From NCBI RefSeq assembly GCF_003337555.1, contig NZ_QPJK01000001.1, positions 930,001 to 994,000 on the forward strand: a stretch of 64,000 bases of DNA. Reading direction: 5' to 3'. The translations under genes were made by a program, and so were the position numbers. The DNA is from Pseudorhodoferax soli. Its GTDB lineage: Bacteria > Pseudomonadota > Gammaproteobacteria > Burkholderiales > Burkholderiaceae_C. This document shows, piece by piece, positions 1 through 64,000 of this stretch; the stretch's first letter is position 1, and each line of letters begins with the position of its first letter. Below the pieces are notes generated by a model that saw only the letters and a program-made list of their open reading frames with translations, was not told the DNA's origin and searched no databases.

Positions 1-561
1 CGGCTTGAGCAGTTGCTGCGCGTAGCGGAACGCCAGGTACAGCAGCACGCCGACGGCCAGCAGCGCCAGCACGCCGCCGGCCATGCGCGCCAACGACAGC
101 GACAGCCGGGCATCGGCCAGCGACACGCCGACCGTGATCGCGGCGGCGATGGAGCCCGGCCCGCAGCTGACCGGAAAGGTCAACGGGTAGAACGCCTGGC
201 GCCGCGCCATGTCGGGCGTGAAGCTCTCGGCCAGCTCGGTGCGGCTGTCCACCGTGGACTGCGTCGCGGTGAGCAGCCGCCACGCGGTGGCCGCGACGAT
301 CATGCCGCCGCCCACGCGCACGATGGGCAGCGAGATGCCGAAGAACTCCAGCACATAGGAGCCCACCAGCATCGCGCCCAGCATCAGCCAGAACATGTTG
401 CGGGCGATGCGCCGCGCCAGCAGCGCGCGCGTCGAGGGCGAGGCCCCTTCCGTCAGTCCCAGGAAGATCGGTGCGGTGGCCGCCGGATTCAGGATGGGCA
501 GCAGCGCCGCCAGCACGAACAGGAAGCTCTTGCCGAAGGCGCCCAGCAGTTCGAGGGTCAA
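1..561 (-). CDS. MarC family membrane protein, copy 1 (C-terminus cut by window edge)
   Basis: Integral inner-membrane protein of the MarC/UPF0056 family, whose transport role is unproven. The 187 visible residues carry the family's hydrophobic helices, the early LPILNPAA segment and the GISLPIVRVGGGM stretch. The chosen start is TTG at 561 because it aligns with the start of the second MarC copy at 2352-3041 and has a GGAG-like site about 8 nt upstream; no ATG fits. By eye it is roughly three quarters to four fifths identical to copy 2, so the two are duplicates. It lies downstream of the BCCT gene on the same strand with a 16-nt gap. The last part of the protein lies outside the window. Confidence 0.85.
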   Translation of the reverse strand, partial: MTLELLGAFGKSFLFVLAALLPILNPAATAPIFLGLTEGASPSTRALLARRIARNMFWLMLGAMLVGSYVLEFFGISLPIVRVGGGMIVAATAWRLLTATQSTVDSRTELAESFTPDMARRQAFYPLTFPVSCGPGSIAAAITVGVSLADARLSLSLARMAGGVLALLAVGVLLYLAFRYAQQLLKP

Positions 562-577
562 GACGGTCTCCGCCGCG

Positions 578-2110
578 TCACGGTTTGGACAGGGGTTGAT
601 CCGCCAGCTCGCGCATGCGCCGGCGCAGCGCACGCTCGCGCCGGCGCTCCTCCTCGTAGTCTTCGCGCAGGCCGCGCCACAGGGCCACGGCCATCAGCAC
701 GATGACCACCGTGAACGGCAGTGCGAAGACGATGGTGGCCGTCTGCACCGACTGCAGGCCGCCGGCCAGCAGCAGGCTGGCCGCGATGCCGGCCACCAGC
801 AGGCCCCAGGCGACCTTCACGCGCGCGCTGGGGTTCTCGTTGCCGCCGGTGCTCATCATGCCCAGCACCAGCACGGCCGAGTCGCCCGAGGTCACGAAGA
901 ACACCACCACCAGGGTCGTGGCGATGCCGGACATCAGCGTGCCCAGCGGCAGCTGGTCGAACAGCGCGAACAGGGCGGTGGAGACATCGGCCTTGACGGC
1001 CTCGGCGATGGGCACGTTCTGCATCACCTCCAGGTGCAGGGCGGTGCCGCCGAACACCGAGAACCATACGAAGGCGGCCACCGTGGGCGCAGCCACCGTG
1101 CCGAGGATGAACTCGCGCACCGTGCGGCCGCGCGAGACGCGCGCGATGAACAGGCCCACGAACGGCGACCAGGACACCCACCAGGCCCAGTAGAAGATCG
1201 TCCAGCCGCCGACCCAGCTGCTGTCGCGGAACGGCGTCATGCGCAGGCTCATGCGCACCAGCTCGCTCAGGTAACTGCCCAGCGTGGTGGTCAGCGTGTC
1301 GATGATGGCGATGGTGGGGCCGAGCACGAACACGGCCAGCGCCAGCAGCGCGGCCATGAGCAGGTTGAACGAGGACAGCCACTTGATGCCCTTGGTCACG
1401 CCGCTGACGGCCGAGCCGATGAACAGCACGGTCGTCACCGCGATGATGCCCAGCTGCGAAGCCTGGCTCACCGGCAACCCAAGCACCGCGTTGAGCCCGC
1501 TGTTGATCTGCAGCGCGCCCATGCCGAGCGAGGCGGCCACACCGAAGGCCGTGGCGATCACGGCCAGCACATTGACGAGCGGGCCGATGCGGCGCAGCGG
1601 CGCCCACGGCAGCGACTCCACCGAGGTGCTGACCAGGGCCGAGCCACCGCGGCGGAACTGGAAGAACGCGATGGACAGGGCCACCACGCTGTACACCGCC
1701 CAGGGGTGCAGGCCCCAGTGGAAGAAGCTGTAGCGCATGGCGGCATTGGCCGCCTCGGGCGTGTGCGGTGCGATGCCGGGTGGCGGCGCGCCGTAGTGCG
1801 AGACCGGCTCTGCCACGCCCCAGAAGACCAGGCCGATGCCCATGCCGGCGGCGAACAACATGGCGAACCATGCGCCGACGGAGAACTCCGGTTCGTCGTC
1901 TTCGCCGCCGAGCTTGATGTCGCCATACCGGCTGAAGGCCAGCACCAGCGCCACGACCACCAGGCCCAGCACCAGCCACAGGTAGAACCAGCCGAAGTTG
2001 CGTGTGATGAGCGCCAGTGCGCCGTCGAACACGGTGCCCAGGTGGGCGGGGGCGATGACGCCCCACAGAACGATGGCCAGGATGAACCCGGCCGAAACCA
2101 CGAGTTGCAT
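578..2110 (-). CDS. BCCT family betaine/choline/carnitine transporter
   Basis: Secondary transporter for quaternary ammonium compounds such as glycine betaine or choline, coupled to sodium or protons, in the inner membrane. The 510-residue protein has the family hallmarks GMGIG (89-93) and GGWTIFYWAWWVSWSPF (301-317), the tryptophan-rich substrate box in TM8. Length is that of a core BCCT protein without the long C-terminal osmosensing tail of BetP or BetT. The start ATG at 2110 is chosen over upstream in-frame codons because an AGGAGGAA ribosome site lies directly before it. It sits between two MarC paralogues on the same strand. The actual substrate cannot be read from sequence. Confidence 0.93.
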   Translation of the reverse strand: MQLVVSAGFILAIVLWGVIAPAHLGTVFDGALALITRNFGWFYLWLVLGLVVVALVLAFSRYGDIKLGGEDDEPEFSVGAWFAMLFAAGMGIGLVFWGVAEPVSHYGAPPPGIAPHTPEAANAAMRYSFFHWGLHPWAVYSVVALSIAFFQFRRGGSALVSTSVESLPWAPLRRIGPLVNVLAVIATAFGVAASLGMGALQINSGLNAVLGLPVSQASQLGIIAVTTVLFIGSAVSGVTKGIKWLSSFNLLMAALLALAVFVLGPTIAIIDTLTTTLGSYLSELVRMSLRMTPFRDSSWVGGWTIFYWAWWVSWSPFVGLFIARVSRGRTVREFILGTVAAPTVAAFVWFSVFGGTALHLEVMQNVPIAEAVKADVSTALFALFDQLPLGTLMSGIATTLVVVFFVTSGDSAVLVLGMMSTGGNENPSARVKVAWGLLVAGIAASLLLAGGLQSVQTATIVFALPFTVVIVLMAVALWRGLREDYEEERRRERALRRRMRELADQPLSKP

Positions 2111-2307
2111 GTGCTCTTCCTCCTCGAATGACCGACACCTCCGCCGCGGGCGGAGAAACCACATGGCTGACGCATGGCGTCGGCACGCAGGCCGGTGTGA
2201 TGGATGGATTGGCGGCAGTGCCGGCCCGATGTGCCAGATGGAGTCTGCCGCGGCGAACGCGCGGGAGCTGTCAGCAAGGGCCTGAAACTGTCCCATTGGC
2301 AAGGCGC

Positions 2308-2317
2308 AAAGCGCTTT
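2308..2317. promoter_or_regulatory. AAAGCGCTTT palindrome in the BCCT leader region
   Basis: A perfect 10-bp palindrome lies in the 241-nt gap between the BCCT start and the end of the second marC gene. On the minus strand a TGGTATACG stretch, resembling an extended -10 element, lies immediately upstream of it, so an operator overlapping the transcription start of the BCCT gene is possible. No regulator gene is adjacent. This is a pattern observation only. Confidence 0.25.
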
Positions 2318-2351
2318 CGTATACCAGGGAAGTGCCAGAAGGGCGCGTATT

Positions 2352-3041
2352 CTAGCCGTGTGCTTCCTGCAGCAGCGCCAGCACCAGCTCGTGCACGCCG
2401 TTCCAGACGATCTGCACCCCCAGGCACAGCAGGATGAAGGCCGACAACCGCAGGAAGATGATCATGCCGGCCTCGCCCAGCGGCTTGAGCAGCCGGTCGG
2501 CGTAGCGGTAGGCCAGGTACACCAGCACGCCGATGGCCAGCAGCGCCAGCACCGCGCCTCCGGTGCGCGCCAGCGCCAGCGACAGCCGCGAATCGGCCAG
2601 CGAGACACCCACGGTGATGGCCGCAGTGATGGAACCCGGTCCCGAGGTGATCGGGAAGGTCAGCGGGTAGAAGGCCTGGCGTCGGGCCATCTCGGGCGTA
2701 TAGGCCTCGGCCAGGGCTGTGCGGTGCTCGCTGGCGGTCTGCGAGGTGTTGAGCAACCGCCAGGCGCTGGCGGCGACGACCATGCCGCCGCCCACGCGCA
2801 CGATGGGCAGCGAGATGCCGAAGAAATCCAGCACATAGACGCCCACCAGCATGGCGCCCAGCATGAGCCAGAACACGTTGCGCGCGATGCGCCGGGCCAG
2901 CAGGGCACGCGTGGGCGCAGAGGCGCCGTCGGTCAGGCTCAGGAACACGGGCGCCGCGGCGGCCGGGTTCAGGATCGGCAGCACCGTCACGAACGCGAAC
3001 AGGAAGCCCTTGCCCAGGGCCGCCAGCAGTTCCAGCGTCAT
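2352..3041 (-). CDS. MarC family membrane protein, copy 2
   Basis: Complete MarC/UPF0056 membrane protein of 229 residues, the usual size, with about six predicted membrane helices (LAALGKGFLFAFVTVLPILN at the N-terminus, FWLMLGAMLVGVYVLDFFG, then three more). Function in the family is unsettled: MarC was once tied to multiple antibiotic resistance but that link was withdrawn. The start could be either of two adjacent ATGs (3044 or 3041). It is a paralogue of the gene at 1-561; both lie on the minus strand flanking the BCCT transporter. It ends 27 nt from argG on the upstream side and may share its transcript. Confidence 0.9.
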   Translation of the reverse strand: MTLELLAALGKGFLFAFVTVLPILNPAAAAPVFLSLTDGASAPTRALLARRIARNVFWLMLGAMLVGVYVLDFFGISLPIVRVGGGMVVAASAWRLLNTSQTASEHRTALAEAYTPEMARRQAFYPLTFPITSGPGSITAAITVGVSLADSRLSLALARTGGAVLALLAIGVLVYLAYRYADRLLKPLGEAGMIIFLRLSAFILLCLGVQIVWNGVHELVLALLQEAHG

Positions 3042-3068
3042 CACGTGCCGCCGTCTGCGCTGCGGGGC

Positions 3069-4442
<1,374 letters not shown>

Positions 4443-4580
4443 TTAGGGCGCCGCGCAAAGCTCAAATAGCGCTGACCGTTGGCAACGCCGCTGGGTAACA
4501 TCCTTGAGGCCTAGGCTAGCGCTGATCGGCGTGGCCTGGCGGTACGCGCGAGAACAACTCCAAGCAAGACAATCCGAACC

Positions 4581-5978
4581 ATGCTGACCCACCTACGCAT
4601 TCAGAACTTCAAGGCTTGGCGCGATACGGGACCTGTCCGTTTAGCACCGCTGACCGTGATCTTTGGCGCCAACAGTGCCGGTAAGAGCAGCCTCGGCCAT
4701 CTACTTCTGGCGCTACAGCAGACCGCACGCTCCACCGATCGCAAACGTGCGTTGCACCTAGGAGACTCCAGTTCGCTGATCGACCTGGGCACCTTTACCG
4801 ACTGCTTGTACGGTCATGATCTTTCTCAACCGTTGGGCGTGGAACTCGGCTGGCAGTTGCCAAAGGCGCTTGAAGTGCGCGACCCGCTCGTCCCGGCGTC
4901 GCGTTACCAGGGCAATGCCATGCGCCTTGATGTGGAGTTGATGGCCAACAAGAGCGGCCAACCGGAAGTTCAGGCCATGGCATATGCGCTGCAAAGTGAT
5001 GGCAGTACCGTTCTGGACGCGGCGTTGACGCGCGACAGCAACCGCAAGTTCTCGCTAAGTTCGAACAGCTTCGGGTTCAAGATGGCCGATGGCCGCAAGT
5101 GGCCGATGGATGAGCCCGAAAAATTCTATCGACTCTCTGACCTCAGCGCAGCGCGCTTCAAGAACGCTGGCTTCATGGCCGACTTGGCTTTGGCCACAGA
5201 GGCCATGCTGGACAGCCTTTCGTACCTGGGACCGTTGCGCAGCCATCCACAGCGCATCTACCAATGGTCAGGAGACACACCAGCCAGTGTGGGGGAAACA
5301 GGTGCACAAACCGTCGCTGCCATGCTCGCTGCGCAGAACGATGGGCGTCAGCTCAACCGCGGCCCACGCAAGGCCAAACAGGGCTTCGCCCCATTCATTG
5401 CAAGTTGGCTGAAGGATCTGGGCGTGATCCACGATTTCTCGGTGCATCCAGTCGCGGAGGGGCGCAAAGAGTATGAGGTGCTGATCAAGACCGGCGCGAA
5501 GTCGCCACAGGTCAAGATCACAGACGTGGGTTTTGGCGTCTCTCAGGTGCTTCCCGCGCTGGTGCAAGCGTTCTACTGCCCGCCCCACTCGACGGTGTGG
5601 ATGGAGCAGCCTGAGATCCATCTCCACCCGCAGGTGCAGGCTGAGTTGGCTGACGTATTCATTTCCGCGATCCAGGCCCGACAGGACAGCGTGGAACGCC
5701 ATGTGCAACTGATTGTCGAAAGCCACTCCGAGCACTTCTTGAATCGGCTGCAGCGCCGCGTAGCCGAGGGTGTCCTGACGCCCGACGACGTGGCGATCTA
5801 CTTCTGCCGGCGCTCGAACGCTGGTGCGGAACTGGAGCCTCTGCGCTTGAATGTCCTCGGCGACATCGAGAACTGGCCTGAGAACTTTTTTGGCGACGAG
5901 ATGGCCGACATCGCGGCACGCACGCTGGCAGCGATGAGCCGCAAACGGGCCGAGGCCGCAAGGGCCGACAGGGCATGA
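4581..5978 (+). CDS. AAA/SMC-like ATPase with DUF3696-type C-terminus, gene 1 of an ATPase-PIN-RNA ligase operon
   Basis: Predicted ABC-type AAA ATPase of 465 residues, related to the OLD-like and DUF3696 (COG4938) families common in defence loci. Visible motifs are Walker A GANSAGKSS (29-37), a signature-like VGFGVSQVLP, a Walker B-type MEQPEIHLHP (E342 and E345) and an ESHSEHF switch with His382. There is no fused TOPRIM or other nuclease domain, so catalysis on nucleic acid would come from its partner. Its stop overlaps the PIN gene start by 4 nt (ATGA). Base composition is clearly less GC-rich than argG and the MFS gene, suggesting horizontal gain. Likely a sensor or regulator of the two downstream RNA enzymes; this role is inferred. 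Confidence 0.85.
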   Translation: MLTHLRIQNFKAWRDTGPVRLAPLTVIFGANSAGKSSLGHLLLALQQTARSTDRKRALHLGDSSSLIDLGTFTDCLYGHDLSQPLGVELGWQLPKALEVRDPLVPASRYQGNAMRLDVELMANKSGQPEVQAMAYALQSDGSTVLDAALTRDSNRKFSLSSNSFGFKMADGRKWPMDEPEKFYRLSDLSAARFKNAGFMADLALATEAMLDSLSYLGPLRSHPQRIYQWSGDTPASVGETGAQTVAAMLAAQNDGRQLNRGPRKAKQGFAPFIASWLKDLGVIHDFSVHPVAEGRKEYEVLIKTGAKSPQVKITDVGFGVSQVLPALVQAFYCPPHSTVWMEQPEIHLHPQVQAELADVFISAIQARQDSVERHVQLIVESHSEHFLNRLQRRVAEGVLTPDDVAIYFCRRSNAGAELEPLRLNVLGDIENWPENFFGDEMADIAARTLAAMSRKRAEAARADRA

Positions 5979-6514
5979 AAGCGGTCATCGACACGAATGT
6001 GTTGTTGGTCGCGAATGGCGACCATGCGGACGTCTCGGCCGACTGCATCGAAGCCTGCGTCAGACGGCTGCAGGCCATGCAAGCCCGCGGCACTCCCGTT
6101 ATAGACGATGGCTTTCGCATCTTGGGCGAATACCTGCACAAAACCCGCGTCAACCCGCCCAAAGGTGTTGGCGATGTGTTCCTGAAGTGGCTTTTGCGCG
6201 AAGCCAACAACCTGAATCGAGTGCAGCAGGTCACGCTGACAGAACTCCGAGCCGATTGCTTCGCCGAGTTCCCCGACTCGGCACTGGAACCCCTATTCGA
6301 CGCTCCTGACCGCAAGTTCGCAGCCGTTGCGCATGCGCATCAAGACAGGCCACCTGTATGGCAGGCTGCCGACAGCAAATGGCTTGACTGGTGGCGGCCA
6401 CTGGCCGGCCATGGCGTGCGGGTCGAGTTTCTCTGTGCCGCGGACGCTTGCCGCTTCTACGCCGGCAAGTTCCCTGACAAGCCCCCACCGCAGTTGCCGC
6501 CGTCCGTCTTGTGA
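5975..6514 (+). CDS. PIN-domain ribonuclease-like protein, gene 2 of the operon
   Basis: Small protein of 179 residues with a PIN-type nuclease layout: VIDTNVLL at the N-terminus (Asp6), Glu52, Asp112 in DAPDRKF and Asp133 in QAADSKW. These four acidic residues are the set that binds divalent metal in PIN nucleases, so the site looks intact. PIN domains usually cut single-stranded RNA, often as VapC-type toxins, but no small antitoxin gene is next to it; the ATPase upstream and RNA ligase downstream take the neighbouring places. It overlaps both neighbours by 4 nt, which implies translational coupling and a fixed ratio. Substrate is unknown; tRNA or phage RNA are possibilities. Confidence 0.75.
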   Translation: MKAVIDTNVLLVANGDHADVSADCIEACVRRLQAMQARGTPVIDDGFRILGEYLHKTRVNPPKGVGDVFLKWLLREANNLNRVQQVTLTELRADCFAEFPDSALEPLFDAPDRKFAAVAHAHQDRPPVWQAADSKWLDWWRPLAGHGVRVEFLCAADACRFYAGKFPDKPPPQLPPSVL

Positions 6515-7218
6515 GCCGCTTCGTCCGCTTCCCCCACACCGCACATCTGGCCTGGCTGGCCAGTGGCGAGCCCCGCGACGACAAGGTGTTGTCGGCACAG
6601 GAGGCTTTGGATCTGCTGCGGCACAAGGTGGTACTGGAAGAAAAAGTGGACGGCGCCAACCTGGGTTTTTCGGTTGGCGCAGCAGGGGAATTGCGTGCGC
6701 AGAACCGTGGCCAATACTTGGCTGAACCGCACGCTGGACAGTTCAGCCGGTTGCCCAACTGGCTTGCCGTTCACGGCGCCGTCATCACCGAATCGCTGTT
6801 GGAGCATGCTGATCAGGAGCTGATGCTATTCGGCGAATGGTGTGCCGCGCGGCACTCGCTGGACTACACCCGCCTGCCGGACTGGTTCGTGCTGTTCGAC
6901 GTGCTAGAAGCCGCTACCGGCCGCTTCTGGAGCAGCACACGCCGCAACGCCCTGGCCAAACGCCTGGGGTTGGCCACTACCCCTGAGTTGACCCGTGGCC
7001 GCTTCAGCCTGAGCGACTTGAAGGCGCAACTTAGGCAGACCTCAAGCCGGTTCCGTGACGGCCCGATGGAAGGAGTCGTCGTGCGGCAGGAGTCGGACGA
7101 TTGGTGCGAACAGCGCGCCAAGCTGGTGCGTGCCGACTTCACGCAAACCATTGCCGGGCATTGGCGTAGTCGACATATCGAATGGAACCGGCTCGTCGCC
7201 ACGGCAGCAGACGGGTGA
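6511..7218 (+). CDS. RNA ligase family protein, gene 3 of the operon
   Basis: Covalent nucleotidyltransferase of 235 residues, resembling the T4 Rnl2/RNA_ligase family. Motifs are in order: motif I EEKVDGAN with the adenylated Lys45, LRAQNRG (62-67), motif III LFGEW (Glu109), motif IIIa WFVLFDV, motif IV MEGVVVR (Glu187) and motif V AKLVRADF (Lys204). It is shorter than T4 Rnl2 and seems to lack a separate C-terminal domain. Start is GTG at 6511, within the GTGA overlap with the PIN gene stop. An enzyme that seals RNA directly coupled to an enzyme that cuts RNA suggests a repair or self-protection role. It could instead use its AMP transfer to modify RNA ends. Confidence 0.83.
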   Translation: MSRFVRFPHTAHLAWLASGEPRDDKVLSAQEALDLLRHKVVLEEKVDGANLGFSVGAAGELRAQNRGQYLAEPHAGQFSRLPNWLAVHGAVITESLLEHADQELMLFGEWCAARHSLDYTRLPDWFVLFDVLEAATGRFWSSTRRNALAKRLGLATTPELTRGRFSLSDLKAQLRQTSSRFRDGPMEGVVVRQESDDWCEQRAKLVRADFTQTIAGHWRSRHIEWNRLVATAADG

Positions 7219-7265
7219 CACATTCTTCGGTTGACTCTATCAACCCTCGCCAAACAATGGAGACA

Positions 7266-8699
7266 ATGTCAACTAATAACCCCACCCCCGGCAGCCACCG
7301 GCGCGTGACACTGACCGTCGCGGCCGTGATGTTCATGCTGATGCTGGACAGCAGCATCCTGAACACCTCGCTGCCGTCCATCGCGCGCGACCTCGGCGCC
7401 CAGCCGCTGGCGCTCAGCGCCACCATCACGGCCTACCTGCTGGCCAGCGCCGTGGTGCTGCCGCTGGCCTCCTGGCTGGCCGACCGTCACGGCATGCGGC
7501 GGCTGTTCCTCGTGGCCGTGGGCGTGTTCACGCTGGCCTCGCTGCTGTGCGGACTGGCGCAGACGTCCGGCCAGCTCATCGCAGCACGGGCGCTGCAGGG
7601 CCTGGGCGGCGGGTTGCTGCTGCCGATCGGCCGCGCCATCGCGCTGCGCGGTTCGCGCACCGAAGACCGCATCGCCATCACCGCGCTGCTGACCTGGCCC
7701 GTGCTGTTCGCGCCCGTGCTGGGGCCGCCGCTGGGCGGCTTCATCACGACGTATTGGTCCTGGCACTGGAACTTCCTGCTCAACGTGCCGATCGGCCTGG
7801 CCGGCCTGTGGCTGGTGCGGCGCTGGGTGCCGGCCGACGGCACGCCCGCGCCGCGCCCGCTGGACAGGCCTGGCGCCGTGGGCGCCATCGGCGGGTTGTG
7901 CCTGTTGATCGCGGGGCTGGAGTCGGCCGCGCATGCGACCGATCCGGCGTCCTCGCGCCTGCCCGCGCTGCTGGCCATCCCGGCTGGCCTGGCGCTGTTG
8001 GCCTGGACGGCCCGCCACCTGCAGCGCGCGCCGCACCCGCTCGTGAGCCTGGCGCCGTTCGGCTGGCGCAGCTTCTCGATCGCCGCGCTGGGCGGCACGC
8101 TGGCCTCGATGAGCATCCAGGCCACGCCCTTCCTGCTGCCGCTCTTCTTCCAGCTCGGCCTGGGCCACGACGCGGTGACGGCCGGCGCCATGCTGCTGCC
8201 CTACTTCCTGGGCAACCTGGCGCTCAAGTCGGTGACCACGCCCATCCTCAAGCGCTTCGGCTTCCGGCGCGTGCTGCTGGTGGCGGGCAGCCTCAGCGTG
8301 CTGGGCATCGCCACGTTCGCAGCCGTGACGCCGCAGACCGGCTGGCCCGTTCTGGCCGCGTTGCTGGTGCTGGCCGGCTGTGCGCGCTCCATGCTGCTGA
8401 CGGCCAACTCCACGCTCATGATGATCGAGCTCCCCAGTGCGCAGATGGGCGCAGGCTCCACGCTGTCGGCCATGACCATGCAGGTCTCCGGGGCCATGGG
8501 CGTGGCGGTGGCGGCGCTGGCCCTGGCGCTGGCGGGCCAACTGCATGGGACGCACGCACAGGCCGCGGGCCAGGTGCTGCTGCAGGACTTCCAAGTCGCC
8601 TTCCTGGCCGTGGCCGCCGTCGGCGCGCTCGCGCTGTGGCACTACCGCCACGTGCCCGCGGATGTGGGCGCGGGCATGCTGGCCGGCAAGGCCGCCTGA
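7266..8699 (+). CDS. MFS transporter, DHA2 (EmrB/QacA) family
   Basis: Proton-driven multidrug exporter of the 14-helix DHA2 group in the inner membrane, 477 residues. N-terminal MLDSSILNTSLPSIARDLG, the motif A loop LADRHGMRRLF and the SWHWNFLLNVPIGL segment are typical. The ATG at 7266 (MSTNNPT) is preferred; an ATG nine bases upstream is possible and neither has ideal Shine-Dalgarno spacing. No adjacent TetR/MarR regulator or HlyD/EmrA partner gene is present, so substrates are unknown. High GC returns here after the preceding operon, marking the right edge of the atypical block. It converges on the CPBP gene with only 4 nt between stops. Confidence 0.9.
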   Translation: MSTNNPTPGSHRRVTLTVAAVMFMLMLDSSILNTSLPSIARDLGAQPLALSATITAYLLASAVVLPLASWLADRHGMRRLFLVAVGVFTLASLLCGLAQTSGQLIAARALQGLGGGLLLPIGRAIALRGSRTEDRIAITALLTWPVLFAPVLGPPLGGFITTYWSWHWNFLLNVPIGLAGLWLVRRWVPADGTPAPRPLDRPGAVGAIGGLCLLIAGLESAAHATDPASSRLPALLAIPAGLALLAWTARHLQRAPHPLVSLAPFGWRSFSIAALGGTLASMSIQATPFLLPLFFQLGLGHDAVTAGAMLLPYFLGNLALKSVTTPILKRFGFRRVLLVAGSLSVLGIATFAAVTPQTGWPVLAALLVLAGCARSMLLTANSTLMMIELPSAQMGAGSTLSAMTMQVSGAMGVAVAALALALAGQLHGTHAQAAGQVLLQDFQVAFLAVAAVGALALWHYRHVPADVGAGMLAGKAA

Positions 8700-8711
8700 G
8701 GCTTCAGCGGC
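8691..8711. terminator. hairpin spanning both convergent stop codons
   Basis: GCCG-C-CTGA-ggct-TCAG-CGGC forms an imperfect hairpin covering the MFS stop and the CPBP stop. There is no T-run on either side, so intrinsic termination is doubtful; it may still act as a bidirectional block or as an RNA 3' end stabiliser. Confidence 0.3.
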
Positions 8712-9573
8712 CGGCGAGCGCGGGATAGGTGAAGGCCAGCGCATGCACGGCGTTGACCGCGAAGTGCACGCACACCGCAGCGCCCAGCCGGCCCGTCAAG
8801 GCATAGGCCAACGCCGCCCCCAGGCCCGTGAGGCCTGCCAGCAGCGCCATGCGCGGCCCGCCCGCCAGATGGGCCAGGCCGAACAGCGCGGCCGACAGCA
8901 GCACCGCGGCGGCCGTGCGTGCGGCCGATGCCCGGCCACCGAAGCGGCCGGCCAATGCGTCCTGCACCAGCAGGCGGAACAGCGCCTCTTCGGCCACGCA
9001 GGTCAGCAGCAGGTTCACGGGCAGGAACAACGCCAGCGGCAGGTTCCACTTGAGGTCCGGCCGCACCATGCCCAACCACCACGCCAGGCCCAGCACGAGC
9101 GCCACCGTCGCCAGTGCGGTCGCCGACGCCACGCCCATGGCGCGCCGGCGGTCGCCAGAGGCAGGCGCTGCCAGCAGCACCAGCAGCGCCAGGCCCACCG
9201 AGCCCTTGTCGAAGTTCAGGTACTGCGTGAACGGCCGTGCGCCTGCCGACAGACGCACGCCGTCCAGCAACACCGGGTTGGAGAAGCCCGGCACGCGGTG
9301 CAAGGCAAGCGCGGCGCACAGCCCCGCCAACGCCAGCCAGAGCACGAGGACCACCGCCCGGTTCTGCGCGCGCGGCAGCGCGGCCGCCAGCATGAACAAG
9401 GCGGCCAGTGCCGCCATCGCCGGAGGCTGCAGCCAGCCCTTGTTCCAGGCCATGGCCACAGCCGCGCCGTACAGCAAGGCCCAGGGCGGCACCTGGCCCG
9501 GCCAGCCACCGCGCGGCGGCGGCAAGCAGCCGGCGACGACGGACAACAGCAACAGGACGAAAGGGACGGGCAT
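8704..9573 (-). CDS. CPBP family intramembrane metalloprotease
   Basis: Membrane-embedded metalloprotease of the CPBP/Rce1-like (ABI) family, 289 residues with about eight hydrophobic helices. The three signature motifs are intact: EExxxR at 195-200 (EEALFR), FxxxH at 231-235 (FGLAH) and HxxxN at 270-274 (HFAVN). In bacteria such proteins are linked to bacteriocin immunity or processing, but no bacteriocin gene is seen here. The gene lies between the MFS transporter (convergent) and fdhD (same strand, 29-nt gap). Substrate not predictable. Confidence 0.85.
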   Translation of the reverse strand: MPVPFVLLLLSVVAGCLPPPRGGWPGQVPPWALLYGAAVAMAWNKGWLQPPAMAALAALFMLAAALPRAQNRAVVLVLWLALAGLCAALALHRVPGFSNPVLLDGVRLSAGARPFTQYLNFDKGSVGLALLVLLAAPASGDRRRAMGVASATALATVALVLGLAWWLGMVRPDLKWNLPLALFLPVNLLLTCVAEEALFRLLVQDALAGRFGGRASAARTAAAVLLSAALFGLAHLAGGPRMALLAGLTGLGAALAYALTGRLGAAVCVHFAVNAVHALAFTYPALAGR

Positions 9574-9602
9574 GGCTCAGGCCACGCCCCGGCGGCGCGC
9601 CG

Positions 9603-10430
9603 TCAAGCCGCGACCGCCCAGACCAGCCGCTCGGGGTGCGTGTAGACGCTGAGGCGGTCACCGCGCGCGAAGCCGACCAATGCCAGGTTGGCGTCGGCCG
9701 CCAGGTCGATCGCGAGCCCGGTCACGCCCGAGACGGCGGCCAGCAATGCGCTGCCCGCGCGGACGGTCTTGCCCACCATCTCGTAGCTGGCGCGGCTGGT
9801 CACGACAACGAAACCATCCTGCGCCGGGCGGTTCGCCGCCAGCAGCGCGCCGACCAGCTTGTCGAGCGCGTTGTGACGGCCCACATCCTCGCGCACCATC
9901 ACCAGCTGGCCCTGGGCATCGGCGAAGCCCGCCGCATGCGTGGCACCGCTGGCATCGCGCAGCGGCTGGCGCTGGTTCAGGGCCTGCACCGCCTGCGACA
10001 CGGCGGCGGCATCGAAGCGGACATCGCTCTGCAGCGGCGCAGGCCGCTGCACGGCCTGCGGCAGGCTCTCGGCGCCGCACAGGCCGCAACCGGTGCGGCC
10101 CGTCAGGCTGCGGCGCCTGTCCTTGAGCCGCGCGAAGCAGCCGGAAGCGATCTGCAACTGCACGGTGAGTCCGCCACAGCCCGGCGCGAGCACGATGTCG
10201 CGCACGTCGGCACGGCTGTCGACGATGCCCTCGGTCAGCGAGAAGCCGAGCGCGAAATCCTCCAGGTCCAGCGGCGTGGCCAGCATCACGGCGTGCGAGA
10301 TGCCGTTGTATTCGAGCGCCACCGGCACTTCCTCGGCCACGCAATCGGTGCCGGGCGCGCCCGGCTCACGCGTGACGGGGGCCCTGCGCGTGCCGGTGAA
10401 AGTGCTGGAGGAAAGATCCTGAGCTTGCAT
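9603..10430 (-). CDS. fdhD: formate dehydrogenase accessory sulfurtransferase FdhD
   Basis: Cytoplasmic protein that passes sulfur from the IscS desulfurase to the molybdenum cofactor of formate dehydrogenase. The 275-residue protein has EDFALGFSLTEGIV, the CGLC pair (Cys115/Cys118) that carries the persulfide, and the conserved GRHNALDKLVGA segment. No formate dehydrogenase structural genes are in the window, so its client is elsewhere, although a MoeB/ThiF-like protein is encoded at 27562. The start ATG at 10430 gives an N-terminus of normal length; the ribosome site is weak. Confidence 0.94.
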   Translation of the reverse strand: MQAQDLSSSTFTGTRRAPVTREPGAPGTDCVAEEVPVALEYNGISHAVMLATPLDLEDFALGFSLTEGIVDSRADVRDIVLAPGCGGLTVQLQIASGCFARLKDRRRSLTGRTGCGLCGAESLPQAVQRPAPLQSDVRFDAAAVSQAVQALNQRQPLRDASGATHAAGFADAQGQLVMVREDVGRHNALDKLVGALLAANRPAQDGFVVVTSRASYEMVGKTVRAGSALLAAVSGVTGLAIDLAADANLALVGFARGDRLSVYTHPERLVWAVAA

Positions 10431-10529
10431 GCTGGAGAGTCTCGCACCAACGGCATGGCCCCATGACCGGCTTTGCCATCGCCTGTCTCAGTCCTTGTGA
10501 ATTGACCAAGCTACGCTCAAAATGCAAGG

Positions 10530-11687
10530 ATGATTGAACGCCGCCTTGCCGCCGACCTGCGCGAACGCCTGGGCTTCTACCCCGGCGTGGTGCTGCTGGG
10601 TCCGCGCCAGGTAGGCAAGACCACGCTGGCCCGCGTCATTGCCGCCGAACATGCGGATGCGCTGGTGCTCGACCTCGAACGCCCCGGCGACCGTGCCCAG
10701 TTGGCCGAACCCGAACTGTTCCTCGCCCAGCACCGCCAACGGCTGGTGGTACTGGACGAAGTACAGATGCTGCCCGATCTGTTCACCCAGCTGCGCCCGG
10801 AGATCGATGCCGACCGCCGCGCCGGCCGCTTCCTGCTGCTGGGCTCGGCCAGTGGCGCCTTGCTGCGCCAGCGCACCGAGTCGCTGGCTGGCCGCGTGGG
10901 CTATCTGGAGCTCACGCCGCTGCTGGCCAGCGAGTTGCCGGCCGACCTGGCAACGCTGCAGCAGCTGTGGCACCGCGGCGGCTTTCCGCAGGCGCAGCTG
11001 GCGCCCAGCGAGCGCCTCTCCTATGCCTGGCGCCAGGACTTCATCCAGACCTTCTTGCAGCGCGACCTGCCGCAGATGGGCGTGGGGGTGGCAGCCGACC
11101 CCTTGCACCGCTTCTGGCGCATGCTGGCCCATCTGCAGGGGCAGCTGTTCAACGCCTCGCAGCTGGGCATGTCGCTGGGCGGCGCCTCGCACAGCACGGC
11201 CACGCGCTACCTCGACCTGCTGGTGGATACGCTGATTGTGCGGCGGCTCGAGCCCTTCCTGCCCAACGTGGGCAAGCGTCTCGTGAAATCGCCCAAGGTC
11301 TACATCCGCGACAGCGGCCTGGTGCACGCGTTGCTGAACATCGCCAGCCTCTCCGATCTACAGGGCCACCCCATCGTCGGGGCGTCCTGGGAGGGCTTCG
11401 TCGTCGAGCAGGTGCGCGCACTGTTGCCGGCGGGCGCCGAGATGGGCTTCTACCGCACTGCCGCCGGTGCAGAACTCGACATCGTGGTGCAGACCGGCAC
11501 GCGGCGCCTGGGCATCGAGGTGAAGTTTTCGGCCGCTCCCACAGTGACCAAGGGCTTCTGGCAGGCCATGGGCGACCTGCAGCCAGCGCGGACCGTGGTG
11601 GTGGCACCGGTGGCCCGCGCCTATCCGCTCAGGAACGGCGTGGACGTGGTGCCGGTCTGGGCGCTGCCCGAGTTGCTCGCGGCCTGA
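10530..11687 (+). CDS. AAA family ATPase with DUF4143 C-terminal domain
   Basis: Protein of 385 residues with the two-part build of the large AAA_14/DUF4143 family: Walker A GPRQVGKT at 24-31, Walker B LVVLDEVQ, the GSASG sensor segment, then a C-terminal DUF4143 region with a nuclease-like ELDIVVQTG...IEVKF core. Biological function in the family is unknown; nuclease relics and mobile distribution hint at defence or selfish-element roles. It stands alone, divergent from fdhD and convergent with the mrp gene (7-nt gap). Composition matches its neighbours, so recent transfer is not evident. Confidence 0.88.
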   Translation: MIERRLAADLRERLGFYPGVVLLGPRQVGKTTLARVIAAEHADALVLDLERPGDRAQLAEPELFLAQHRQRLVVLDEVQMLPDLFTQLRPEIDADRRAGRFLLLGSASGALLRQRTESLAGRVGYLELTPLLASELPADLATLQQLWHRGGFPQAQLAPSERLSYAWRQDFIQTFLQRDLPQMGVGVAADPLHRFWRMLAHLQGQLFNASQLGMSLGGASHSTATRYLDLLVDTLIVRRLEPFLPNVGKRLVKSPKVYIRDSGLVHALLNIASLSDLQGHPIVGASWEGFVVEQVRALLPAGAEMGFYRTAAGAELDIVVQTGTRRLGIEVKFSAAPTVTKGFWQAMGDLQPARTVVVAPVARAYPLRNGVDVVPVWALPELLAA

Positions 11688-11694
11688 AGGTGGC

Positions 11695-12786
11695 TCAGGT
11701 GTCCTTGGAGACCTTGATGGTCGGGAACTTGGACGAGAAATCCTTGTTCTTCTGCGCGATGGCCACTGCCACCTGGCGCGCCACGGACTTGTAGATGCCT
11801 GCGAGTTCGCCATCGGGCTCGGCCACCACGGTGGGCGTGCCGCTGTCGGCCTGCTCGCGGATGGCCATGGCCAGCGGCAGTGCGCCCAGGTAGTCGAGCT
11901 TGTACTCGGCCGCCATCTTCTGGCCGCCGTGGGCACCGAAGATGTGCTCCTGGTGGCCGCAGTTGCTGCACACGTGCACGGCCATGTTTTCCACCAAGCC
12001 GAGGATGGGCACGCCCACCTTCTCGAACATCTTGATGGCCTTCTTGGCGTCGATCAGCGCGATGTCCTGCGGCGTGGTGACGATGACGGCGCCGGTCATG
12101 GGCACGCGCTGCGACAGCGTGAGCTGGATGTCGCCGGTGCCGGGTGGCAGGTCGACGATCAGGTAGTCCAGCTCCTGCCAGTTGGTCTGGCGCAGCATCT
12201 GCTCCAGCGCCTGCGTGGCCATGGGGCCACGCCAGATCATGGCCTGGTCCTGGTCGACCAGGAGGCCGATGGACATTACCTGCACGCCATGGCCGAGTAA
12301 CGGCTCCATGGTCTTGCCGTCCGAACTCTCGGGCCGGCCGTTCACGCCCATCATCATGGCCTGGCTGGGGCCGTAGATGTCGGCGTCCAGCAAGCCCACG
12401 CTGGCGCCCTCGGCGGCCAGCGCCAGCGCCAGGTTGGCCGAGGTGGTGCTCTTGCCCACGCCGCCCTTGCCCGAGGCCACGGCAACGATGTTCTTCACAC
12501 CCGGCAGCAGCTGCACGCCGCGCTGCACGGCATGCGCGGTGATCTTGCTGGAGATGTTGACGGAGACGTTGTCCACGCCCGGCACGCTGCGCGCCGCGGC
12601 CACCAGCGCGCTGCGCAGCGCGGCGATCTGGCTCTTGGCCGGGTAGCCCAGTTCGACGTCGAACGCCACCTCGCCGCCCTGCACGCTCAGATTGCGCAGC
12701 ACCTTGGTGGACACGAAGTCCTTGCCGGTGTTGGGATCGACCACCTGCTTGAGCGCGTCGGTCAGCGCCTGTTCCGTCACTGGCAT
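11695..12786 (-). CDS. apbC: iron-sulfur cluster carrier protein Mrp/ApbC
   Basis: P-loop ATPase that carries and delivers [4Fe-4S] clusters to apoproteins. The 363-residue protein has an N-terminal MIP18/DUF59 domain (about 1-80), the deviant Walker [11 protein letters not shown] (105-114), [12 protein letters not shown] and the cluster-binding CSNC pair (Cys273/Cys276). The ATG at 12786 is chosen because AAAGGAG lies 11 nt upstream; an in-frame GTG at 12798 overlaps that ribosome site. It is divergent from metG with 135 nt between starts, a gene pairing seen in other betaproteobacteria. Confidence 0.95.
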
Positions 12787-12921
12787 GTTGGCATTCACTC
12801 CTTTGGGGGCGCAAAGTGTACCGAGCCGGGTGCGCAGCGCAGCGCGCTCCTAAAATACCCGTCCCTTGCGCGCCGGCCGGCGCGCAACGCCACCGCCCAT
12901 CCCAGAAAGCGCCCTCTCCAG

Positions 12922-14991
12922 ATGTCCGCCCCGCGCAAGATCTTCGCCACCACCGCGCTGCCGTACGCCAACGGCAACTTCCACATCGGCCACATCATGG
13001 AGTACATCCAGGCCGACATCTGGGTGCGGTTCCAGCGCATGCGCGGCGCAGAGGTGAACTTCGTCGGTGCCGACGATGCGCACGGCGCGCCCATCATGAT
13101 CGCGGCCGAGAAGGCCGGCAAGACGCCCCAGCAGTTCGTGGCCGACATCGCCGCGGGCCGCAAGCAGTACCTGGACGGCTTCCACGTCGCCTTCGACAAC
13201 TGGAGCCACACCGACAGCGCGGAGAACCACGCGCTGTGCGCGGACATCTACCGCGCCCTGCGCGCGGCCGGCCTGATCGCGCAGAAGAGCGTGGAGCAGT
13301 TCTTCGATCCCGAGAAGAACATGTTCCTGCCCGACCGCTTCATCAAGGGCGAATGCCCGAACTGCGGCGCCAAGGACCAGTACGGCGACAACTGCGAGGT
13401 GTGCAGCGCCGTCTACACCCCCACCGACCTCAAGAACCCGTACTCGGCGCTGAGCGGCGCCAAGCCCGTGCTGCGCACCAGCGAGCACTTCTTCTTCAGC
13501 CTGTCCGACCCGCGCTGCGCCGAATACCTGCAGGGCTGGATCACCGACAGCGGGCTGCAGCCTGAAGTGGCCAACAAGGTGCGCGAGTGGTTCACCGTGC
13601 GCAAGAACGCCGACGGCAGCACCAGCGAAGGCCTCGCGGACTGGGACATCTCGCGCGAGGCGCCCTACTTCGGCATCGAGATTCCCGATGCGCCGGGCAA
13701 GTACTTCTACGTGTGGTTCGACGCGCCCATCGGCTACCTGGCTTCGCTGAAAAACCTGCTGGGCCGGCGCGGCCAGGATTTCGACGCCTACATGGCCGAC
13801 CCGGCCCTGGAGCAGTACCACTTCATCGGCAAGGACATCGTCACCTTCCACACGCTGTTCTGGCCCGCCGTGCTGCATTTCGCCGGGCGCAAGGTGCCGA
13901 ACAACGTGTTCGTGCACGGCTTCCTGACGGTCAACAACGGCGAGAAGATGAGCAAGAGCCGCGGCACCGGCCTGGACCCGCTCAAGTACCTGAGCCTCTC
14001 CATGAACGCCGAGTGGCTGCGCTACTACATCGCCGCCAAGCTCAACGGGCGCAACGAGGATGTCGACTTCAACCCCGACGACTTCATGGCGCGCGTGAAC
14101 GCCGACCTGATCGGCAAGTTCGTCAACATCGCCTCGCGCGCGGCCGGCTTCATCGCCAAGCGCTTCGCGGGGCAGCTGGGCACGCCCGGCGCCGACGGGC
14201 AAGCCCTGCTGGCCCAGCTGCAGGCGCAGGCTGGCGACATCGCCGAGGCCTTCGAGCGCCGCGACACCGCGCGCGCGCTGCGCGAGGTCATGCTGCTGGC
14301 CGACCGCGTGAACGAGTACGTGGACGCCAACAAGCCCTGGGAACTGGCCAAGCAGGAAGGCGCGGATGCGCGGCTGCAGGACGTCTGCACCACCTGCATC
14401 GAGGCCTTCCGGCTGCTGGCGCTGTACCTGAAGCCCGTGCTGCCGGCACTGGCCGCGCAGGTCGAGGCTTTCCTCAAGGTCGATGCACTGCAATGGCCGC
14501 ACGCCGGCCAGCTGCTGGGCGCGGGCCATGCGATCGGCGTGTACCAGCACCTGATGCAGCGCGTGGACATCAAGCAGCTCGATGCACTGTTCGAGCCGCC
14601 CGCAGCACCCGAGCCCGAGAAGCCGCTGCCCGGTGGCGAGGAGATCGCCGAGACCATCACGATCGACGACTTCACCAAGATCGACCTGCGCATCGCCAAG
14701 ATCGTGGCCTGCGAGAAGGTCGAGGGCTCCACCAAGCTGCTGCGCCTGACGCTCGACGCTGGCGAAGGCCGCATGCGCAACGTGTTCAGCGGCATCGCCA
14801 GCGCCTACCAGCCCGAGCAGTTGGTCGGCAAGCTGACCGTCATGGTGGCCAACCTGGCGCCGCGCAAGATGAAGTTCGGTGTCAGCGAAGGCATGGTGCT
14901 GGCCGGCAGCCATGCCGACGAGAAGGCCCAGCCCGGCATCCATGTGCTGGAGCCCTGGCCCGGCGCGCAACCGGGCATGCGGGTGCGCTGA
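12922..14991 (+). CDS. metG: methionine--tRNA ligase
   Basis: Class I aminoacyl-tRNA synthetase charging tRNA-Met, 689 residues, the long homodimeric form. HIGH is at 21-24 and KMSKS at 342-346. A single zinc knuckle uses Cys145, Cys148, Cys158 and Cys161. Residues from about 577 on form the C-terminal tRNA-binding/dimerisation OB domain ([12 protein letters not shown]). The ATG at 12922 is the only start that leaves a standard N-terminus ([18 protein letters not shown]); longer readings upstream run antisense into mrp. The next gene starts on the last base of its stop (TGATG). Confidence 0.97.
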
Positions 14992-15203
14992 TGCGCTGGG
15001 CCACCGCCATGCTTGCCGCCCTCGCCTGCATGGCCTCGGGTGGTTGCGCGGTGGTGACGGTGGCAGGCGCGGCCATCAGCGTGGGTGCCACGGCCGTGGG
15101 CGTCGCGGCCGACGTGGCCGTCGGGGCCGTCAAGGTCACCGGCAAGGCCGTGGGCGCGGCCGTGGATGCGGTGACGCCCGGCAGCGCACAGGGCACCGAA
15201 TAG
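14991..15203 (+). CDS. small predicted lipoprotein coupled to metG
   Basis: Protein of 70 residues with a signal peptide ending in ASGGC, a weak lipobox with Cys19 as likely lipid site, followed by an alanine/valine/glycine-rich low-complexity tail (VTVAGAAISVGATAVGVAADVAVGAV). The ATG overlaps the metG stop by one base, so translation is probably coupled. Short NF038104-like lipoproteins of this kind occur downstream of metG in related species. Function unknown; the tail could be a membrane-associated amphipathic stretch. Confidence 0.7.
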   Translation: MRWATAMLAALACMASGGCAVVTVAGAAISVGATAVGVAADVAVGAVKVTGKAVGAAVDAVTPGSAQGTE

Positions 15204-15231
15204 CGGCGCCCTCACCGCAGGCCGGCGCCGC

Positions 15232-15876
15232 TCAGTGCGCGCGGTGCGTGCAGGCGCCCGCGATCAGCTCGGCCAGCACCTCCAGGCTGCCCGCCTTCTC
15301 GGCGGCATCGACCGTGAACAGCTCCTGCACCGCTGCGCCGCGCAGCGAGGAGAACACCACCGAGGCCACGCCCTGCGGATGGGGATGTGCCTTCAACTCG
15401 GGGAAGGTGGCGAAGAACTGTGTGTAAAAGCCCCGGTCCACCTCTTCGCGGTAGCTCTCGATGCGGGCGAACAGCGACGGTATCGCCTTGCAACCGAAGA
15501 ACAGGCTCCAGGCCGTCTGGTAGTTGGGCGCGCCGAAGATGTGTTGCCAGGCACGTTGGACGAACTGCGGGGCGCGCTGGTCCAGCGGGAGTTCCGGATC
15601 CGGCCAGACCCCGCCCTGGTCGCCCAGCGGCGCCATGACCTCGGCCACCAGCCGCTCCATCAGCACATCGCGGCTTTCGAAGTGGTGCTGCAGCGCACCC
15701 ATGCTGACCTCGGCACGGCGCGCGATCGCTTGTAGCGTGGCACTCTTGAAGCCCTCTTCCCGCAGCAGCGTGAGCGCCGCCTCGATGATCTTGCGCCGGG
15801 TGGCTTCGACCCGCTCGCTCTGCGGCGTGCGGACGCGGGCTTCATCCTGGGGCGTGGTGCTGCGGCGAGAGATCAT
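15232..15876 (-). CDS. TetR/AcrR family transcriptional regulator
   Basis: One-component repressor of 214 residues. The N-terminal HTH (about 21-67: TRRKIIEAALTLLREEGF...SMGALQHHF) is typical of TetR, and the C-terminal part is the ligand domain (about 85-210). The start at ATG 15876 is preferred to a TTG two codons upstream. The gene is divergent from the FAD oxidoreductase/permease/phh operon across a 161-nt AT-rich gap and probably controls it, possibly sensing an amine or aromatic compound. The ligand is not known. Confidence 0.87.
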   Translation of the reverse strand: MISRRSTTPQDEARVRTPQSERVEATRRKIIEAALTLLREEGFKSATLQAIARRAEVSMGALQHHFESRDVLMERLVAEVMAPLGDQGGVWPDPELPLDQRAPQFVQRAWQHIFGAPNYQTAWSLFFGCKAIPSLFARIESYREEVDRGFYTQFFATFPELKAHPHPQGVASVVFSSLRGAAVQELFTVDAAEKAGSLEVLAELIAGACTHRAH

Positions 15877-15880
15877 GCAC

Positions 15881-15987
15881 AAATAATAAATTGATATGGC
15901 TGCAGGACCTCCGCACGTGCCGCTCTAACTTTTTTCAAATGGCCTGTCCATAGGGTCATCTACTAAATAATAATAATTTATTGATAC
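15881..15987. promoter_or_regulatory. two similar AT-rich elements between tetR and the FAD oxidoreductase operon
   Basis: Two AT-rich stretches at 15881-15897 and 15965-15987 share AAATAATAA followed by TTGATA, about 84 bp apart, inside an otherwise GC-rich region. They lie near the TetR start and upstream of the operon start, the expected place for operators of an autoregulated divergent TetR system. Promoter -35/-10 boxes could not be fixed with confidence. Confidence 0.4.
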
Positions 15988-16037
15988 TGCACAATTTCCG
16001 GACTGGCCCATAAAGCCTCACCAGCCGGAGTGCACCC

Positions 16038-17366
16038 TTGACCCACCACATCGACCGCCTGCCGACCGACGACAACACCAACGGCTGGAGTGCTCTGCTC
16101 GGCCCGCGTCAGCCGCGCGCGCCGCTGCAGCAGGATCTGTCGGTGGACTTCCTGGTCATCGGCGCCGGCTATGCCGGCCTGGCCGCTGCCCGCCAGCTGG
16201 CGGCGCAGGAGCCTGAGGCCAGCATCGCCGTGGTCGATGCCAGCGTGGTGGGCGAGAACGCATCGGGCCGCAACTCTGGCTTCGCCATCGACCTGCCGCA
16301 CAGCTCGGCCCCGTCCGACGCCGACGTCGAAGCCGGCCGGCGCGTGATCCGGGTCAACCGCTTCGCGGTGGACGCGCTGGAACGCCTGGTGGCCGAACAC
16401 CGCATCCAGTGCGACTGGGCCCGGCGTGGCCGCTACCACGTGGCGGTGACGGACGAGGTGGCCGAGAGCGCGCTGCAGCCCTATGTGCGCAACCTGAAGG
16501 CCTGGGACGAGCCCTACGCCTACCTGGACCGCGACGCGCTGCGCAAGCGCCTGGGCACCAGCTACTACGCAGCCGCGGTCTACACCCCGGGCACCCGGCT
16601 GCTGAACCCGGCCGCACTGGTGCGGGGCCTGGCCGACAGCCTGCCCGCGCAGGTGCAGCTGTTCGAGAACACGCCGGTCGTCGAAGTCGAACTGAAGGGC
16701 GCGAACCCGCATGTGCGCACGGCCCAGGGCCGCCGCATCCGTGCCGGCCGGGTGATCCTGACCGTCAATGCCTACTCGCAGTCCTTCGGCGTTTTCCGTG
16801 AACGCCAGCTGCCGGTGCTGCTGTTCGCCAGCCTCACGCACCGCCTGGACACCGCCCAGCTGGCGCGCCTCGGCTCCGAGCCCGTCTGGGGCGTGACGCC
16901 CGCCCACGGCGTCGCCGGCTCCACCGTGCGGCTGACGGCCGATGGGCGGCTGATGATCCGCCAGGGATTCGAGTACTCGCCAGAGCTGCGCACCGACGAA
17001 GCCCGGCGCGCCGAGGCCCGTGCGATGAACCTGGAGCTGCTGCGCCGCCGCTTCCCGCAGCTGGGCGCCATCGCGCTGGAGCACTTCTGGATGGGCTGGC
17101 TGGCCGTCTCGCACAACCACGCGCCGGCTTTCGACCAGATCGGGCCGCAGGCCTGGGCGGCCTCTTGCTGCAACGGCTCGGGCATCGTGCGGCACACGGC
17201 GGCCGGCATGCTGATCGCCGACCATGCCCTGGGCCACAAGAACCCGCTGATCGACGACTTCCTGGTGCAGGGAACGGCCAACTACATCCCGCCGCGCCCG
17301 GTGCGCGACGTCGGTGTGGGCCTGTCCCTGGCCTGGGACATGTGGCGCGGCAAGGCCGAGCAGTGA
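16038..17366 (+). CDS. FAD-dependent amine/amino acid oxidoreductase (DAO family)
   Basis: DAO-type flavoprotein of 442 residues. The Rossmann loop GAGYAG is at 42-47 after VDFLVIG, followed by ENASGRNSGFAID, a block typical of PuuB-like gamma-glutamylputrescine oxidases and related amine oxidases. The start is TTG at 16038 with GGAG 7 nt upstream; no ATG gives the full N-terminus. It is the first gene of a plus-strand run with an amino-acid permease, RidA, PhhB, PhhA and an SDR. Oxidation of an amine to an imine would fit the presence of RidA, which clears reactive imines. The substrate is not determined. Confidence 0.85.
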   Translation: MTHHIDRLPTDDNTNGWSALLGPRQPRAPLQQDLSVDFLVIGAGYAGLAAARQLAAQEPEASIAVVDASVVGENASGRNSGFAIDLPHSSAPSDADVEAGRRVIRVNRFAVDALERLVAEHRIQCDWARRGRYHVAVTDEVAESALQPYVRNLKAWDEPYAYLDRDALRKRLGTSYYAAAVYTPGTRLLNPAALVRGLADSLPAQVQLFENTPVVEVELKGANPHVRTAQGRRIRAGRVILTVNAYSQSFGVFRERQLPVLLFASLTHRLDTAQLARLGSEPVWGVTPAHGVAGSTVRLTADGRLMIRQGFEYSPELRTDEARRAEARAMNLELLRRRFPQLGAIALEHFWMGWLAVSHNHAPAFDQIGPQAWAASCCNGSGIVRHTAAGMLIADHALGHKNPLIDDFLVQGTANYIPPRPVRDVGVGLSLAWDMWRGKAEQ

Positions 17367-17476
17367 CCCCGCTTCGCCCCCGACATCCCGCGCATCCCCG
17401 ACACCCCGGACATCCCCAAAAAAGGCGGCCACGAGCCGCCGCCCTGCCCCGCACCTTCACACGAGGAGACATTCCC

Positions 17477-18877
17477 ATGACACCCACCCACTCCGGCCAC
17501 CTGGAGCGCAAGCTCCAGAGCCGCCACATCCAGCTGATCGCGCTGGGCGGCACCATCGGCACCGGCCTGTTCCTGGGCTCGGCCGGCATCATCGAGATGG
17601 CCGGCCCGGCCGTGCTGCTGGGCTACGCGATCGGCGGCGCGCTGATCTTCCTGATCATGCGTTTCCTGGGCGAGATGCTGGTCGAGGCGCCCAACGCCGG
17701 CTCGTTCAGCTACTTCGCCAACCGCCACCTGGGCCGCTTCGCGGGCTTCCTGTCGGGCTGGAACTGCGTCGCGCTGTACGTGCTGGTGGGCATGCTCGAG
17801 CTGACCGCCTGCGGCAAGTTCATCCAGTACTGGTGGCCCGAGGTGCCGACCTGGGCCACGGCGGCCGTGTTCTTCGTGCTGATCAACGCGGTGAACTTCA
17901 TCAACGTCAAGGCCTATGGCGAGTTCGAGTTCTGGTTCGCGCTGATCAAGATCGTCGCCGTGGTGGCCATGATCGCCACCGGCATCTACCTGCTGTCGAC
18001 CAGCGGCAGCCCGACGCAGACCGTCCGCAACCTGTGGACGCACGGCGGCTTCATGCCCAACGGCATCGGCGGCCTGGTCATGTCGCTGGCGTTCATCATG
18101 TTCGCGTTCGGCGGCGTGGAAATGCTGGGCTTCGCGGCGGCGGAGACGGACCAGCCGCGCAAGGTCATCCCCAAGGCCATCAACCAGCTGGTCTGGCGCG
18201 TGCTCGTGTTCTACGTGGGTTCGATGGCGGTGCTGCTCTCGCTGACGCCCTGGACCGACCTGGTCGCGCAGCTCAAGGCCGGCGGCGACACCTACAGCAA
18301 CAGCCCCTTCGTGCTGGTGATCTCGGGCATCGGCCAGAAACTGGCAGCCCACGTGCTGAACTTCGTGATCCTGACCGCCACGCTGTCGGTCTACAACAGC
18401 ATGGTCTACAGCACCAGCCGCCTGCTGTACGGCATGGCCAGCGAAGGCAATGCGCCCGGGTCGCTGATGCAGGTCAACCGACGCGGCGTGCCGGTGCGCG
18501 CCATCGTCTACCCCGGCCTGGCCACCGCCCTGTGCGTGGTGCTGAACTATGTGGCGCCGCAAGGACTGATCGAGCTGCTGATGTCGCTGATCGTGGCTGC
18601 GCTGGTGATCACCTGGGTCGTGATCATCGTCACCCACATGCGCTTTCGCCGCGATGCGGTGCGCAACGGGACGCCGCTGGCCTTCCGCGCGCCGTTCGCC
18701 CCCGTGTCCAACGTCATTTGCCTGGCCGGCATGGCGCTGGTGGTTGGCGTGATGCTGCTGACCCCGTCCATCCGCGGCTCGGCGCTGGCCATCCCTGTCT
18801 GGATCGGCGCGCTGTACCTCGCCTACCGCACCGTGTCGTCCCGTCCGGCCCTGCCATCCGTGCAGGGCGCCGCTTGA
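17477..18877 (+). CDS. amino acid permease (AAT/APC family)
   Basis: Inner-membrane amino acid:proton symporter of 466 residues and about 12 helices. The N-terminal IQLIALGGTIGTGLFLGSA (substrate loop 24-34) and FGGVEMLGFAAAE are classic for the AAT group that includes AroP, PheP, ProY and LysP. AGGAGA precedes the ATG at 17477. Placement in an operon with phenylalanine hydroxylase makes an aromatic amino acid, above all phenylalanine, the likeliest cargo; that is inference. It is separated from the FAD oxidoreductase by 110 nt. Confidence 0.9.
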   Translation: MTPTHSGHLERKLQSRHIQLIALGGTIGTGLFLGSAGIIEMAGPAVLLGYAIGGALIFLIMRFLGEMLVEAPNAGSFSYFANRHLGRFAGFLSGWNCVALYVLVGMLELTACGKFIQYWWPEVPTWATAAVFFVLINAVNFINVKAYGEFEFWFALIKIVAVVAMIATGIYLLSTSGSPTQTVRNLWTHGGFMPNGIGGLVMSLAFIMFAFGGVEMLGFAAAETDQPRKVIPKAINQLVWRVLVFYVGSMAVLLSLTPWTDLVAQLKAGGDTYSNSPFVLVISGIGQKLAAHVLNFVILTATLSVYNSMVYSTSRLLYGMASEGNAPGSLMQVNRRGVPVRAIVYPGLATALCVVLNYVAPQGLIELLMSLIVAALVITWVVIIVTHMRFRRDAVRNGTPLAFRAPFAPVSNVICLAGMALVVGVMLLTPSIRGSALAIPVWIGALYLAYRTVSSRPALPSVQGAA

Positions 18878-18885
18878 GAAAACCC

Positions 18886-19269
18886 ATGTCAGCCACCTTC
18901 CATCCCGCCCCCGGCCCCATGCCGTTCTCCACCGCCGTGCGCGCGGCCGGCCTGCTCATGCTGTCGGGCCAGATCCCGTTCGACGCTGCCGGCAAGCCGC
19001 ACGCCGGCAGCATCGAAGCGCAGACCCATGCGGTGCTGCAAAGCATCGCCAGCACGCTGCAGGGCCTGGACAGCGGGTTGGACCAGGTGGTCAAGACCAC
19101 CGTCTGGCTGCGCGACCTGGCCGACTTCGCCGCCTTCAACGCGGTCTACCGCAGCTATTTCCAGGAGGGCCGCTATCCGGTGCGCAGCCTGGTGCAGGCC
19201 GAGCTGGCGTTCGGCGTGGCCGTCGAGATCGAAGTGCAGGCGCTGGACACGTCCCGCGCGCCCGGTTGA
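18886..19269 (+). CDS. RidA family reactive imine/enamine deaminase
   Basis: Small trimeric RidA/YjgF/UK114 protein of 127 residues that hydrolyses 2-aminoacrylate and other imines released by amino acid enzymes. MLSGQIPFD near the N-terminus, the active-site Arg in YPVRSLVQAEL and the VEIEVQA C-terminal strand fit the family. It begins 8 nt after the permease stop. Likely partner of the FAD oxidoreductase upstream, removing the imine product; the ATG at 18886 gives the normal start. Confidence 0.88.
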   Translation: MSATFHPAPGPMPFSTAVRAAGLLMLSGQIPFDAAGKPHAGSIEAQTHAVLQSIASTLQGLDSGLDQVVKTTVWLRDLADFAAFNAVYRSYFQEGRYPVRSLVQAELAFGVAVEIEVQALDTSRAPG

Positions 19270-19280
19270 AGGTGCCCGAG

Positions 19281-19613
19281 ATGAGACTGTCCCCCACCCA
19301 ACTGCAGCCGCTGCTGGCCCGGCTGCCGGACTGGCAAGCCGGCACGGAACGCGGCGGCGTGCTGTCGCGCAGCTTCGTGTTCCGCGACTTCGCGCAGGCC
19401 ATGGGCTTCATGTGCCAGATCGCGGTGCACGCCGAGAAGCACGACCACCACCCCGAGTGGTCCAACGTCTACAACCGCGTCGACGTGACGCTCACCACCC
19501 ACGACGCGGACGGCCTGTCCCTGCGCGACATCCGGCTGGCCAGGACCATGGACCAGGTCGCCGCGGCACTGGCGCTCCAGGCGCCGCCCACCGAGGAGCT
19601 CGCACATGCATGA
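19281..19613 (+). CDS. phhB: pterin-4a-carbinolamine dehydratase
   Basis: Dehydrates 4a-hydroxytetrahydropterin made by phenylalanine hydroxylase, so that the cofactor can be reduced again. The 110-residue protein carries the diagnostic block AEKHDHHPEWSNVYN (51-65) with the catalytic histidines. The start ATG at 19281 has GAAGG 8 nt upstream; a TTG at 19266 overlapping the ridA stop is less likely. It overlaps phhA by 8 nt, the usual phhA-phhB partnership though in reversed order compared with Pseudomonas. Confidence 0.94.
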   Translation: MRLSPTQLQPLLARLPDWQAGTERGGVLSRSFVFRDFAQAMGFMCQIAVHAEKHDHHPEWSNVYNRVDVTLTTHDADGLSLRDIRLARTMDQVAAALALQAPPTEELAHA

Positions 19614-20505
19614 GACCGACTCCACCGCCCGCAGCCTGCACGGCTTGGCCGCCGGCGGGCCTCAACCCGAACGGCCCGACTGGACCATCCCCCAGGAGTG
19701 GGACCGCTACACCGCGCAGGAACACGCGGTCTGGAAGACCTTGTTCGAACGCCAGAGCCGGCTGCTGCCGGGCCGGGCGTGCGCCGCCTTCGTGCGCGGC
19801 ATGGCCGAGCTGCCGCTGCGCGCCGACCGCATCCCCGACTTCGAGGAACTGTCGGCGGTGTTGATGCAGCGCACCGGCTGGCAGGTGGTGGCCGTGCCCG
19901 GCCTGGTGCCGGACGACGTGTTCTTCGAACACCTGGCCCACAGGCGCTTTCCCGCGGGGCAGTTCATCCGCAAGCCGCACGAGCTCGACTACCTGCAGGA
20001 GCCGGACGTCTTCCACGACGTGTTCGGCCACGTGCCCATGCTGATGAACCCGGTGATGGCGGGCTTCATCCAGGCGTACGGCCAGGGCGGGCTGCGCGCC
20101 AAGGCGCTGGGCACGCTGGAGCAACTGGCGCGCGTGTACTGGTACACGGTGGAATTCGGGCTGGTGCTGGAAGACGGTGCGCCGCGCGTCTACGGCGCGG
20201 GCATCGTGTCCTCGTCCACCGAAACGCGGTTCTCGGTCGAGGACGATTCACCCCACCGCGTCCGCTTCGCGCTCGAGCGGGTGATGCGCACGCGCTACCG
20301 CATCGACGATTTCCAGGAGACCTACTTCGTGCTCGACCACCTCGATGAGCTGCTGGCCCTGGCCCAGGTCGACTTCGCGCCCTCCTACCAGCGCGTCAGC
20401 GGCGCGGCCGAGCACGGGCCCGGCGACCTGCTGCCCGGCGACACCGTGCTGACGCGCGGCACCGGCCGCTACCACGCGCGCAAGCGCCTGCAGGCGGCGG
20501 CATGA
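19606..20505 (+). CDS. phhA: phenylalanine 4-monooxygenase
   Basis: Non-haem iron, tetrahydropterin-dependent enzyme converting phenylalanine to tyrosine. The 299-residue bacterial single-domain form shows the iron ligands His137 and His142 (DVFHDVFGHVPML) and Glu183 (YWYTVEFGL), and the pterin-site segment RFPAGQFIRKPHELDYLQEPD. It overlaps phhB upstream by 8 nt and the SDR downstream by 4 nt (ATGA), so the three are one translational unit. No phhR-type sigma54 activator is nearby; the TetR gene at 15232 may take that role. Confidence 0.96.
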   Translation: MHETDSTARSLHGLAAGGPQPERPDWTIPQEWDRYTAQEHAVWKTLFERQSRLLPGRACAAFVRGMAELPLRADRIPDFEELSAVLMQRTGWQVVAVPGLVPDDVFFEHLAHRRFPAGQFIRKPHELDYLQEPDVFHDVFGHVPMLMNPVMAGFIQAYGQGGLRAKALGTLEQLARVYWYTVEFGLVLEDGAPRVYGAGIVSSSTETRFSVEDDSPHRVRFALERVMRTRYRIDDFQETYFVLDHLDELLALAQVDFAPSYQRVSGAAEHGPGDLLPGDTVLTRGTGRYHARKRLQAAA

Positions 20506-21203
20506 CAGCGCCCACGCAAGCGGTGCTGGTCACCGGCGCCGCAGGCCAGCTGGGCCAGGCGGTGGCGGCCCACTTCCACCAGGTGGGCACGCGGCTGCTG
20601 CTGCTCGACCGCGATGCGCAGGCGCTGCAGCGCCTGTACGGTGCGCTGCCCGGCGCAGTGCTGATCGACGCCGACCTGCTCGACCGCGCGCAGCTGCACA
20701 GCCGCATCGCGCAAGCCTGGCCCGTGTCGCAGCGCATCGACGTGCTGTGCCATCTGGCGGGCGGCTTTCGCATGGGCGAGGCGGTGCATGCGCTGGCCGA
20801 AGGCAGCTGGGACCTGCTGATGGACCTGAATGCGCGCAGCCTGCTGCACGTGGCGGCCAGCGTGGTGCCGCGCATGCTGGCCCAGGGTGCCGGCCGCATC
20901 GTGACGGTGGGTGCCGGTGCGGCGCAGCGCGGCGCGGCGCTGATGGGGGGCTACTGCGCATCCAAGAGCGCGCTGGTGCGGCTGACCGAAGCGATGTCGG
21001 CCGAACTGCGCGACCAGGGCATCAACGTCAACTGCGTGCTGCCCTCGGTGATCGACACGCCCGACAACCGCGCCGCCATGCCGGACGCGGACGCGTCGCG
21101 CTGGGTCGCGCCCGCGGCGCTGGCCGAGGTGATCGGCTTCCTCGCGTCCGACGCAGCCCGCGCCGTGCACGGGGCTGCGATACCGGTCAGCGGCCGGGCG
21201 TAG
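20502..21203 (+). CDS. SDR family oxidoreductase, possible dihydropteridine reductase
   Basis: Short-chain dehydrogenase of 233 residues with the nucleotide loop TGAAGQLG (11-18), the NAG-like LAGGF segment and the catalytic Tyr151/Lys155 (YCASK). Because its start overlaps the phhA stop by 4 nt and phhB is also present, a role in reducing quinonoid dihydropterin back to tetrahydropterin is reasonable, as eukaryotic QDPR is also an SDR. That assignment is inferred from context; a general 3-oxoacyl reductase-like function cannot be excluded. Last gene of the operon; it converges on the BamE-like gene. Confidence 0.85.
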   Translation: MTAPTQAVLVTGAAGQLGQAVAAHFHQVGTRLLLLDRDAQALQRLYGALPGAVLIDADLLDRAQLHSRIAQAWPVSQRIDVLCHLAGGFRMGEAVHALAEGSWDLLMDLNARSLLHVAASVVPRMLAQGAGRIVTVGAGAAQRGAALMGGYCASKSALVRLTEAMSAELRDQGINVNCVLPSVIDTPDNRAAMPDADASRWVAPAALAEVIGFLASDAARAVHGAAIPVSGRA

Positions 21204-21218
21204 CGGCCGCGCGGCGCA

Positions 21219-21731
21219 CTACTGGACCTTGTTCTCCGGTGCCTGCGGATCGAGCACGGAGCCGGTCCGCAGCACACGGTAGTCGGTGTTGAAGACCACG
21301 CTGAACACCATCGATGTGTTGGGGGCCTGCAGGTAGCGCCAGTCGTAGACCACTTCGCGCTGCAGGTCGTAGGGCGTGATCTTCATCGGCTTGCCCAGCA
21401 TCTTGCGCACGTCTTCCATCATCATGCCGGGCTGCACCTTGGCGAAGTTCTCGGGCGTGAGCACCTGGCGCAGCGCACTCATCTTGCCGTCCGGGCCGAT
21501 GGTGATCATGTAGTTGCGGTGGCCGGCGGGCTGGCGGTTGTATTCGAAGGTGCGGCCGCCGCCCGGCGCATCCCAGATCTTCTCGGGCTCGCCGAACTGC
21601 TTGCGCACGTCGGCCTCGGTGGCCACGCCCTCCTCCAGCGCGTCGATGCGCTGCGGGTCGCACCCCAGCAGCACAAGGCCCGCAAACGCTGCAGCAGCCC
21701 ACTGCGCCACCAGATTCCATCGCGCCGCCAT
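21219..21731 (-). CDS. lipoprotein with two BamE/SmpA-like repeats
   Basis: Outer-membrane-type lipoprotein of 170 residues. Signal peptide with lipobox LLGC (Cys24), then two BamE/SmpA/OmlA-like units, LEEGVATEADVRKQFGEP and VQPGMMMEDVRKMLGKP, each with the turn-helix-GxP pattern. BamE itself helps the BAM complex insert beta-barrel proteins; this longer, doubled form is a separate relative seen in betaproteobacteria, and its role is unproven. Divergent from the DUF3460 gene with 40 nt between starts. Confidence 0.85.
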   Translation of the reverse strand: MAARWNLVAQWAAAAFAGLVLLGCDPQRIDALEEGVATEADVRKQFGEPEKIWDAPGGGRTFEYNRQPAGHRNYMITIGPDGKMSALRQVLTPENFAKVQPGMMMEDVRKMLGKPMKITPYDLQREVVYDWRYLQAPNTSMVFSVVFNTDYRVLRTGSVLDPQAPENKVQ

Positions 21732-21771
21732 GCCGCCCCCTTAAAATCCGCGCCTTCGAAAGGTTCAGTGT

Positions 21772-21978
21772 ATGTCCATCTTCCGCCGCCCCGACTACAA
21801 GTCCGAGGCCACCCAGTTCATCGACCAGCTCAAGGCCCAGCAGCCCGACTTGGAAGCGCGCCAGCGCGCCGGCCGCGCCCTGCTGTGGGACAAGGCGGTG
21901 GACCGCAAGGTCTGGGCCGAGTTCCGCGAGGGCCAGGTGGCCCAGAAGCCCTACGTCTACCAGACCGACAACAACTGA
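21772..21978 (+). CDS. DUF3460 family small protein
   Basis: Charged cytoplasmic protein of 68 residues (MSIFRRPDYKSEATQFIDQLK at its start, VAQKPYVYQTDNN at its end). This matches DUF3460, a family confined largely to Burkholderiales and commonly encoded just upstream of scpA or panC. No catalytic motif is visible. It is 21 nt upstream of scpA and probably cotranscribed. Confidence 0.87.
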   Translation: MSIFRRPDYKSEATQFIDQLKAQQPDLEARQRAGRALLWDKAVDRKVWAEFREGQVAQKPYVYQTDNN

Positions 21979-21999
21979 TCGCGGCAGGCACCACGTCGC

Positions 22000-22845
22000 G
22001 TGGAGTCCAAGCTGCTGCCACCCGCCCACGGCGAGGCCGCCCCCATGCCGGAGGTGGTGGACCAGGTGGCGCTGGCGCGCCTGTACGGCGAGCCGCTCTT
22101 CGCCATCCCGCAGGATCTGTACATCCCGCCCGATGCGCTGGAGATCTTCCTCGAGGCCTTCGAAGGCCCGCTGGACCTGCTGCTCTACCTGATCCGCAAG
22201 CAAAACTTCAACATCCTCGACATTCCCATGGCTGCCGTGACACGGCAGTACCTGACGTATGTCGACGAGATCCGCACGCGCAACCTCGAACTGGCGGCCG
22301 AGTACCTGCTCATGGCGGCCATGCTGATCGAGATCAAGTCGCGCATGCTGCTGCCGCCCAAGCCCGCGCCCGAGGGCCAGGAGCCCGAGGATCCGCGCGC
22401 CGAACTCGTGCGCCGGCTGCTGGAGTACGAGCAGATGAAGCTGGCGGGCGCGCGCCTGAATGCGCTGCCGCAGTTCGGCCGCGACTTCCTCAAGGCCCAG
22501 GTCACCATCGAGCAGTCGCTGCAACCGCGCTTTCCCGACGTGCACCTGGCGGACCTGCAGGAGGCCTGGCGCGACATCCTGAAGCGGGCCAAGCTCGTGC
22601 AGCACCACAGGATCACGCGCGAGGAGCTGTCCGTGCGCGACTACATGACCCAGGTGCTGCGCACGCTGCAGGGCCGCAAGTTCGTCGAGTTCGAGGAACT
22701 GTTCAACCCCGAGAAGGGCTCGACCGTGCTGGTCGTGACCTTCATCGCGCTCTTGGAACTGGGCAAGGAAACGCTGGTCGAGATCGTGCAGGCCGAGGCC
22801 TTCGCACCCATCTACGTGCGCCTGGCCTACACCGCCACCAACTGA
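22000..22845 (+). CDS. scpA: segregation and condensation protein A
   Basis: Kleisin subunit that bridges SMC head domains with ScpB in chromosome condensation. The 281-residue protein has the FEGPLDLLLYLIRKQNFNILDIPMA-type N-terminal helix region (about residues 50-75) and AAEYLLMAAMLIEIKSRMLLP, both family hallmarks, and a C-terminal winged helix. GTG at 22000 is the probable start; a later ATG at 22045 is possible. No scpB is next to it. Its stop abuts the gpsA stop directly, with no base between the convergent genes. Confidence 0.94.
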   Translation: MESKLLPPAHGEAAPMPEVVDQVALARLYGEPLFAIPQDLYIPPDALEIFLEAFEGPLDLLLYLIRKQNFNILDIPMAAVTRQYLTYVDEIRTRNLELAAEYLLMAAMLIEIKSRMLLPPKPAPEGQEPEDPRAELVRRLLEYEQMKLAGARLNALPQFGRDFLKAQVTIEQSLQPRFPDVHLADLQEAWRDILKRAKLVQHHRITREELSVRDYMTQVLRTLQGRKFVEFEELFNPEKGSTVLVVTFIALLELGKETLVEIVQAEAFAPIYVRLAYTATN

Positions 22846-23838
22846 CTACACGCCGTCGGCTGCCGGCTCGCGGCCCATCAGCGCGGCCACCGCCTGCTGC
22901 GGCTGCAGCTGGCCGTCCAGCAGGGCCAGCACACTCTCGGCGATCGGCATCTCCACACGCAGGGCACGCGCGCGCTGCACCACGGTGCGGGCGCTGTAGA
23001 CGCCCTCGGCCACATGGCCCAGCGAGGCCACGGCTTCGTCCAGCCGCAGGCCGCTGGCCAGCAGCAGGCCGACCTTGCGGTTGCGGCTGAGATCGCCGGT
23101 GGCCGTCAGCACCAGGTCGCCCAGGCCGGACAGGCCCATGAAGGTCTCCGCGCGCGCCCCCAGGGCCAGGCCCAGGCGCGTCATCTCGGCCAGGCCGCGC
23201 GTGACCAGCGCCGCCCGGGCGTTGAGGCCCAGCGACAGGCCATCGCACAGGCCCGTGGCGATCGCCAGCAGGTTCTTGACGGCACCGCCCACTTCCACGC
23301 CGGGCACGTCGTCGCTGCTGTACACGCGCAGCGTCGGCCCGTGGAAGGCCTGGACCAGTGCCTCGCGCAACGCCGCATCGGCACTGGCGGCGACCAGCGC
23401 GGTCGGCTGGCCGGCCGCGACTTCCTGCGCAAAGCTGGGGCCGCTCAGCACGCCGAAAGGCGCCTCGCCGACCACGGCATGGTGGATCTCATGGCCGAGC
23501 AGGCCGGCACCGCCGGCCTCGAAGCCCTTGCACAGCCAGGCGAGCGGCCGGCCCAGCGGCGCGAGTTCGGCCAGCATGGGGCGCAGCGCCGCCATGGGCG
23601 TCGCGATGACGAGCATGTCCTGGTCCGCGCACAGCGGTGACAGCGGCCCGTCGGCCAGTTGCAGCAGCGCAGGCAACGGCGTGCCGGGCAGGTAGCGGGC
23701 ATTGCTGCGCTGCGCGCGCATCTGGGCCACCTGCGCGGTGTCGCGCGCCCACAGCGTCACGCTGCGCCCTGGCAGCCGGCTGGCATGCACGGCCAGTGCC
23801 GTGCCCCAGGCGCCCGCGCCCAGCACGGCGATCTTCAT
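22846..23838 (-). CDS. gpsA: NAD(P)-dependent glycerol-3-phosphate dehydrogenase
   Basis: Makes sn-glycerol-3-phosphate for phospholipid synthesis from dihydroxyacetone phosphate. The 330-residue protein starts with [16 protein letters not shown] (Rossmann loop 7-12) and shows [24 protein letters not shown], the substrate region with the catalytic Lys in GGAVKN. It follows secB after 4 nt, the conserved secB-gpsA order of proteobacteria. Confidence 0.96.
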
Positions 23839-23842
23839 CGGC

Positions 23843-24316
23843 TTATTGGATGGCCGGAACCGCGCCGTTGGCAGCGGTGGCCTGTTGGGCCTGCTGCTGC
23901 TCGTACATGGCCTGGAAGTTGATCTCGGCCAGGTGCACGGGCGGGAAGCCGGCGCGCTGCACCAGGTCGGCCACATTGCCGCGCAGGTAGGGGTAGACGA
24001 TCTGCGGGCAGGCGATGCCCATGATGGCGCCCATCTGGTCCTGCGGCAGGTTGCGGATCTCGAAGATGCCGGCCTGCTTGGCTTCGACCAGGAACACCGT
24101 CTTGTCGCCGCCCACGCGCGTGTGCACCGTGGCGGTGACCGTCACCTCGTAGATGCCTTCGGCCACGTTGTTGCCGTCCACGCCCAGCTGGATATCGACC
24201 TGGGGCTGTTCCTGCTGCAACAGGATGGCCGGCGAATTGGGCTGCTCCAGCGAAGCTTCCTTCAGGTAGATGCGCTGGATCTGGAACACGGGAGCTTGGT
24301 CTTGGGTCTCGGCCAT
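23843..24316 (-). CDS. secB: protein-export chaperone SecB
   Basis: Tetrameric cytoplasmic chaperone that keeps precursors unfolded and hands them to SecA. The 157-residue protein shows [19 protein letters not shown] and [19 protein letters not shown], both conserved SecB blocks. An intrinsic terminator upstream (24335-24367) separates it from grxC, so secB-gpsA may have their own promoter in the short space before 24316. Confidence 0.97.
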
Positions 24317-24334
24317 GGAGGTCTTTCGGGTGTC

Positions 24335-24367
24335 AAAAAAACCCGCCGGGAACGCATCCGCGGCGGG
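24335..24367 (-). terminator. intrinsic terminator after grxC
   Basis: Read on the minus strand, CCCGCCG pairs with CGGCGGG over an 11-nt loop and is followed by seven T residues. It lies 35 nt past the grxC stop and before the secB start, so it ends the gene pair encoding the rhodanese and glutaredoxin. Confidence 0.85.
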
Positions 24368-24402
24368 CGGCAGTCAGCCGGCGATTATGGCCGAGCGCTG
24401 TG

Positions 24403-24663
24403 TCAGCTTGCCTGCAGCAGCGGCACCAGGCCGCCGCGGCTGTCCAGCGCGATGAGGTCGTCGCATCCGCCCACATGGGTGTCGCCGATGAAGATCTGCG
24501 GCACGGTCCGCCGGCCCGTCAACTCCATCATCTTGGCGCGCTCGGCGGGGTCGGTGTCCACGCGGATCTCCTCGATGTGCGCCACACCCTTGGCCTTGAG
24601 CACCTGCTTGGCGCGGATGCAGTAAGGGCACACCGCGGTCGTGTACATGCGCACGGTCTGCAT
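24403..24663 (-). CDS. grxC: glutaredoxin 3
   Basis: Glutathione-dependent dithiol oxidoreductase of 86 residues with the active site CPYC at 12-15 and the glutathione-binding TVPQIFIGDTHVGGCDDL. The ATG at 24663 shares its A with the last base of the rhodanese stop (TGATG), so the two are coupled. A longer in-frame reading upstream is antisense-like sequence within the rhodanese gene and is not credible. Confidence 0.95.
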   Translation of the reverse strand: MQTVRMYTTAVCPYCIRAKQVLKAKGVAHIEEIRVDTDPAERAKMMELTGRRTVPQIFIGDTHVGGCDDLIALDSRGGLVPLLQAS

Positions 24664-25073
24664 CAGGCTTTCTCCACCGGCAGGCCGGCGTCGCGCCAGC
24701 CCTTCATGCCGCCGCCCACGGCCTGGGCGTTCTCGTAGCCCAGCTTTTTGGCGGCCGCTACGGCACGGTTGGCGCGCGCGCCGGTCGGGCACACCAGCAG
24801 CAGCGGCACGCCCTTGTTCTTGACGACGGCGGGCAGCTTGGTATCAAGCTGGCCGAAGGGCACATTCTTGGCACCGACGACATGGCCGGCGGCGAACTCC
24901 GCCTCCTCGCTGACATCCACCACCACCGCCTTTTCGCGGTTGATCAGTTGCACGGCACCGGCCGGCGTCAGTGCGGAAGCGCCGGCGGCACCGGAGACCA
25001 TGGGCCACAGCAGCAGGCTGGCGGAAACCAGCGCCACGGTGAACAGCATCCAGTTGTCGATCACGAAATTCAT
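24663..25073 (-). CDS. membrane-anchored rhodanese-like protein
   Basis: Single-domain sulfurtransferase of 136 residues anchored by an N-terminal helix ([19 protein letters not shown], about 8-26). The active-site loop is CPTGAR with Cys95 and Arg100. Rhodaneses of this YibN type are found in the secB/grxC/gpmA neighbourhood of many proteobacteria and may supply sulfur or handle redox stress near the membrane. Divergent from gpmA with 124 nt between starts. Confidence 0.9.
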
Positions 25074-25197
25074 GCAGAGGCTCTCTCGTTGGGACCGCGG
25101 CCGATCTGGCCTGCGGGTCGGCGATTCTAAAATGCCCGGTTTCGGCCCGCTGAGCGCGCCGCCCCAAATCCCTCTCGCTCTCCGAACCTTGACCACC

Positions 25198-25944
25198 ATG
25201 CACAAACTCGTCCTGATCCGCCACGGCGAATCGACCTGGAACCTCGAGAACCGATTCACCGGCTGGACCGACGTGGACCTCACGGAAACCGGCATCGAAC
25301 AGGCCAAGAACGCCGGCCGCCTGCTGCGCGCCGAGGGCTACGAATTCGACGTGGCCTACACCAGCGTGCTCAAGCGCGCCACGCGCACGCTGTGGCACAC
25401 GCTGGACGAGATGGACCGCACCTGGCTGCCCGTGGTGCACAGCTGGCGCCTGAACGAGCGGCACTACGGCGCACTGCAGGGCCTGAACAAGGCCGAGACC
25501 GCCAAGCAGTACGGCGACGAGCAGGTGCTGGTCTGGCGCCGCAGCTACGACACGCCGCCGCCGGCACTGGAGGCCACCGACCCGCGCAGCGAGCGCGGCG
25601 ACCTGCGCTACGCCAAGCTGGCGCCCGAGCAGATTCCGCTCACGGAGTGCCTGAAGGACACCGTGGACCGCGTGCTGCCGTTCTGGAACGAAGCCATGGC
25701 ACCGGCCATCCAATCGGGCCGCCGCGTGGTCGTGGCCGCCCACGGCAACTCCATCCGGGCCCTGGTCAAGTACCTGGACGGCATCTCCGATGCCGACATC
25801 GTGGGCCTGAACATTCCCAACGGAATTCCGCTGGTTTACGAGCTGGATGCCGGCCTCAAGCCGATCCGCCACTACTATCTGGGCGACGCCGAAGCGGCTG
25901 CACGCGCCGCCGCGGCGGTGGCTGCGCAGGGCAAGAAGGCCTGA
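25198..25944 (+). CDS. gpmA: 2,3-bisphosphoglycerate-dependent phosphoglycerate mutase
   Basis: Glycolytic enzyme interconverting 3- and 2-phosphoglycerate. The 248-residue protein begins [15 protein letters not shown], with the phosphorylated His9 in RHG (8-10), and contains [30 protein letters not shown] and [15 protein letters not shown]. The ATG at 25198 is preferred over an upstream reading because it gives the standard N-terminus. An alanine-rich tail ([12 protein letters not shown]) is common in this order. Confidence 0.97.
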
Positions 25945-26057
25945 TTTCAGTGAACGGCCTGTAAAGGCCGAAAATTCTCCGCTGTTTCAGCGGAACCGGG
26001 CCGCGATCCGGCATTCCAATCGCATATTTGTCGGAACCTGTCTGGGGATTGCTCGCT

Positions 26058-27494
26058 ATGGGTCAGAAACTGAAGATCGCAGGCTGGGTGGCAGCCGGTG
26101 CCCTGGCAGGGGCCATGACCACCGTGTCGCTGCAGACCGTGGCGCGCGGCGCCATGGCACCGCTGCCGCTGGAGGAACTCCAGCAGCTGGCCGCCGTGTT
26201 CGGCATGGTCAAGAGCGACTATGTCGAGCCGGTCGACGAGAAGAAGCTGATCAGCGACGCCATCTCCGGCATGGTCGCCAGCCTGGATCCGCACTCGCAG
26301 TACTTCGACAAGAAGTCCTTCAAGGAATTCCGCGAGGGCACGACGGGCCGCTTCGTCGGCGTGGGCATCGAGATCACGCAGGAAGACGGCCTGGTCAAGG
26401 TGGTTTCGCCGATCGAAGGCTCGCCGGCCTTCCGCGCGGGCCTCAAACCCGGTGACCTGATCACCAAGATCGACGACACGGCCGTCAAGGGCCTGTCGCT
26501 GAACGATGCCGTCAAGCGCATGCGTGGCGAGCCCAACACCAAGGTCGACCTGACCATCTTCCGCAAGGACGAGAGCCGCACCTTCCCGGTCTCGATCACG
26601 CGCGAGGAGATCCGCACGCAGTCGGTCAAGGGCAAGGTCGTGGAGCCGGGCTACGCCTGGCTGCGCCTGAGCCAGTTCCAGGACCGCACGGTGGACGACT
26701 TCGCGCGCAAGCTCGAGGAGATCTACAAGCAGGAGCCCAACCTCAAGGGCCTGGTGCTGGACCTGCGCAACGACCCGGGCGGCCTGCTCGACGCGGCCGT
26801 GGCCGTCTCCGCGGCCTTCCTGCCCGATGGCGTGACCGTGGTGTCCACCAACGGCCAACTGGCCGACAGCAAGTTCACCTACAAGGCCGCGCCCGAGTAC
26901 TACCTGCGCCGCGGCGGCTCCGATCCGCTCAAGCGGCTGCCGGCAGCGCTCAAGACCGTGCCCATCGTGGTGCTGGTCAACGAAGGCTCGGCCTCGGCCA
27001 GCGAGATCGTGGCCGGCGCGCTGCAGGACCACAAGCGCGCCACCATCATGGGCAGCCAGACCTTCGGCAAGGGCTCGGTGCAGACCGTGCGCCCGCTGGG
27101 CCCGGACACCGGCCTGAAGCTCACCACGGCGCGCTACTACACCCCGAGCGGCAACTCGATCCAGGCCAAGGGCATCGTGCCCGACGTGATGGTCGACGAG
27201 ACCGAGGAAGGCAGCCCCTTCGCCGCCCTGCGCACGCGCGAGGCCGACCTGGAGAAGCACCTGAACAGCGGCCAGGGCCCCGAGGTCAAGGACCCGGGCC
27301 GCGAGAAGGCCCGCGAGGAAGCCCGCAAGCGGCTGGAAGAGGAAGCCAAGAAGCCGGTGTCCGAACGCCGCCCGCCCGAGTTCGGCTCGGACAAGGACTT
27401 CCAGCTGGCCCAGGCCGTGAACCAGCTCAAGGGTGGCCCGGTGCTGGTCAGCAAGACCCTGGTCGAGCGGCCGGCGGAGAAGAAGGAAAACTGA
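26058..27494 (+). CDS. carboxy-terminal processing protease (S41 family)
   Basis: Periplasmic serine protease of the CtpA/Prc group, 478 residues. An N-terminal signal/anchor (IAGWVAAGALAGAMTTVSL) leads to a PDZ domain (about 85-170) and the S41 core. The catalytic Ser313 (GSASASE) and Lys338 (FGKGS) are 25 residues apart as usual. The C-terminal region is rich in Glu, Lys and Arg (about 405-450), likely helical. It follows gpmA by 113 nt, a conserved order with moeB in betaproteobacteria. Targets are unknown; relatives process PBPs or cell-wall hydrolases. Confidence 0.93.
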   Translation: MGQKLKIAGWVAAGALAGAMTTVSLQTVARGAMAPLPLEELQQLAAVFGMVKSDYVEPVDEKKLISDAISGMVASLDPHSQYFDKKSFKEFREGTTGRFVGVGIEITQEDGLVKVVSPIEGSPAFRAGLKPGDLITKIDDTAVKGLSLNDAVKRMRGEPNTKVDLTIFRKDESRTFPVSITREEIRTQSVKGKVVEPGYAWLRLSQFQDRTVDDFARKLEEIYKQEPNLKGLVLDLRNDPGGLLDAAVAVSAAFLPDGVTVVSTNGQLADSKFTYKAAPEYYLRRGGSDPLKRLPAALKTVPIVVLVNEGSASASEIVAGALQDHKRATIMGSQTFGKGSVQTVRPLGPDTGLKLTTARYYTPSGNSIQAKGIVPDVMVDETEEGSPFAALRTREADLEKHLNSGQGPEVKDPGREKAREEARKRLEEEAKKPVSERRPPEFGSDKDFQLAQAVNQLKGGPVLVSKTLVERPAEKKEN

Positions 27495-27513
27495 TCTCCG
27501 CCGCGCGCGGCCC

Positions 27514-27540
27514 AAGCCCCGCACCGCGGGGCTTTTTCTT
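27514..27540 (+). terminator. intrinsic terminator after the S41 protease gene
   Basis: AAGCCCCGC pairs with GCGGGGCTT around an ACC loop and is followed by TTTTTCTT. It lies 20 nt after the protease stop and before moeB, so moeB probably relies on read-through or its own promoter. Confidence 0.85.
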
Positions 27541-27561
27541 GGGTGCCGCCACAATCCCGGC

Positions 27562-28311
27562 ATGACCGACGACCAGCTCCTGCGCTACTCGCGCCACATC
27601 CTGCTCGACGAGATCGGCATCGAAGGCCAGCAGCGGCTGCTCGATGCCCATGCGCTGGTGGTGGGCGCCGGCGGGCTGGGCTCGCCGGTGGCGCTGTACA
27701 TGGGCAGCGCCGGGGTCGGCCGCATCACGCTGGTCGACGACGACCAGGTCGACCTGACCAACCTGCAGCGCCAGATCGCCCACAACATGGCGCGGCTGGG
27801 CCAGCCCAAGGCCGACTCGGCGCGTGCGGCCGTCGCGGCACTGAACCCCGAGGTGGTGGTCGAGACCGTGGCCCAGCGCGCAGACGCGGCGCTGCTGGAC
27901 CGCCTGGTGCGCGCGGCCGACGTGGTGCTGGACTGCTGCGACAACTTCGCCACCCGCCAGGCCGTCAACGCGGCCTGCGTGCGGCATGGCCGGCCGCTGG
28001 TCTCGGGCGCGGCGATCCGCTTCGACGCGCAACTGGCGGTGTTCGACCCGCGCGACGCCGCGTCGCCCTGCTATGCCTGCGTCTTTCCACCCGACAGCAC
28101 GCCCGAGGAAGTGCGTTGCGCCACCATGGGCGTGCTGGCGCCACTCGTTGGCGTGATCGGCAGCCTGCAGGCGGTGGAGGCGCTCAAGCTGCTCAGCGGT
28201 GCCGGCCCCTCGCTGGCCGGGCGCCTGCTCATGCTCGATGCACGCCAGCTGGAATGGACCACGCTGCGCGTGCCCCGGCAAGCGCATTGCCCGGTGTGCG
28301 CCAACCGCTGA
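27562..28311 (+). CDS. HesA/MoeB/ThiF family adenylyltransferase
   Basis: E1-like enzyme of 249 residues that adenylates the C-terminus of MoaD or ThiS in molybdopterin or thiamine synthesis. GAGGLGSP at 35-42 binds ATP, and two CxxC pairs (Cys170/Cys173 and Cys243/Cys246) bind zinc. There is no fused C-terminal rhodanese domain. In betaproteobacteria this gene downstream of the S41 protease is usually called moeB; whether it serves MoaD or ThiS is not settled by sequence. Its last 83 bases overlap the 3' end of the convergent nuclease gene. Confidence 0.92.
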   Translation: MTDDQLLRYSRHILLDEIGIEGQQRLLDAHALVVGAGGLGSPVALYMGSAGVGRITLVDDDQVDLTNLQRQIAHNMARLGQPKADSARAAVAALNPEVVVETVAQRADAALLDRLVRAADVVLDCCDNFATRQAVNAACVRHGRPLVSGAAIRFDAQLAVFDPRDAASPCYACVFPPDSTPEEVRCATMGVLAPLVGVIGSLQAVEALKLLSGAGPSLAGRLLMLDARQLEWTTLRVPRQAHCPVCANR

Positions 28312-28807
28312 AGGGTCGACCGCACGGGCCGTGCTCGCGGCGGAACGCGTAGGGACGCTGTGCCCCCGCATCGGCAAACAGGCCGCGACGGGCTGCACGC
28401 GCCTCGCGCTCTTCCTCGGCGTAGGGTCCGGGGCTGTTGCGGTAGCGGTACGACCAGGCATGGCCCGTGCGCACCATGCGGGCCGCCACGGCGACGTCGG
28501 CATGCCACAGGCGCGCCAGCAGCCGCCCGTAGTCGTCGTGTCGCAGCGGCTGCACGTGCACGGCAAGGCCGAGCAGCTCCCGCTGCAGCGCAGACCGCGC
28601 CTCGGCACCGTGGGCCTGGCACAGCTCCGGGGCGTCGATGCCATGCACGCGGATCTTGCGCGGCGCGCCGCCATCGGCCGGCCGCACCCACAGCGTGTCG
28701 CCATCGCTGACGTAACTGACCACGCCCCACCATGCATCGGCGGCACGCGCCGGCGCGCACGACAGGCTTGCGAGAGTCCAGCACAGGGCGACGAGAGAAC
28801 GGAACAC
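28229..28807 (-). CDS. secreted thermonuclease-family (SNase) protein
   Basis: Staphylococcal-nuclease-like protein of 192 residues with an N-terminal signal peptide (about 1-23, cleavage near ARA-AD). Catalytic residues Arg53 and Glu61 (IRVHGIDAPE), Arg95 (YGR) and the calcium-site DGDT are present, so activity on DNA or RNA is likely in the periplasm or outside. The domain proper ends near residue 155; the last ~35 residues (after RRPFSGW-like sequence) are encoded antisense to the moeB end and look like an accidental tail created by a lost stop. Confidence 0.85.
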   Translation of the reverse strand: MFRSLVALCWTLASLSCAPARAADAWWGVVSYVSDGDTLWVRPADGGAPRKIRVHGIDAPELCQAHGAEARSALQRELLGLAVHVQPLRHDDYGRLLARLWHADVAVAARMVRTGHAWSYRYRNSPGPYAEEEREARAARRGLFADAGAQRPYAFRREHGPCGRPFSGWRTPGNALAGARAAWSIPAGVHRA

Positions 28808-28869
28808 GACAGGCGGGGAGAACAGACGATGGGAGAATGCGCCGCCCGCAGCACGCCGGGCACCCCTGC

Positions 28870-30582
28870 ATGATGCCCGAAGCCCCGCACCCTCCCGCCC
28901 GCCGGCCCTGGCGCCGCTTCTTCCCGTTCCTCGCCTGGCCCAGGTCGAGCCGCGCCACGCTGCAGGGCGAGGCCATGGCCGGCCTGACGGTGGGCATGAT
29001 GGTGATTCCCCAAGGCGTGGCCTATGCCGCGTTGGCCGGCATGCCCCTGGTGACGGGCATCTACGCCTCGCTGCTGCCGGCGCTGATCGCGGTGCTGTTC
29101 TCGGCCTCCACCCGGCTGTCGGTCGGCCCCACGGCGCTGAGCTGCCTGTTGATCGCCGCCTCCTTGTCCGGCATGGCCGCGCCTGGCAGCCCGCAATGGG
29201 TGAACCTGGCGGTCTGGCTGGCGCTGCTGTCCGGCCTGCTGCAGGTGGTGCTGGGCCTGGCGCGCTTCGGCTGGCTGCTCAACGTGGTCAGCGCGCCGGT
29301 GCTGATGGGCTTCACCCAGGCCGCGGCCGTGCTGATCCTCCTGTCGCAGCTGCGCGACCTGCTGGGCCTGCCGGCCGACTGGCATGCCGCGCAGCTGGCG
29401 CAGCAGGTCAACCCGGGCGCGGCCTTGTTCGGCATCGGTTCGCTGGTGCTGCTGGTGCTGTCGCGCCGGCTGTCGCCCAAGCTGCCGGCTGTGGTGCTGG
29501 TGGTGCTGGCCGCCGCTGCCATCAGCTGGGCCATCGGCTTCGAGGCCACGGGCGGCGCGGTGGTCGGCACGTTGCCGGCCGGCATGCCGCAGCTGTACCT
29601 GCCGCAATGGCCGGGCTGGCAGGACTTCAGCCGGCTGCTGGTGCCGGCCCTGGTGATCACGCTGATCAGCTTCCTGGAGACCGCCTCCAGCGCCAAGGTC
29701 GACAGCCAGAAGGGCGGCCAGCGCTGGGACCAGGACCAGGACCTGATCGGCCAGGGCCTGGCCAAGCTGGCGTCCGGCCTGTCCGGGGCCTTCCCCACCA
29801 GCTCATCGTTCTCGCGCTCAGCACTCAACCTGTATGCCGGTGCCCGCACCGGCTGGGCCACCGTCGCCTCGGTCGTGGTGGTGCTGGCGGCCCTGGTGTG
29901 GTTCACGCCGCTGCTGCACCCGGTGCCACAGGCGGTGCTGGCGGCCATCGTCGTCGCGGCCGTGATGGGCCTGGTCAAGCCGGCATCGTTCGTGCACCTG
30001 TGGCGCGTGTCCCGCGTGGAGGCCGTCACTTCCGGCGTGACTTTCGGCGTGACCGTGCTGTCGGCGCCAGCGCTGTACTGGGGCGTCATCGCCGGCCTGC
30101 TGATGAGCCTGTCGCACTTCCTGTACCAGCGGCTGCATCCGCGCATCATCGAGATCGGCCTGCACCCGGACGGCAGCCTGCGCGACCGCCATCTCTGGCA
30201 CTTGCCCCCGCTGGCACCCCGGCTGTGCGCGCTGCGCATGGACGGCGGCCTGGATTTCGCCTCCGCCAATGCCTTCGAGCGCGCCGTGCTGGAACACCTG
30301 GCCGCCCACCCGGACGCGCGCCACGTTTGCGTGTTCGCGTTGTCCATCAACCACATCGACGCCACCGGGGTCGAGATGTTCGGCCAGCTGCGCAAGGGGC
30401 TGCGCGAGCGCGGCATCTGCCTGCACATCGCCGGCATGAAGCTGCCGGTCGAGCGCGTGCTGTTGCGTGCCGGCGAGCTGCCCGGGCCCGGCGCCGCGCC
30501 CGACCCCCTGCTGCGCCTGTACCGCACCGACGCCGAGGCGCTGGCCGCCCTGCAGCACCCGAGCATCCAAATGCCGGGCTGA
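28870..30582 (+). CDS. SulP family inorganic anion transporter
   Basis: Inner-membrane SLC26/SulP transporter of 570 residues: a membrane part of roughly 430 residues with GLTVGMMVIPQGVAYAALAG and FPTSSSFSRSALN, followed by a C-terminal STAS domain (about 450-555, LSINHIDATGVEMF). Family substrates include sulfate, bicarbonate and C4-dicarboxylates; this one has no neighbour that fixes the cargo. Two tandem ATGs (28870, 28873) are possible starts. Divergent from the nuclease gene with 62 nt between starts. Confidence 0.92.
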   Translation: MMPEAPHPPARRPWRRFFPFLAWPRSSRATLQGEAMAGLTVGMMVIPQGVAYAALAGMPLVTGIYASLLPALIAVLFSASTRLSVGPTALSCLLIAASLSGMAAPGSPQWVNLAVWLALLSGLLQVVLGLARFGWLLNVVSAPVLMGFTQAAAVLILLSQLRDLLGLPADWHAAQLAQQVNPGAALFGIGSLVLLVLSRRLSPKLPAVVLVVLAAAAISWAIGFEATGGAVVGTLPAGMPQLYLPQWPGWQDFSRLLVPALVITLISFLETASSAKVDSQKGGQRWDQDQDLIGQGLAKLASGLSGAFPTSSSFSRSALNLYAGARTGWATVASVVVVLAALVWFTPLLHPVPQAVLAAIVVAAVMGLVKPASFVHLWRVSRVEAVTSGVTFGVTVLSAPALYWGVIAGLLMSLSHFLYQRLHPRIIEIGLHPDGSLRDRHLWHLPPLAPRLCALRMDGGLDFASANAFERAVLEHLAAHPDARHVCVFALSINHIDATGVEMFGQLRKGLRERGICLHIAGMKLPVERVLLRAGELPGPGAAPDPLLRLYRTDAEALAALQHPSIQMPG

Positions 30583-30688
30583 AACACCGGGCGATCCGCC
30601 TCTTTTTCCGGCTTTCGGCGGCGCCCCACGCCAGCGCCGGAGCCGAACCGCGCTGGTAAACTGCGGCGGTTCAACCCCCCACCCATCT

Positions 30689-31459
30689 GTGATCCATCCG
30701 GCCCCGTCCAACCTGGTCGACCTGCACAAGTTGCGCCTGGATGCGGCGCATGCACTGCTGGCGCGCACCGGCACCGCCGAGTTGCCACCCATCGATGGCG
30801 ATGCCACGACGTACATACAGGCTGTGATCGACGGCCTCAACGAGCTCTCGCTGAAGGACGCGCTGACCGGCCTGTCCAACCGGCGCCAGCTCGAGCGGGT
30901 GCTGGAGGCCGAGATCGACCGCGTCGCCCGCTCGGGCGAAGCGGCGCTGCTGCTGATGCTGGACATCGACCATTTCAAATCGGTCAACGACAACTACGGC
31001 CACCTGGCCGGCGACCAGGTGCTGCAGGCCGTGGCACAGGCCCTGGCCGGCTGCATCCGCCCCATGGACACCGCCGCGCGCTATGGCGGGGAAGAGTTCG
31101 CCGTGGTGCTGCCCAGCTGCCAGCCGGCTTTTGGCCAGGTGGTGGCCGAGCGCATCTGCCGCACCATCGAGGCCACGCCCATCCGGGTGTCGCCCAGCGT
31201 GGACCTGCGCGTGACGGTCAGCATCGGCGGCGCGTTCGCGCTGCAGTGGATCCGCTCCACCACCGAGCTGTGGGTCGACCGCGCGGACCAGCAGCTCTAC
31301 GTTGCCAAGACCGGCGGGCGCAACCGGCTGTGCCTGGAAGAGCAACCCGACAGCACCGTCAGCGCGGAGGAAAAACACTTGCTGTTCGGCCATCTGGCCG
31401 CCGCAGATCCCGCCTGGATCGACATGAGTTCTGGCGCCGCCCCCGGCGGCGCTGTGTAA
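30689..31459 (+). CDS. diguanylate cyclase (GGDEF domain)
   Basis: Cytoplasmic enzyme of 256 residues making cyclic di-GMP. The GGDEF domain (about 53-225) has the active site GGEEF (133-137) and the inhibitory RxxD site (Arg124-Asp127) five residues earlier, so product feedback is likely. The short N-terminal part (1-50) is helical with no recognised sensor domain. GTG at 30689 is the only start placing a short leader; no ATG fits. It is 10 nt upstream of a FlhG/MinD-like ATPase gene and probably cotranscribed. Confidence 0.88.
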   Translation: MIHPAPSNLVDLHKLRLDAAHALLARTGTAELPPIDGDATTYIQAVIDGLNELSLKDALTGLSNRRQLERVLEAEIDRVARSGEAALLLMLDIDHFKSVNDNYGHLAGDQVLQAVAQALAGCIRPMDTAARYGGEEFAVVLPSCQPAFGQVVAERICRTIEATPIRVSPSVDLRVTVSIGGAFALQWIRSTTELWVDRADQQLYVAKTGGRNRLCLEEQPDSTVSAEEKHLLFGHLAAADPAWIDMSSGAAPGGAV

Positions 31460-31469
31460 GAGGAACACG

Positions 31470-32297
31470 ATGAGCGATCCCTCCACCCCCAAGTCCGTAC
31501 CGCCGGCACTCGGCGCCAGGGTCCTGGCCGTCACCAGCGGCAAGGGCGGCGTGGGCAAGACATTTCTTTCCGCCAACCTGGCGGCGGCCCTCGCGCGGCG
31601 CGGCCAGCGCGTGCTGGTGCTGGACGCCGACCTCGGCCTGGCCAATCTCGACGTGGTGCTCAACCTGCACCCCAAGATCACGCTGCACGACGTGTTCACG
31701 GGCAAGGCCACCATCGCCGAGGCCATCGTCAAGGCGCCGGGCGGCTTCTCGGTGCTGCTGGCCGGCTCTGGCATGGTCGAGTACTCGCGGCTCACACCCG
31801 AAGTACGCGACGAGTTCCTGGGCGTGATCCGCAGCGTGATGCCCAACTACGACGTGCTGCTGCTGGACACCGGCGCCGGCATCTCCGACGTGGTGCTGTT
31901 CGCGGTGTCCCTGGCCTCGGAGGTCGTGGTCGTGGCCACGCCCGAGCCGACCTCGCTGACCGATGCCTACGCGGCCATCAAGGTGCTGGCCACCCAGCAC
32001 AAGCGCCAGCATGTGCGCATGGTCATCAACCAGACCGCCCGCCCCGGCGATGGCCGGGCCATCACCTCGCAGCTGCAGCAGGTGCTCGACCGCTTCGTGA
32101 CCAGCGCCACCGGCCGCTCCGTGCGCCTGATCCACCTGGGCGACATCCCGGGCGACCCCGCCGTCCGCGAGGCCGTGATGCGGCGCCAGTTGCTGATGGT
32201 CAGCGCGCCGGGCAGCCCGGCGGCCATGGCCGTGACCGAACTGGCGCGCAAGCTCGACGAGACGGTGATCTCCCGCGCCGACGGCGCCGCCAACTGA
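31470..32297 (+). CDS. MinD/FlhG-family ATPase
   Basis: ParA/MinD-type ATPase of 275 residues. The deviant Walker A is SGKGGVGKT (23-31), followed by VLVLDADLGLANLDVVLNL and DVLLLDTGAGISD. The layout matches FlhG/FleN/YlxH proteins that set flagellar number, yet no flagellar gene is in the window. Its partner is the diguanylate cyclase gene 10 nt upstream. It may instead position pili or another polar machine; the type IV pilus operon is nearby but on the other strand. Confidence 0.85.
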   Translation: MSDPSTPKSVPPALGARVLAVTSGKGGVGKTFLSANLAAALARRGQRVLVLDADLGLANLDVVLNLHPKITLHDVFTGKATIAEAIVKAPGGFSVLLAGSGMVEYSRLTPEVRDEFLGVIRSVMPNYDVLLLDTGAGISDVVLFAVSLASEVVVVATPEPTSLTDAYAAIKVLATQHKRQHVRMVINQTARPGDGRAITSQLQQVLDRFVTSATGRSVRLIHLGDIPGDPAVREAVMRRQLLMVSAPGSPAAMAVTELARKLDETVISRADGAAN

Positions 32298-32319
32298 AGC
32301 AGTGCCGGCGACGCCGGCC

Positions 32320-32562
32320 TTACTTGCGCCAGCCGCGCGGCTCCAGCGGCGCGTGCGAAGTGTCCCACTTGGACTGCGGCGTCATCACCTCGCCGCAATG
32401 TTCGCAGCGCCTGCCGGCATGGTCGGCCTGCTCGCCGCAATGCGGGCATGGCGCCAGGCACGCTGGCGGGCGTGTCTGCGGAACGATACCGACAGCCCGC
32501 GCCACGGCAATGCATTTGCGCGCAAAACCACGCAAGCCCCGGTTCGGATCGGTATCGGTCAT
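32320..32562 (-). CDS. small double zinc-ribbon protein
   Basis: Protein of 80 residues with a CPHCGEQ...CEHCGE pair of CxxC knuckles (about residues 39-58), which should bind one zinc. The N-terminal half is basic, and the C-terminal half ends SHAPLEPRGWRK. A GAGGAA ribosome site lies about 8 nt before the ATG. I do not recognise the family; it may bind nucleic acid or a protein partner. Converges on the FlhG-like gene with 22 nt between stops. Confidence 0.65.
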   Translation of the reverse strand: MTDTDPNRGLRGFARKCIAVARAVGIVPQTRPPACLAPCPHCGEQADHAGRRCEHCGEVMTPQSKWDTSHAPLEPRGWRK

Positions 32563-32633
32563 TCAGACATTCCTCGCAAGAAACTACATTTTTGCAAGAC
32601 GCCAGCGAATCGGCAACAGGAAACGCGCGCTCT

Positions 32634-33578
32634 TCAGCCAGATGATGGAGGTTGCGCGGTCAGGATCCAGCCCTCCAGCGGATCGCAGCCGGCCGGCATG
32701 CCGAAGCGGGTGTCGCCGGCTGCATGCCTGGCCTGCGCCCATGCGGCCTGCACCAGGCACAGCGTGGCGTCGAGCAGGTCGCCGCTGCCGTCGTCCAGCA
32801 TGGCCGCCCGCGCTGGCGGCGGCAGCACCAGGCGCAAGCCCAGGCGGGGCGCGCCCGCGCCTTCGCACAACACGGCCAGCAGGTCGGCGCGCGCCTGGCG
32901 CCGGGCCGGCGTCTGGCGCAGCGGGTCGTCGCTCTTGTAGCTGCGCCGGCCGCCCAAGGTCTCGCGCGCAAGCAGGCCCGGGTAGGCCTCCAGGGCCACG
33001 CGCCGCCGGTCGCCATCGGCCAGCCCGGGAAGGTGCACCCCGGCCGCGCGCAGCAGCGGAACGCCGGCATGCAGCATCCAGGCGACAGGCGGGTTGACCC
33101 ACTTCATCGACGGACTCGCCCCTGCTGGGCCGTCGGTCGCGCGGTGGGCGAACTTGCCACCCACCGGGCGGGCGGCGCAGAAGGCCTGGAACAGGGCGCG
33201 CAACTCCGGCCGCGTGAGGCTGGCGTAGTGCGCCATGCAGGCGGCCCAGTCGGTCGGCCAGTCCAGCGCCAGCACCAGTTCGCGCGGAAGGCCGAACGGC
33301 AGGTCGAAGCCGCCAATCCAGTCGGCGGGCTGGGCGAGCCAGGTGCCGAAGTCCGCCAGCGTGGTGAAGTGTTCGAAGTGGTCCAGCCGGACGGTGCGGC
33401 CGTGCAGCTGGCCGAGCGCCAGCACGATGGGTTTGCGGCGCGTGGGGCTGCTGCTGAAGTCGCAGCCGAGCAGCGTCGGGGGAGGGGCCGGGATGGTCAG
33501 CGGTTCCAGCAGTTCTGGACGGTTTCGGTGCCAGATCGATCGCGAGCGCCGGTGTGGGTCAAGGTCAGGTTGCCGCAC
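32634..33578 (-). CDS. DUF429 family protein (start uncertain)
   Basis: Protein with LLGCDFSSSPTRRKPIVLALG near its N-terminus and GGFDLPFGLPRELV, VALEAYPGLLAR and DDGSGDLLDATLC further on, the pattern of DUF429, a predicted RNase H-fold nuclease-like family of unknown role. The start is a problem: between the pilE stop and the DFSS motif there is no ATG, GTG or TTG. The nearest canonical codon keeping the motif is GTG at 33578, inside pilE, which is used here; a non-standard CTG at 33500 is the alternative. The 314-residue length includes about 26 residues from that overlap. Confidence 0.7.
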   Translation of the reverse strand: MRQPDLDPHRRSRSIWHRNRPELLEPLTIPAPPPTLLGCDFSSSPTRRKPIVLALGQLHGRTVRLDHFEHFTTLADFGTWLAQPADWIGGFDLPFGLPRELVLALDWPTDWAACMAHYASLTRPELRALFQAFCAARPVGGKFAHRATDGPAGASPSMKWVNPPVAWMLHAGVPLLRAAGVHLPGLADGDRRRVALEAYPGLLARETLGGRRSYKSDDPLRQTPARRQARADLLAVLCEGAGAPRLGLRLVLPPPARAAMLDDGSGDLLDATLCLVQAAWAQARHAAGDTRFGMPAGCDPLEGWILTAQPPSSG

Positions 33579-33934
33579 TTGTCGCCGACCTGGGCACCTT
33601 GCGGTGTGGCCGTGAGCGTGAACGTGCGGCCCCTGTCCGCCTCGGTTCCACCGGTCGGGGACTCCAGGGCGATCGTGTAGCGCCCGGACTGCAGCCTCTG
33701 CAGGTTGGCAGGAAACGCCGCCGTCAGCGGATAAACACCGTTGGCCGTCGCAGCGCGCTCCATCCACTGAGCCGCCTGAAGCAATCCAGCCCGCGCTTCC
33801 GAGCGCGCCCCGCGGCGCACATACTCGGTGTAGTTCGGCAGCGCGATGGCCACGAGGATGGCCGCAATGGCCACCGTGATCATCATTTCGATCAGCGTGA
33901 AGCCACGCACGCGGCGCAAAGGTGTGAATCTCAT
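33497..33934 (-). CDS. pilE: type IV minor pilin, PilE-like
   Basis: Prepilin of 145 residues. The leader ends RRVRG and PilD would cut before FTLIEMM, leaving N-methylated Phe and the key Glu5; a hydrophobic helix follows (MMITVAIAAILVAIALP). A C-terminal cysteine pair (KCGNL ... QNCWN) forms the D-loop. It overlaps pilY1 by 4 nt (ATGA) and is the last gene of the minor-pilin operon. It resembles the PilE minor pilin of Pseudomonas and Acinetobacter rather than a major pilin, given the context. Confidence 0.9.
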   Translation of the reverse strand: MRFTPLRRVRGFTLIEMMITVAIAAILVAIALPNYTEYVRRGARSEARAGLLQAAQWMERAATANGVYPLTAAFPANLQRLQSGRYTIALESPTGGTEADRGRTFTLTATPQGAQVGDKCGNLTLTHTGARDRSGTETVQNCWNR

Positions 33935-36900
33935 TGCAGTTGGCGCCAGTTCGGGCGCAGCGGAATTTCGGGCATGCGCTTGAGCTTGTCCGTCCGGTTG
34001 TCCGAGCCCATGCGCACCTGTTCGGCTTTGGTCGTCACACCGTTCTCGGCGCCCGAAGCTGTCATGCGCGAGGTGTTCAAGTCGCTCTTGACGCCGCTGG
34101 ACAGGTATTCGCCGTCGCCGTTGGTGTCCATCACCTGGATGGAAGGGCGCTTGCCGTCCATGATGTTGAGCAGCGTGCGGTACTTCTTCAATTCGGTGGA
34201 GGGCGGCAGGCAGGACTCGTCGGCGGTGTTGCCGCCGGCCGCCGGGATCTCGGAGATCAACTCGATGATGTTGCTGTCGTCGAAGAAGCTCATCTGCGCC
34301 ACCACGCGTTCACCGGCAGCCGGCAGGTGGAGGTACCAGCCCTTCTTCTGGTTGTCGCCGCTGTAGGGCACCTCGTTCTGCGTGACGGTGAAGAACGTAC
34401 GCGCGCTGCTGAGGCCCGACCCCGCGATGGCGGTGGCATCGACCGACTGCTGCACCAGGTTGGTCACCCCGCTGCCCACGGGCGTCGCCGTGCCGTCCAC
34501 CACCACCTTGCCCGACTGCAGCTTGTACTGGGTGCCGTCCAGCACCGAATAGATGCTTTGCACGGACACATCCGTGCGGTCCGCTTCCGTCAGGTTACGA
34601 CCGGTGCCGAAGGCCACCATCAGGCCCTTGGCGCCCCGCTGGTTGGCGCGCACGATGGGTGGTGCGACGATGGGCTGCGGCGTATTGAGATTGCCCACCG
34701 TGCTGTACAGCGGCGCGCCGGAGAAGGCCACGTTCCATTCCGACGCCGTCGCAGAGCCCACATCGAACTTCCACATGTTGCCGCGCAGGTCACCGGCATA
34801 GATGACATCGGGCGTGCCGTTGCCATCGATGTCGACCAGGCCAGGGGCCGACAGGCCGTTGCCGGACGCGTTGGGGCCCGTGGTGGCGGCCGCAATGCGC
34901 ACCAGCGCCTTGTCGCCGTCCAGGTACTGGACCAGCAGCACCGGCCGTTCGCTGGTGCTGTTGTAGCCGTTGCCCATGACCACGGCCCAGCGGCCGTTGT
35001 TCATGCGCACGATCTGCGTGGTCTTCTGGGCGTTGCCGTCCTCCACGACCGGCGCTGTCGTGATGTGGCCGATGTCCCGCCGCGCGTCGTTCGCGTCGGC
35101 ATAGGTTTCGGCCGCGGCCGCGGTCTTGTCCATCACCACCAGCGTGGCCGCGTTGGCCTTGGAGAAGTTGGAGGCCTGAGCCGTGTTGTCGGTGGCGATG
35201 CTGCCCGGGTTGGTCACGTCCAGCACGAAGTAGCCCTTGCCGCCGGCACCCAGCGTGCCGACGAGCAGCGTGCGCCAGTCCGGTGTCGATGTGTTGCCCA
35301 GGTTCACATCGCCGCTGAACGGCGAGCCGTCCACGTAATAGCGGTGGCCATAGGCGCTGCGGGTGAGGTCGGGCAGGTTGGCGTAGACGCCGCGTGGCAC
35401 ATAGGCGATCTTCTCGCTGCCGTCTGCACCCGAGAAACCATGCAGCATGCCGTCGTTCGCGCCGACATACAGCATCGGCAGGCGCTTGGCGTGCCGGTTG
35501 GCGAAGGCCCGGTAGCTGTCGAACGTGTAGTTGCCGACCGGGTCGGCCACGTACCACAGGGCCGAGTTGACGGTGTCGCCCTGGCGCGAGCCGCGCTTGC
35601 GGAATGTCGTGCCTTCCAGGCTGCGGTCGCCGCGCAGGAAGTTCAAGCGTTGCACGGCCACGGCCTCGGCAACCTCGCCCACGCCTTCGGCCTTGAGCAA
35701 GGTCTTCTGCCCCGCGCTCAGGGCAGGCAGCGTCGGGGTGGCATCCTGCGTCCACTGGAACGAGGTGCCGCCCGCGGGCGAGCCGTCGGCCCAGGTCAGG
35801 ATCAGCCGGTTCGTGATGTCCGACGCGCTCAGCAGGTCGAGCTTGTCTGCCGTCGTGCGGTTGGCGGTGCCCCAACCTTCGGTGGCCGTCGTGGTCACGG
35901 CGCCGGTGTTGATGTTCTGCGCCACCGTGTCGGCGCGCAACGAGCCCATCCAGGTCAGCGTTTCGCCCTCCCGCACGGCAGAGGCGATGTAGCTCGCCGT
36001 GTACTGCGTGGTGGGGTTGCGGGCGATCGAGGCCGAGGCATTGGCATAACTGGCGACCGGCGTGCTGCTGTCCGCGATGATTTCGCTGAAGATCTCGCGG
36101 AACGCCGCCACCAGGCTGGCGGCGTCGGTGCTGGCGATGAACTTGCCCCGGCTGTTGATGGCCATGTGCCACAGCTCGGTCTTGCGCGCCTCGCCGTTGG
36201 TCGTCAGCGCGTCCAGCAGGTTGCTGCTTTCCGTGAGGCTCACGGAATTGTTGACCATGGGGTCGGGCCAGGCCCGAACACCCGTGACAAGGTCAGGCAA
36301 GGAACCGCCATAGGTGTCGTTGGTGGCCAGGTCCCACACCGGATACAGCGCGAAAGTGCCTGTTGTCTTCCACCGTGCGGCATCGCCGAAGCCGATGGTG
36401 TAGGTGGTCATGTGCTGCCAGGTGGCCGGGTCGTTGCGCGGATTCCAGAAAGGCTCTACCTCGAGTTCGATCAAGCCAGAGCGGAAAGTCTGGCCGGTGC
36501 TTTGCTTGATGCGCGGCAACACGTTGTTCGCCAGTCCCGGCGCCAGGTCGGTCGACCAATAGTAGAAGGCGAGGTCTGCCAACGTGCTGACGGGCACAGA
36601 CTTGCCGGAGTAGGTGAACGAACGTCCTCCCGCCCCACGGTACACCGCAGTCTGGCGGCTGTTAACGTCATACACGGTCCCGGCGTCATCGGGCAGCGTC
36701 AAGCGCGTGCGGTCCAGGTCGGCGTTGGTCGTCGGCCGCGCAACGTCGGTGCCGAAGCCTGCGAACGTGAAGTTCCAGCCCCCGTCGGTCATCATGACGT
36801 TGTAGGACTTGCGGCAGGAAAGCGGGGTGGTGGCGGGGGCCGTGAAGGCGACCGAGCCCGGCACATTGGCCCAGGGACTCTCTGCATCGGTCACCGAGCC

Positions 36901-37425
36901 GTTGCGCAGGTAGTCGCCGGCCGCAATGTACGCGTGGTGCGTGGGCGTCGATCCCGAGGCGCTGAGCCGGGTGTTTGGCGACGAGGCTGCGCCGGGCTGC
37001 CCCACCCAGTTCAGGAAGTTGGCCCGGTGTGTCGCATCGAGCACGCGCATGCGGTTCAGGTTGTTGCAGCCGCCGGTGGCAGACGGAATGCTCCGGCAGG
37101 TGTTCATCGTGTTCCAGGCCAGGCGGATCGAGCCGTCCGGGATGTTCTGCGCCCCGGGGTCGAACAGCTGGCGCAGGGCACTCTTGAGCGCGTACATGCG
37201 CGAGGTGATCCTGGTCTCGTTCTGCGTCGTGCCGCCGTTTGTGTAGTAGCCCATGCTCCCGGAATCGTCGAGCGTGAGGATCACGTTCGGCGCAGGCTGG
37301 CGGCTGGACGAGCCCGCTGGATACTGCGCCAGCGGCAGTTGCTCGGCGAATGCCACGGGCGGCAGGCCCATGCTGGCGATCAGCACGCTCAAGAGCGTGC
37401 GCCTGGCCTGGGGATGTGGGCGCAT
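33931..37425 (-). CDS. pilY1: pilus tip adhesin/assembly protein PilY1
   Basis: Large secreted protein of 1164 residues at the pilus tip, involved in adhesion and surface sensing. A signal peptide (1-27, VAFA-EQ) is followed by a von Willebrand A-like region with the MIDAS start DDSGS (Asp53, Ser55, Ser57). The C-terminal part is the PilC/PilY1 beta-propeller with GANDGMLHGFSG and the calcium loop DIDGNGTPDVIYAGD. AAGGAGG sits 5 nt before the ATG at 37425. Flanked by pilX and pilE in the standard operon order. Confidence 0.94.
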   Translation of the reverse strand: MRPHPQARRTLLSVLIASMGLPPVAFAEQLPLAQYPAGSSSRQPAPNVILTLDDSGSMGYYTNGGTTQNETRITSRMYALKSALRQLFDPGAQNIPDGSIRLAWNTMNTCRSIPSATGGCNNLNRMRVLDATHRANFLNWVGQPGAASSPNTRLSASGSTPTHHAYIAAGDYLRNGSVTDAESPWANVPGSVAFTAPATTPLSCRKSYNVMMTDGGWNFTFAGFGTDVARPTTNADLDRTRLTLPDDAGTVYDVNSRQTAVYRGAGGRSFTYSGKSVPVSTLADLAFYYWSTDLAPGLANNVLPRIKQSTGQTFRSGLIELEVEPFWNPRNDPATWQHMTTYTIGFGDAARWKTTGTFALYPVWDLATNDTYGGSLPDLVTGVRAWPDPMVNNSVSLTESSNLLDALTTNGEARKTELWHMAINSRGKFIASTDAASLVAAFREIFSEIIADSSTPVASYANASASIARNPTTQYTASYIASAVREGETLTWMGSLRADTVAQNINTGAVTTTATEGWGTANRTTADKLDLLSASDITNRLILTWADGSPAGGTSFQWTQDATPTLPALSAGQKTLLKAEGVGEVAEAVAVQRLNFLRGDRSLEGTTFRKRGSRQGDTVNSALWYVADPVGNYTFDSYRAFANRHAKRLPMLYVGANDGMLHGFSGADGSEKIAYVPRGVYANLPDLTRSAYGHRYYVDGSPFSGDVNLGNTSTPDWRTLLVGTLGAGGKGYFVLDVTNPGSIATDNTAQASNFSKANAATLVVMDKTAAAAETYADANDARRDIGHITTAPVVEDGNAQKTTQIVRMNNGRWAVVMGNGYNSTSERPVLLVQYLDGDKALVRIAAATTGPNASGNGLSAPGLVDIDGNGTPDVIYAGDLRGNMWKFDVGSATASEWNVAFSGAPLYSTVGNLNTPQPIVAPPIVRANQRGAKGLMVAFGTGRNLTEADRTDVSVQSIYSVLDGTQYKLQSGKVVVDGTATPVGSGVTNLVQQSVDATAIAGSGLSSARTFFTVTQNEVPYSGDNQKKGWYLHLPAAGERVVAQMSFFDDSNIIELISEIPAAGGNTADESCLPPSTELKKYRTLLNIMDGKRPSIQVMDTNGDGEYLSSGVKSDLNTSRMTASGAENGVTTKAEQVRMGSDNRTDKLKRMPEIPLRPNWRQLQ

Positions 37426-37436
37426 CGTGGCCTCCT

Positions 37437-38195
37437 TCAGTTCGAGATCTTCTGCCGCACAAACGTCGACTGCAGCACCACCATGGTGTTCGGTTTGTTG
37501 CCGAAGGCAATCGCCGTGATGCGGTAGATCACGTTGGGGTTCAGGTTGAGTTCGAGTTTGGCCCGCCCCGGCAGCAGGCCCATGCCCGTGTCGTAGGGCA
37601 TGACCTCGACCCAGTACCAGGCGCCGGCATCCCATCGCTGCGACGGCACCAGCAGAGGATTGACGTTGGCGGTGCTGCCGGCCGGTGGGCGCGCGCCCGT
37701 GTATTCGCCGTAGCGCGCGGCTGCGGCGGTCATGGTCTCGAGCGTCGTCCTGTTGCTCCAGAAGTCCTGCGCACCCGTGCGCTTCTGGCAGATCGCATTG
37801 ATGCATCGCGTCGCGGCCGTGTCCAGATCCGAGAGCAGGCCGACCAGTTGCTTGTTCTCCTCGATGAACTGCAGCACGCCCGGCCCGATGCGGCAAATCC
37901 TGCGGGCGGCGTTCACATCCGCGGGATTGTTCGGATCGGCGGCCGCCACACCGGTGCAGCTCGTGCCGTCGCCGCGCTCGCCACGGATGTCCGACTCGGC
38001 ATCCTGCACCATGGCCTGGGCCGCCTCGAAGGCGCGCTGGTAGTCAGCATCGTTGCCGACGATGGCCTCGTTGACGAGTGCCGAGCGGAAGGCCCACAGC
38101 GCCAGCAGCGAGGAAAGCAGCACCACGATCATCACGACCAGCAGCGAGATGCCGCGCTGGCGCCCGCCGATGGGGCGTGCCGGGCGCGCGCTCAC
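37437..38195 (-). CDS. pilX: type IV pilus minor pilin PilX
   Basis: Minor pilin-like protein of 252 residues that helps prime pilus assembly with PilV, PilW and PilY1. The leader ends GGRQRG before ISLLVVMIVVLLSSLLALWAF; note the lack of Glu at position +5, which is typical for PilX/GspK-type pilins at the tip. GTG at 38195 overlaps the pilW stop by 4 nt (GTGA), and this is the only start that leaves a short leader. Confidence 0.9.
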   Translation of the reverse strand: MSARPARPIGGRQRGISLLVVMIVVLLSSLLALWAFRSALVNEAIVGNDADYQRAFEAAQAMVQDAESDIRGERGDGTSCTGVAAADPNNPADVNAARRICRIGPGVLQFIEENKQLVGLLSDLDTAATRCINAICQKRTGAQDFWSNRTTLETMTAAAARYGEYTGARPPAGSTANVNPLLVPSQRWDAGAWYWVEVMPYDTGMGLLPGRAKLELNLNPNVIYRITAIAFGNKPNTMVVLQSTFVRQKISN

Positions 38196-39022
38196 CGGGC
38201 CGCTCCTTGCGTGCGCAGCTGGAAGGTGTTGCGCAGCACCAGGCGCATGCGGTTGCCCATGGCCGTCTCGGCCTGCCCCGTCGTCCAGCTGCAATTGCGG
38301 TAGGTCGCGCCGGCCGTGTCGATGTTCTCCGTGCCCACGAGTTCCAGGCACACCTCCACCGCCACCACGGAGGGCCAATTGCCGCCCACGCCGGCCGCTG
38401 CCACACGCCGCATGTCGGCGCCGGTGGCCGTCAGCGTCTGCACGAGGTAGTTCACCTGGAAGTCGGTCACGTTGCCGATGATGGTCTGCGCCGCGCCATC
38501 GGCGCCGGCGCACTGCAGCTCCCCGGTGGCCGCACCCTGCGCCCGCACGAGCCGGAAGTTGCTCTGCACCGCCGTTGCGCTCGGCGTGTTGCCCAGGCAG
38601 TCGCCGAGCAGCGAGCGCTGGACCGTGCCGTTGCCCGATGCGACCGCCTCGGTGTAGTTCTGGTAGCCGACCTGCAGCGGTGTGGTGCTGTCGGTGGCCA
38701 AGGTGGCCGCGGCGCGGTCGAACACCGCCTCGAAGGCCACCGGCTCGCCGGGATCGATGACGGTGGGCGCGGATGCGCCCGTCTGCGCGAACGCGAGGTT
38801 CAAACGGATCGATCCCGCCTGGCGCAACTGCAGCCCGATCATGCGCATGGCGTGCGCGCCCTGCTGTTGCAGCTGGGTGGCATCGCTGACCGTGCCGGAC
38901 ACGCTGCGCGACACCAGCAGCGCGCCGAGCGCCACCGCGATCGCCATGAGGCCGATGGCCAGCCCGACCAGCAGCTCGATCAGCGTGACGCCCGCCTGGG
39001 AAGAACGCGCAGCCGGTTTCAT
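38192..39022 (-). CDS. pilW: type IV pilus minor pilin PilW
   Basis: Minor pilin of 276 residues. The prepilin site is SSQAG before VTLIELLVGLAIGLMAIAVALGALL, with Glu5. The globular domain has several cysteines (GDCLG, LQCAG, YRNCSW). ATG at 39022 overlaps the pilV stop by 4 nt. Together with PilV, PilX and FimT it forms the initiating complex at the pilus tip. Confidence 0.92.
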   Translation of the reverse strand: MKPAARSSQAGVTLIELLVGLAIGLMAIAVALGALLVSRSVSGTVSDATQLQQQGAHAMRMIGLQLRQAGSIRLNLAFAQTGASAPTVIDPGEPVAFEAVFDRAAATLATDSTTPLQVGYQNYTEAVASGNGTVQRSLLGDCLGNTPSATAVQSNFRLVRAQGAATGELQCAGADGAAQTIIGNVTDFQVNYLVQTLTATGADMRRVAAAGVGGNWPSVVAVEVCLELVGTENIDTAGATYRNCSWTTGQAETAMGNRMRLVLRNTFQLRTQGAAR

Positions 39023-39663
39023 GGACAGGTCACGGGCGGATTGGAGGCGTCGGCACCGGTGGCCGGCAGGCAGCGCAGCGTGGGCTGCAGGTACTGCAGG
39101 TGGCAGATGCGGTTGGCCGGGCAACTGACGCTGGCACCCACCTCGCCGGTGGCTACGGGATCCTGGGTCAACGGCGCCTTGTACGCCGCTCTCTCGCCGG
39201 CCTTGTCGTCCTCACGCTCGCGCTCGTTCTCGCGCCAGCTCACCATCACACCCAGTTGCGTGCGCGTGTTGTTGCCGGCGCCGGCGGCGACTTCGAACAC
39301 GCTCGCGTCACCCAGGGGGAGCATCGAGGCCACGGTGGCCTTCCACTGCACGACGTCGGCGCGCGCCATGTTGCCAGGCGAACAACCGGTCGCGCAGTTG
39401 GGCACGGTGCCGGACACTTCCCCCCAGTCCACCGCGTAGTTGCCGATCACCTGCGGCGCCAGTGCGCTCGGGTTGGCCTTCATGCGCTCGCTCAGGTCCT
39501 CGATCAGACGGATGGCCTGGGCGCGGCGCACCGAGGTCTGGGTGTCGGCCAGGGTGCGCAGCTGCACACCGAGGATGCCCAGCACGCCCAGCGCCACCAG
39601 CACGATGGCGATCATCGATTCCAGCAGCGTGACGCCGCGCTGGCCTTCGCGCATCAATCGCAT
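39019..39663 (-). CDS. pilV: type IV pilus minor pilin PilV
   Basis: Minor pilin of 214 residues with leader MRLMREGQRG before VTLLESMIAIVLVALGVLGILGVQL, the PilV/GspI-type start with Glu5. Two ATGs are possible (39663 and 39654); the first has GGGAG 7 nt upstream and is used. Cysteine-rich C-terminal half (NCATGC, CPANRICHL, LRCLP). It overlaps fimT by 10 nt. Confidence 0.92.
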   Translation of the reverse strand: MRLMREGQRGVTLLESMIAIVLVALGVLGILGVQLRTLADTQTSVRRAQAIRLIEDLSERMKANPSALAPQVIGNYAVDWGEVSGTVPNCATGCSPGNMARADVVQWKATVASMLPLGDASVFEVAAGAGNNTRTQLGVMVSWRENEREREDDKAGERAAYKAPLTQDPVATGEVGASVSCPANRICHLQYLQPTLRCLPATGADASNPPVTCP

Positions 39664-40193
39664 GTGGTCGCTCCCGCCTTGGAGCGTACATGCCCCCCCC
39701 CGCCCATGCAGACGGCCGAACGCACCGAGGAGCCGCTGCGCGTGGACGCGACCACGAAGGTCAGCGTGCCGCCGGCCGTCAGTTCGCCCCAGCGTGTGAG
39801 CACGAAGGAGCCGCCGGAAGCGTTGGCGTTCGTGACGCTGACGCCACCGAGCGGTGCGGTCACCCGCAGCGCAGTGCCGGCCCCGTCCGAGACGGTCCAG
39901 CCGCAGCGCCAGTCGGCCGCGCTGTTGGGGAGCGCGCATTCGGACGCGCCCGGCGTGCTGCGCGCCACCGTCACATTGCCCCCCCGCTTGACCGCCTCCG
40001 AGCGCGCGAAAGCGATCGTCGCGACCATCTCTTCCGCCGCCTGCCGCACCCGCCAGCGTTCGATCACCGGCACCATGTTGGGCCCGGCCAACGCCGCCAG
40101 GATGGCCAGGATGGCCACGACCACCATCAGCTCGAGCATGGTGAAGCCGCGGGCCGCAGGAACAGAGAAAGGGCCACGGAATGGGCGGATCAT
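39654..40193 (-). CDS. fimT: type IV minor pilin FimT/GspH-like
   Basis: First gene of the minor-pilin operon, 179 residues. The prepilin site is PAARG before FTMLELMVVVAILAILAALAGPN, followed by a GspH/FimT domain (RQAAEEMVATIAFARSEAVKRGG and a C-terminal TRSGSSVRSAVCMGG). FimT proteins are minor pilins and in some species bind DNA for natural transformation; a basic C-terminus (GGGHVRSKAGATTCD) would suit DNA binding but this is speculative. Divergent from acnA across 228 nt. Confidence 0.9.
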   Translation of the reverse strand: MIRPFRGPFSVPAARGFTMLELMVVVAILAILAALAGPNMVPVIERWRVRQAAEEMVATIAFARSEAVKRGGNVTVARSTPGASECALPNSAADWRCGWTVSDGAGTALRVTAPLGGVSVTNANASGGSFVLTRWGELTAGGTLTFVVASTRSGSSVRSAVCMGGGGHVRSKAGATTCD

Positions 40194-40421
40194 GACTGTG
40201 CGGATGCTAATGCCCCGACAGCCTGAAACAAGCGTGTTGCACGCAAGCCGCGTCAGGCGGCCCCCGGCGCGCGATGAGCGGTTGCGCGCGCGACAGCCCC
40301 GTGCCTGGTATGCCAAATAGTTCACACTGGAGCGGGTGTTACAAGCCCGGAGTAGGATGCCCCGGCACCCGCCGCAGCTGCGGCGCCGCCCCACCACCCA
40401 CACAAAACGGAGCATTCCGGC

Positions 40422-43270
<2,849 letters not shown>

Positions 43271-43274
<4 letters not shown>

Positions 43275-43759
43275 CCGAACCGGCCTCCACGCTCGTCGTT
43301 TCGCGTGCCGCTGCGCCTCGAGAGGGCGCTTCGGCGCCGTCCGGCGGCCGGGCGGCGCCGACGCTTGTCATCGACGAGTCCGAGGTGGAGGTGACAGCCA
43401 TCCGTGCGCAGGGCGCGGGCGGCCAGAACGTCAACAAGGTGTCCAGCGCGATCCACCTGCGCTTCGACATCCCGGCCTCGTCGCTGCCCGACGATGTGAA
43501 GGAACGGCTGCTGGCCCTGCGCGACAGCCGCATCACGCAGGCCGGCGTGCTGGTGCTCAAGGCCCAGCAGCACCGCACGCAGGAGATGAACCGGCTCGAC
43601 GCCTTCTCGCGCCTGCACGAACTGGTGCAGAGCGTGGCGCGGCCACCGCGCGTGCGCAAGGCGACGAAGCCCACCTTCGGCTCCAAGCAGCGGCGGCTGG
43701 AAGGCAAGAGCCGCCGCTCGGAGGTCAAGGCCGGCCGCAGCAGGGCCGGCCTCGACTGA
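43271..43759 (+). CDS. arfB: peptidyl-tRNA hydrolase ArfB (ribosome rescue)
   Basis: Stand-alone release-factor-like protein that frees ribosomes stalled at the end of mRNAs lacking a stop codon. The 162-residue protein carries [13 protein letters not shown] with GGQ at 50-52 and a basic C-terminal tail ([22 protein letters not shown]) that enters the empty mRNA channel. An extra low-complexity N-terminal segment (1-30) precedes the catalytic domain. Its start lies in the acnA stop (ATGA), so synthesis is coupled to aconitase translation. Confidence 0.93.
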
Positions 43760-43768
43760 CCAGCGCGC

Positions 43769-45214
43769 TTACGGCTGCGGGCAGGTCGCGCCGCTCTGGG
43801 CGATCACGCCGCGCAGCTGCTGCGTGGTGTTGCTGTCGTCCGGGCCCAGCGTGTCGCGCGTGAAGGTGCAACCGTACGTCGGCGCGGCCACCGTGGCGGC
43901 CGTCAACACATCGTCGCCGGCCGGCTTGGCGCCGCCCTGCTCCCACTGCACCATCGCGGCGAACGCCTCGACCTGCTCGGCCACCGTGAAGTCGCAGTGC
44001 GAGATGCCGCGGATGGCGCGCTGCACCAGCCAGCGGTCGTTGCCTTCAGCCACCACACGCCGCTTGTAGATCTGCTCCATGCTGAACGGAACGTACAGAT
44101 CGCCCAGCGTGTGCAGCGACACCACGGGAATGCCGATCTCGCCGTTGGCCTTGGGAATCCAGCGCAGGCCATCGCGGCGCTCGCGGTTGGCGTCCGGTGT
44201 CGCGGTGAGCTTCTGGGCCGCGGCATTCAGCGCCGCCGAGCCGGTCGGATCGCCCGCGATGGTATAGGTGAAGCGGGTGGTGTCCAGCGAGCTCTTGTTG
44301 AGGATGCCGTTCACCGTGCCGTCGCCGCCGAACACGCCCCAGACCGGGCTGAACGAACCGCCGAAGGCCACGCCCAACTCGAACAGCGGACGGTCGCCGC
44401 CAGTCAGGTTCTCCACCACCGACATGAACTTGGCACCGGTCGCCGTGGGGGTGCCCGGGAAGCTGGTGAACAGCGTGTTGGTGACCTGATCCCGAACGGC
44501 GGCCCAGCCCGTGAAGGGATTGTTGGGCACACCCGCCAACGCCTGGGCAGCCACCTGCGCACCGGCGAAGTAGTCGAACAGCTCGGTGTCGCCCACCACG
44601 CCGCACATGGGCACGGCGCCGTGGTAGCGCACCTTGTGGTTGGCCTCTTCCAGCGCTTCTTCCTCGATGGCGGCGGCCGTGATGTGGCCCCCCATCGAAT
44701 GGCCGGTGATGTACATGCGCGTCGGCACCGGCAAGGTGCGGCCGTTCGCCGTGGCGATGTTGTTGAACGCCAAGGCCAGGGCATTGGTGTCTTCCACGCC
44801 GGCGCGCACGTCGTAGAAATTCTTGCTGTAGCTCGACGCTGCCCAGGCGTAGCCGTTCTGCACCAGATAGCGGCGGATCGACGGGTTGGACACGTTCAGC
44901 GCGTTGCCCTCGCCGGCGTAGCCGTGCGCGTACATCACCAGCCTGCCGTTCCAGTTGGCCGGCACCTCGACGCGGTAGGCCGCGCCGTTCAGCACACCCG
45001 CCCAGCGGCTCGTCGTGGCGTTGTCCACCGCATCGCCAGGGGCCGCCTGCAAGGCGGCGAATGTCGTGGCCGAGGGCTCGGCCGGCACGAAGCTGTTGCG
45101 GCTGTCCTGCAGCCGGGTTTCCTCGGGCGTGTTGTCGTCGTCGTCGCCACCACCACAGGCGGCCAGGGCGGCGGCCGCGAAAAGGCTCAGGACCATCGGT
45201 CGCGTGAATTGCAT
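43769..45214 (-). CDS. lipase/esterase-like lipoprotein with alpha/beta-hydrolase fold
   Basis: Exported protein of 481 residues: lipobox LAAC with Cys20, then a GGGDDDD spacer and an alpha/beta-hydrolase domain. RLVMYAHGYAGEG supplies the oxyanion region and GHSMGG holds the likely nucleophile Ser173; candidate acid and base residues include the C-terminal SHCDF segment. Two or more cysteine positions (PMCGVVG, YGCTF, ATCPQP) could form disulfides. A AGGAGA site precedes the ATG at 45214. It resembles secreted lipases/tannase-like hydrolases, but the substrate is unknown. Confidence 0.82.
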   Translation of the reverse strand: MQFTRPMVLSLFAAAALAACGGGDDDDNTPEETRLQDSRNSFVPAEPSATTFAALQAAPGDAVDNATTSRWAGVLNGAAYRVEVPANWNGRLVMYAHGYAGEGNALNVSNPSIRRYLVQNGYAWAASSYSKNFYDVRAGVEDTNALALAFNNIATANGRTLPVPTRMYITGHSMGGHITAAAIEEEALEEANHKVRYHGAVPMCGVVGDTELFDYFAGAQVAAQALAGVPNNPFTGWAAVRDQVTNTLFTSFPGTPTATGAKFMSVVENLTGGDRPLFELGVAFGGSFSPVWGVFGGDGTVNGILNKSSLDTTRFTYTIAGDPTGSAALNAAAQKLTATPDANRERRDGLRWIPKANGEIGIPVVSLHTLGDLYVPFSMEQIYKRRVVAEGNDRWLVQRAIRGISHCDFTVAEQVEAFAAMVQWEQGGAKPAGDDVLTAATVAAPTYGCTFTRDTLGPDDSNTTQQLRGVIAQSGATCPQP

Positions 45215-45446
45215 CGAATGTCTCCTCATGTCGTCTTCGGCGCGGAATGCGCGGACGCAGGCTACGTCCATCGCGGCCGAATCCATGTCGGAAGGAACCC
45301 CAAGTTGCTGTGGTTTGACGCTCCCGGGACAGCGTCGCATACTGGTCTGGCAGCGCCACATCCACCACATCGCGAAGCGGGCCAACGGAGCGGGCCCGCC
45401 ACAGCAGAGGGCGCTGGCACGCTCCCGCATTCCAAAGGAACGCACG

Positions 45447-46034
45447 ATGACCGGCACGAGCTTCAAGCCCCTCGGCACGCAACCCCTGGCAGCGCGTGCG
45501 CTGCTGGCCCGGCCTGCGCCGGGCCAGCCAGTGACGGCACAGTCGCCGGCGCTGGAAGTGATGACGGACTTCACCGCCACGAACCCGGTCTGCATCGCGC
45601 CCGATGCCAGCCTCTTCGCCGCCAACGAGGCCATGCTCGCGCACCGCGTTCGGCTGCTGTTCGTCGCCGACAGCGAGCAACTGCTGGGCATCGTCAGCAC
45701 GCAGGACACGCTGGGCGAACGGCCGCTGCAGCTGCGCCACCAGGGCAAGGGCAATGTGTTCGACCTCAGCGTGTCCGACCTCATGCATCCGCTGTCCGGC
45801 CTGCCGATGCTGCGCCTGGCGGACGTGCGCCACGCCAACGTGGGCGATCTGCTGGCCACCTTCAAGCGCCTGGGCCGCCAGCACCTGCTGGTGGGCGAGG
45901 AGCCCGCCGGCCAGCCGATGACAGTGCGCGGCATGTTCTCCGCGACGCAGCTGGGCCGCCAGCTCGGCGTGCCGGTGGACACCTTCGAGACTGCCCAGAC
46001 CTTCGCGCAGATCGAGGCCGCGCTGGGCGCCTGA
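45447..46034 (+). CDS. CBS-domain protein
   Basis: Cytoplasmic protein of 195 residues. A tandem pair of CBS-like motifs is visible: EVMTDFTATNPVCIAPDASLFAAN and DLMHPLSGLPMLRLADV, with LLFVADSEQLLGIVSTQDTLGE between. CBS pairs bind adenine nucleotides and act as energy sensors. No fused effector is present. AAAGGAA lies about 8 nt before the ATG at 45447. It is divergent from the lipase gene across 232 nt and converges on the sensor kinase. Confidence 0.83.
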   Translation: MTGTSFKPLGTQPLAARALLARPAPGQPVTAQSPALEVMTDFTATNPVCIAPDASLFAANEAMLAHRVRLLFVADSEQLLGIVSTQDTLGERPLQLRHQGKGNVFDLSVSDLMHPLSGLPMLRLADVRHANVGDLLATFKRLGRQHLLVGEEPAGQPMTVRGMFSATQLGRQLGVPVDTFETAQTFAQIEAALGA

Positions 46035-46052
46035 AGGCCGGCGGCCTGCCTG

Positions 46053-48623
<2,571 letters not shown>

Positions 48624-48694
48624 GGCAGGACGCAGGGCGGCCGGCCATTGTGGCGAACTTCCGTGCGGGCAGCGGCGCCCGCAGCCGGGGGCAA

Positions 48695-49849
48695 CTACGG
48701 ATGCGGCGCCAGCGCCACCCAGGCGCCATCGCCAGCATGGCTGGCCAGCACCGCGTCGATGAAGCGGTGGCCGGCGATGCCGTCTTCCACGGTGGTCACC
48801 TGCAGCGCCTGCGCGTCCGCGGGCCGGCATGCGTTGCGCGCCAGGATCAGCGTGGCAGCATCGCGGTAGACCTGGGCGAAGGCTTCCAGGTAGCCCTCCG
48901 GGTGCCCCGCCGGCACGCGCGTGGCCTGCTGCGCGGCGGCGCTGTCCACACGGCCGCGCGTCAGCCGCTGGGCGGCGCCGCCCAGGGGCGTGAACCACAG
49001 TTCGTTGGGCTGTTCCTGGTCGAAAGCGAGCGAGCCCTCGGTGCCGAACACGCGCAGGCGCAGCGCGTTCTCGCAGCCGGCCGCGACCTGGCTGGCCCAG
49101 AGCAGGCCGCGCGCGCCGTTGGCATAGCGCAGCATCATCTGGACATGGTCGTCCAGCACGCGGCCGGGCACGAAGCTGGTCAGTTCGGCGGCCAGCTGGC
49201 TGGGCACCATGCCGGTCACGAAGCAGGCCAGCTGGTAGGCGTGGGTGCCGATGTCGCCCAGGCAGCCGGCCGGGCCGGCCTGGGCCGGATCGGCGCGCCA
49301 GGCCGCCTGCTTGTTGCCTTCCTGCTCCAGCGGACGGCTCAGCCAGTCCTGCTGGTATTCGGCCTGCACCAGGCGGATGTGCCCGAGCGCGCCGCTGGCC
49401 ACCAGGTGCCGCGCGTGGCGCACCATGGGGTAGGCGGCGTAGGGGTGCGTCAGCACGAACACGCGGTCGTGCTGGCGCGCCAGCCGTGCGAGTTCTTCGC
49501 CCTCGGCCAGCGACACGGCGAGTGGCTTGTCGCAAATGACATGCAGACCGGCCTGCAGCGCGGCCGTGGCCATGGGCGCGTGCAGGTGATTGGGGGTGAC
49601 GATGGCCACAACCTCGGCGCCGTCGGGCCGTGCGGCCTCGGCGCGGACCAGTTCGCGCCAGTCGGCGTAGCTGCGCTCGGGCGGCAGGTGGATGGCGGCG
49701 GCGCTGGAGGCGGCGCGGGCGGGGTCGGACGACAGCGCGGCGGCCACCAGTTCGTAGCAGTCGTCCAGCCGCGCGGCGATGCGGTGCACGGCGCCGATGA
49801 AGGCACCCTCGCCGCCGCCGAGCATGGCCAATCGCAAACGTCGTGTCAT
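48695..49849 (-). CDS. Gfo/Idh/MocA family oxidoreductase
   Basis: NAD(P)-dependent sugar or inositol dehydrogenase of 384 residues. The N-terminal Rossmann part has LAMLGGGEGAFIGAVHR, and ICDKPLAVSLAEGEEL holds the catalytic lysine typical of the family. The C-terminal half is the substrate domain (GDIGTHAYQLA with a conserved His). It overlaps the isomerase-like gene by 4 nt (ATGA) and is the last gene of the sugar operon, so it likely acts on the imported compound or its keto form. Confidence 0.9.
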   Translation of the reverse strand: MTRRLRLAMLGGGEGAFIGAVHRIAARLDDCYELVAAALSSDPARAASSAAAIHLPPERSYADWRELVRAEAARPDGAEVVAIVTPNHLHAPMATAALQAGLHVICDKPLAVSLAEGEELARLARQHDRVFVLTHPYAAYPMVRHARHLVASGALGHIRLVQAEYQQDWLSRPLEQEGNKQAAWRADPAQAGPAGCLGDIGTHAYQLACFVTGMVPSQLAAELTSFVPGRVLDDHVQMMLRYANGARGLLWASQVAAGCENALRLRVFGTEGSLAFDQEQPNELWFTPLGGAAQRLTRGRVDSAAAQQATRVPAGHPEGYLEAFAQVYRDAATLILARNACRPADAQALQVTTVEDGIAGHRFIDAVLASHAGDGAWVALAPHP

Positions 49850-50901
49850 CGATCCAGTCCCATCAGTCCGCGCACGGCGGCGCGGTCCACGCCGCTGCCG
49901 GCGAAGTCGTCGAAGGCGCGGTCGGCCACGCGGATGATGTGGCGGCGGATGAACTCCGCGCCCTCGCGCGCGCCGTCCTCGGGGTGTTTCAGCGCGCACT
50001 CCCACTCCAGCACGGCCCAGCCGGCGAAATCGTACTGGGCCATCTTGGAGAAGATCGCGCCGAAGTCGACCTGCCCGTCGCCCAGCGAGCGGAAGCGCCC
50101 GGCCCGGTCGACCCAGCCGCTGTAGCCGCCATAGACGCCCTGCCGGCCGTTGGGCCGGAACTCGGCGTCCTTCACATGGAAGGCCTTGATGCGCGGGTGG
50201 TAGATGTCGATGAAGGCCAGGTAGTCGAGCTGCTGCAGCACGAAGTGGCTGGGGTCGTACAGGATGTTGGCGCGTGCATGGTTGCCGACCGACTCCAGGA
50301 AGCGCTCGAACGTCACGCCGTCGTGCAGGTCCTCGCCCGGGTGCAGTTCGAACGCCGCGTCCACGCCGTGGGCGTCCAGCTTGTCCAGGATGGGCCGCCA
50401 GCGCCGCGCGAGTTCGGCGAAGGCCTCTTCCACGAGCCCGGCCGGCCGCTGCGGCCAGGGGTAGAGGTAAGGCCAGGCCAGCGCACCTGAGAAGGTGGCG
50501 GTGGCCGTGAGGCCCAGGCGTTCGCTGGCCTGCGCGGCCAGCTGCATCTGGGCGATGGCCCACGCGGTGCGCGCGGCCGGCTTGCCGCGCACGGCCTCGG
50601 GCGCGAAGCCGTCGAACAGGCTGTCGTAGGCCGGGTGCACCGCGACCAGCTGGCCCTGCAGGTGCGTGGACAGCTCGGTGATCGCCAGCCCGTGCGCGGC
50701 CAAGGTGCCCTTCACCTCGTCGCAGTAGGTCTGGCTGGCAGCCGCCTTTTCCAGGTCGACGATGTGCGGCGCCGTCGGCAGCTGCACGCCCTCGTAGCCC
50801 AGGCTGCTGGCCCAGGCGCCGAGGTGGTCCAGCGTGTCGAACGGCGGCGCGTCGCCCAGGAACTGGGCGAGGAAGATGGCAGGTCCCTTGATCGTCTTCA
50901 T
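49846..50901 (-). CDS. sugar phosphate isomerase/epimerase (AP endonuclease 2-like TIM barrel)
   Basis: Metal-dependent TIM-barrel protein of 351 residues, of the xylose isomerase-like/IolE superfamily. FELHPGEDLHDG, LYDPSHFVLQQLDYLAFI and AFHVKDAEFRPNGRQG supply the Glu, Asp and His ligands for a divalent metal. Such proteins isomerise or epimerise keto-sugars or dehydrate inosose. It sits between the binding-protein gene (10-nt gap) and the Gfo/Idh dehydrogenase (overlap), a pairing typical for inositol-like or unusual sugar catabolism. Confidence 0.88.
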   Translation of the reverse strand: MKTIKGPAIFLAQFLGDAPPFDTLDHLGAWASSLGYEGVQLPTAPHIVDLEKAAASQTYCDEVKGTLAAHGLAITELSTHLQGQLVAVHPAYDSLFDGFAPEAVRGKPAARTAWAIAQMQLAAQASERLGLTATATFSGALAWPYLYPWPQRPAGLVEEAFAELARRWRPILDKLDAHGVDAAFELHPGEDLHDGVTFERFLESVGNHARANILYDPSHFVLQQLDYLAFIDIYHPRIKAFHVKDAEFRPNGRQGVYGGYSGWVDRAGRFRSLGDGQVDFGAIFSKMAQYDFAGWAVLEWECALKHPEDGAREGAEFIRRHIIRVADRAFDDFAGSGVDRAAVRGLMGLDR

Positions 50902-50911
50902 CGTTCGGTGC

Positions 50912-51865
50912 TTAGAAAGGAGAGTCCGGGTGGTAGAAGTCCTTGGCGTTGTCCTTCGTGATCAGCACCGAGGGAATGATGGTTGTTGCCGGCAGCTTCT
51001 CGCCCTTCAGGCGCGCCTCGGCCGTGAGCTTGATCGCGTCGTAGATGAACTTGGGCGAGTAGCTCACGTCGGCGTCGATGCGCTTGTCCTTGCCGTCCAT
51101 GATGGTCTTGACCATGCCCTTGGCACCGGCGCCGCCGAACACGATCTTGATGTCGTCGCGCTTGGCCTGGTCGATGGCCTTGAGCACGCCGACCGCCATG
51201 TCGTCGTCGGCCGCCCAGATCGCGTCGATCTGCTTGAAGCGCGTGAGGTAGTCCTGCGTGACCTTGAAGGCGTCGTCGCGGTTCCAGTTGGCGTACTTGG
51301 CGTCCAACATCTTGATGTCGGGGTGGTTCTTCAGCACCGCGTTGAAGGCGTCCATGCGCTCGTTGTCCAGCGTGGTGGCGATGCCGCGCAGCGCGACCAC
51401 ATTGCCCTTGCCGCCCAGCTTCTTGGCGATGTACTCGGCGGGGATCTTGCCGAAGGCGGTGTTGTCGCCGGCCACGTAGGCGTCCTGCGCGCTGGTGTCG
51501 GTCAGGCCGCGGTCGACCACCGTCACGTAGGCGCCCTTGGCCTTGACCTGGGCCACGGGCTTGGTCAGCGCAGCCGATTCGAACGGGAACACGACCAGCG
51601 CATTGATCTTGGAGACCGACGACAGATCCTGCAGCTGGTTGGCCTGCTCCGGCGCGTTGGCGGCCGTGCGGATGGTGATCTTCAGGCCCTTGTGCTGCTT
51701 CTCCAGGTCCTTCTTGGCCTGGTTGGCCCAGTAGTTGATGCCGCCCATGAAGCTGTGGGTGGCAGCCGGGATGGACACGCCCACGTGCACCGGATCGGCG
51801 GCCAGGGCCGGCAAGGCGAAGCTGGCGGCGGCGATGGCCGTGAGGGTCAGGCGTCTGGAAATCAT
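50912..51865 (-). CDS. sugar ABC transporter periplasmic binding protein
   Basis: Periplasmic type I (ribose-like) binding protein of 317 residues. Signal peptide 1-22 (ALAADPVH cleavage region), then VGVSIPAATHSFMGGINYWANQAKKD, the start of the RbsB fold, and DDMAVGVLKAIDQA in lobe 2. AAGGAG lies before the ATG at 51865. The likely cargo is a pentose, hexose or cyclitol; the family alone cannot tell. It belongs with the permease and ATPase genes upstream on the same strand. Confidence 0.92.
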   Translation of the reverse strand: MISRRLTLTAIAAASFALPALAADPVHVGVSIPAATHSFMGGINYWANQAKKDLEKQHKGLKITIRTAANAPEQANQLQDLSSVSKINALVVFPFESAALTKPVAQVKAKGAYVTVVDRGLTDTSAQDAYVAGDNTAFGKIPAEYIAKKLGGKGNVVALRGIATTLDNERMDAFNAVLKNHPDIKMLDAKYANWNRDDAFKVTQDYLTRFKQIDAIWAADDDMAVGVLKAIDQAKRDDIKIVFGGAGAKGMVKTIMDGKDKRIDADVSYSPKFIYDAIKLTAEARLKGEKLPATTIIPSVLITKDNAKDFYHPDSPF

Positions 51866-51900
51866 GCGGAGTCTCCTTGTGGTGGTTGGAACGGAAAGCC

Positions 51901-52899
51901 TCAACGCCGGCCTCTTTGAAGGAAGGCCACGACGATGATCACGAAACCCTGCACCGCCGCGTTGAGGTACACGCTGATGATGCTGGTCAGGTTCAGGATG
52001 TTGCTGATGACCGAGAGCAGCACGGCGCCGACCACGGTGCCGGTGATGCTGCCCGCGCCGCCCTTGAGCGCCGTGCCGCCCACGATCACGGCGGCAATCG
52101 CTTCGAGCTCCCACAGGAGTCCGGTGGTCGGCGAGGCCGAGCCCAGGCGCGGCACGTAGAGCAAGGTGGCGATGCCCACGCAGATGCCCAGCAGCATGTA
52201 GGTCTGGATCTTCACGCGGTCCACCGCCACGGCGGCGTAGCGGGCCACCTGCTCGTTGGAACCGATGGCTTGCACGTAGCGGCCGTAGGCGGTGCGGTTC
52301 AGGACCACGCCGCCGGCCAGAGCCACCAGCAGGAACACGACCACCGGCACCGGCACGCCCAGCACGCTGCCGTAGTAGACCGGCGCGTACAGGTCGGACA
52401 GGTCGTTGTCCAGCGTGATGGCGCCGCCATCGGCCGCCCAGGTCAGGTAGGCGCGGAAGATACCCAATGTGCCCAGCGTCACGATGAAGGGCTCGATGCG
52501 GCCCTTGGTGATCAGCAGCCCGTGCGCCAGCCCGAACGCCGCGCCGAGCACGATGGACAGCACCGCGCCCAGCACCACGGCCAGCAGCGGCGATCCCGTC
52601 ATCGGCCCCATGGCGTTGATGAACATGATCACGCAGCCGGCGATCAGCGCGGCCATCGAGCCGACCGACAGATCGATGCCGCCCGAGATGATCACGAAGC
52701 ACATGCCCACCGCGATGATGCCGATGAAGGCTGTGCGCGTGAGCACGTTCAGGCCGTTGTCCACGGTGGCGAAATCGCTGTTGAGCAGCGCGCCGGCGAT
52801 GCACAGCAGCACCAGGCCCAGTACCGGGCCCCAGCCCTGCAGCCAGCGGCTGCGCTGGGCGGCGCGGGTGTCGGGGGTCGTCGGTTCAGGCGTGGACAT
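51901..52899 (-). CDS. sugar ABC transporter permease (RbsC-like)
   Basis: Integral membrane permease of 332 residues and about 9-10 helices, BPD_transp_2 family (RbsC/XylH type). [18 protein letters not shown] is the hallmark loop, and [24 protein letters not shown] ends the core. Its start overlaps the end of the ATPase gene by 14 nt. Works as a homodimer with the ATPase and the RbsB-like receptor. Confidence 0.93.
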
Positions 52900-54418
52900 G
52901 CGGTGCTTCCTGCGGGGGCGCGACGCCGGTGGCGTGCGCGATCAAGGTTTCTTCGGTCAGGCCGTCGGCGTCCAGCGTGGCCACCAGCCGGCCGGCGCGC
53001 ACCACGGCCACGCGGTGCGCCAGGCCGATCAGCTCCATGAGTTCGGAGGAGACCACCAGCACCGCCAGGCCGCTGCGGGCCAGGCGCTGCACCAGTTCGT
53101 AGATCTCACGCTTGGCGCCCACGTCGACACCGCGCGTGGGTTCGTCCAGCACCACCACGCGCGGCGCGGGGTGCAGCACGCGGGCCAGCGCCAGCTTCTG
53201 CTGGTTGCCGCCCGACAGCGCCGAGGCCGGCACGTCGAGCGAGCCGGTGCGGATGCCGAACTCGCGCTGCGCCTGCTCCAGCGCACGGCGCTCTGCCGCG
53301 GGGTCGAGCCAGGGCTTGGCGTAGCGCTGCAGCGCCATCAGCGTGAGGTTCTCGCGCAGGCCCATGTGCACGTGCAGTCCGCGGCCCTTGCGGTCTTCGC
53401 TGAGGTAGGTGAGGCCGGCGTCGGCAGCGGCACGCGGGTTCTTGAAGCCGCCCTCGCCCGGCAGCGCCTGGCCATGCAGCCAGACCCGGCCACGCGCCGG
53501 GCGCAGGCCCAGCAGGCCCTCGAACATCTCGGTGCGGCCGGCGCCGACCAGGCCGGCGAAGCCCAGGATCTCGCCGGGCCGCACGGCGAAAGACCAATCC
53601 TGCGCCCAGCCCGGCACGCCGAAGCCTTCCACGCGCAGCGCGGCTGCGCCCTCGGTCGGACGCGGGTCGCGCGGTGGGTACAGGTCGGCGATCTCGCGGC
53701 CCACCATCAGCCGGGCCATGACATGGCGGCCCAGGCCAGCGGTGGCCTGCTGCGCCACGAACTGGCCGTCGCGCATGACCACCACCTCGTCGGTCACGCG
53801 CTCCACCTCGTCGAGCTTGTGCGAGATGTAGACCACGGTCACGCCGTCGGCGCGCAGCTGCGCGATGAGCGCGAACAGGCGTTCGGTCTCGGACGCCGTC
53901 AGCGTGGCGGTGGGCTCGTCCATGATCAGCAGGCGCGCGCGCCGCGCCACGGCCTTGGCGATCTCCACGAGTTGTTTCTCGGCCACGATGAGGTCGCGCA
54001 CGCGCCGCTCCGGCGGCACCGACAGGCCGACCTGGGCCAGCGCGGCGCTGGTGGCGCTGTTCATGGCGGCGTCGTCGAGGAACAGGCCGCGTTTTTTTTC
54101 ATGGCCCAGGAAGATGTTCTGCGCCACCGTCAGGTCGTCCGCGAGGTTGAACTCCTGGTGGATCAGCACGATGCCCAGATCTTCGGCGTCGCGCGGGCCC
54201 TTGAACGCACACGCCTGGCCGTTCACGCGCAGCGTGCCCGAGGTGGGCGCCTCGTAGCCGGACAGGATCTTCATGAGCGTGGACTTGCCGGCTCCGTTCT
54301 CGCCCAGCAGGCCGACCACGCGGCCAGGTTGCAGGCTGAAGGAAATGCCGTGCAGCACCTCCACCGGGCCAAAGGACTTGCGGATCGCCTCGAACTCGAC
54401 GCCGACGCTGTTGCTCAT
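52886..54418 (-). CDS. sugar ABC transporter ATP-binding protein (double NBD)
   Basis: Tandem-ATPase subunit of 510 residues like RbsA/MglA/XylG. First Walker [10 protein letters not shown] at 39-47 with [10 protein letters not shown]; the second half has the degenerate [11 protein letters not shown] and an intact LSGGNQQK signature with [11 protein letters not shown]. The start ATG at 54418 lies exactly at the end of the last 113-bp repeat, inside an ATGA overlap with that repeat's mini-ORF. This is where the ROK gene stop would have coupled to it before the repeats expanded. Confidence 0.94.
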
Positions 54419-54870
54419 GGAGCCACCTTCGCACTGTTGCGTCTATCCACAGGTCGCGCTGGTCGGTGGCCGGCGCCAAACGCACTGACGTCGATCCACG
54501 CTTCGCGGGGCCCCTCGCCGCGTGTGCTCATGGCGCCACCTCCGTACTGTTGCGTCTATTCACAGGTCGCGCTGGTCGGTGGCCGGCGCCAAACGCACTG
54601 ACGTCGATCCCCGCTTCGCGGGGCCCCTCGCCGCGTGTGCTCATGGCGCCACCTCCGTACTGTTGCGTCTACCCACAGATGGCGCTGGTCGGTGGCCGGC
54701 GCCAAACGCACTGACGTCGATCCCCGCTTCGCGGGGCCCCTCGCCGCGTGTGCTCATGGCGCCACCTCCGTACTGTTGCGTCTATCCACAGGTCGCGCTG
54801 GTCGGTGGCCGGCGCCAAACGCACTGGCGTCGATCCCCGCTTCGCGGGGCCCCTCGCCGCGTGTGCTCAT
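54415..54870. repeat. four tandem direct repeats of 113 bp between rok and the ABC ATPase gene
   Basis: Start codons (CAT on the plus strand) recur at 54418, 54531, 54644, 54757 and 54870, each exactly 113 bp apart. Units differ by only a few single bases and no indels, so expansion is recent or kept in register. Each unit holds a CCCCG-CTTCG-CGGGG hairpin and a TGGCGCCA palindrome. The array begins in the ROK stop codon and ends at the ABC ATPase start, and contains no spacers, integrase or transposase. Confidence 0.95.
54415..54870 (-). other. chain of four coupled 38-codon mini-ORFs inside the tandem repeats
   Basis: On the minus strand each repeat holds GGAGGTGGCGCC followed by ATG and an open frame of 38 codons (54870-54754, 54757-54641, 54644-54528, 54531-54415). 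Each ends in a TGA that overlaps the next ATG by 4 nt; the last overlaps the ABC ATPase start, and the first begins in the ROK stop. All four frames are intact. The peptides start MSTRGEGPREAGID and end STEVAP; they resemble no known domain. They may serve only to keep ribosomes moving from rok into the transporter genes. Translation is unproven. Confidence 0.5.
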
Positions 54871-56072
54871 GGCGCCACTCCCCGTACACGCAAGGTCTCG
54901 CTCATCGCGAGCGCCCCCGCCCCGACCACCCCACCCTGCGCGCCCAGCGGCGCGTACTGCACCTCCAGCTGCCGCGTCGACAGCGCCAGCGAGCGCTGGT
55001 AGACGCTTTGCCGCACGGCGGCCAGGAACAGCGGCCCGACCTGCGTGATGCCGCCGCCCAGCAGCACATGCGAGGGATTGAAGAAGTTCACCACCGCGGC
55101 CAGCATCTGCCCGACCAGGTGGCCGGCGTGCTGCAGGATGCGGTTGGCCGCGGCGTCGCCGGCGCGGCTGGCGCTGCCCACGTCTTCGGCGGCCAGGCTG
55201 CCGCGCTCGGCCAGCGCCGCCGCCAGCACCGGGCTCTCGCCGGCCTCGGCGGCCTCGGTCGCCATGCGCACGATGGCCGGCCCGGCGGCCATGGCTTCCA
55301 CGCAGCCGCGGTTGCCGCAGTGGCAGCGTGGGCCTTCGTGGTCCACGCTGATGTGGCCCACGTCGCCGGCCGATCCGGTGGCACCGCGGTACACGCTGCC
55401 ATGGCAGACGATGCCGCAGCCGATGCCGGTGCCGATCTTGACCACGATGAAATTGGGCAGCGCACGCTGCAGCCGCCAGAGCTCGCCCAGCGCCATGAGG
55501 TTCACGTCGTTGTCCACGAACACGGGCGCGCGGTAGTCGTCGCGCAGGAAGTCGCGGATGGAGAAGCGGTCCCAGTCGGGCATCAGCGGCGGGCTCACAA
55601 GCTGGCCGGCCTCGAAGTTGACCGGGCCCGGCACGCCCACGCCGATGCCGAGCACCTGTTCGGCCCGGCCCTTGCAGCGCGCCAGCAGTTCGCGCATCAG
55701 CGCGGCCGCGCGCGCCAGCACCACGCCAGGCCCCTGGCGCCGCACGTCGATGTCTTCGCTGTGCTGGGCCAGCAGCGTGAGGTCCGGGCGCAGCACGGCC
55801 ACGGTCAGGCTGGTCACGCCGATGTCCACGCCCAGCAGCAGGCCCAGGCCATGGTGCAGCCGCAGCGTCTCGGCCGGGCGGCCGCCCTGGGATGGCTGCG
55901 TGCCCGCCTCTTCGAGCAGGCCCTGGTCGATCAGGCCGGCGACGAGCGCCTTGGCCTTGCTGGCGGAAAAGCCCAGCGGCCCGGCCAGCGCATGGCGCGA
56001 ACTGCCCGGCGACCAGAAGGCCGCGTCGAGCACGCGCATTTCATTTCCAGTGGTGGCTTGCCAGGGCGTCAC
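54867..56072 (-). CDS. ROK family transcriptional regulator
   Basis: NagC/XylR-type regulator of 401 residues. An N-terminal winged helix (about 8-65, LGFSASKAKALVAGLIDQGLLEE) is followed by a ROK kinase-like sugar-binding domain with GVDIGVTS, GVGVPGPV and the zinc motif CHCGNRGC near 246-258. GTG at 56072 with GGAG 10 nt upstream is the likely start; ATG at 56039 would cut the HTH. First gene of the sugar operon, so it probably represses its own operon until the sugar binds. Confidence 0.9.
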   Translation of the reverse strand: MTPWQATTGNEMRVLDAAFWSPGSSRHALAGPLGFSASKAKALVAGLIDQGLLEEAGTQPSQGGRPAETLRLHHGLGLLLGVDIGVTSLTVAVLRPDLTLLAQHSEDIDVRRQGPGVVLARAAALMRELLARCKGRAEQVLGIGVGVPGPVNFEAGQLVSPPLMPDWDRFSIRDFLRDDYRAPVFVDNDVNLMALGELWRLQRALPNFIVVKIGTGIGCGIVCHGSVYRGATGSAGDVGHISVDHEGPRCHCGNRGCVEAMAAGPAIVRMATEAAEAGESPVLAAALAERGSLAAEDVGSASRAGDAAANRILQHAGHLVGQMLAAVVNFFNPSHVLLGGGITQVGPLFLAAVRQSVYQRSLALSTRQLEVQYAPLGAQGGVVGAGALAMSETLRVRGVAP

Positions 56073-56146
56073 GCCGCTTGTCTCCGCTGTTCTTGTGGAA
56101 TGCGGCGCATGCTAGGGCCAGGGCTTTGGCTTCACAAGCCCCAAGT

Positions 56147-56173
56147 TCAGACAAATTCAGACCAAAGTCAGAC
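56147..56173. promoter_or_regulatory. three TCAGAC direct repeats upstream of rok
   Basis: TCAGAC occurs at 56147-56152, 56157-56162 and 56168-56173, spaced 10 and 11 bp, about one helical turn, each followed by an A/C-rich AA. The last copy includes the LysR stop codon. The site is 75-100 bp upstream of the rok start, suiting an operator for the ROK protein or another regulator, but this was not tested. Confidence 0.4.
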
Positions 56174-57070
56174 AAGGCAGCGCGGCGCCGGGAAGTCGAT
56201 CACGCTGCGGATGATCTCGCGCATCTCGGTGATGAGCGGCCGCGCGTCGTCGCGCCGCCACTGCACGGTGTAGGTGAGAGGCACCAGCGCGCCGCCGCCC
56301 GACAGGATGCGCAGCACCCCGCGCGCCTGCAGCGCCTCGGCCCAGCCCTGGGGCATGTAGGTGAAGCCCAGGCCCTCGGCCACCATGCCGACCACGGCAC
56401 CCCAGCTGTTGCAGCTGAGCCGGCGCTCGACGCTCAAGGCCTGGCGGCCAAGCCACTCGTCCAGTGTGCGCGTGGCGCCCGAGCCCACGGGCAACGCGAT
56501 CAACAGCTGCTCGCGCACCAGGCGCTGCGGCTGCTCGGTGCCGGCGCGTGCGAGGAAGGCCTCGCTGGCGGCCCAGACGAAGCGCACCTGCGCCACCTGC
56601 TCGAAGGCCAGGCTGCTGCGCGACGAGGGGCCGGCGATCACCACGCAATCCAGCTCGCCATCGACGATGCGCTGCTCCAGCACCTGGCCGATGTCGGCAT
56701 GCGGCTCCAGCTGCAGCGCGGGATGCAGTTCGGCCACCTTCTGCACGAGCCTGGGCAGCCAGGTCAGGCCGCTGAGTTCACCGAAGCCGATGCGGCAACG
56801 GCCCTGCAGGCCCACGCTGCGGCCGGCCGATTGCTGCAGCTGCGCGGCGTCGTGCAGCAGCGCGCGCACACGCGGCAACAGCTGCTCGCCCTGGGGCGTG
56901 AGTTCGGCCGCGCGGCCGCTGCGGTCGAACAGCTGCGTGCCCAGCGAGGCCTCCAGCTCGGCGATGCGCTTGGACAGGGATGACACCGACAGGTGCACGC
57001 GCTCGGACGCCACCGAAAAGTTGAGGCAGGTGGCGGCCCAGTAGAAGGCCTCGAGTTGCTTGAGCGTCAT
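56168..57070 (-). CDS. LysR family transcriptional regulator
   Basis: LysR-type regulator of 300 residues, HTH at 1-60 (MTLKQLEAFYWAATCLNFSVASERVHLSVSSLSKRIAELE, split here only for description) and a substrate-binding domain beyond residue 90. The HTH begins normally with the ATG at 57070; a TTG 15 nt upstream is possible. Divergent from the hydroxyacid-catabolic operon at 57155, which it probably controls with a hydroxyacid or its keto product as inducer. Confidence 0.9.
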   Translation of the reverse strand: MTLKQLEAFYWAATCLNFSVASERVHLSVSSLSKRIAELEASLGTQLFDRSGRAAELTPQGEQLLPRVRALLHDAAQLQQSAGRSVGLQGRCRIGFGELSGLTWLPRLVQKVAELHPALQLEPHADIGQVLEQRIVDGELDCVVIAGPSSRSSLAFEQVAQVRFVWAASEAFLARAGTEQPQRLVREQLLIALPVGSGATRTLDEWLGRQALSVERRLSCNSWGAVVGMVAEGLGFTYMPQGWAEALQARGVLRILSGGGALVPLTYTVQWRRDDARPLITEMREIIRSVIDFPAPRCLV

Positions 57071-57084
57071 GCGCTCATTTTCCA

Positions 57085-57120
57085 AAAAGCGAAATAACAG
57101 AGCCGATTTTTTTCGCTTTT
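57085..57120. promoter_or_regulatory. inverted repeat between lysR and the hydroxyacid operon
   Basis: AAAAGCGAAA at 57085-57094 and TTTCGCTTTT at 57111-57120 are perfect inverted 10-bp arms 16 bp apart, in the 84-nt divergent intergenic region. The layout suits a LysR-type binding site covering both promoters, although it also resembles a weak bidirectional terminator hairpin. Confidence 0.45.
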
Positions 57121-57154
57121 CTTTGAACTAGGCCCTGGGCACCATGGCCGCCCC

Positions 57155-58372
57155 ATGCCTGTTCCCACCCCTGCACTGCCCCGGGCCTGCCGCCACGTGC
57201 TGTCCCTGGACGACTTCGAGCCGTTGGCCCGGCGCCACCTGCCGCGGCCGATCCACGCCTACATCAGCGGCGCCGTGGAAGACAACCGTGCGCTGGCCGA
57301 GAACCGCCAGGCCTTTGCCGACCTGGCCTTCCGGCCCCGCGTGCTCGCGGGCGTGGCGCAGCGCGACCTGGGCTTCGAGCTGTTCGGCCGGCGCTATGCC
57401 GCGCCCGTCGGCCTGGCGCCCATGGGCATCTCCGCGCTGTCGGCCTACCGCGGCGACATCGTGCTGGCCCAGGCCGCGCAGCAGGCCAATGTGCCGGCCA
57501 TCATGAGCGGCTCCTCGCTGATCCGGCTGGAAGAAGTGATGGCCGCCGCGCCGCAGACCTGGTTCCAGGCCTACCTGCCCGGCGAGATGGCGCAGATCGA
57601 CGGCCTGCTCGACCGTGTGCAGGCGGCGGGCGTGCAGACCCTGGTGATCACGGTGGACACGCCCGTGGCGGCCAACCGCGAGAACAACGTGCGCGCCGGC
57701 TTCTCCACACCGCTCAAGCCCAGCCTGTCGCTGGCCTGGCAGGGCATCAGCCACCCGCGCTGGCTGTTCAGCACTTTCCTCAAGACGCTGGCGCGGCACG
57801 GCATGCCGCACTTCGAGAACAACTACGCCACGCGCGGCGCGCCCATCCTGTCGCCCAGCGTGCTGCGCGATTTTTCCGACCGTGCGCACCTGAACTGGAC
57901 GCACCTGGCCGCCATCCGCCAGCGCTGGCCGGGCCAGCTGGTGGTCAAGGGCATCCTGACGCCGGAGGACGCCGCCATCGCGCGCGAGCACGGCGCCGAC
58001 GGCCTGATCGTCTCCAACCACGGCGGGCGCCAGCTCGACGGCGCGGTGGCGCCGCTGCGCGTGCTGCCCGCCATCGTGCGCGCCGTGCCCGGCCTGCCGG
58101 TGATGCTGGACAGCGGCGTGCGCCGCGGCACCGACGCCATCAAGGCACTGGCGCTCGGCGCGCGCTGCGTGTTCGTGGGCCGGCCCTTCAACTACGCCGC
58201 CTCGGTCGCGGGCCTGGCCGGCGTGGCCCACGCCATCGGTTTGCTGCGCGAGGAGATCTCGCGCGACATGGCCATGCTGGGGCTGACCCGGCTCGACCAG
58301 ATCACGCCGGCCTGCATCCGGCCCGTGGCCAGCGCGGCCGACTACTTCCCCCCACCGGAGACACACCCATGA
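57155..58372 (+). CDS. FMN-dependent alpha-hydroxyacid dehydrogenase/oxidase
   Basis: Flavoenzyme of 405 residues of the lactate/glycolate/mandelate family. AYISGAVEDNRA near the N-terminus, PVGLAPMG for FMN binding, and the active-site block SNHGGRQLD with catalytic His289 and Arg292. It lacks a clear membrane segment, so it may be soluble. It heads an operon with an RraA-like aldolase and a D-2-hydroxyacid dehydrogenase; likely substrate is an L-2-hydroxyacid such as lactate or a larger analogue. Start ATG at 57155 overlaps no other gene. Confidence 0.92.
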   Translation: MPVPTPALPRACRHVLSLDDFEPLARRHLPRPIHAYISGAVEDNRALAENRQAFADLAFRPRVLAGVAQRDLGFELFGRRYAAPVGLAPMGISALSAYRGDIVLAQAAQQANVPAIMSGSSLIRLEEVMAAAPQTWFQAYLPGEMAQIDGLLDRVQAAGVQTLVITVDTPVAANRENNVRAGFSTPLKPSLSLAWQGISHPRWLFSTFLKTLARHGMPHFENNYATRGAPILSPSVLRDFSDRAHLNWTHLAAIRQRWPGQLVVKGILTPEDAAIAREHGADGLIVSNHGGRQLDGAVAPLRVLPAIVRAVPGLPVMLDSGVRRGTDAIKALALGARCVFVGRPFNYAASVAGLAGVAHAIGLLREEISRDMAMLGLTRLDQITPACIRPVASAADYFPPPETHP

Positions 58373-59046
58373 GCAAGATCCAGGGCTTTCACATCCATCC
58401 GCGGCCTGCGCCGGCCGTGAGCGACGCGCTGCTGGCGCGCTTTCGCGGCTTCCAGGTCGCCAACGTGAGCGATGCGATGAGCCGCACCACCGGCACCTCG
58501 GCGCTCCGGCCCTTCCACCAGCGCAACGGCGCCTTCGCCGGCCGCGCGCTGACGGTGCGCACCCGGCCCGGCGACAACCTCGTCGTGCACCACGCCATCG
58601 ACACCTGCGCCCCTGGCGACGTGCTGGTGGTGGACGCCGGCGGCGTGGGCCCGAACGCCATCATTGGCGAGATCATGCTGGCGCTGCTGATCGCGCGTGG
58701 CGCGGCCGGCATCGTCATCGACGGGCTCATCCGCGACAGCGACACCATCGCCCAGCACAGCCTGCCGGTCTATGCGCGTGGCGTCTCTCACCGCGGCCCG
58801 TACAAGGACGGCCCGGGCGAGCTGCACGTGCCCGTCAGCATCGACGGCATGGTCGTGCGCCCCGGCGACATCGTGATCGGCGACGGCGATGGCCTGCTGG
58901 CCGTGCCGCCCGAGGAGGCCGAAGACATCGCCGCGCGCGTGGAGGCGATCCAGCGCGTGGAGGCCGACGCGCTGCAGGCGATTGCCGAAGGCCGCGCGGA
59001 CCGCAGCTGGGTGCTGCGCACGCTGCGCGAGAAGGGTGTGCTGTGA
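58369..59046 (+). CDS. RraA-like 4-hydroxy-4-methyl-2-oxoglutarate aldolase family protein
   Basis: RraA-fold protein of 225 residues. Members of this superfamily are either RNase E inhibitors or metal-dependent HMG/CHA aldolases and oxaloacetate decarboxylases. Here Arg122-Asp123 (LIRDSD) is present, but the acidic residue 21 positions earlier is Glu101 instead of the Asp of the usual D-X20-R-D motif. Its catabolic setting favours the aldolase/decarboxylase role over RraA proper. Starts in the ATGA overlap with the hydroxyacid dehydrogenase gene. Confidence 0.87.
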   Translation: MSKIQGFHIHPRPAPAVSDALLARFRGFQVANVSDAMSRTTGTSALRPFHQRNGAFAGRALTVRTRPGDNLVVHHAIDTCAPGDVLVVDAGGVGPNAIIGEIMLALLIARGAAGIVIDGLIRDSDTIAQHSLPVYARGVSHRGPYKDGPGELHVPVSIDGMVVRPGDIVIGDGDGLLAVPPEEAEDIAARVEAIQRVEADALQAIAEGRADRSWVLRTLREKGVL

Positions 59047-60134
59047 GCACTGCCCGGCCGCCCGAAGGTGCTCGGCACCGCAGCCCGCAGGGCGCAGGTT
59101 CACTTTTCCAGGTCGTCCGCTTCAACTACTGGCTCGACCCGGCCTTCGACCGCATCGTCGGCGAGGCCCCCGGCGTGCTGCTCCAGACCTGCGCCATGGA
59201 AGGGGCGGACGACGCGGCCTGGAGCGCGCTGGCCCAGGCCCAGGTGCTGCAGATCACTGCCGCCAAGGACGAGCTGCCGCGCCGCTGGTTCGTCACGGCC
59301 GAACTGCTGGCGCGCTGCCCGCAGCTGCTGGCGGTCTCGTCCAGCGGCTCGGGCTGCGACACCATCGACATCGACGCCTGCACGCGCGCCGGCGTCGCGG
59401 TCATGAACCAGGCCGGTGGCAACGCCGACTCGGTGGCCGAGATGGCGCTGGGCCTGATGCTGGCGGTGCTGCGCCGCATCCCCGAATCCAACGCGCTGCT
59501 GCGCGGCCAGGCCCGTGGCTTCAGCCGTGAAGACCTGATGGGCCATGAGCTGCGCGGCCGCACGCTGGGGCTGATGGGCGTGGGCGAAGCCGGCCGCCGC
59601 GCCGCCGCGCTGGGCCGCGCTTTCGGCATGCAGGTGCTCGGTGTCGACCCGGCGCTCGACGCCGCGCAAATGGCGGCGCGTGGTGCCGAGGCCGTGTCGC
59701 TGGACGAAATGCTGCGCCGCGCCGACATCGTCTCGCTGCACTGCCCGCGCGACGCCGGCACGTTGGGCCTCATGAACGCCGCTGCCTTTGCGGCGATGCG
59801 GCCCGGCAGCATCTTCGTGAGCACCGCGCGCGGCGGCATCCACGACGAAGCCGCGTTGCATGCCGCGCTGGCCAGCGGCCACCTGGGCGGCGCCGGGCTC
59901 GACGTGTGGGACCAGGAGCCCCCGCCGGCCGACCACCCGCTGCTGCAGCTGCCAAACGTGGTGGCCACCTTCCACACGGCCGGCGTGACGCACGAGGCCC
60001 GGCGCAACAACGCCACGCTGGCCGCCACCCAGATCGTCAAGCTGCTGGCCGACGGGCAGCGGCCCGAGCGCCTGGTCAACCCCGATGTCTGGCCACGCGC
60101 CAGCGAGCGCATCGCCGCCGCAATCCGCCGCTGA
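59043..60134 (+). CDS. D-2-hydroxyacid dehydrogenase (NAD-binding)
   Basis: NAD(P)-linked dehydrogenase of 363 residues of the 2-hydroxyacid family (glyoxylate/hydroxypyruvate reductase, SerA-like). GLMGVGEAG is the dinucleotide loop; the catalytic triad is Arg263 (TARGG), Glu292 (DVWDQEP) and His311 (TFHTAG). GTG at 59043 overlaps the aldolase stop by 4 nt. The first ~22 residues (ARPPEGARHRSPQGAGS) look like low-complexity filler before the true domain start near FQVVRFNYW, perhaps derived from a palindromic repeat. Confidence 0.9.
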   Translation: MSTARPPEGARHRSPQGAGSLFQVVRFNYWLDPAFDRIVGEAPGVLLQTCAMEGADDAAWSALAQAQVLQITAAKDELPRRWFVTAELLARCPQLLAVSSSGSGCDTIDIDACTRAGVAVMNQAGGNADSVAEMALGLMLAVLRRIPESNALLRGQARGFSREDLMGHELRGRTLGLMGVGEAGRRAAALGRAFGMQVLGVDPALDAAQMAARGAEAVSLDEMLRRADIVSLHCPRDAGTLGLMNAAAFAAMRPGSIFVSTARGGIHDEAALHAALASGHLGGAGLDVWDQEPPPADHPLLQLPNVVATFHTAGVTHEARRNNATLAATQIVKLLADGQRPERLVNPDVWPRASERIAAAIRR

Positions 60135-60184
60135 TGGCCACTGATTCGCACAGCCCATCCCGGGCAACACAACGGAGACAAACC

Positions 60185-61177
60185 ATGAACCACCACCGGA
60201 CCCGCCGCGCGCTGTGCGCCGGCATCGCCGCAGCCGCCTGCGCCCTGCCCTGCCTGAACGCCGCCGCGCAGACCGACGCACCCTACCCCGCCAAGCCCAT
60301 CGAACTCATCGTGGCCTACGGGCCCGGCGGCGGCACCGACCTCGTGGCGCGCCTCGTGGCCCGCCACCTGGAGAAGCAGCTCGGCGGCAGCGTGGTGGTG
60401 CTCAACCGTCCCGGCGCGGGCGGCGGCATCGGCTTCGGCGAACTGGCGCGCGCCAAGCCCGACGGCTACACCATCGGCTTCATCAACACGCCCAACGTGC
60501 TGACCATCCCGATCGAACGCAAGAGCGCCTTCCACTGGAGCCAGTACGACCTGCTGGGCAACCTGGTGGACGACCCGGGCGGCTTCGCCCTGCACAACAG
60601 CAACGCCATCACCACGCTGGCCGGCCTGGCGGCGTTCGCCAAGGCCAACCCCGGGGCCGTGACCGTGGGCACCACCGGCACCGGCTCGGACGACCACCTG
60701 GCCATGCTGCTGTTCGAGAAGGCCACCGGGACCAAGCTGACCCACGTGCCCTACAAGGGCGCGGGCGAGGTGCGCGCCGCCGCCACCGGCCAGCAGATCG
60801 TGGTGGGCGCGCTCAACGTCGGCGAGGTGCTGGCCTACCAGAAGGGCGGCACGCCGATCCGCCTGCTGGGCCAGATGTCGGCCGCGCGCTCGTCGCTGGC
60901 GCCGCAGGTGCCGACCTTCAGGGAACAGGGCATCGACATCGAGCTGGCCTCGCTGCGTGGCCTGGCCGCGCCCAAGGGCCTGCCCGAGGCAGTGCGCAAG
61001 AAGCTGGTCGACGCGGTGGCCGCCATTGCCGCGAGCCCGGACTTCAAACAACAGGCCGAAGCCATGTACGCGCCGCTGCGCTACCTGGCGCCCGCCGCCT
61101 ACGCGGCGGAGCTGCAAAGCACCGAAGCGGGCTTCCGCAAGCTCTGGGGCGAGATGCCCTGGCAGGACAAACCTTGA
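60185..61177 (+). CDS. Bug/TctC family tripartite tricarboxylate receptor 1
   Basis: Periplasmic solute-binding protein of 330 residues. Signal peptide 1-28 (CLNAAAQ-T), then YPAKPIELIVAYGPGGGTD, the family's typical opening, and NRPGAGGGIGF for the carboxylate-binding loop. Betaproteobacteria carry many such orphan receptors; no TctA/TctB permease genes are nearby. Likely binds the carboxylate degraded by the operon. CGGAGA lies before the ATG at 60185. Confidence 0.93.
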   Translation: MNHHRTRRALCAGIAAAACALPCLNAAAQTDAPYPAKPIELIVAYGPGGGTDLVARLVARHLEKQLGGSVVVLNRPGAGGGIGFGELARAKPDGYTIGFINTPNVLTIPIERKSAFHWSQYDLLGNLVDDPGGFALHNSNAITTLAGLAAFAKANPGAVTVGTTGTGSDDHLAMLLFEKATGTKLTHVPYKGAGEVRAAATGQQIVVGALNVGEVLAYQKGGTPIRLLGQMSAARSSLAPQVPTFREQGIDIELASLRGLAAPKGLPEAVRKKLVDAVAAIAASPDFKQQAEAMYAPLRYLAPAAYAAELQSTEAGFRKLWGEMPWQDKP

Positions 61178-61200
61178 TCTCCCCCTTCGCACTGAATCCT

Positions 61201-62190
61201 ATGCACACCCTCTCCCGCCGCGGCTTCACCGCACTCGGACTCACAGTCGCGCTGGCCGCCACTGCCCTGCACCTGACCGCCACCGCCCAGGGCGCCTTGC
61301 CGCCCGGCCCCATCACCATGGTCGTCGGCTGGCCCGCCGGCGGGCCGTCCGACAACGTGGCGCGGCTCACGGCGCTGCGCATGTCCGAGGCGCTGGGCCA
61401 GACCATCGTGGTCGACAACAAGGGCGGCGCCGGCGGCAACATCGGCACCGATGCGGCGGCCCGCGCCAAGCCGGACGGCAGCACCATCATGCTGGCGACC
61501 GCCACCTCGCACGGCCTGAACTCCGCGCTGTACGCCAAGCTCAACCACGACCCGATCAAGGACTTCGCGCCGGTCGGCATGATCACCACCTCGCCCAGCG
61601 TGCTGCTGGTGCCGACGAACTCGCCGTTCCGATCGGTGGCCGACCTGCTGAAGGCCGCCAAGGCCGAACCCGGCAAGCTGAACTACGGCTCGGGGGGCGT
61701 GGGCTCCAGCCAGCACCTGGCCGGCGCCAGCTTCAAGCGCATCGCCGGCGTGGACATCACGCACATCCCGTTCAAGGGCACGGCCCCGGCCATGACCGAC
61801 CTGATGGCCGGCCGCGTGGACTTCGTGCTGACCACGGGCGCGATGTCGTTCATCCACTCCGGCAAGCTGCGCCCGCTGGCCGTGGCCGCGCGCCAGCGCC
61901 TGCCCGCGTTGCCCGAGGTGCCGACCTTCGAGGAAGCGGGCGTCAAGGGTTTCTATACCGACTCGTGGTACGGCCTTGTCGCGCCTGCCGGCACGCCGCG
62001 CCCGGCGCTGGACAAGCTCAACGCCGCGCTGGCCACGGCCCTGCGCAACCCCGAGGTGCAAAAGCAGTTCCTCGACCAGGGCTCGCTGCCCGTCCAACCC
62101 ATGGGCGTGGACGAATTCTGGAAGTTCGTCGTCGCGCAGATGCCGGCCGCGGCGGAGCAGGTGCGCATCTCGGGCGCGAAAGCCGAGTGA
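61201..62190 (+). CDS. Bug/TctC family tripartite tricarboxylate receptor 2
   Basis: Second periplasmic Bug receptor, 329 residues, with a Tat-like RR near the start (LSRRGFTALG) and a signal peptide to about residue 30. PPGPITMVVGWPAGGPSDNVARL and DNKGGAGGNIGT are the ligand-binding blocks. It is clearly different from receptor 1, so duplication is old or the pair recognises different ligands. It lies 23 nt after receptor 1 and ends the operon. Confidence 0.92.
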   Translation: MHTLSRRGFTALGLTVALAATALHLTATAQGALPPGPITMVVGWPAGGPSDNVARLTALRMSEALGQTIVVDNKGGAGGNIGTDAAARAKPDGSTIMLATATSHGLNSALYAKLNHDPIKDFAPVGMITTSPSVLLVPTNSPFRSVADLLKAAKAEPGKLNYGSGGVGSSQHLAGASFKRIAGVDITHIPFKGTAPAMTDLMAGRVDFVLTTGAMSFIHSGKLRPLAVAARQRLPALPEVPTFEEAGVKGFYTDSWYGLVAPAGTPRPALDKLNAALATALRNPEVQKQFLDQGSLPVQPMGVDEFWKFVVAQMPAAAEQVRISGAKAE

Positions 62191-62269
62191 AAGCGGAGTG
62201 ACGCAGCACAGCGGCCCGCAGGCCAGGCCGTGAAGGCGCGGTGGGGCGGTGGCGCCGATACCATCGCGC

Positions 62270-62977
62270 ATGAGCACACACTATGAATCCCTGCCGCTGG
62301 CGCAGGACTACCAGGATGCCTTCGCGGTCCCGCCGCCCGATGCGCCCGGCCTGCGTGACATGTGGCCGCGCAAGCCGGGCTGGTGCATCCGCGCGGAGTC
62401 CACCGCCTTGGCTGCGGTCGCCGATGGCGCAACCGCACCCGCCCCATCGCGCGCGCTGGTGCCCGCCCAGTGGGGCCTGGTGCCGCACTGGGTCAAGTCG
62501 GCGTCCGACGGCAAGCTGCGTGCCACCAAGCTCGTCAACGCGCGTGCAGAGACGGCTGCCACCGCCCAGGCCTTCCGCGACGCCTGGCTGCAGGGCCAGC
62601 GCTGCATCGTGCCGATGGCGGCGTTTTTCGAAGACGACTGGCGCAACGGCAAAGCCGTTCCCACCCGCATCAGCCGCGTCGACGGCCAGCCCATGGGCGT
62701 CGCCGGCCTGTGGGCGGTGTGGACCGGACCCGACGGCGACACCCTCACCAGCTACACGCTGCTCACCGTCAACGCCGACAACCACGCCCTATTGCGCCGC
62801 TACCAGCCGCAGGGCAGCGAAAAACGGATGCCGGTGGTTCTCAACGAAGGCGCGTACGACGCCTGGCTGACTACGCGCGTCGAGAAGGCCCACGCGTTTA
62901 TGCGCCAGTACCCGGCCGCCTGGCTCAGGGCGAACCCGGTGGAGCACAAGGCCGACAAGGTGCCCAAGCGGCTGTAG
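62270..62977 (+). CDS. SRAP (SOS response-associated peptidase/HMCES-like) protein lacking Cys2 and the usual His
   Basis: Protein of 235 residues in the SRAP family, whose members shield abasic sites by a covalent link through Cys2. Here the start is M-S-T-H-Y: codon 2 is AGC (Ser), not TGC (Cys). Asn90 (KLVNARAET) and Glu121 (FFEDDW) remain, but Tyr178-Gln179 stand where most relatives have a His before the KRM motif. It may be inactive, may bind DNA without crosslinking, or may act by a serine; a single base change could explain the Ser codon. No SOS box was recognised upstream. Confidence 0.85.
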   Translation: MSTHYESLPLAQDYQDAFAVPPPDAPGLRDMWPRKPGWCIRAESTALAAVADGATAPAPSRALVPAQWGLVPHWVKSASDGKLRATKLVNARAETAATAQAFRDAWLQGQRCIVPMAAFFEDDWRNGKAVPTRISRVDGQPMGVAGLWAVWTGPDGDTLTSYTLLTVNADNHALLRRYQPQGSEKRMPVVLNEGAYDAWLTTRVEKAHAFMRQYPAAWLRANPVEHKADKVPKRL

Positions 62978-63369
62978 CGCCGTCGGCCGGCGGCCACCTG
63001 CATGGCCAGCCCGCGCGCGGTGACCGCGCGCAGGGCACCCGCGGCGCTGCGCGGCGTGCGGGGCGGGCAACACCAGCCCGATGGCGACGGGCTGACAGCC
63101 CGCACCGCCTGGGCGACAGACGGGAACAGCGCACCGCACACGGTGCACAACCGGCCGTAGTCTGGTGATCGTGTGAACGAACCAGACCCCAAAAATCCCG
63201 CCGTTTCATCACTTCCATGTTGTGTACCAAGGCGTCGCCAACCGGCGCATGTCGGGGCACGGCTGCGGTCGCTGAACAGGTAAGGAGCCAGCCCTCGGCA
63301 GCACGAGATCGGCAGGCACCGGGTTCCACGCACAGGCTTTCGAACCGATGAACTTGCGGGAGGGGCGAC
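62978..63369. other. gap of 392 bp with two palindromes and no gene
   Basis: No ORF with family features is present. A hairpin CAGCCCG-atggcga-CGGGCTG lies at 63074-63094 and a GCGCGCGGT/ACCGCGCGC palindrome at 63013-63031, neither with a T-run. A promoter for the Cache-domain gene should lie in the right half, but no clear sigma70 or sigma28 boxes were found. Confidence 0.6.
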
Positions 63370-64000
63370 ATGGCGAAGCAGGCAATGACATTGCGGATGC
63401 GCTTGATGCTGTACACCGGCGCGCTGGTGTTGCTCGGCCTGGGAGTGCAGGCCGCCGCCAACATCTGGATCGCACGCAGCAACGCCTTGCGCACGCTGGA
63501 GTCGATCGCGCGGGCCATTGCACGCGCGCACGCTGACGGCATCGCGCAGTGGGTCGACAACCGCCTGCAGGTCATGCGCGCGATGAGCCCCTTGCCCGCC
63601 ACCGCCGATCCCATGCTGGGACTGCGGCAGGCCGCCGTCGCCGCCCGGCTGGACATCGCCTACATCGGCTTTCCCGACAAACGTGCCCTGTTTTCGCGCG
63701 ATGAGCCGCTGCCTGCGGGCTACGACCCGACCACGCGCCCCTGGTACCTGCAGGCCGCGGCCAGCGATGCGCCCATCATCACCCAGCCCTACCTGGACCT
63801 GGGCACCGGCAAGGCAGTGCTGACCGTGGCCATGGCCGTGCGCGCGGGCGGCCAGGTCAGCGGCGTGGTGGCCGGCGACGTGTTCATGGACAGCGTGATC
63901 GCCAACGTGGCCTCGATCCGGCCCATGCCCAACACGCGCGGCTTCGTGCTCGATGCCCAGGGCCGGCTGGTGGTGCACGAGGACTTGAAGCTCATCGGCA
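63370..64000 (+). CDS. Cache-domain membrane sensor, probably methyl-accepting chemotaxis protein (3' cut by window)
   Basis: The first ~210 residues of a membrane receptor. A transmembrane helix (LMLYTGALVLLGLGVQAAANI, about 14-34) is followed by a periplasmic dCache-type ligand domain with the conserved TRPWYLQAA block and VLTVAMAVRAGG. The signalling part lies outside the window, so it could be an MCP, a diguanylate cyclase or a kinase; the pattern is most like MCPs of Comamonadaceae. GGGAGGGG precedes the ATG at 63370. Confidence 0.75.
   Translation, partial: MAKQAMTLRMRLMLYTGALVLLGLGVQAAANIWIARSNALRTLESIARAIARAHADGIAQWVDNRLQVMRAMSPLPATADPMLGLRQAAVAARLDIAYIGFPDKRALFSRDEPLPAGYDPTTRPWYLQAAASDAPIITQPYLDLGTGKAVLTVAMAVRAGGQVSGVVAGDVFMDSVIANVASIRPMPNTRGFVLDAQGRLVVHEDLKLIG

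What the first reader, a model, noticed from the sequence alone, without database searches (positions are those of the whole stretch)
4581..7218. Three-gene ATPase, PIN nuclease and RNA ligase operon: candidate RNA cut-and-reseal defence system
Seen: three genes joined by 4-nt overlaps (ATGA at 5975-5978, GTGA at 6511-6514), with intact ATPase (Walker A 29-37), PIN (Asp6, Glu52, Asp112, Asp133) and ligase (Lys45, Glu109, Glu187, Lys204) active sites. Composition is less GC-rich than argG and the MFS gene on either side. Known: OLD/AAA ATPases act as triggers in several anti-phage systems, PIN domains cut RNA, and T4-type ligases reseal tRNA cut by host nucleases. Inferred: a host-encoded cut-and-reseal module in which the ATPase gates cleavage and the ligase protects or resets the cell. 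I know of no named system with exactly this trio.
Basis: partly seen in the sequence, partly recalled or inferred. Interest (0 to 1): 0.88.

Follow-up and report, generated by a model that had tools for sequence, protein, structure and literature searches.

The report
ATPase, RNA-cutter and RNA-ligase defence trio
Three joined bacterial genes, found together in many distant bacteria and in virus-like satellites, look like an anti-virus switch that cuts RNA and carries its own enzyme to glue RNA back together, but nobody is known to have tested this.

Summary
The trio is a clean ~2.78 kb low-GC insertion between argG and an MFS gene; two same-genus genomes have the empty site. Of the 80 best ligase relatives in GTDB genomes, 73 have all three genes, 71 adjacent in this order. 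Two P4-like satellites carry the trio between int and psu, a published hotspot of antiviral systems. Other relatives sit beside Hma-, BREX- and DISARM-type genes or on plasmids. The ATPase-PIN pair is already PADLOC candidate HEC-03, and OLD-ABC/PIN pairs are in print; the new part is the ligase as a recurrent third gene. ATPase and PIN co-evolve tightly (r 0.89), whereas the ligase is swapped between ATPase-PIN lineages (one pair: ATPase 34%, PIN 24%, ligase 85% identical), which fits a ligase acting on a shared RNA product, not on a specific partner protein. Most likely: PARIS-like gating of a PIN RNase plus a resealing enzyme. Trigger, target and sealing are inferred; no activity was tested.

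The parts
4454..7227 (.). Insertion of about 2.78 kb between argG and the MFS gene, holding only the trio
   Evidence: Same-genus G304 (L096) and G301 (L097) join window 4453/4448 to 7228/7229 with 7 and 12 nt between; lowest-GC stretch of the window; no terminal repeats stand out
4581..5978 (+). ABC ATPase of the OLD/AriA type (AAA_15, AAA_21, DUF3696; PADLOC HEC-03B)
   Evidence: Pfam AAA_15 1.5e-19, DUF3696 6.2e-9; HEC-03B 1e-126; profile hits OLD nuclease 6p74, retron PtuA and AriA
4665..4688 (+). Walker A of the ATPase (GANSAGKS, residues 29-36)
   Evidence: G29, N31, G34, K35 invariant in 44 sequences
5975..6514 (+). PIN-domain nuclease (PADLOC HEC-03A)
6511..7218 (+). Minimal ATP-dependent RNA ligase (nucleotidyltransferase domain only)
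6643..6645 (+). Codon of the ligase nucleotidyl-accepting lysine K45 (motif I, EEKVDGAN)
   Evidence: role of the lysine recalled
5975..5978 (+). ATGA overlap of ATPase stop and PIN start
   Evidence: a -4 overlap in 35 of 57 loci
6511..6514 (+). GTGA overlap of PIN stop and ligase start
   Evidence: a -4 overlap in 46 of 57 loci

Best explanation
A mobile anti-phage unit of the PARIS type, built on an ABC ATPase that gates a nuclease, with an added resealing enzyme. The ATPase binds the PIN protein and holds it inactive. A phage component, sensed by the ATPase, releases or activates the PIN, which cuts a structured host RNA (a tRNA anticodon arm or rRNA helix is most likely) and stops translation. 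The cut leaves 3'-OH and 5'-phosphate ends, which the ligase can seal without end-healing enzymes. That lets the cell tolerate leaky cutting when uninfected and recover afterwards. Shown: gene content, intact active sites, folds, conserved order, mobility, defence contexts of relatives, ATPase-PIN co-evolution and ligase exchange. Inferred: complex formation, trigger, RNA target, end chemistry and resealing.
For: Conserved unit: 73 of 80 best ligase loci hold all three genes. PIN-profile searches, not selected for the ligase, find it next to the PIN in 10 of 14 strong non-own loci of the window's phylum and 10 of 11 non-seed loci of the Corallococcus phylum. Defence context: two P4-like satellites have int-ATPase-PIN-ligase-psu, the psu-int hotspot of PMC9122126 (passages); HEC-03A/B hits; Hma-type methylase and helicase beside L166 and L167, PglXI beside L168, a DrmMI-like methylase beside L009, BrxHI beside L170. 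Mobility: empty site, foreign GC, ligase absent from 5 of 5 other genus genomes, plasmids. Gating: ATPase profile matches OLD, PtuA and AriA; AriA hexamer sequesters AriB (PMC12409363, passage). Split: Mantel r ATPase-PIN 0.893, ATPase-ligase 0.485; subtype label changes 3 on the PIN tree and 9 on the ligase tree; L041 against L044: ATPase 34%, PIN 24%, ligase 85%. Chemistry: Rnl-type ligases need 5'-P and 3'-OH.
Against: No phage or RNA experiment. The ligase is missing from 4 of 14 loci of the window's phylum and not seen in any of 6 non-seed loci of the Synechococcus phylum (one ends at the contig edge, one is degraded, one has no ATPase), so the ATPase-PIN pair can do without it. Four of 80 ligases stand alone. 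PMC6459853 says VapC products carry 5'-OH (passage), which would need healing first. The ligase lacks the extra domain of T4 Rnl2 or Naegleria ligase, so unaided strand joining is uncertain. Here the flanks are argG and an MFS gene, not a defence island. The control ORF set of the flank test also held PADLOC hits. The ligase tree is not fully free of subtype signal: 9 changes equals the lowest of 300 shuffles. No complex was modelled.
Confidence: 0.55

Rival explanations
1. The ligase is a general RNA-repair passenger. It mends host RNA cut by phage or competitor ribotoxins and travels with, but does not act on the products of, the ATPase-PIN pair.
For: Exchange of the ligase between ATPase-PIN lineages; 4 of 80 ligases stand alone, three of them beside a type I RM methylase and HsdS, a helicase-like gene, or HsdS and an integrase (read by eye); ligase-less pairs exist; one of 94 scanned flank proteins is RlaP, an RNA-repair nucleotidyltransferase family.
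Against: 73 of 80 are with both partners, 71 adjacent in one order, often with overlapping starts. A passenger meant for ribotoxin damage would be expected to bring a kinase or phosphatase; none lies inside the three-gene unit.
Confidence: 0.15
2. The ligase belongs to the attack: it adenylylates or joins the cut ends so that the damage is fixed, for example by capping 5' ends or making dead-end ligated RNAs.
For: The ligase is only a nucleotidyltransferase domain; PMC12153264 cites an Rnl3 with strong adenylation but weak ligation.
Against: The full ligase motif set is invariant; no direct support.
Confidence: 0.1
3. A toxin-antitoxin or plasmid-addiction module in which the ligase is the antidote to the PIN.
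For: VapC fold; presence on plasmids.
Against: ATPase-PIN pairs without a ligase exist; Aeromonas caviae plasmid NZ_AP022111 keeps the same ATPase and PIN accessions as its intact relative with the ligase interrupted by an IS.
Confidence: 0.1
4. A housekeeping or stress RNA-maturation pair like HARP and Rnl3, not defence.
For: HARP, another PIN nuclease, is linked to an ATP-dependent RNA ligase (PMC12153264).
Against: Patchy, mobile distribution, P4 hotspot and HEC-03 match; neither HARP nor the Rnl3 model TIGR01209 is met.
Confidence: 0.06

Closest known systems
HEC-03 (PADLOC Hma-embedded candidate; HEC-03A PIN plus HEC-03B ATPase)
   Same: Both genes match over nearly their full length: HEC-03B 1e-126, HEC-03A 1.8e-23, and 70 of 70 aligned PINs. 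The meaning of HEC is from a passage of PMC12988326, which says several HECs, HEC-06 among them, showed antiviral activity.
   Different: No PADLOC model matches the ligase at E up to 1; here the unit is not embedded in Hma. The preprint that defined the HECs is not held, so any assay of HEC-03 is unknown to me.
PARIS (AriA ABC ATPase plus AriB Toprim nuclease)
   Same: ATPase family, two-part gate and effector logic (PMC12409363, passages), and occurrence in the P4 int-psu hotspot (that PARIS was found in this hotspot is recalled, PMC9122126 was seen in passages only).
   Different: PIN instead of the Toprim/DUF4435 effector, plus an RNA ligase.
OLD-ABC plus PIN auxiliary modules in BREX loci (PMC12839542, passages)
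   Same: ATPase-PIN pairing.
   Different: The whole word 'ligase' occurs 0 times in its main text; supplements were not seen.
HARP protein-only RNase P with Rnl3 RNA ligase (PMC12153264, parts 1-2 of 3 read)
   Same: A PIN nuclease linked with an ATP-dependent RNA ligase.
   Different: Different PIN and ligase families, no ATPase named, typically bidirectional gene orientation and hosts of extreme environments.
Pnkp1-Rnl-Hen1 bacterial RNA repair and T4 Pnkp-Rnl1 (PMC4411300, passages)
   Same: RNA repair against ribotoxin cuts.
   Different: Those heal 2',3'-cyclic phosphate and 5'-OH ends first; no kinase or phosphatase is in this unit, and the nuclease is encoded in the same operon.

Membership tests
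HEC-03 | HEC-03A and HEC-03B homologues side by side | tested here: met
HEC-03 | Embedded in an Hma locus (from the name) | tested here: not met
   Window flanks are argG and an MFS gene; some relatives do lie by Hma-type genes
PARIS | AriA-like ATPase (AAA_15/AAA_21) | tested here: met
   AriA PADLOC model 1.1e-21; AriA chains 2.3e-4 with the profile
PARIS | DUF4435 Toprim nuclease AriB | tested here: not met
   The partner is a PIN fold; no DUF4435 hit in any of the three proteins
PIN superfamily (VapC-like fold) | PIN fold with conserved acidic residues | tested here: met
VapBC toxin-antitoxin | Adjacent VapB-type antitoxin | tested here: not met
   Neighbours are the ATPase and the ligase
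Rnl2/Rnl5-type RNA ligase | Nucleotidyltransferase motifs I, III, IIIa, IV, V | tested here: met
   (motif names recalled)
Rnl2/Rnl5-type RNA ligase | Additional C-terminal (Rnl2) or N-terminal (Rnl5) domain | tested here: not met
   235 aa; the alignments to T4 Rnl2 2hvr (0-231 of 319) and Naegleria 6vt9 (139-338) leave out the rest of those chains
HARP-Rnl3 pair | HARP PIN family and TIGR01209 ligase above cut-off | tested here: not met
   No HARP hit; TIGR01209 24.2 bits against a cut-off of 136.9
Anti-phage defence system | Protects against phage in an assay | not testable with these tools
   Only genomic context is available here

The most novel reading that the evidence does not exclude
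Immunity by selective repair: the PIN cuts host and phage RNA alike, and the nick-sealing ligase rescues base-paired host tRNA or rRNA, whose broken halves stay together, while unstructured phage mRNA stays cut. Defence would then be survivable instead of suicidal, and the exchangeable ligase would set what counts as self.
Probability: 0.15. Interest if true: 0.93.

Novelty: new variant of a known kind. Interest (0 to 1): 0.74.

Why it matters
Abortive nuclease defences are thought of as one-way. A widespread system that encodes both the cut and its own sealer would make reversible immunity directly testable, and would give one reason why bacteria hold RNA ligases without end-healing partners. 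It also adds an overlooked recurrent third gene to an existing candidate family, HEC-03, and offers a convenient experimental model: the P4-satellite versions.

Tried and rejected
Housekeeping locus: rejected, since two same-genus genomes have the empty site and 0 of 5 other genus genomes have the ligase. Transposon with terminal repeats: none stood out. Phage-borne ligase capture: of 41 viral-contig hits, 38 are only 25-35% identical; L196 is 62% identical but starts at the contig end; only L197 (39%) and L198 (37%) have ATPase and PIN. Unrelated middle gene in a second subtype: wrong, it is also HEC-03A PIN.

E. coli homologue of the satellite versions: none by megablast for L197, only short ATPase pieces in 3 of 5426 genomes for L198. 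Sequence searches of the PDB for the PIN gave nothing meaningful. Rfam at gathering scores and a tRNA scan of the window gave 0 matches.

Defence-flank test: 94 of 151 flank ORFs (16 loci) and 113 of 168 control ORFs (15 stretches) were scanned, limited by residues. The listings show only the first 25 of 79 and of 45 families, so this is a tendency, not a statistic; the control also held PADLOC hits (GajB/UvrD, CARF/RtcR, Csx1, mad3 and others). Individual scans: 6 of 9 large flank proteins hit methylase or helicase defence models at 1e-40, and 3 did not.

Limits: PIN profile A2 was built mostly from ligase-linked loci, so the prevalence counts lean towards such clades. The phylum of the window's genome is not told; Pseudomonadota is my inference from its nearest named relatives. 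The subtype labels were set by ATPase identity to the window (under 40%), so the ATPase figures between and within subtypes, and the single change on the ATPase tree, are partly so by construction; the PIN and ligase rows and the Mantel test are not. Trees were quick searches with a simple model. Dropped rows: two weak G442 loci without ATPase; the window's own locus; the seed loci L176 and L191; 8 of 73 full loci by length before the Mantel test. L055 scored as subtype 2 by identity but groups with subtype 1 and was counted both ways. The literature library is partial: Payne 2024 preprint, Krishnan 2020 and Burroughs 2016 are not held, so prior mention of the ligase there is possible. That no paper naming the trio was found rests on the searches.

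Full report
Observation. The three ORFs, both 4-nt overlaps and all the named catalytic residues are present as stated. Pfam gives AAA_15/AAA_21/DUF3696 for gene 1, nothing above cut-off for gene 2 and RNA_ligase PF09414 for gene 3. PADLOC gives HEC-03B (1e-126) for gene 1, HEC-03A (1.8e-23) for gene 2 and nothing for gene 3. The search of its own genome finds no other PF09414 ligase.

Mobile insertion. In two same-genus genomes argG is directly followed by the MFS gene, with window 4453/4448 joined to 7228/7229. The inserted ~2.78 kb holds only the trio, has 61.3% GC in a 69.2% window, and third-position GC of 72-75% against 94% in argG and a metG-like gene. None of 5 other genomes of the genus holds the ligase.

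Conserved unit. The ligase search of GTDB genomes gave 358 relatives; the best 80 were kept. By profile, 73 of 80 have ATPase, PIN and ligase, 71 of them adjacent and in this order; 2 have PIN and ligase at a contig edge, 1 has ATPase and ligase, 4 have the ligase alone. Record titles among the 80 include Pseudomonadota, Myxococcota, Acidobacteria, Cyanobacteria, Verrucomicrobia and Spirochaetes, and a Rhodococcus plasmid carries the trio. Searching instead with the PIN: in 300 genomes of the window's order, 6 others hit with the single PIN sequence and 4 of the 6 have the ligase. With the PIN profile, 16 of 398 genomes of the window's phylum hit; of 14 strong non-own loci all have the ATPase and 10 have the ligase next door. 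In the phylum of a Corallococcus genome 12 of 195 genomes hit and 10 of 11 non-seed loci have the ligase. In the phylum of a Synechococcus genome 7 of 244 hit and none of the 6 non-seed loci shows the ligase; one ends at the contig edge, one is degraded and one has no ATPase. On plasmids 9 of 12 records with the PIN have the ligase, one of the nine interrupted; 3 Acinetobacter soli records have none, and the one of these that I opened has an HNH endonuclease in that place.

Defence context. Two IMG/VR contigs carry int-ATPase-PIN-ligase-psu, with a phage-type primase gene in one. This is the psu-int hotspot of P4-like satellites that PMC9122126 describes as a likely reservoir of antiviral systems (passages). 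Relatives sit by Hma-type methylase and helicase (L166, L167), PglXI (L168), a DrmMI-like methylase (L009) and BrxHI (L170), by AbiEii and a GASH-type system on Aeromonas plasmids, and inside a helicase and N-6 methylase locus on an Acinetobacter plasmid. The first 25 families listed for the control ORF set include no Brx, Drm or Hma helicase but do include other PADLOC hits, and both listings are truncated. The window's own copy is not in a defence island.

How it may work. The most informative result is evolutionary. Across 65 full loci plus the window, ATPase and PIN distances correlate at r 0.893, while ATPase-ligase is 0.485 and PIN-ligase 0.466. Two lineages, split by ATPase identity, share 34% ATPase identity between them against 49-54% within, and 27% against 38-47% for the PIN; for the ligase the figures are 53% between and 53-55% within. 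On trees the lineage label changes once (ATPase, partly by construction), three times (PIN) and nine times (ligase), with shuffled means of 12.9-13.0 and, for the ligase, a shuffled range of 9-14. Azonexus L041 and Zoogloea L044 have ATPases 34%, PINs 24% and ligases 85% identical; L060 and L061 give 35, 32 and 75%. I infer that ATPase and PIN are a matched physical pair, as AriA and AriB are (PMC12409363, passage), whereas the ligase works on a common product, most simply the RNA that these PINs cut. ATP-dependent Rnl-type ligases require 5'-phosphate and 3'-OH ends (PMC7824862, passage). From recalled knowledge PIN nucleases leave such ends, which would explain why no kinase or phosphatase is in the unit; PMC6459853 (passage) states that VapC products carry 5'-OH, which counts against this. 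Because ligase-less pairs persist and one Aeromonas caviae plasmid has an IS in the ligase with the ATPase and PIN accessions unchanged, the ATPase probably holds the PIN in check and the ligase modulates the outcome.

What is known. HEC-03 is an existing PADLOC candidate, and OLD-ABC paired with PIN nucleases is reported in BREX loci, without mention of a ligase in the main text (PMC12839542, passages). A PIN nuclease linked to an RNA ligase is reported for HARP and Rnl3 (PMC12153264, parts 1-2 of 3). I found no paper naming the trio, but the preprint that defined HEC systems is not held. So this is a new variant of a known kind: a PARIS-like ATPase-gated nuclease module with a recurrent, exchangeable RNA ligase. 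Defence role about 0.85, PIN cutting RNA about 0.9, ligase resealing PIN products about 0.6 (my estimates).

Noticed in passing
L131 (Aeromonas caviae plasmid NZ_AP022111.1), about 6532-8606: An IS256-type element interrupts the ligase gene while the ATPase and PIN stay intact: a natural ligase-less state.
   Followed up: partly
L195 (Acidithiobacillus caldus plasmid p1), 7001-7159: A remnant of the ligase C-terminus lies between an N-6 methylase and an HNH endonuclease, in a locus type where Acinetobacter soli has ATPase-PIN: the module seems to come and go in one slot.
   Followed up: partly
L036, L066, L093: Solo copies of this ligase lie beside HsdM/HsdS, a large helicase-like gene, or HsdS plus an integrase (read by eye), so the ligase may also serve other defence systems.
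   Followed up: partly
L189, L190, L193: HEC-03 pairs of the Synechococcus phylum lack the ligase; L190 and L193 are followed by restriction- or helicase-like genes (read by eye).
   Followed up: no
One of the 94 scanned flank proteins (alignment A5; member not mapped): A match to RlaP, an RNA-repair nucleotidyltransferase family, in the flank of a relative.
   Followed up: no
L063, 4072-5426: About 1.4 kb separates ATPase and PIN; its content was not examined.
   Followed up: no
G697:C1:581734-582486: A second, more distant ligase copy in the Nannocystis genome that also has the trio (L068).
   Followed up: no
L070: A contig titled Klebsiella pneumoniae MAG carries a fragmentary ATPase plus this ligase; the organism label looks doubtful.
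   Followed up: no
Klebsiella phage Kp4845-1 and relatives (hits H63-H72): Half-length matches (34%) to the ATPase in 12 phage records, the listed ones without annotation; the neighbour genes were not read.
   Followed up: no
L098 and L099: In two other same-genus genomes the sequence next to argG matches the window only from about 8681 on, so the MFS gene is missing there too: a variable site.
   Followed up: no
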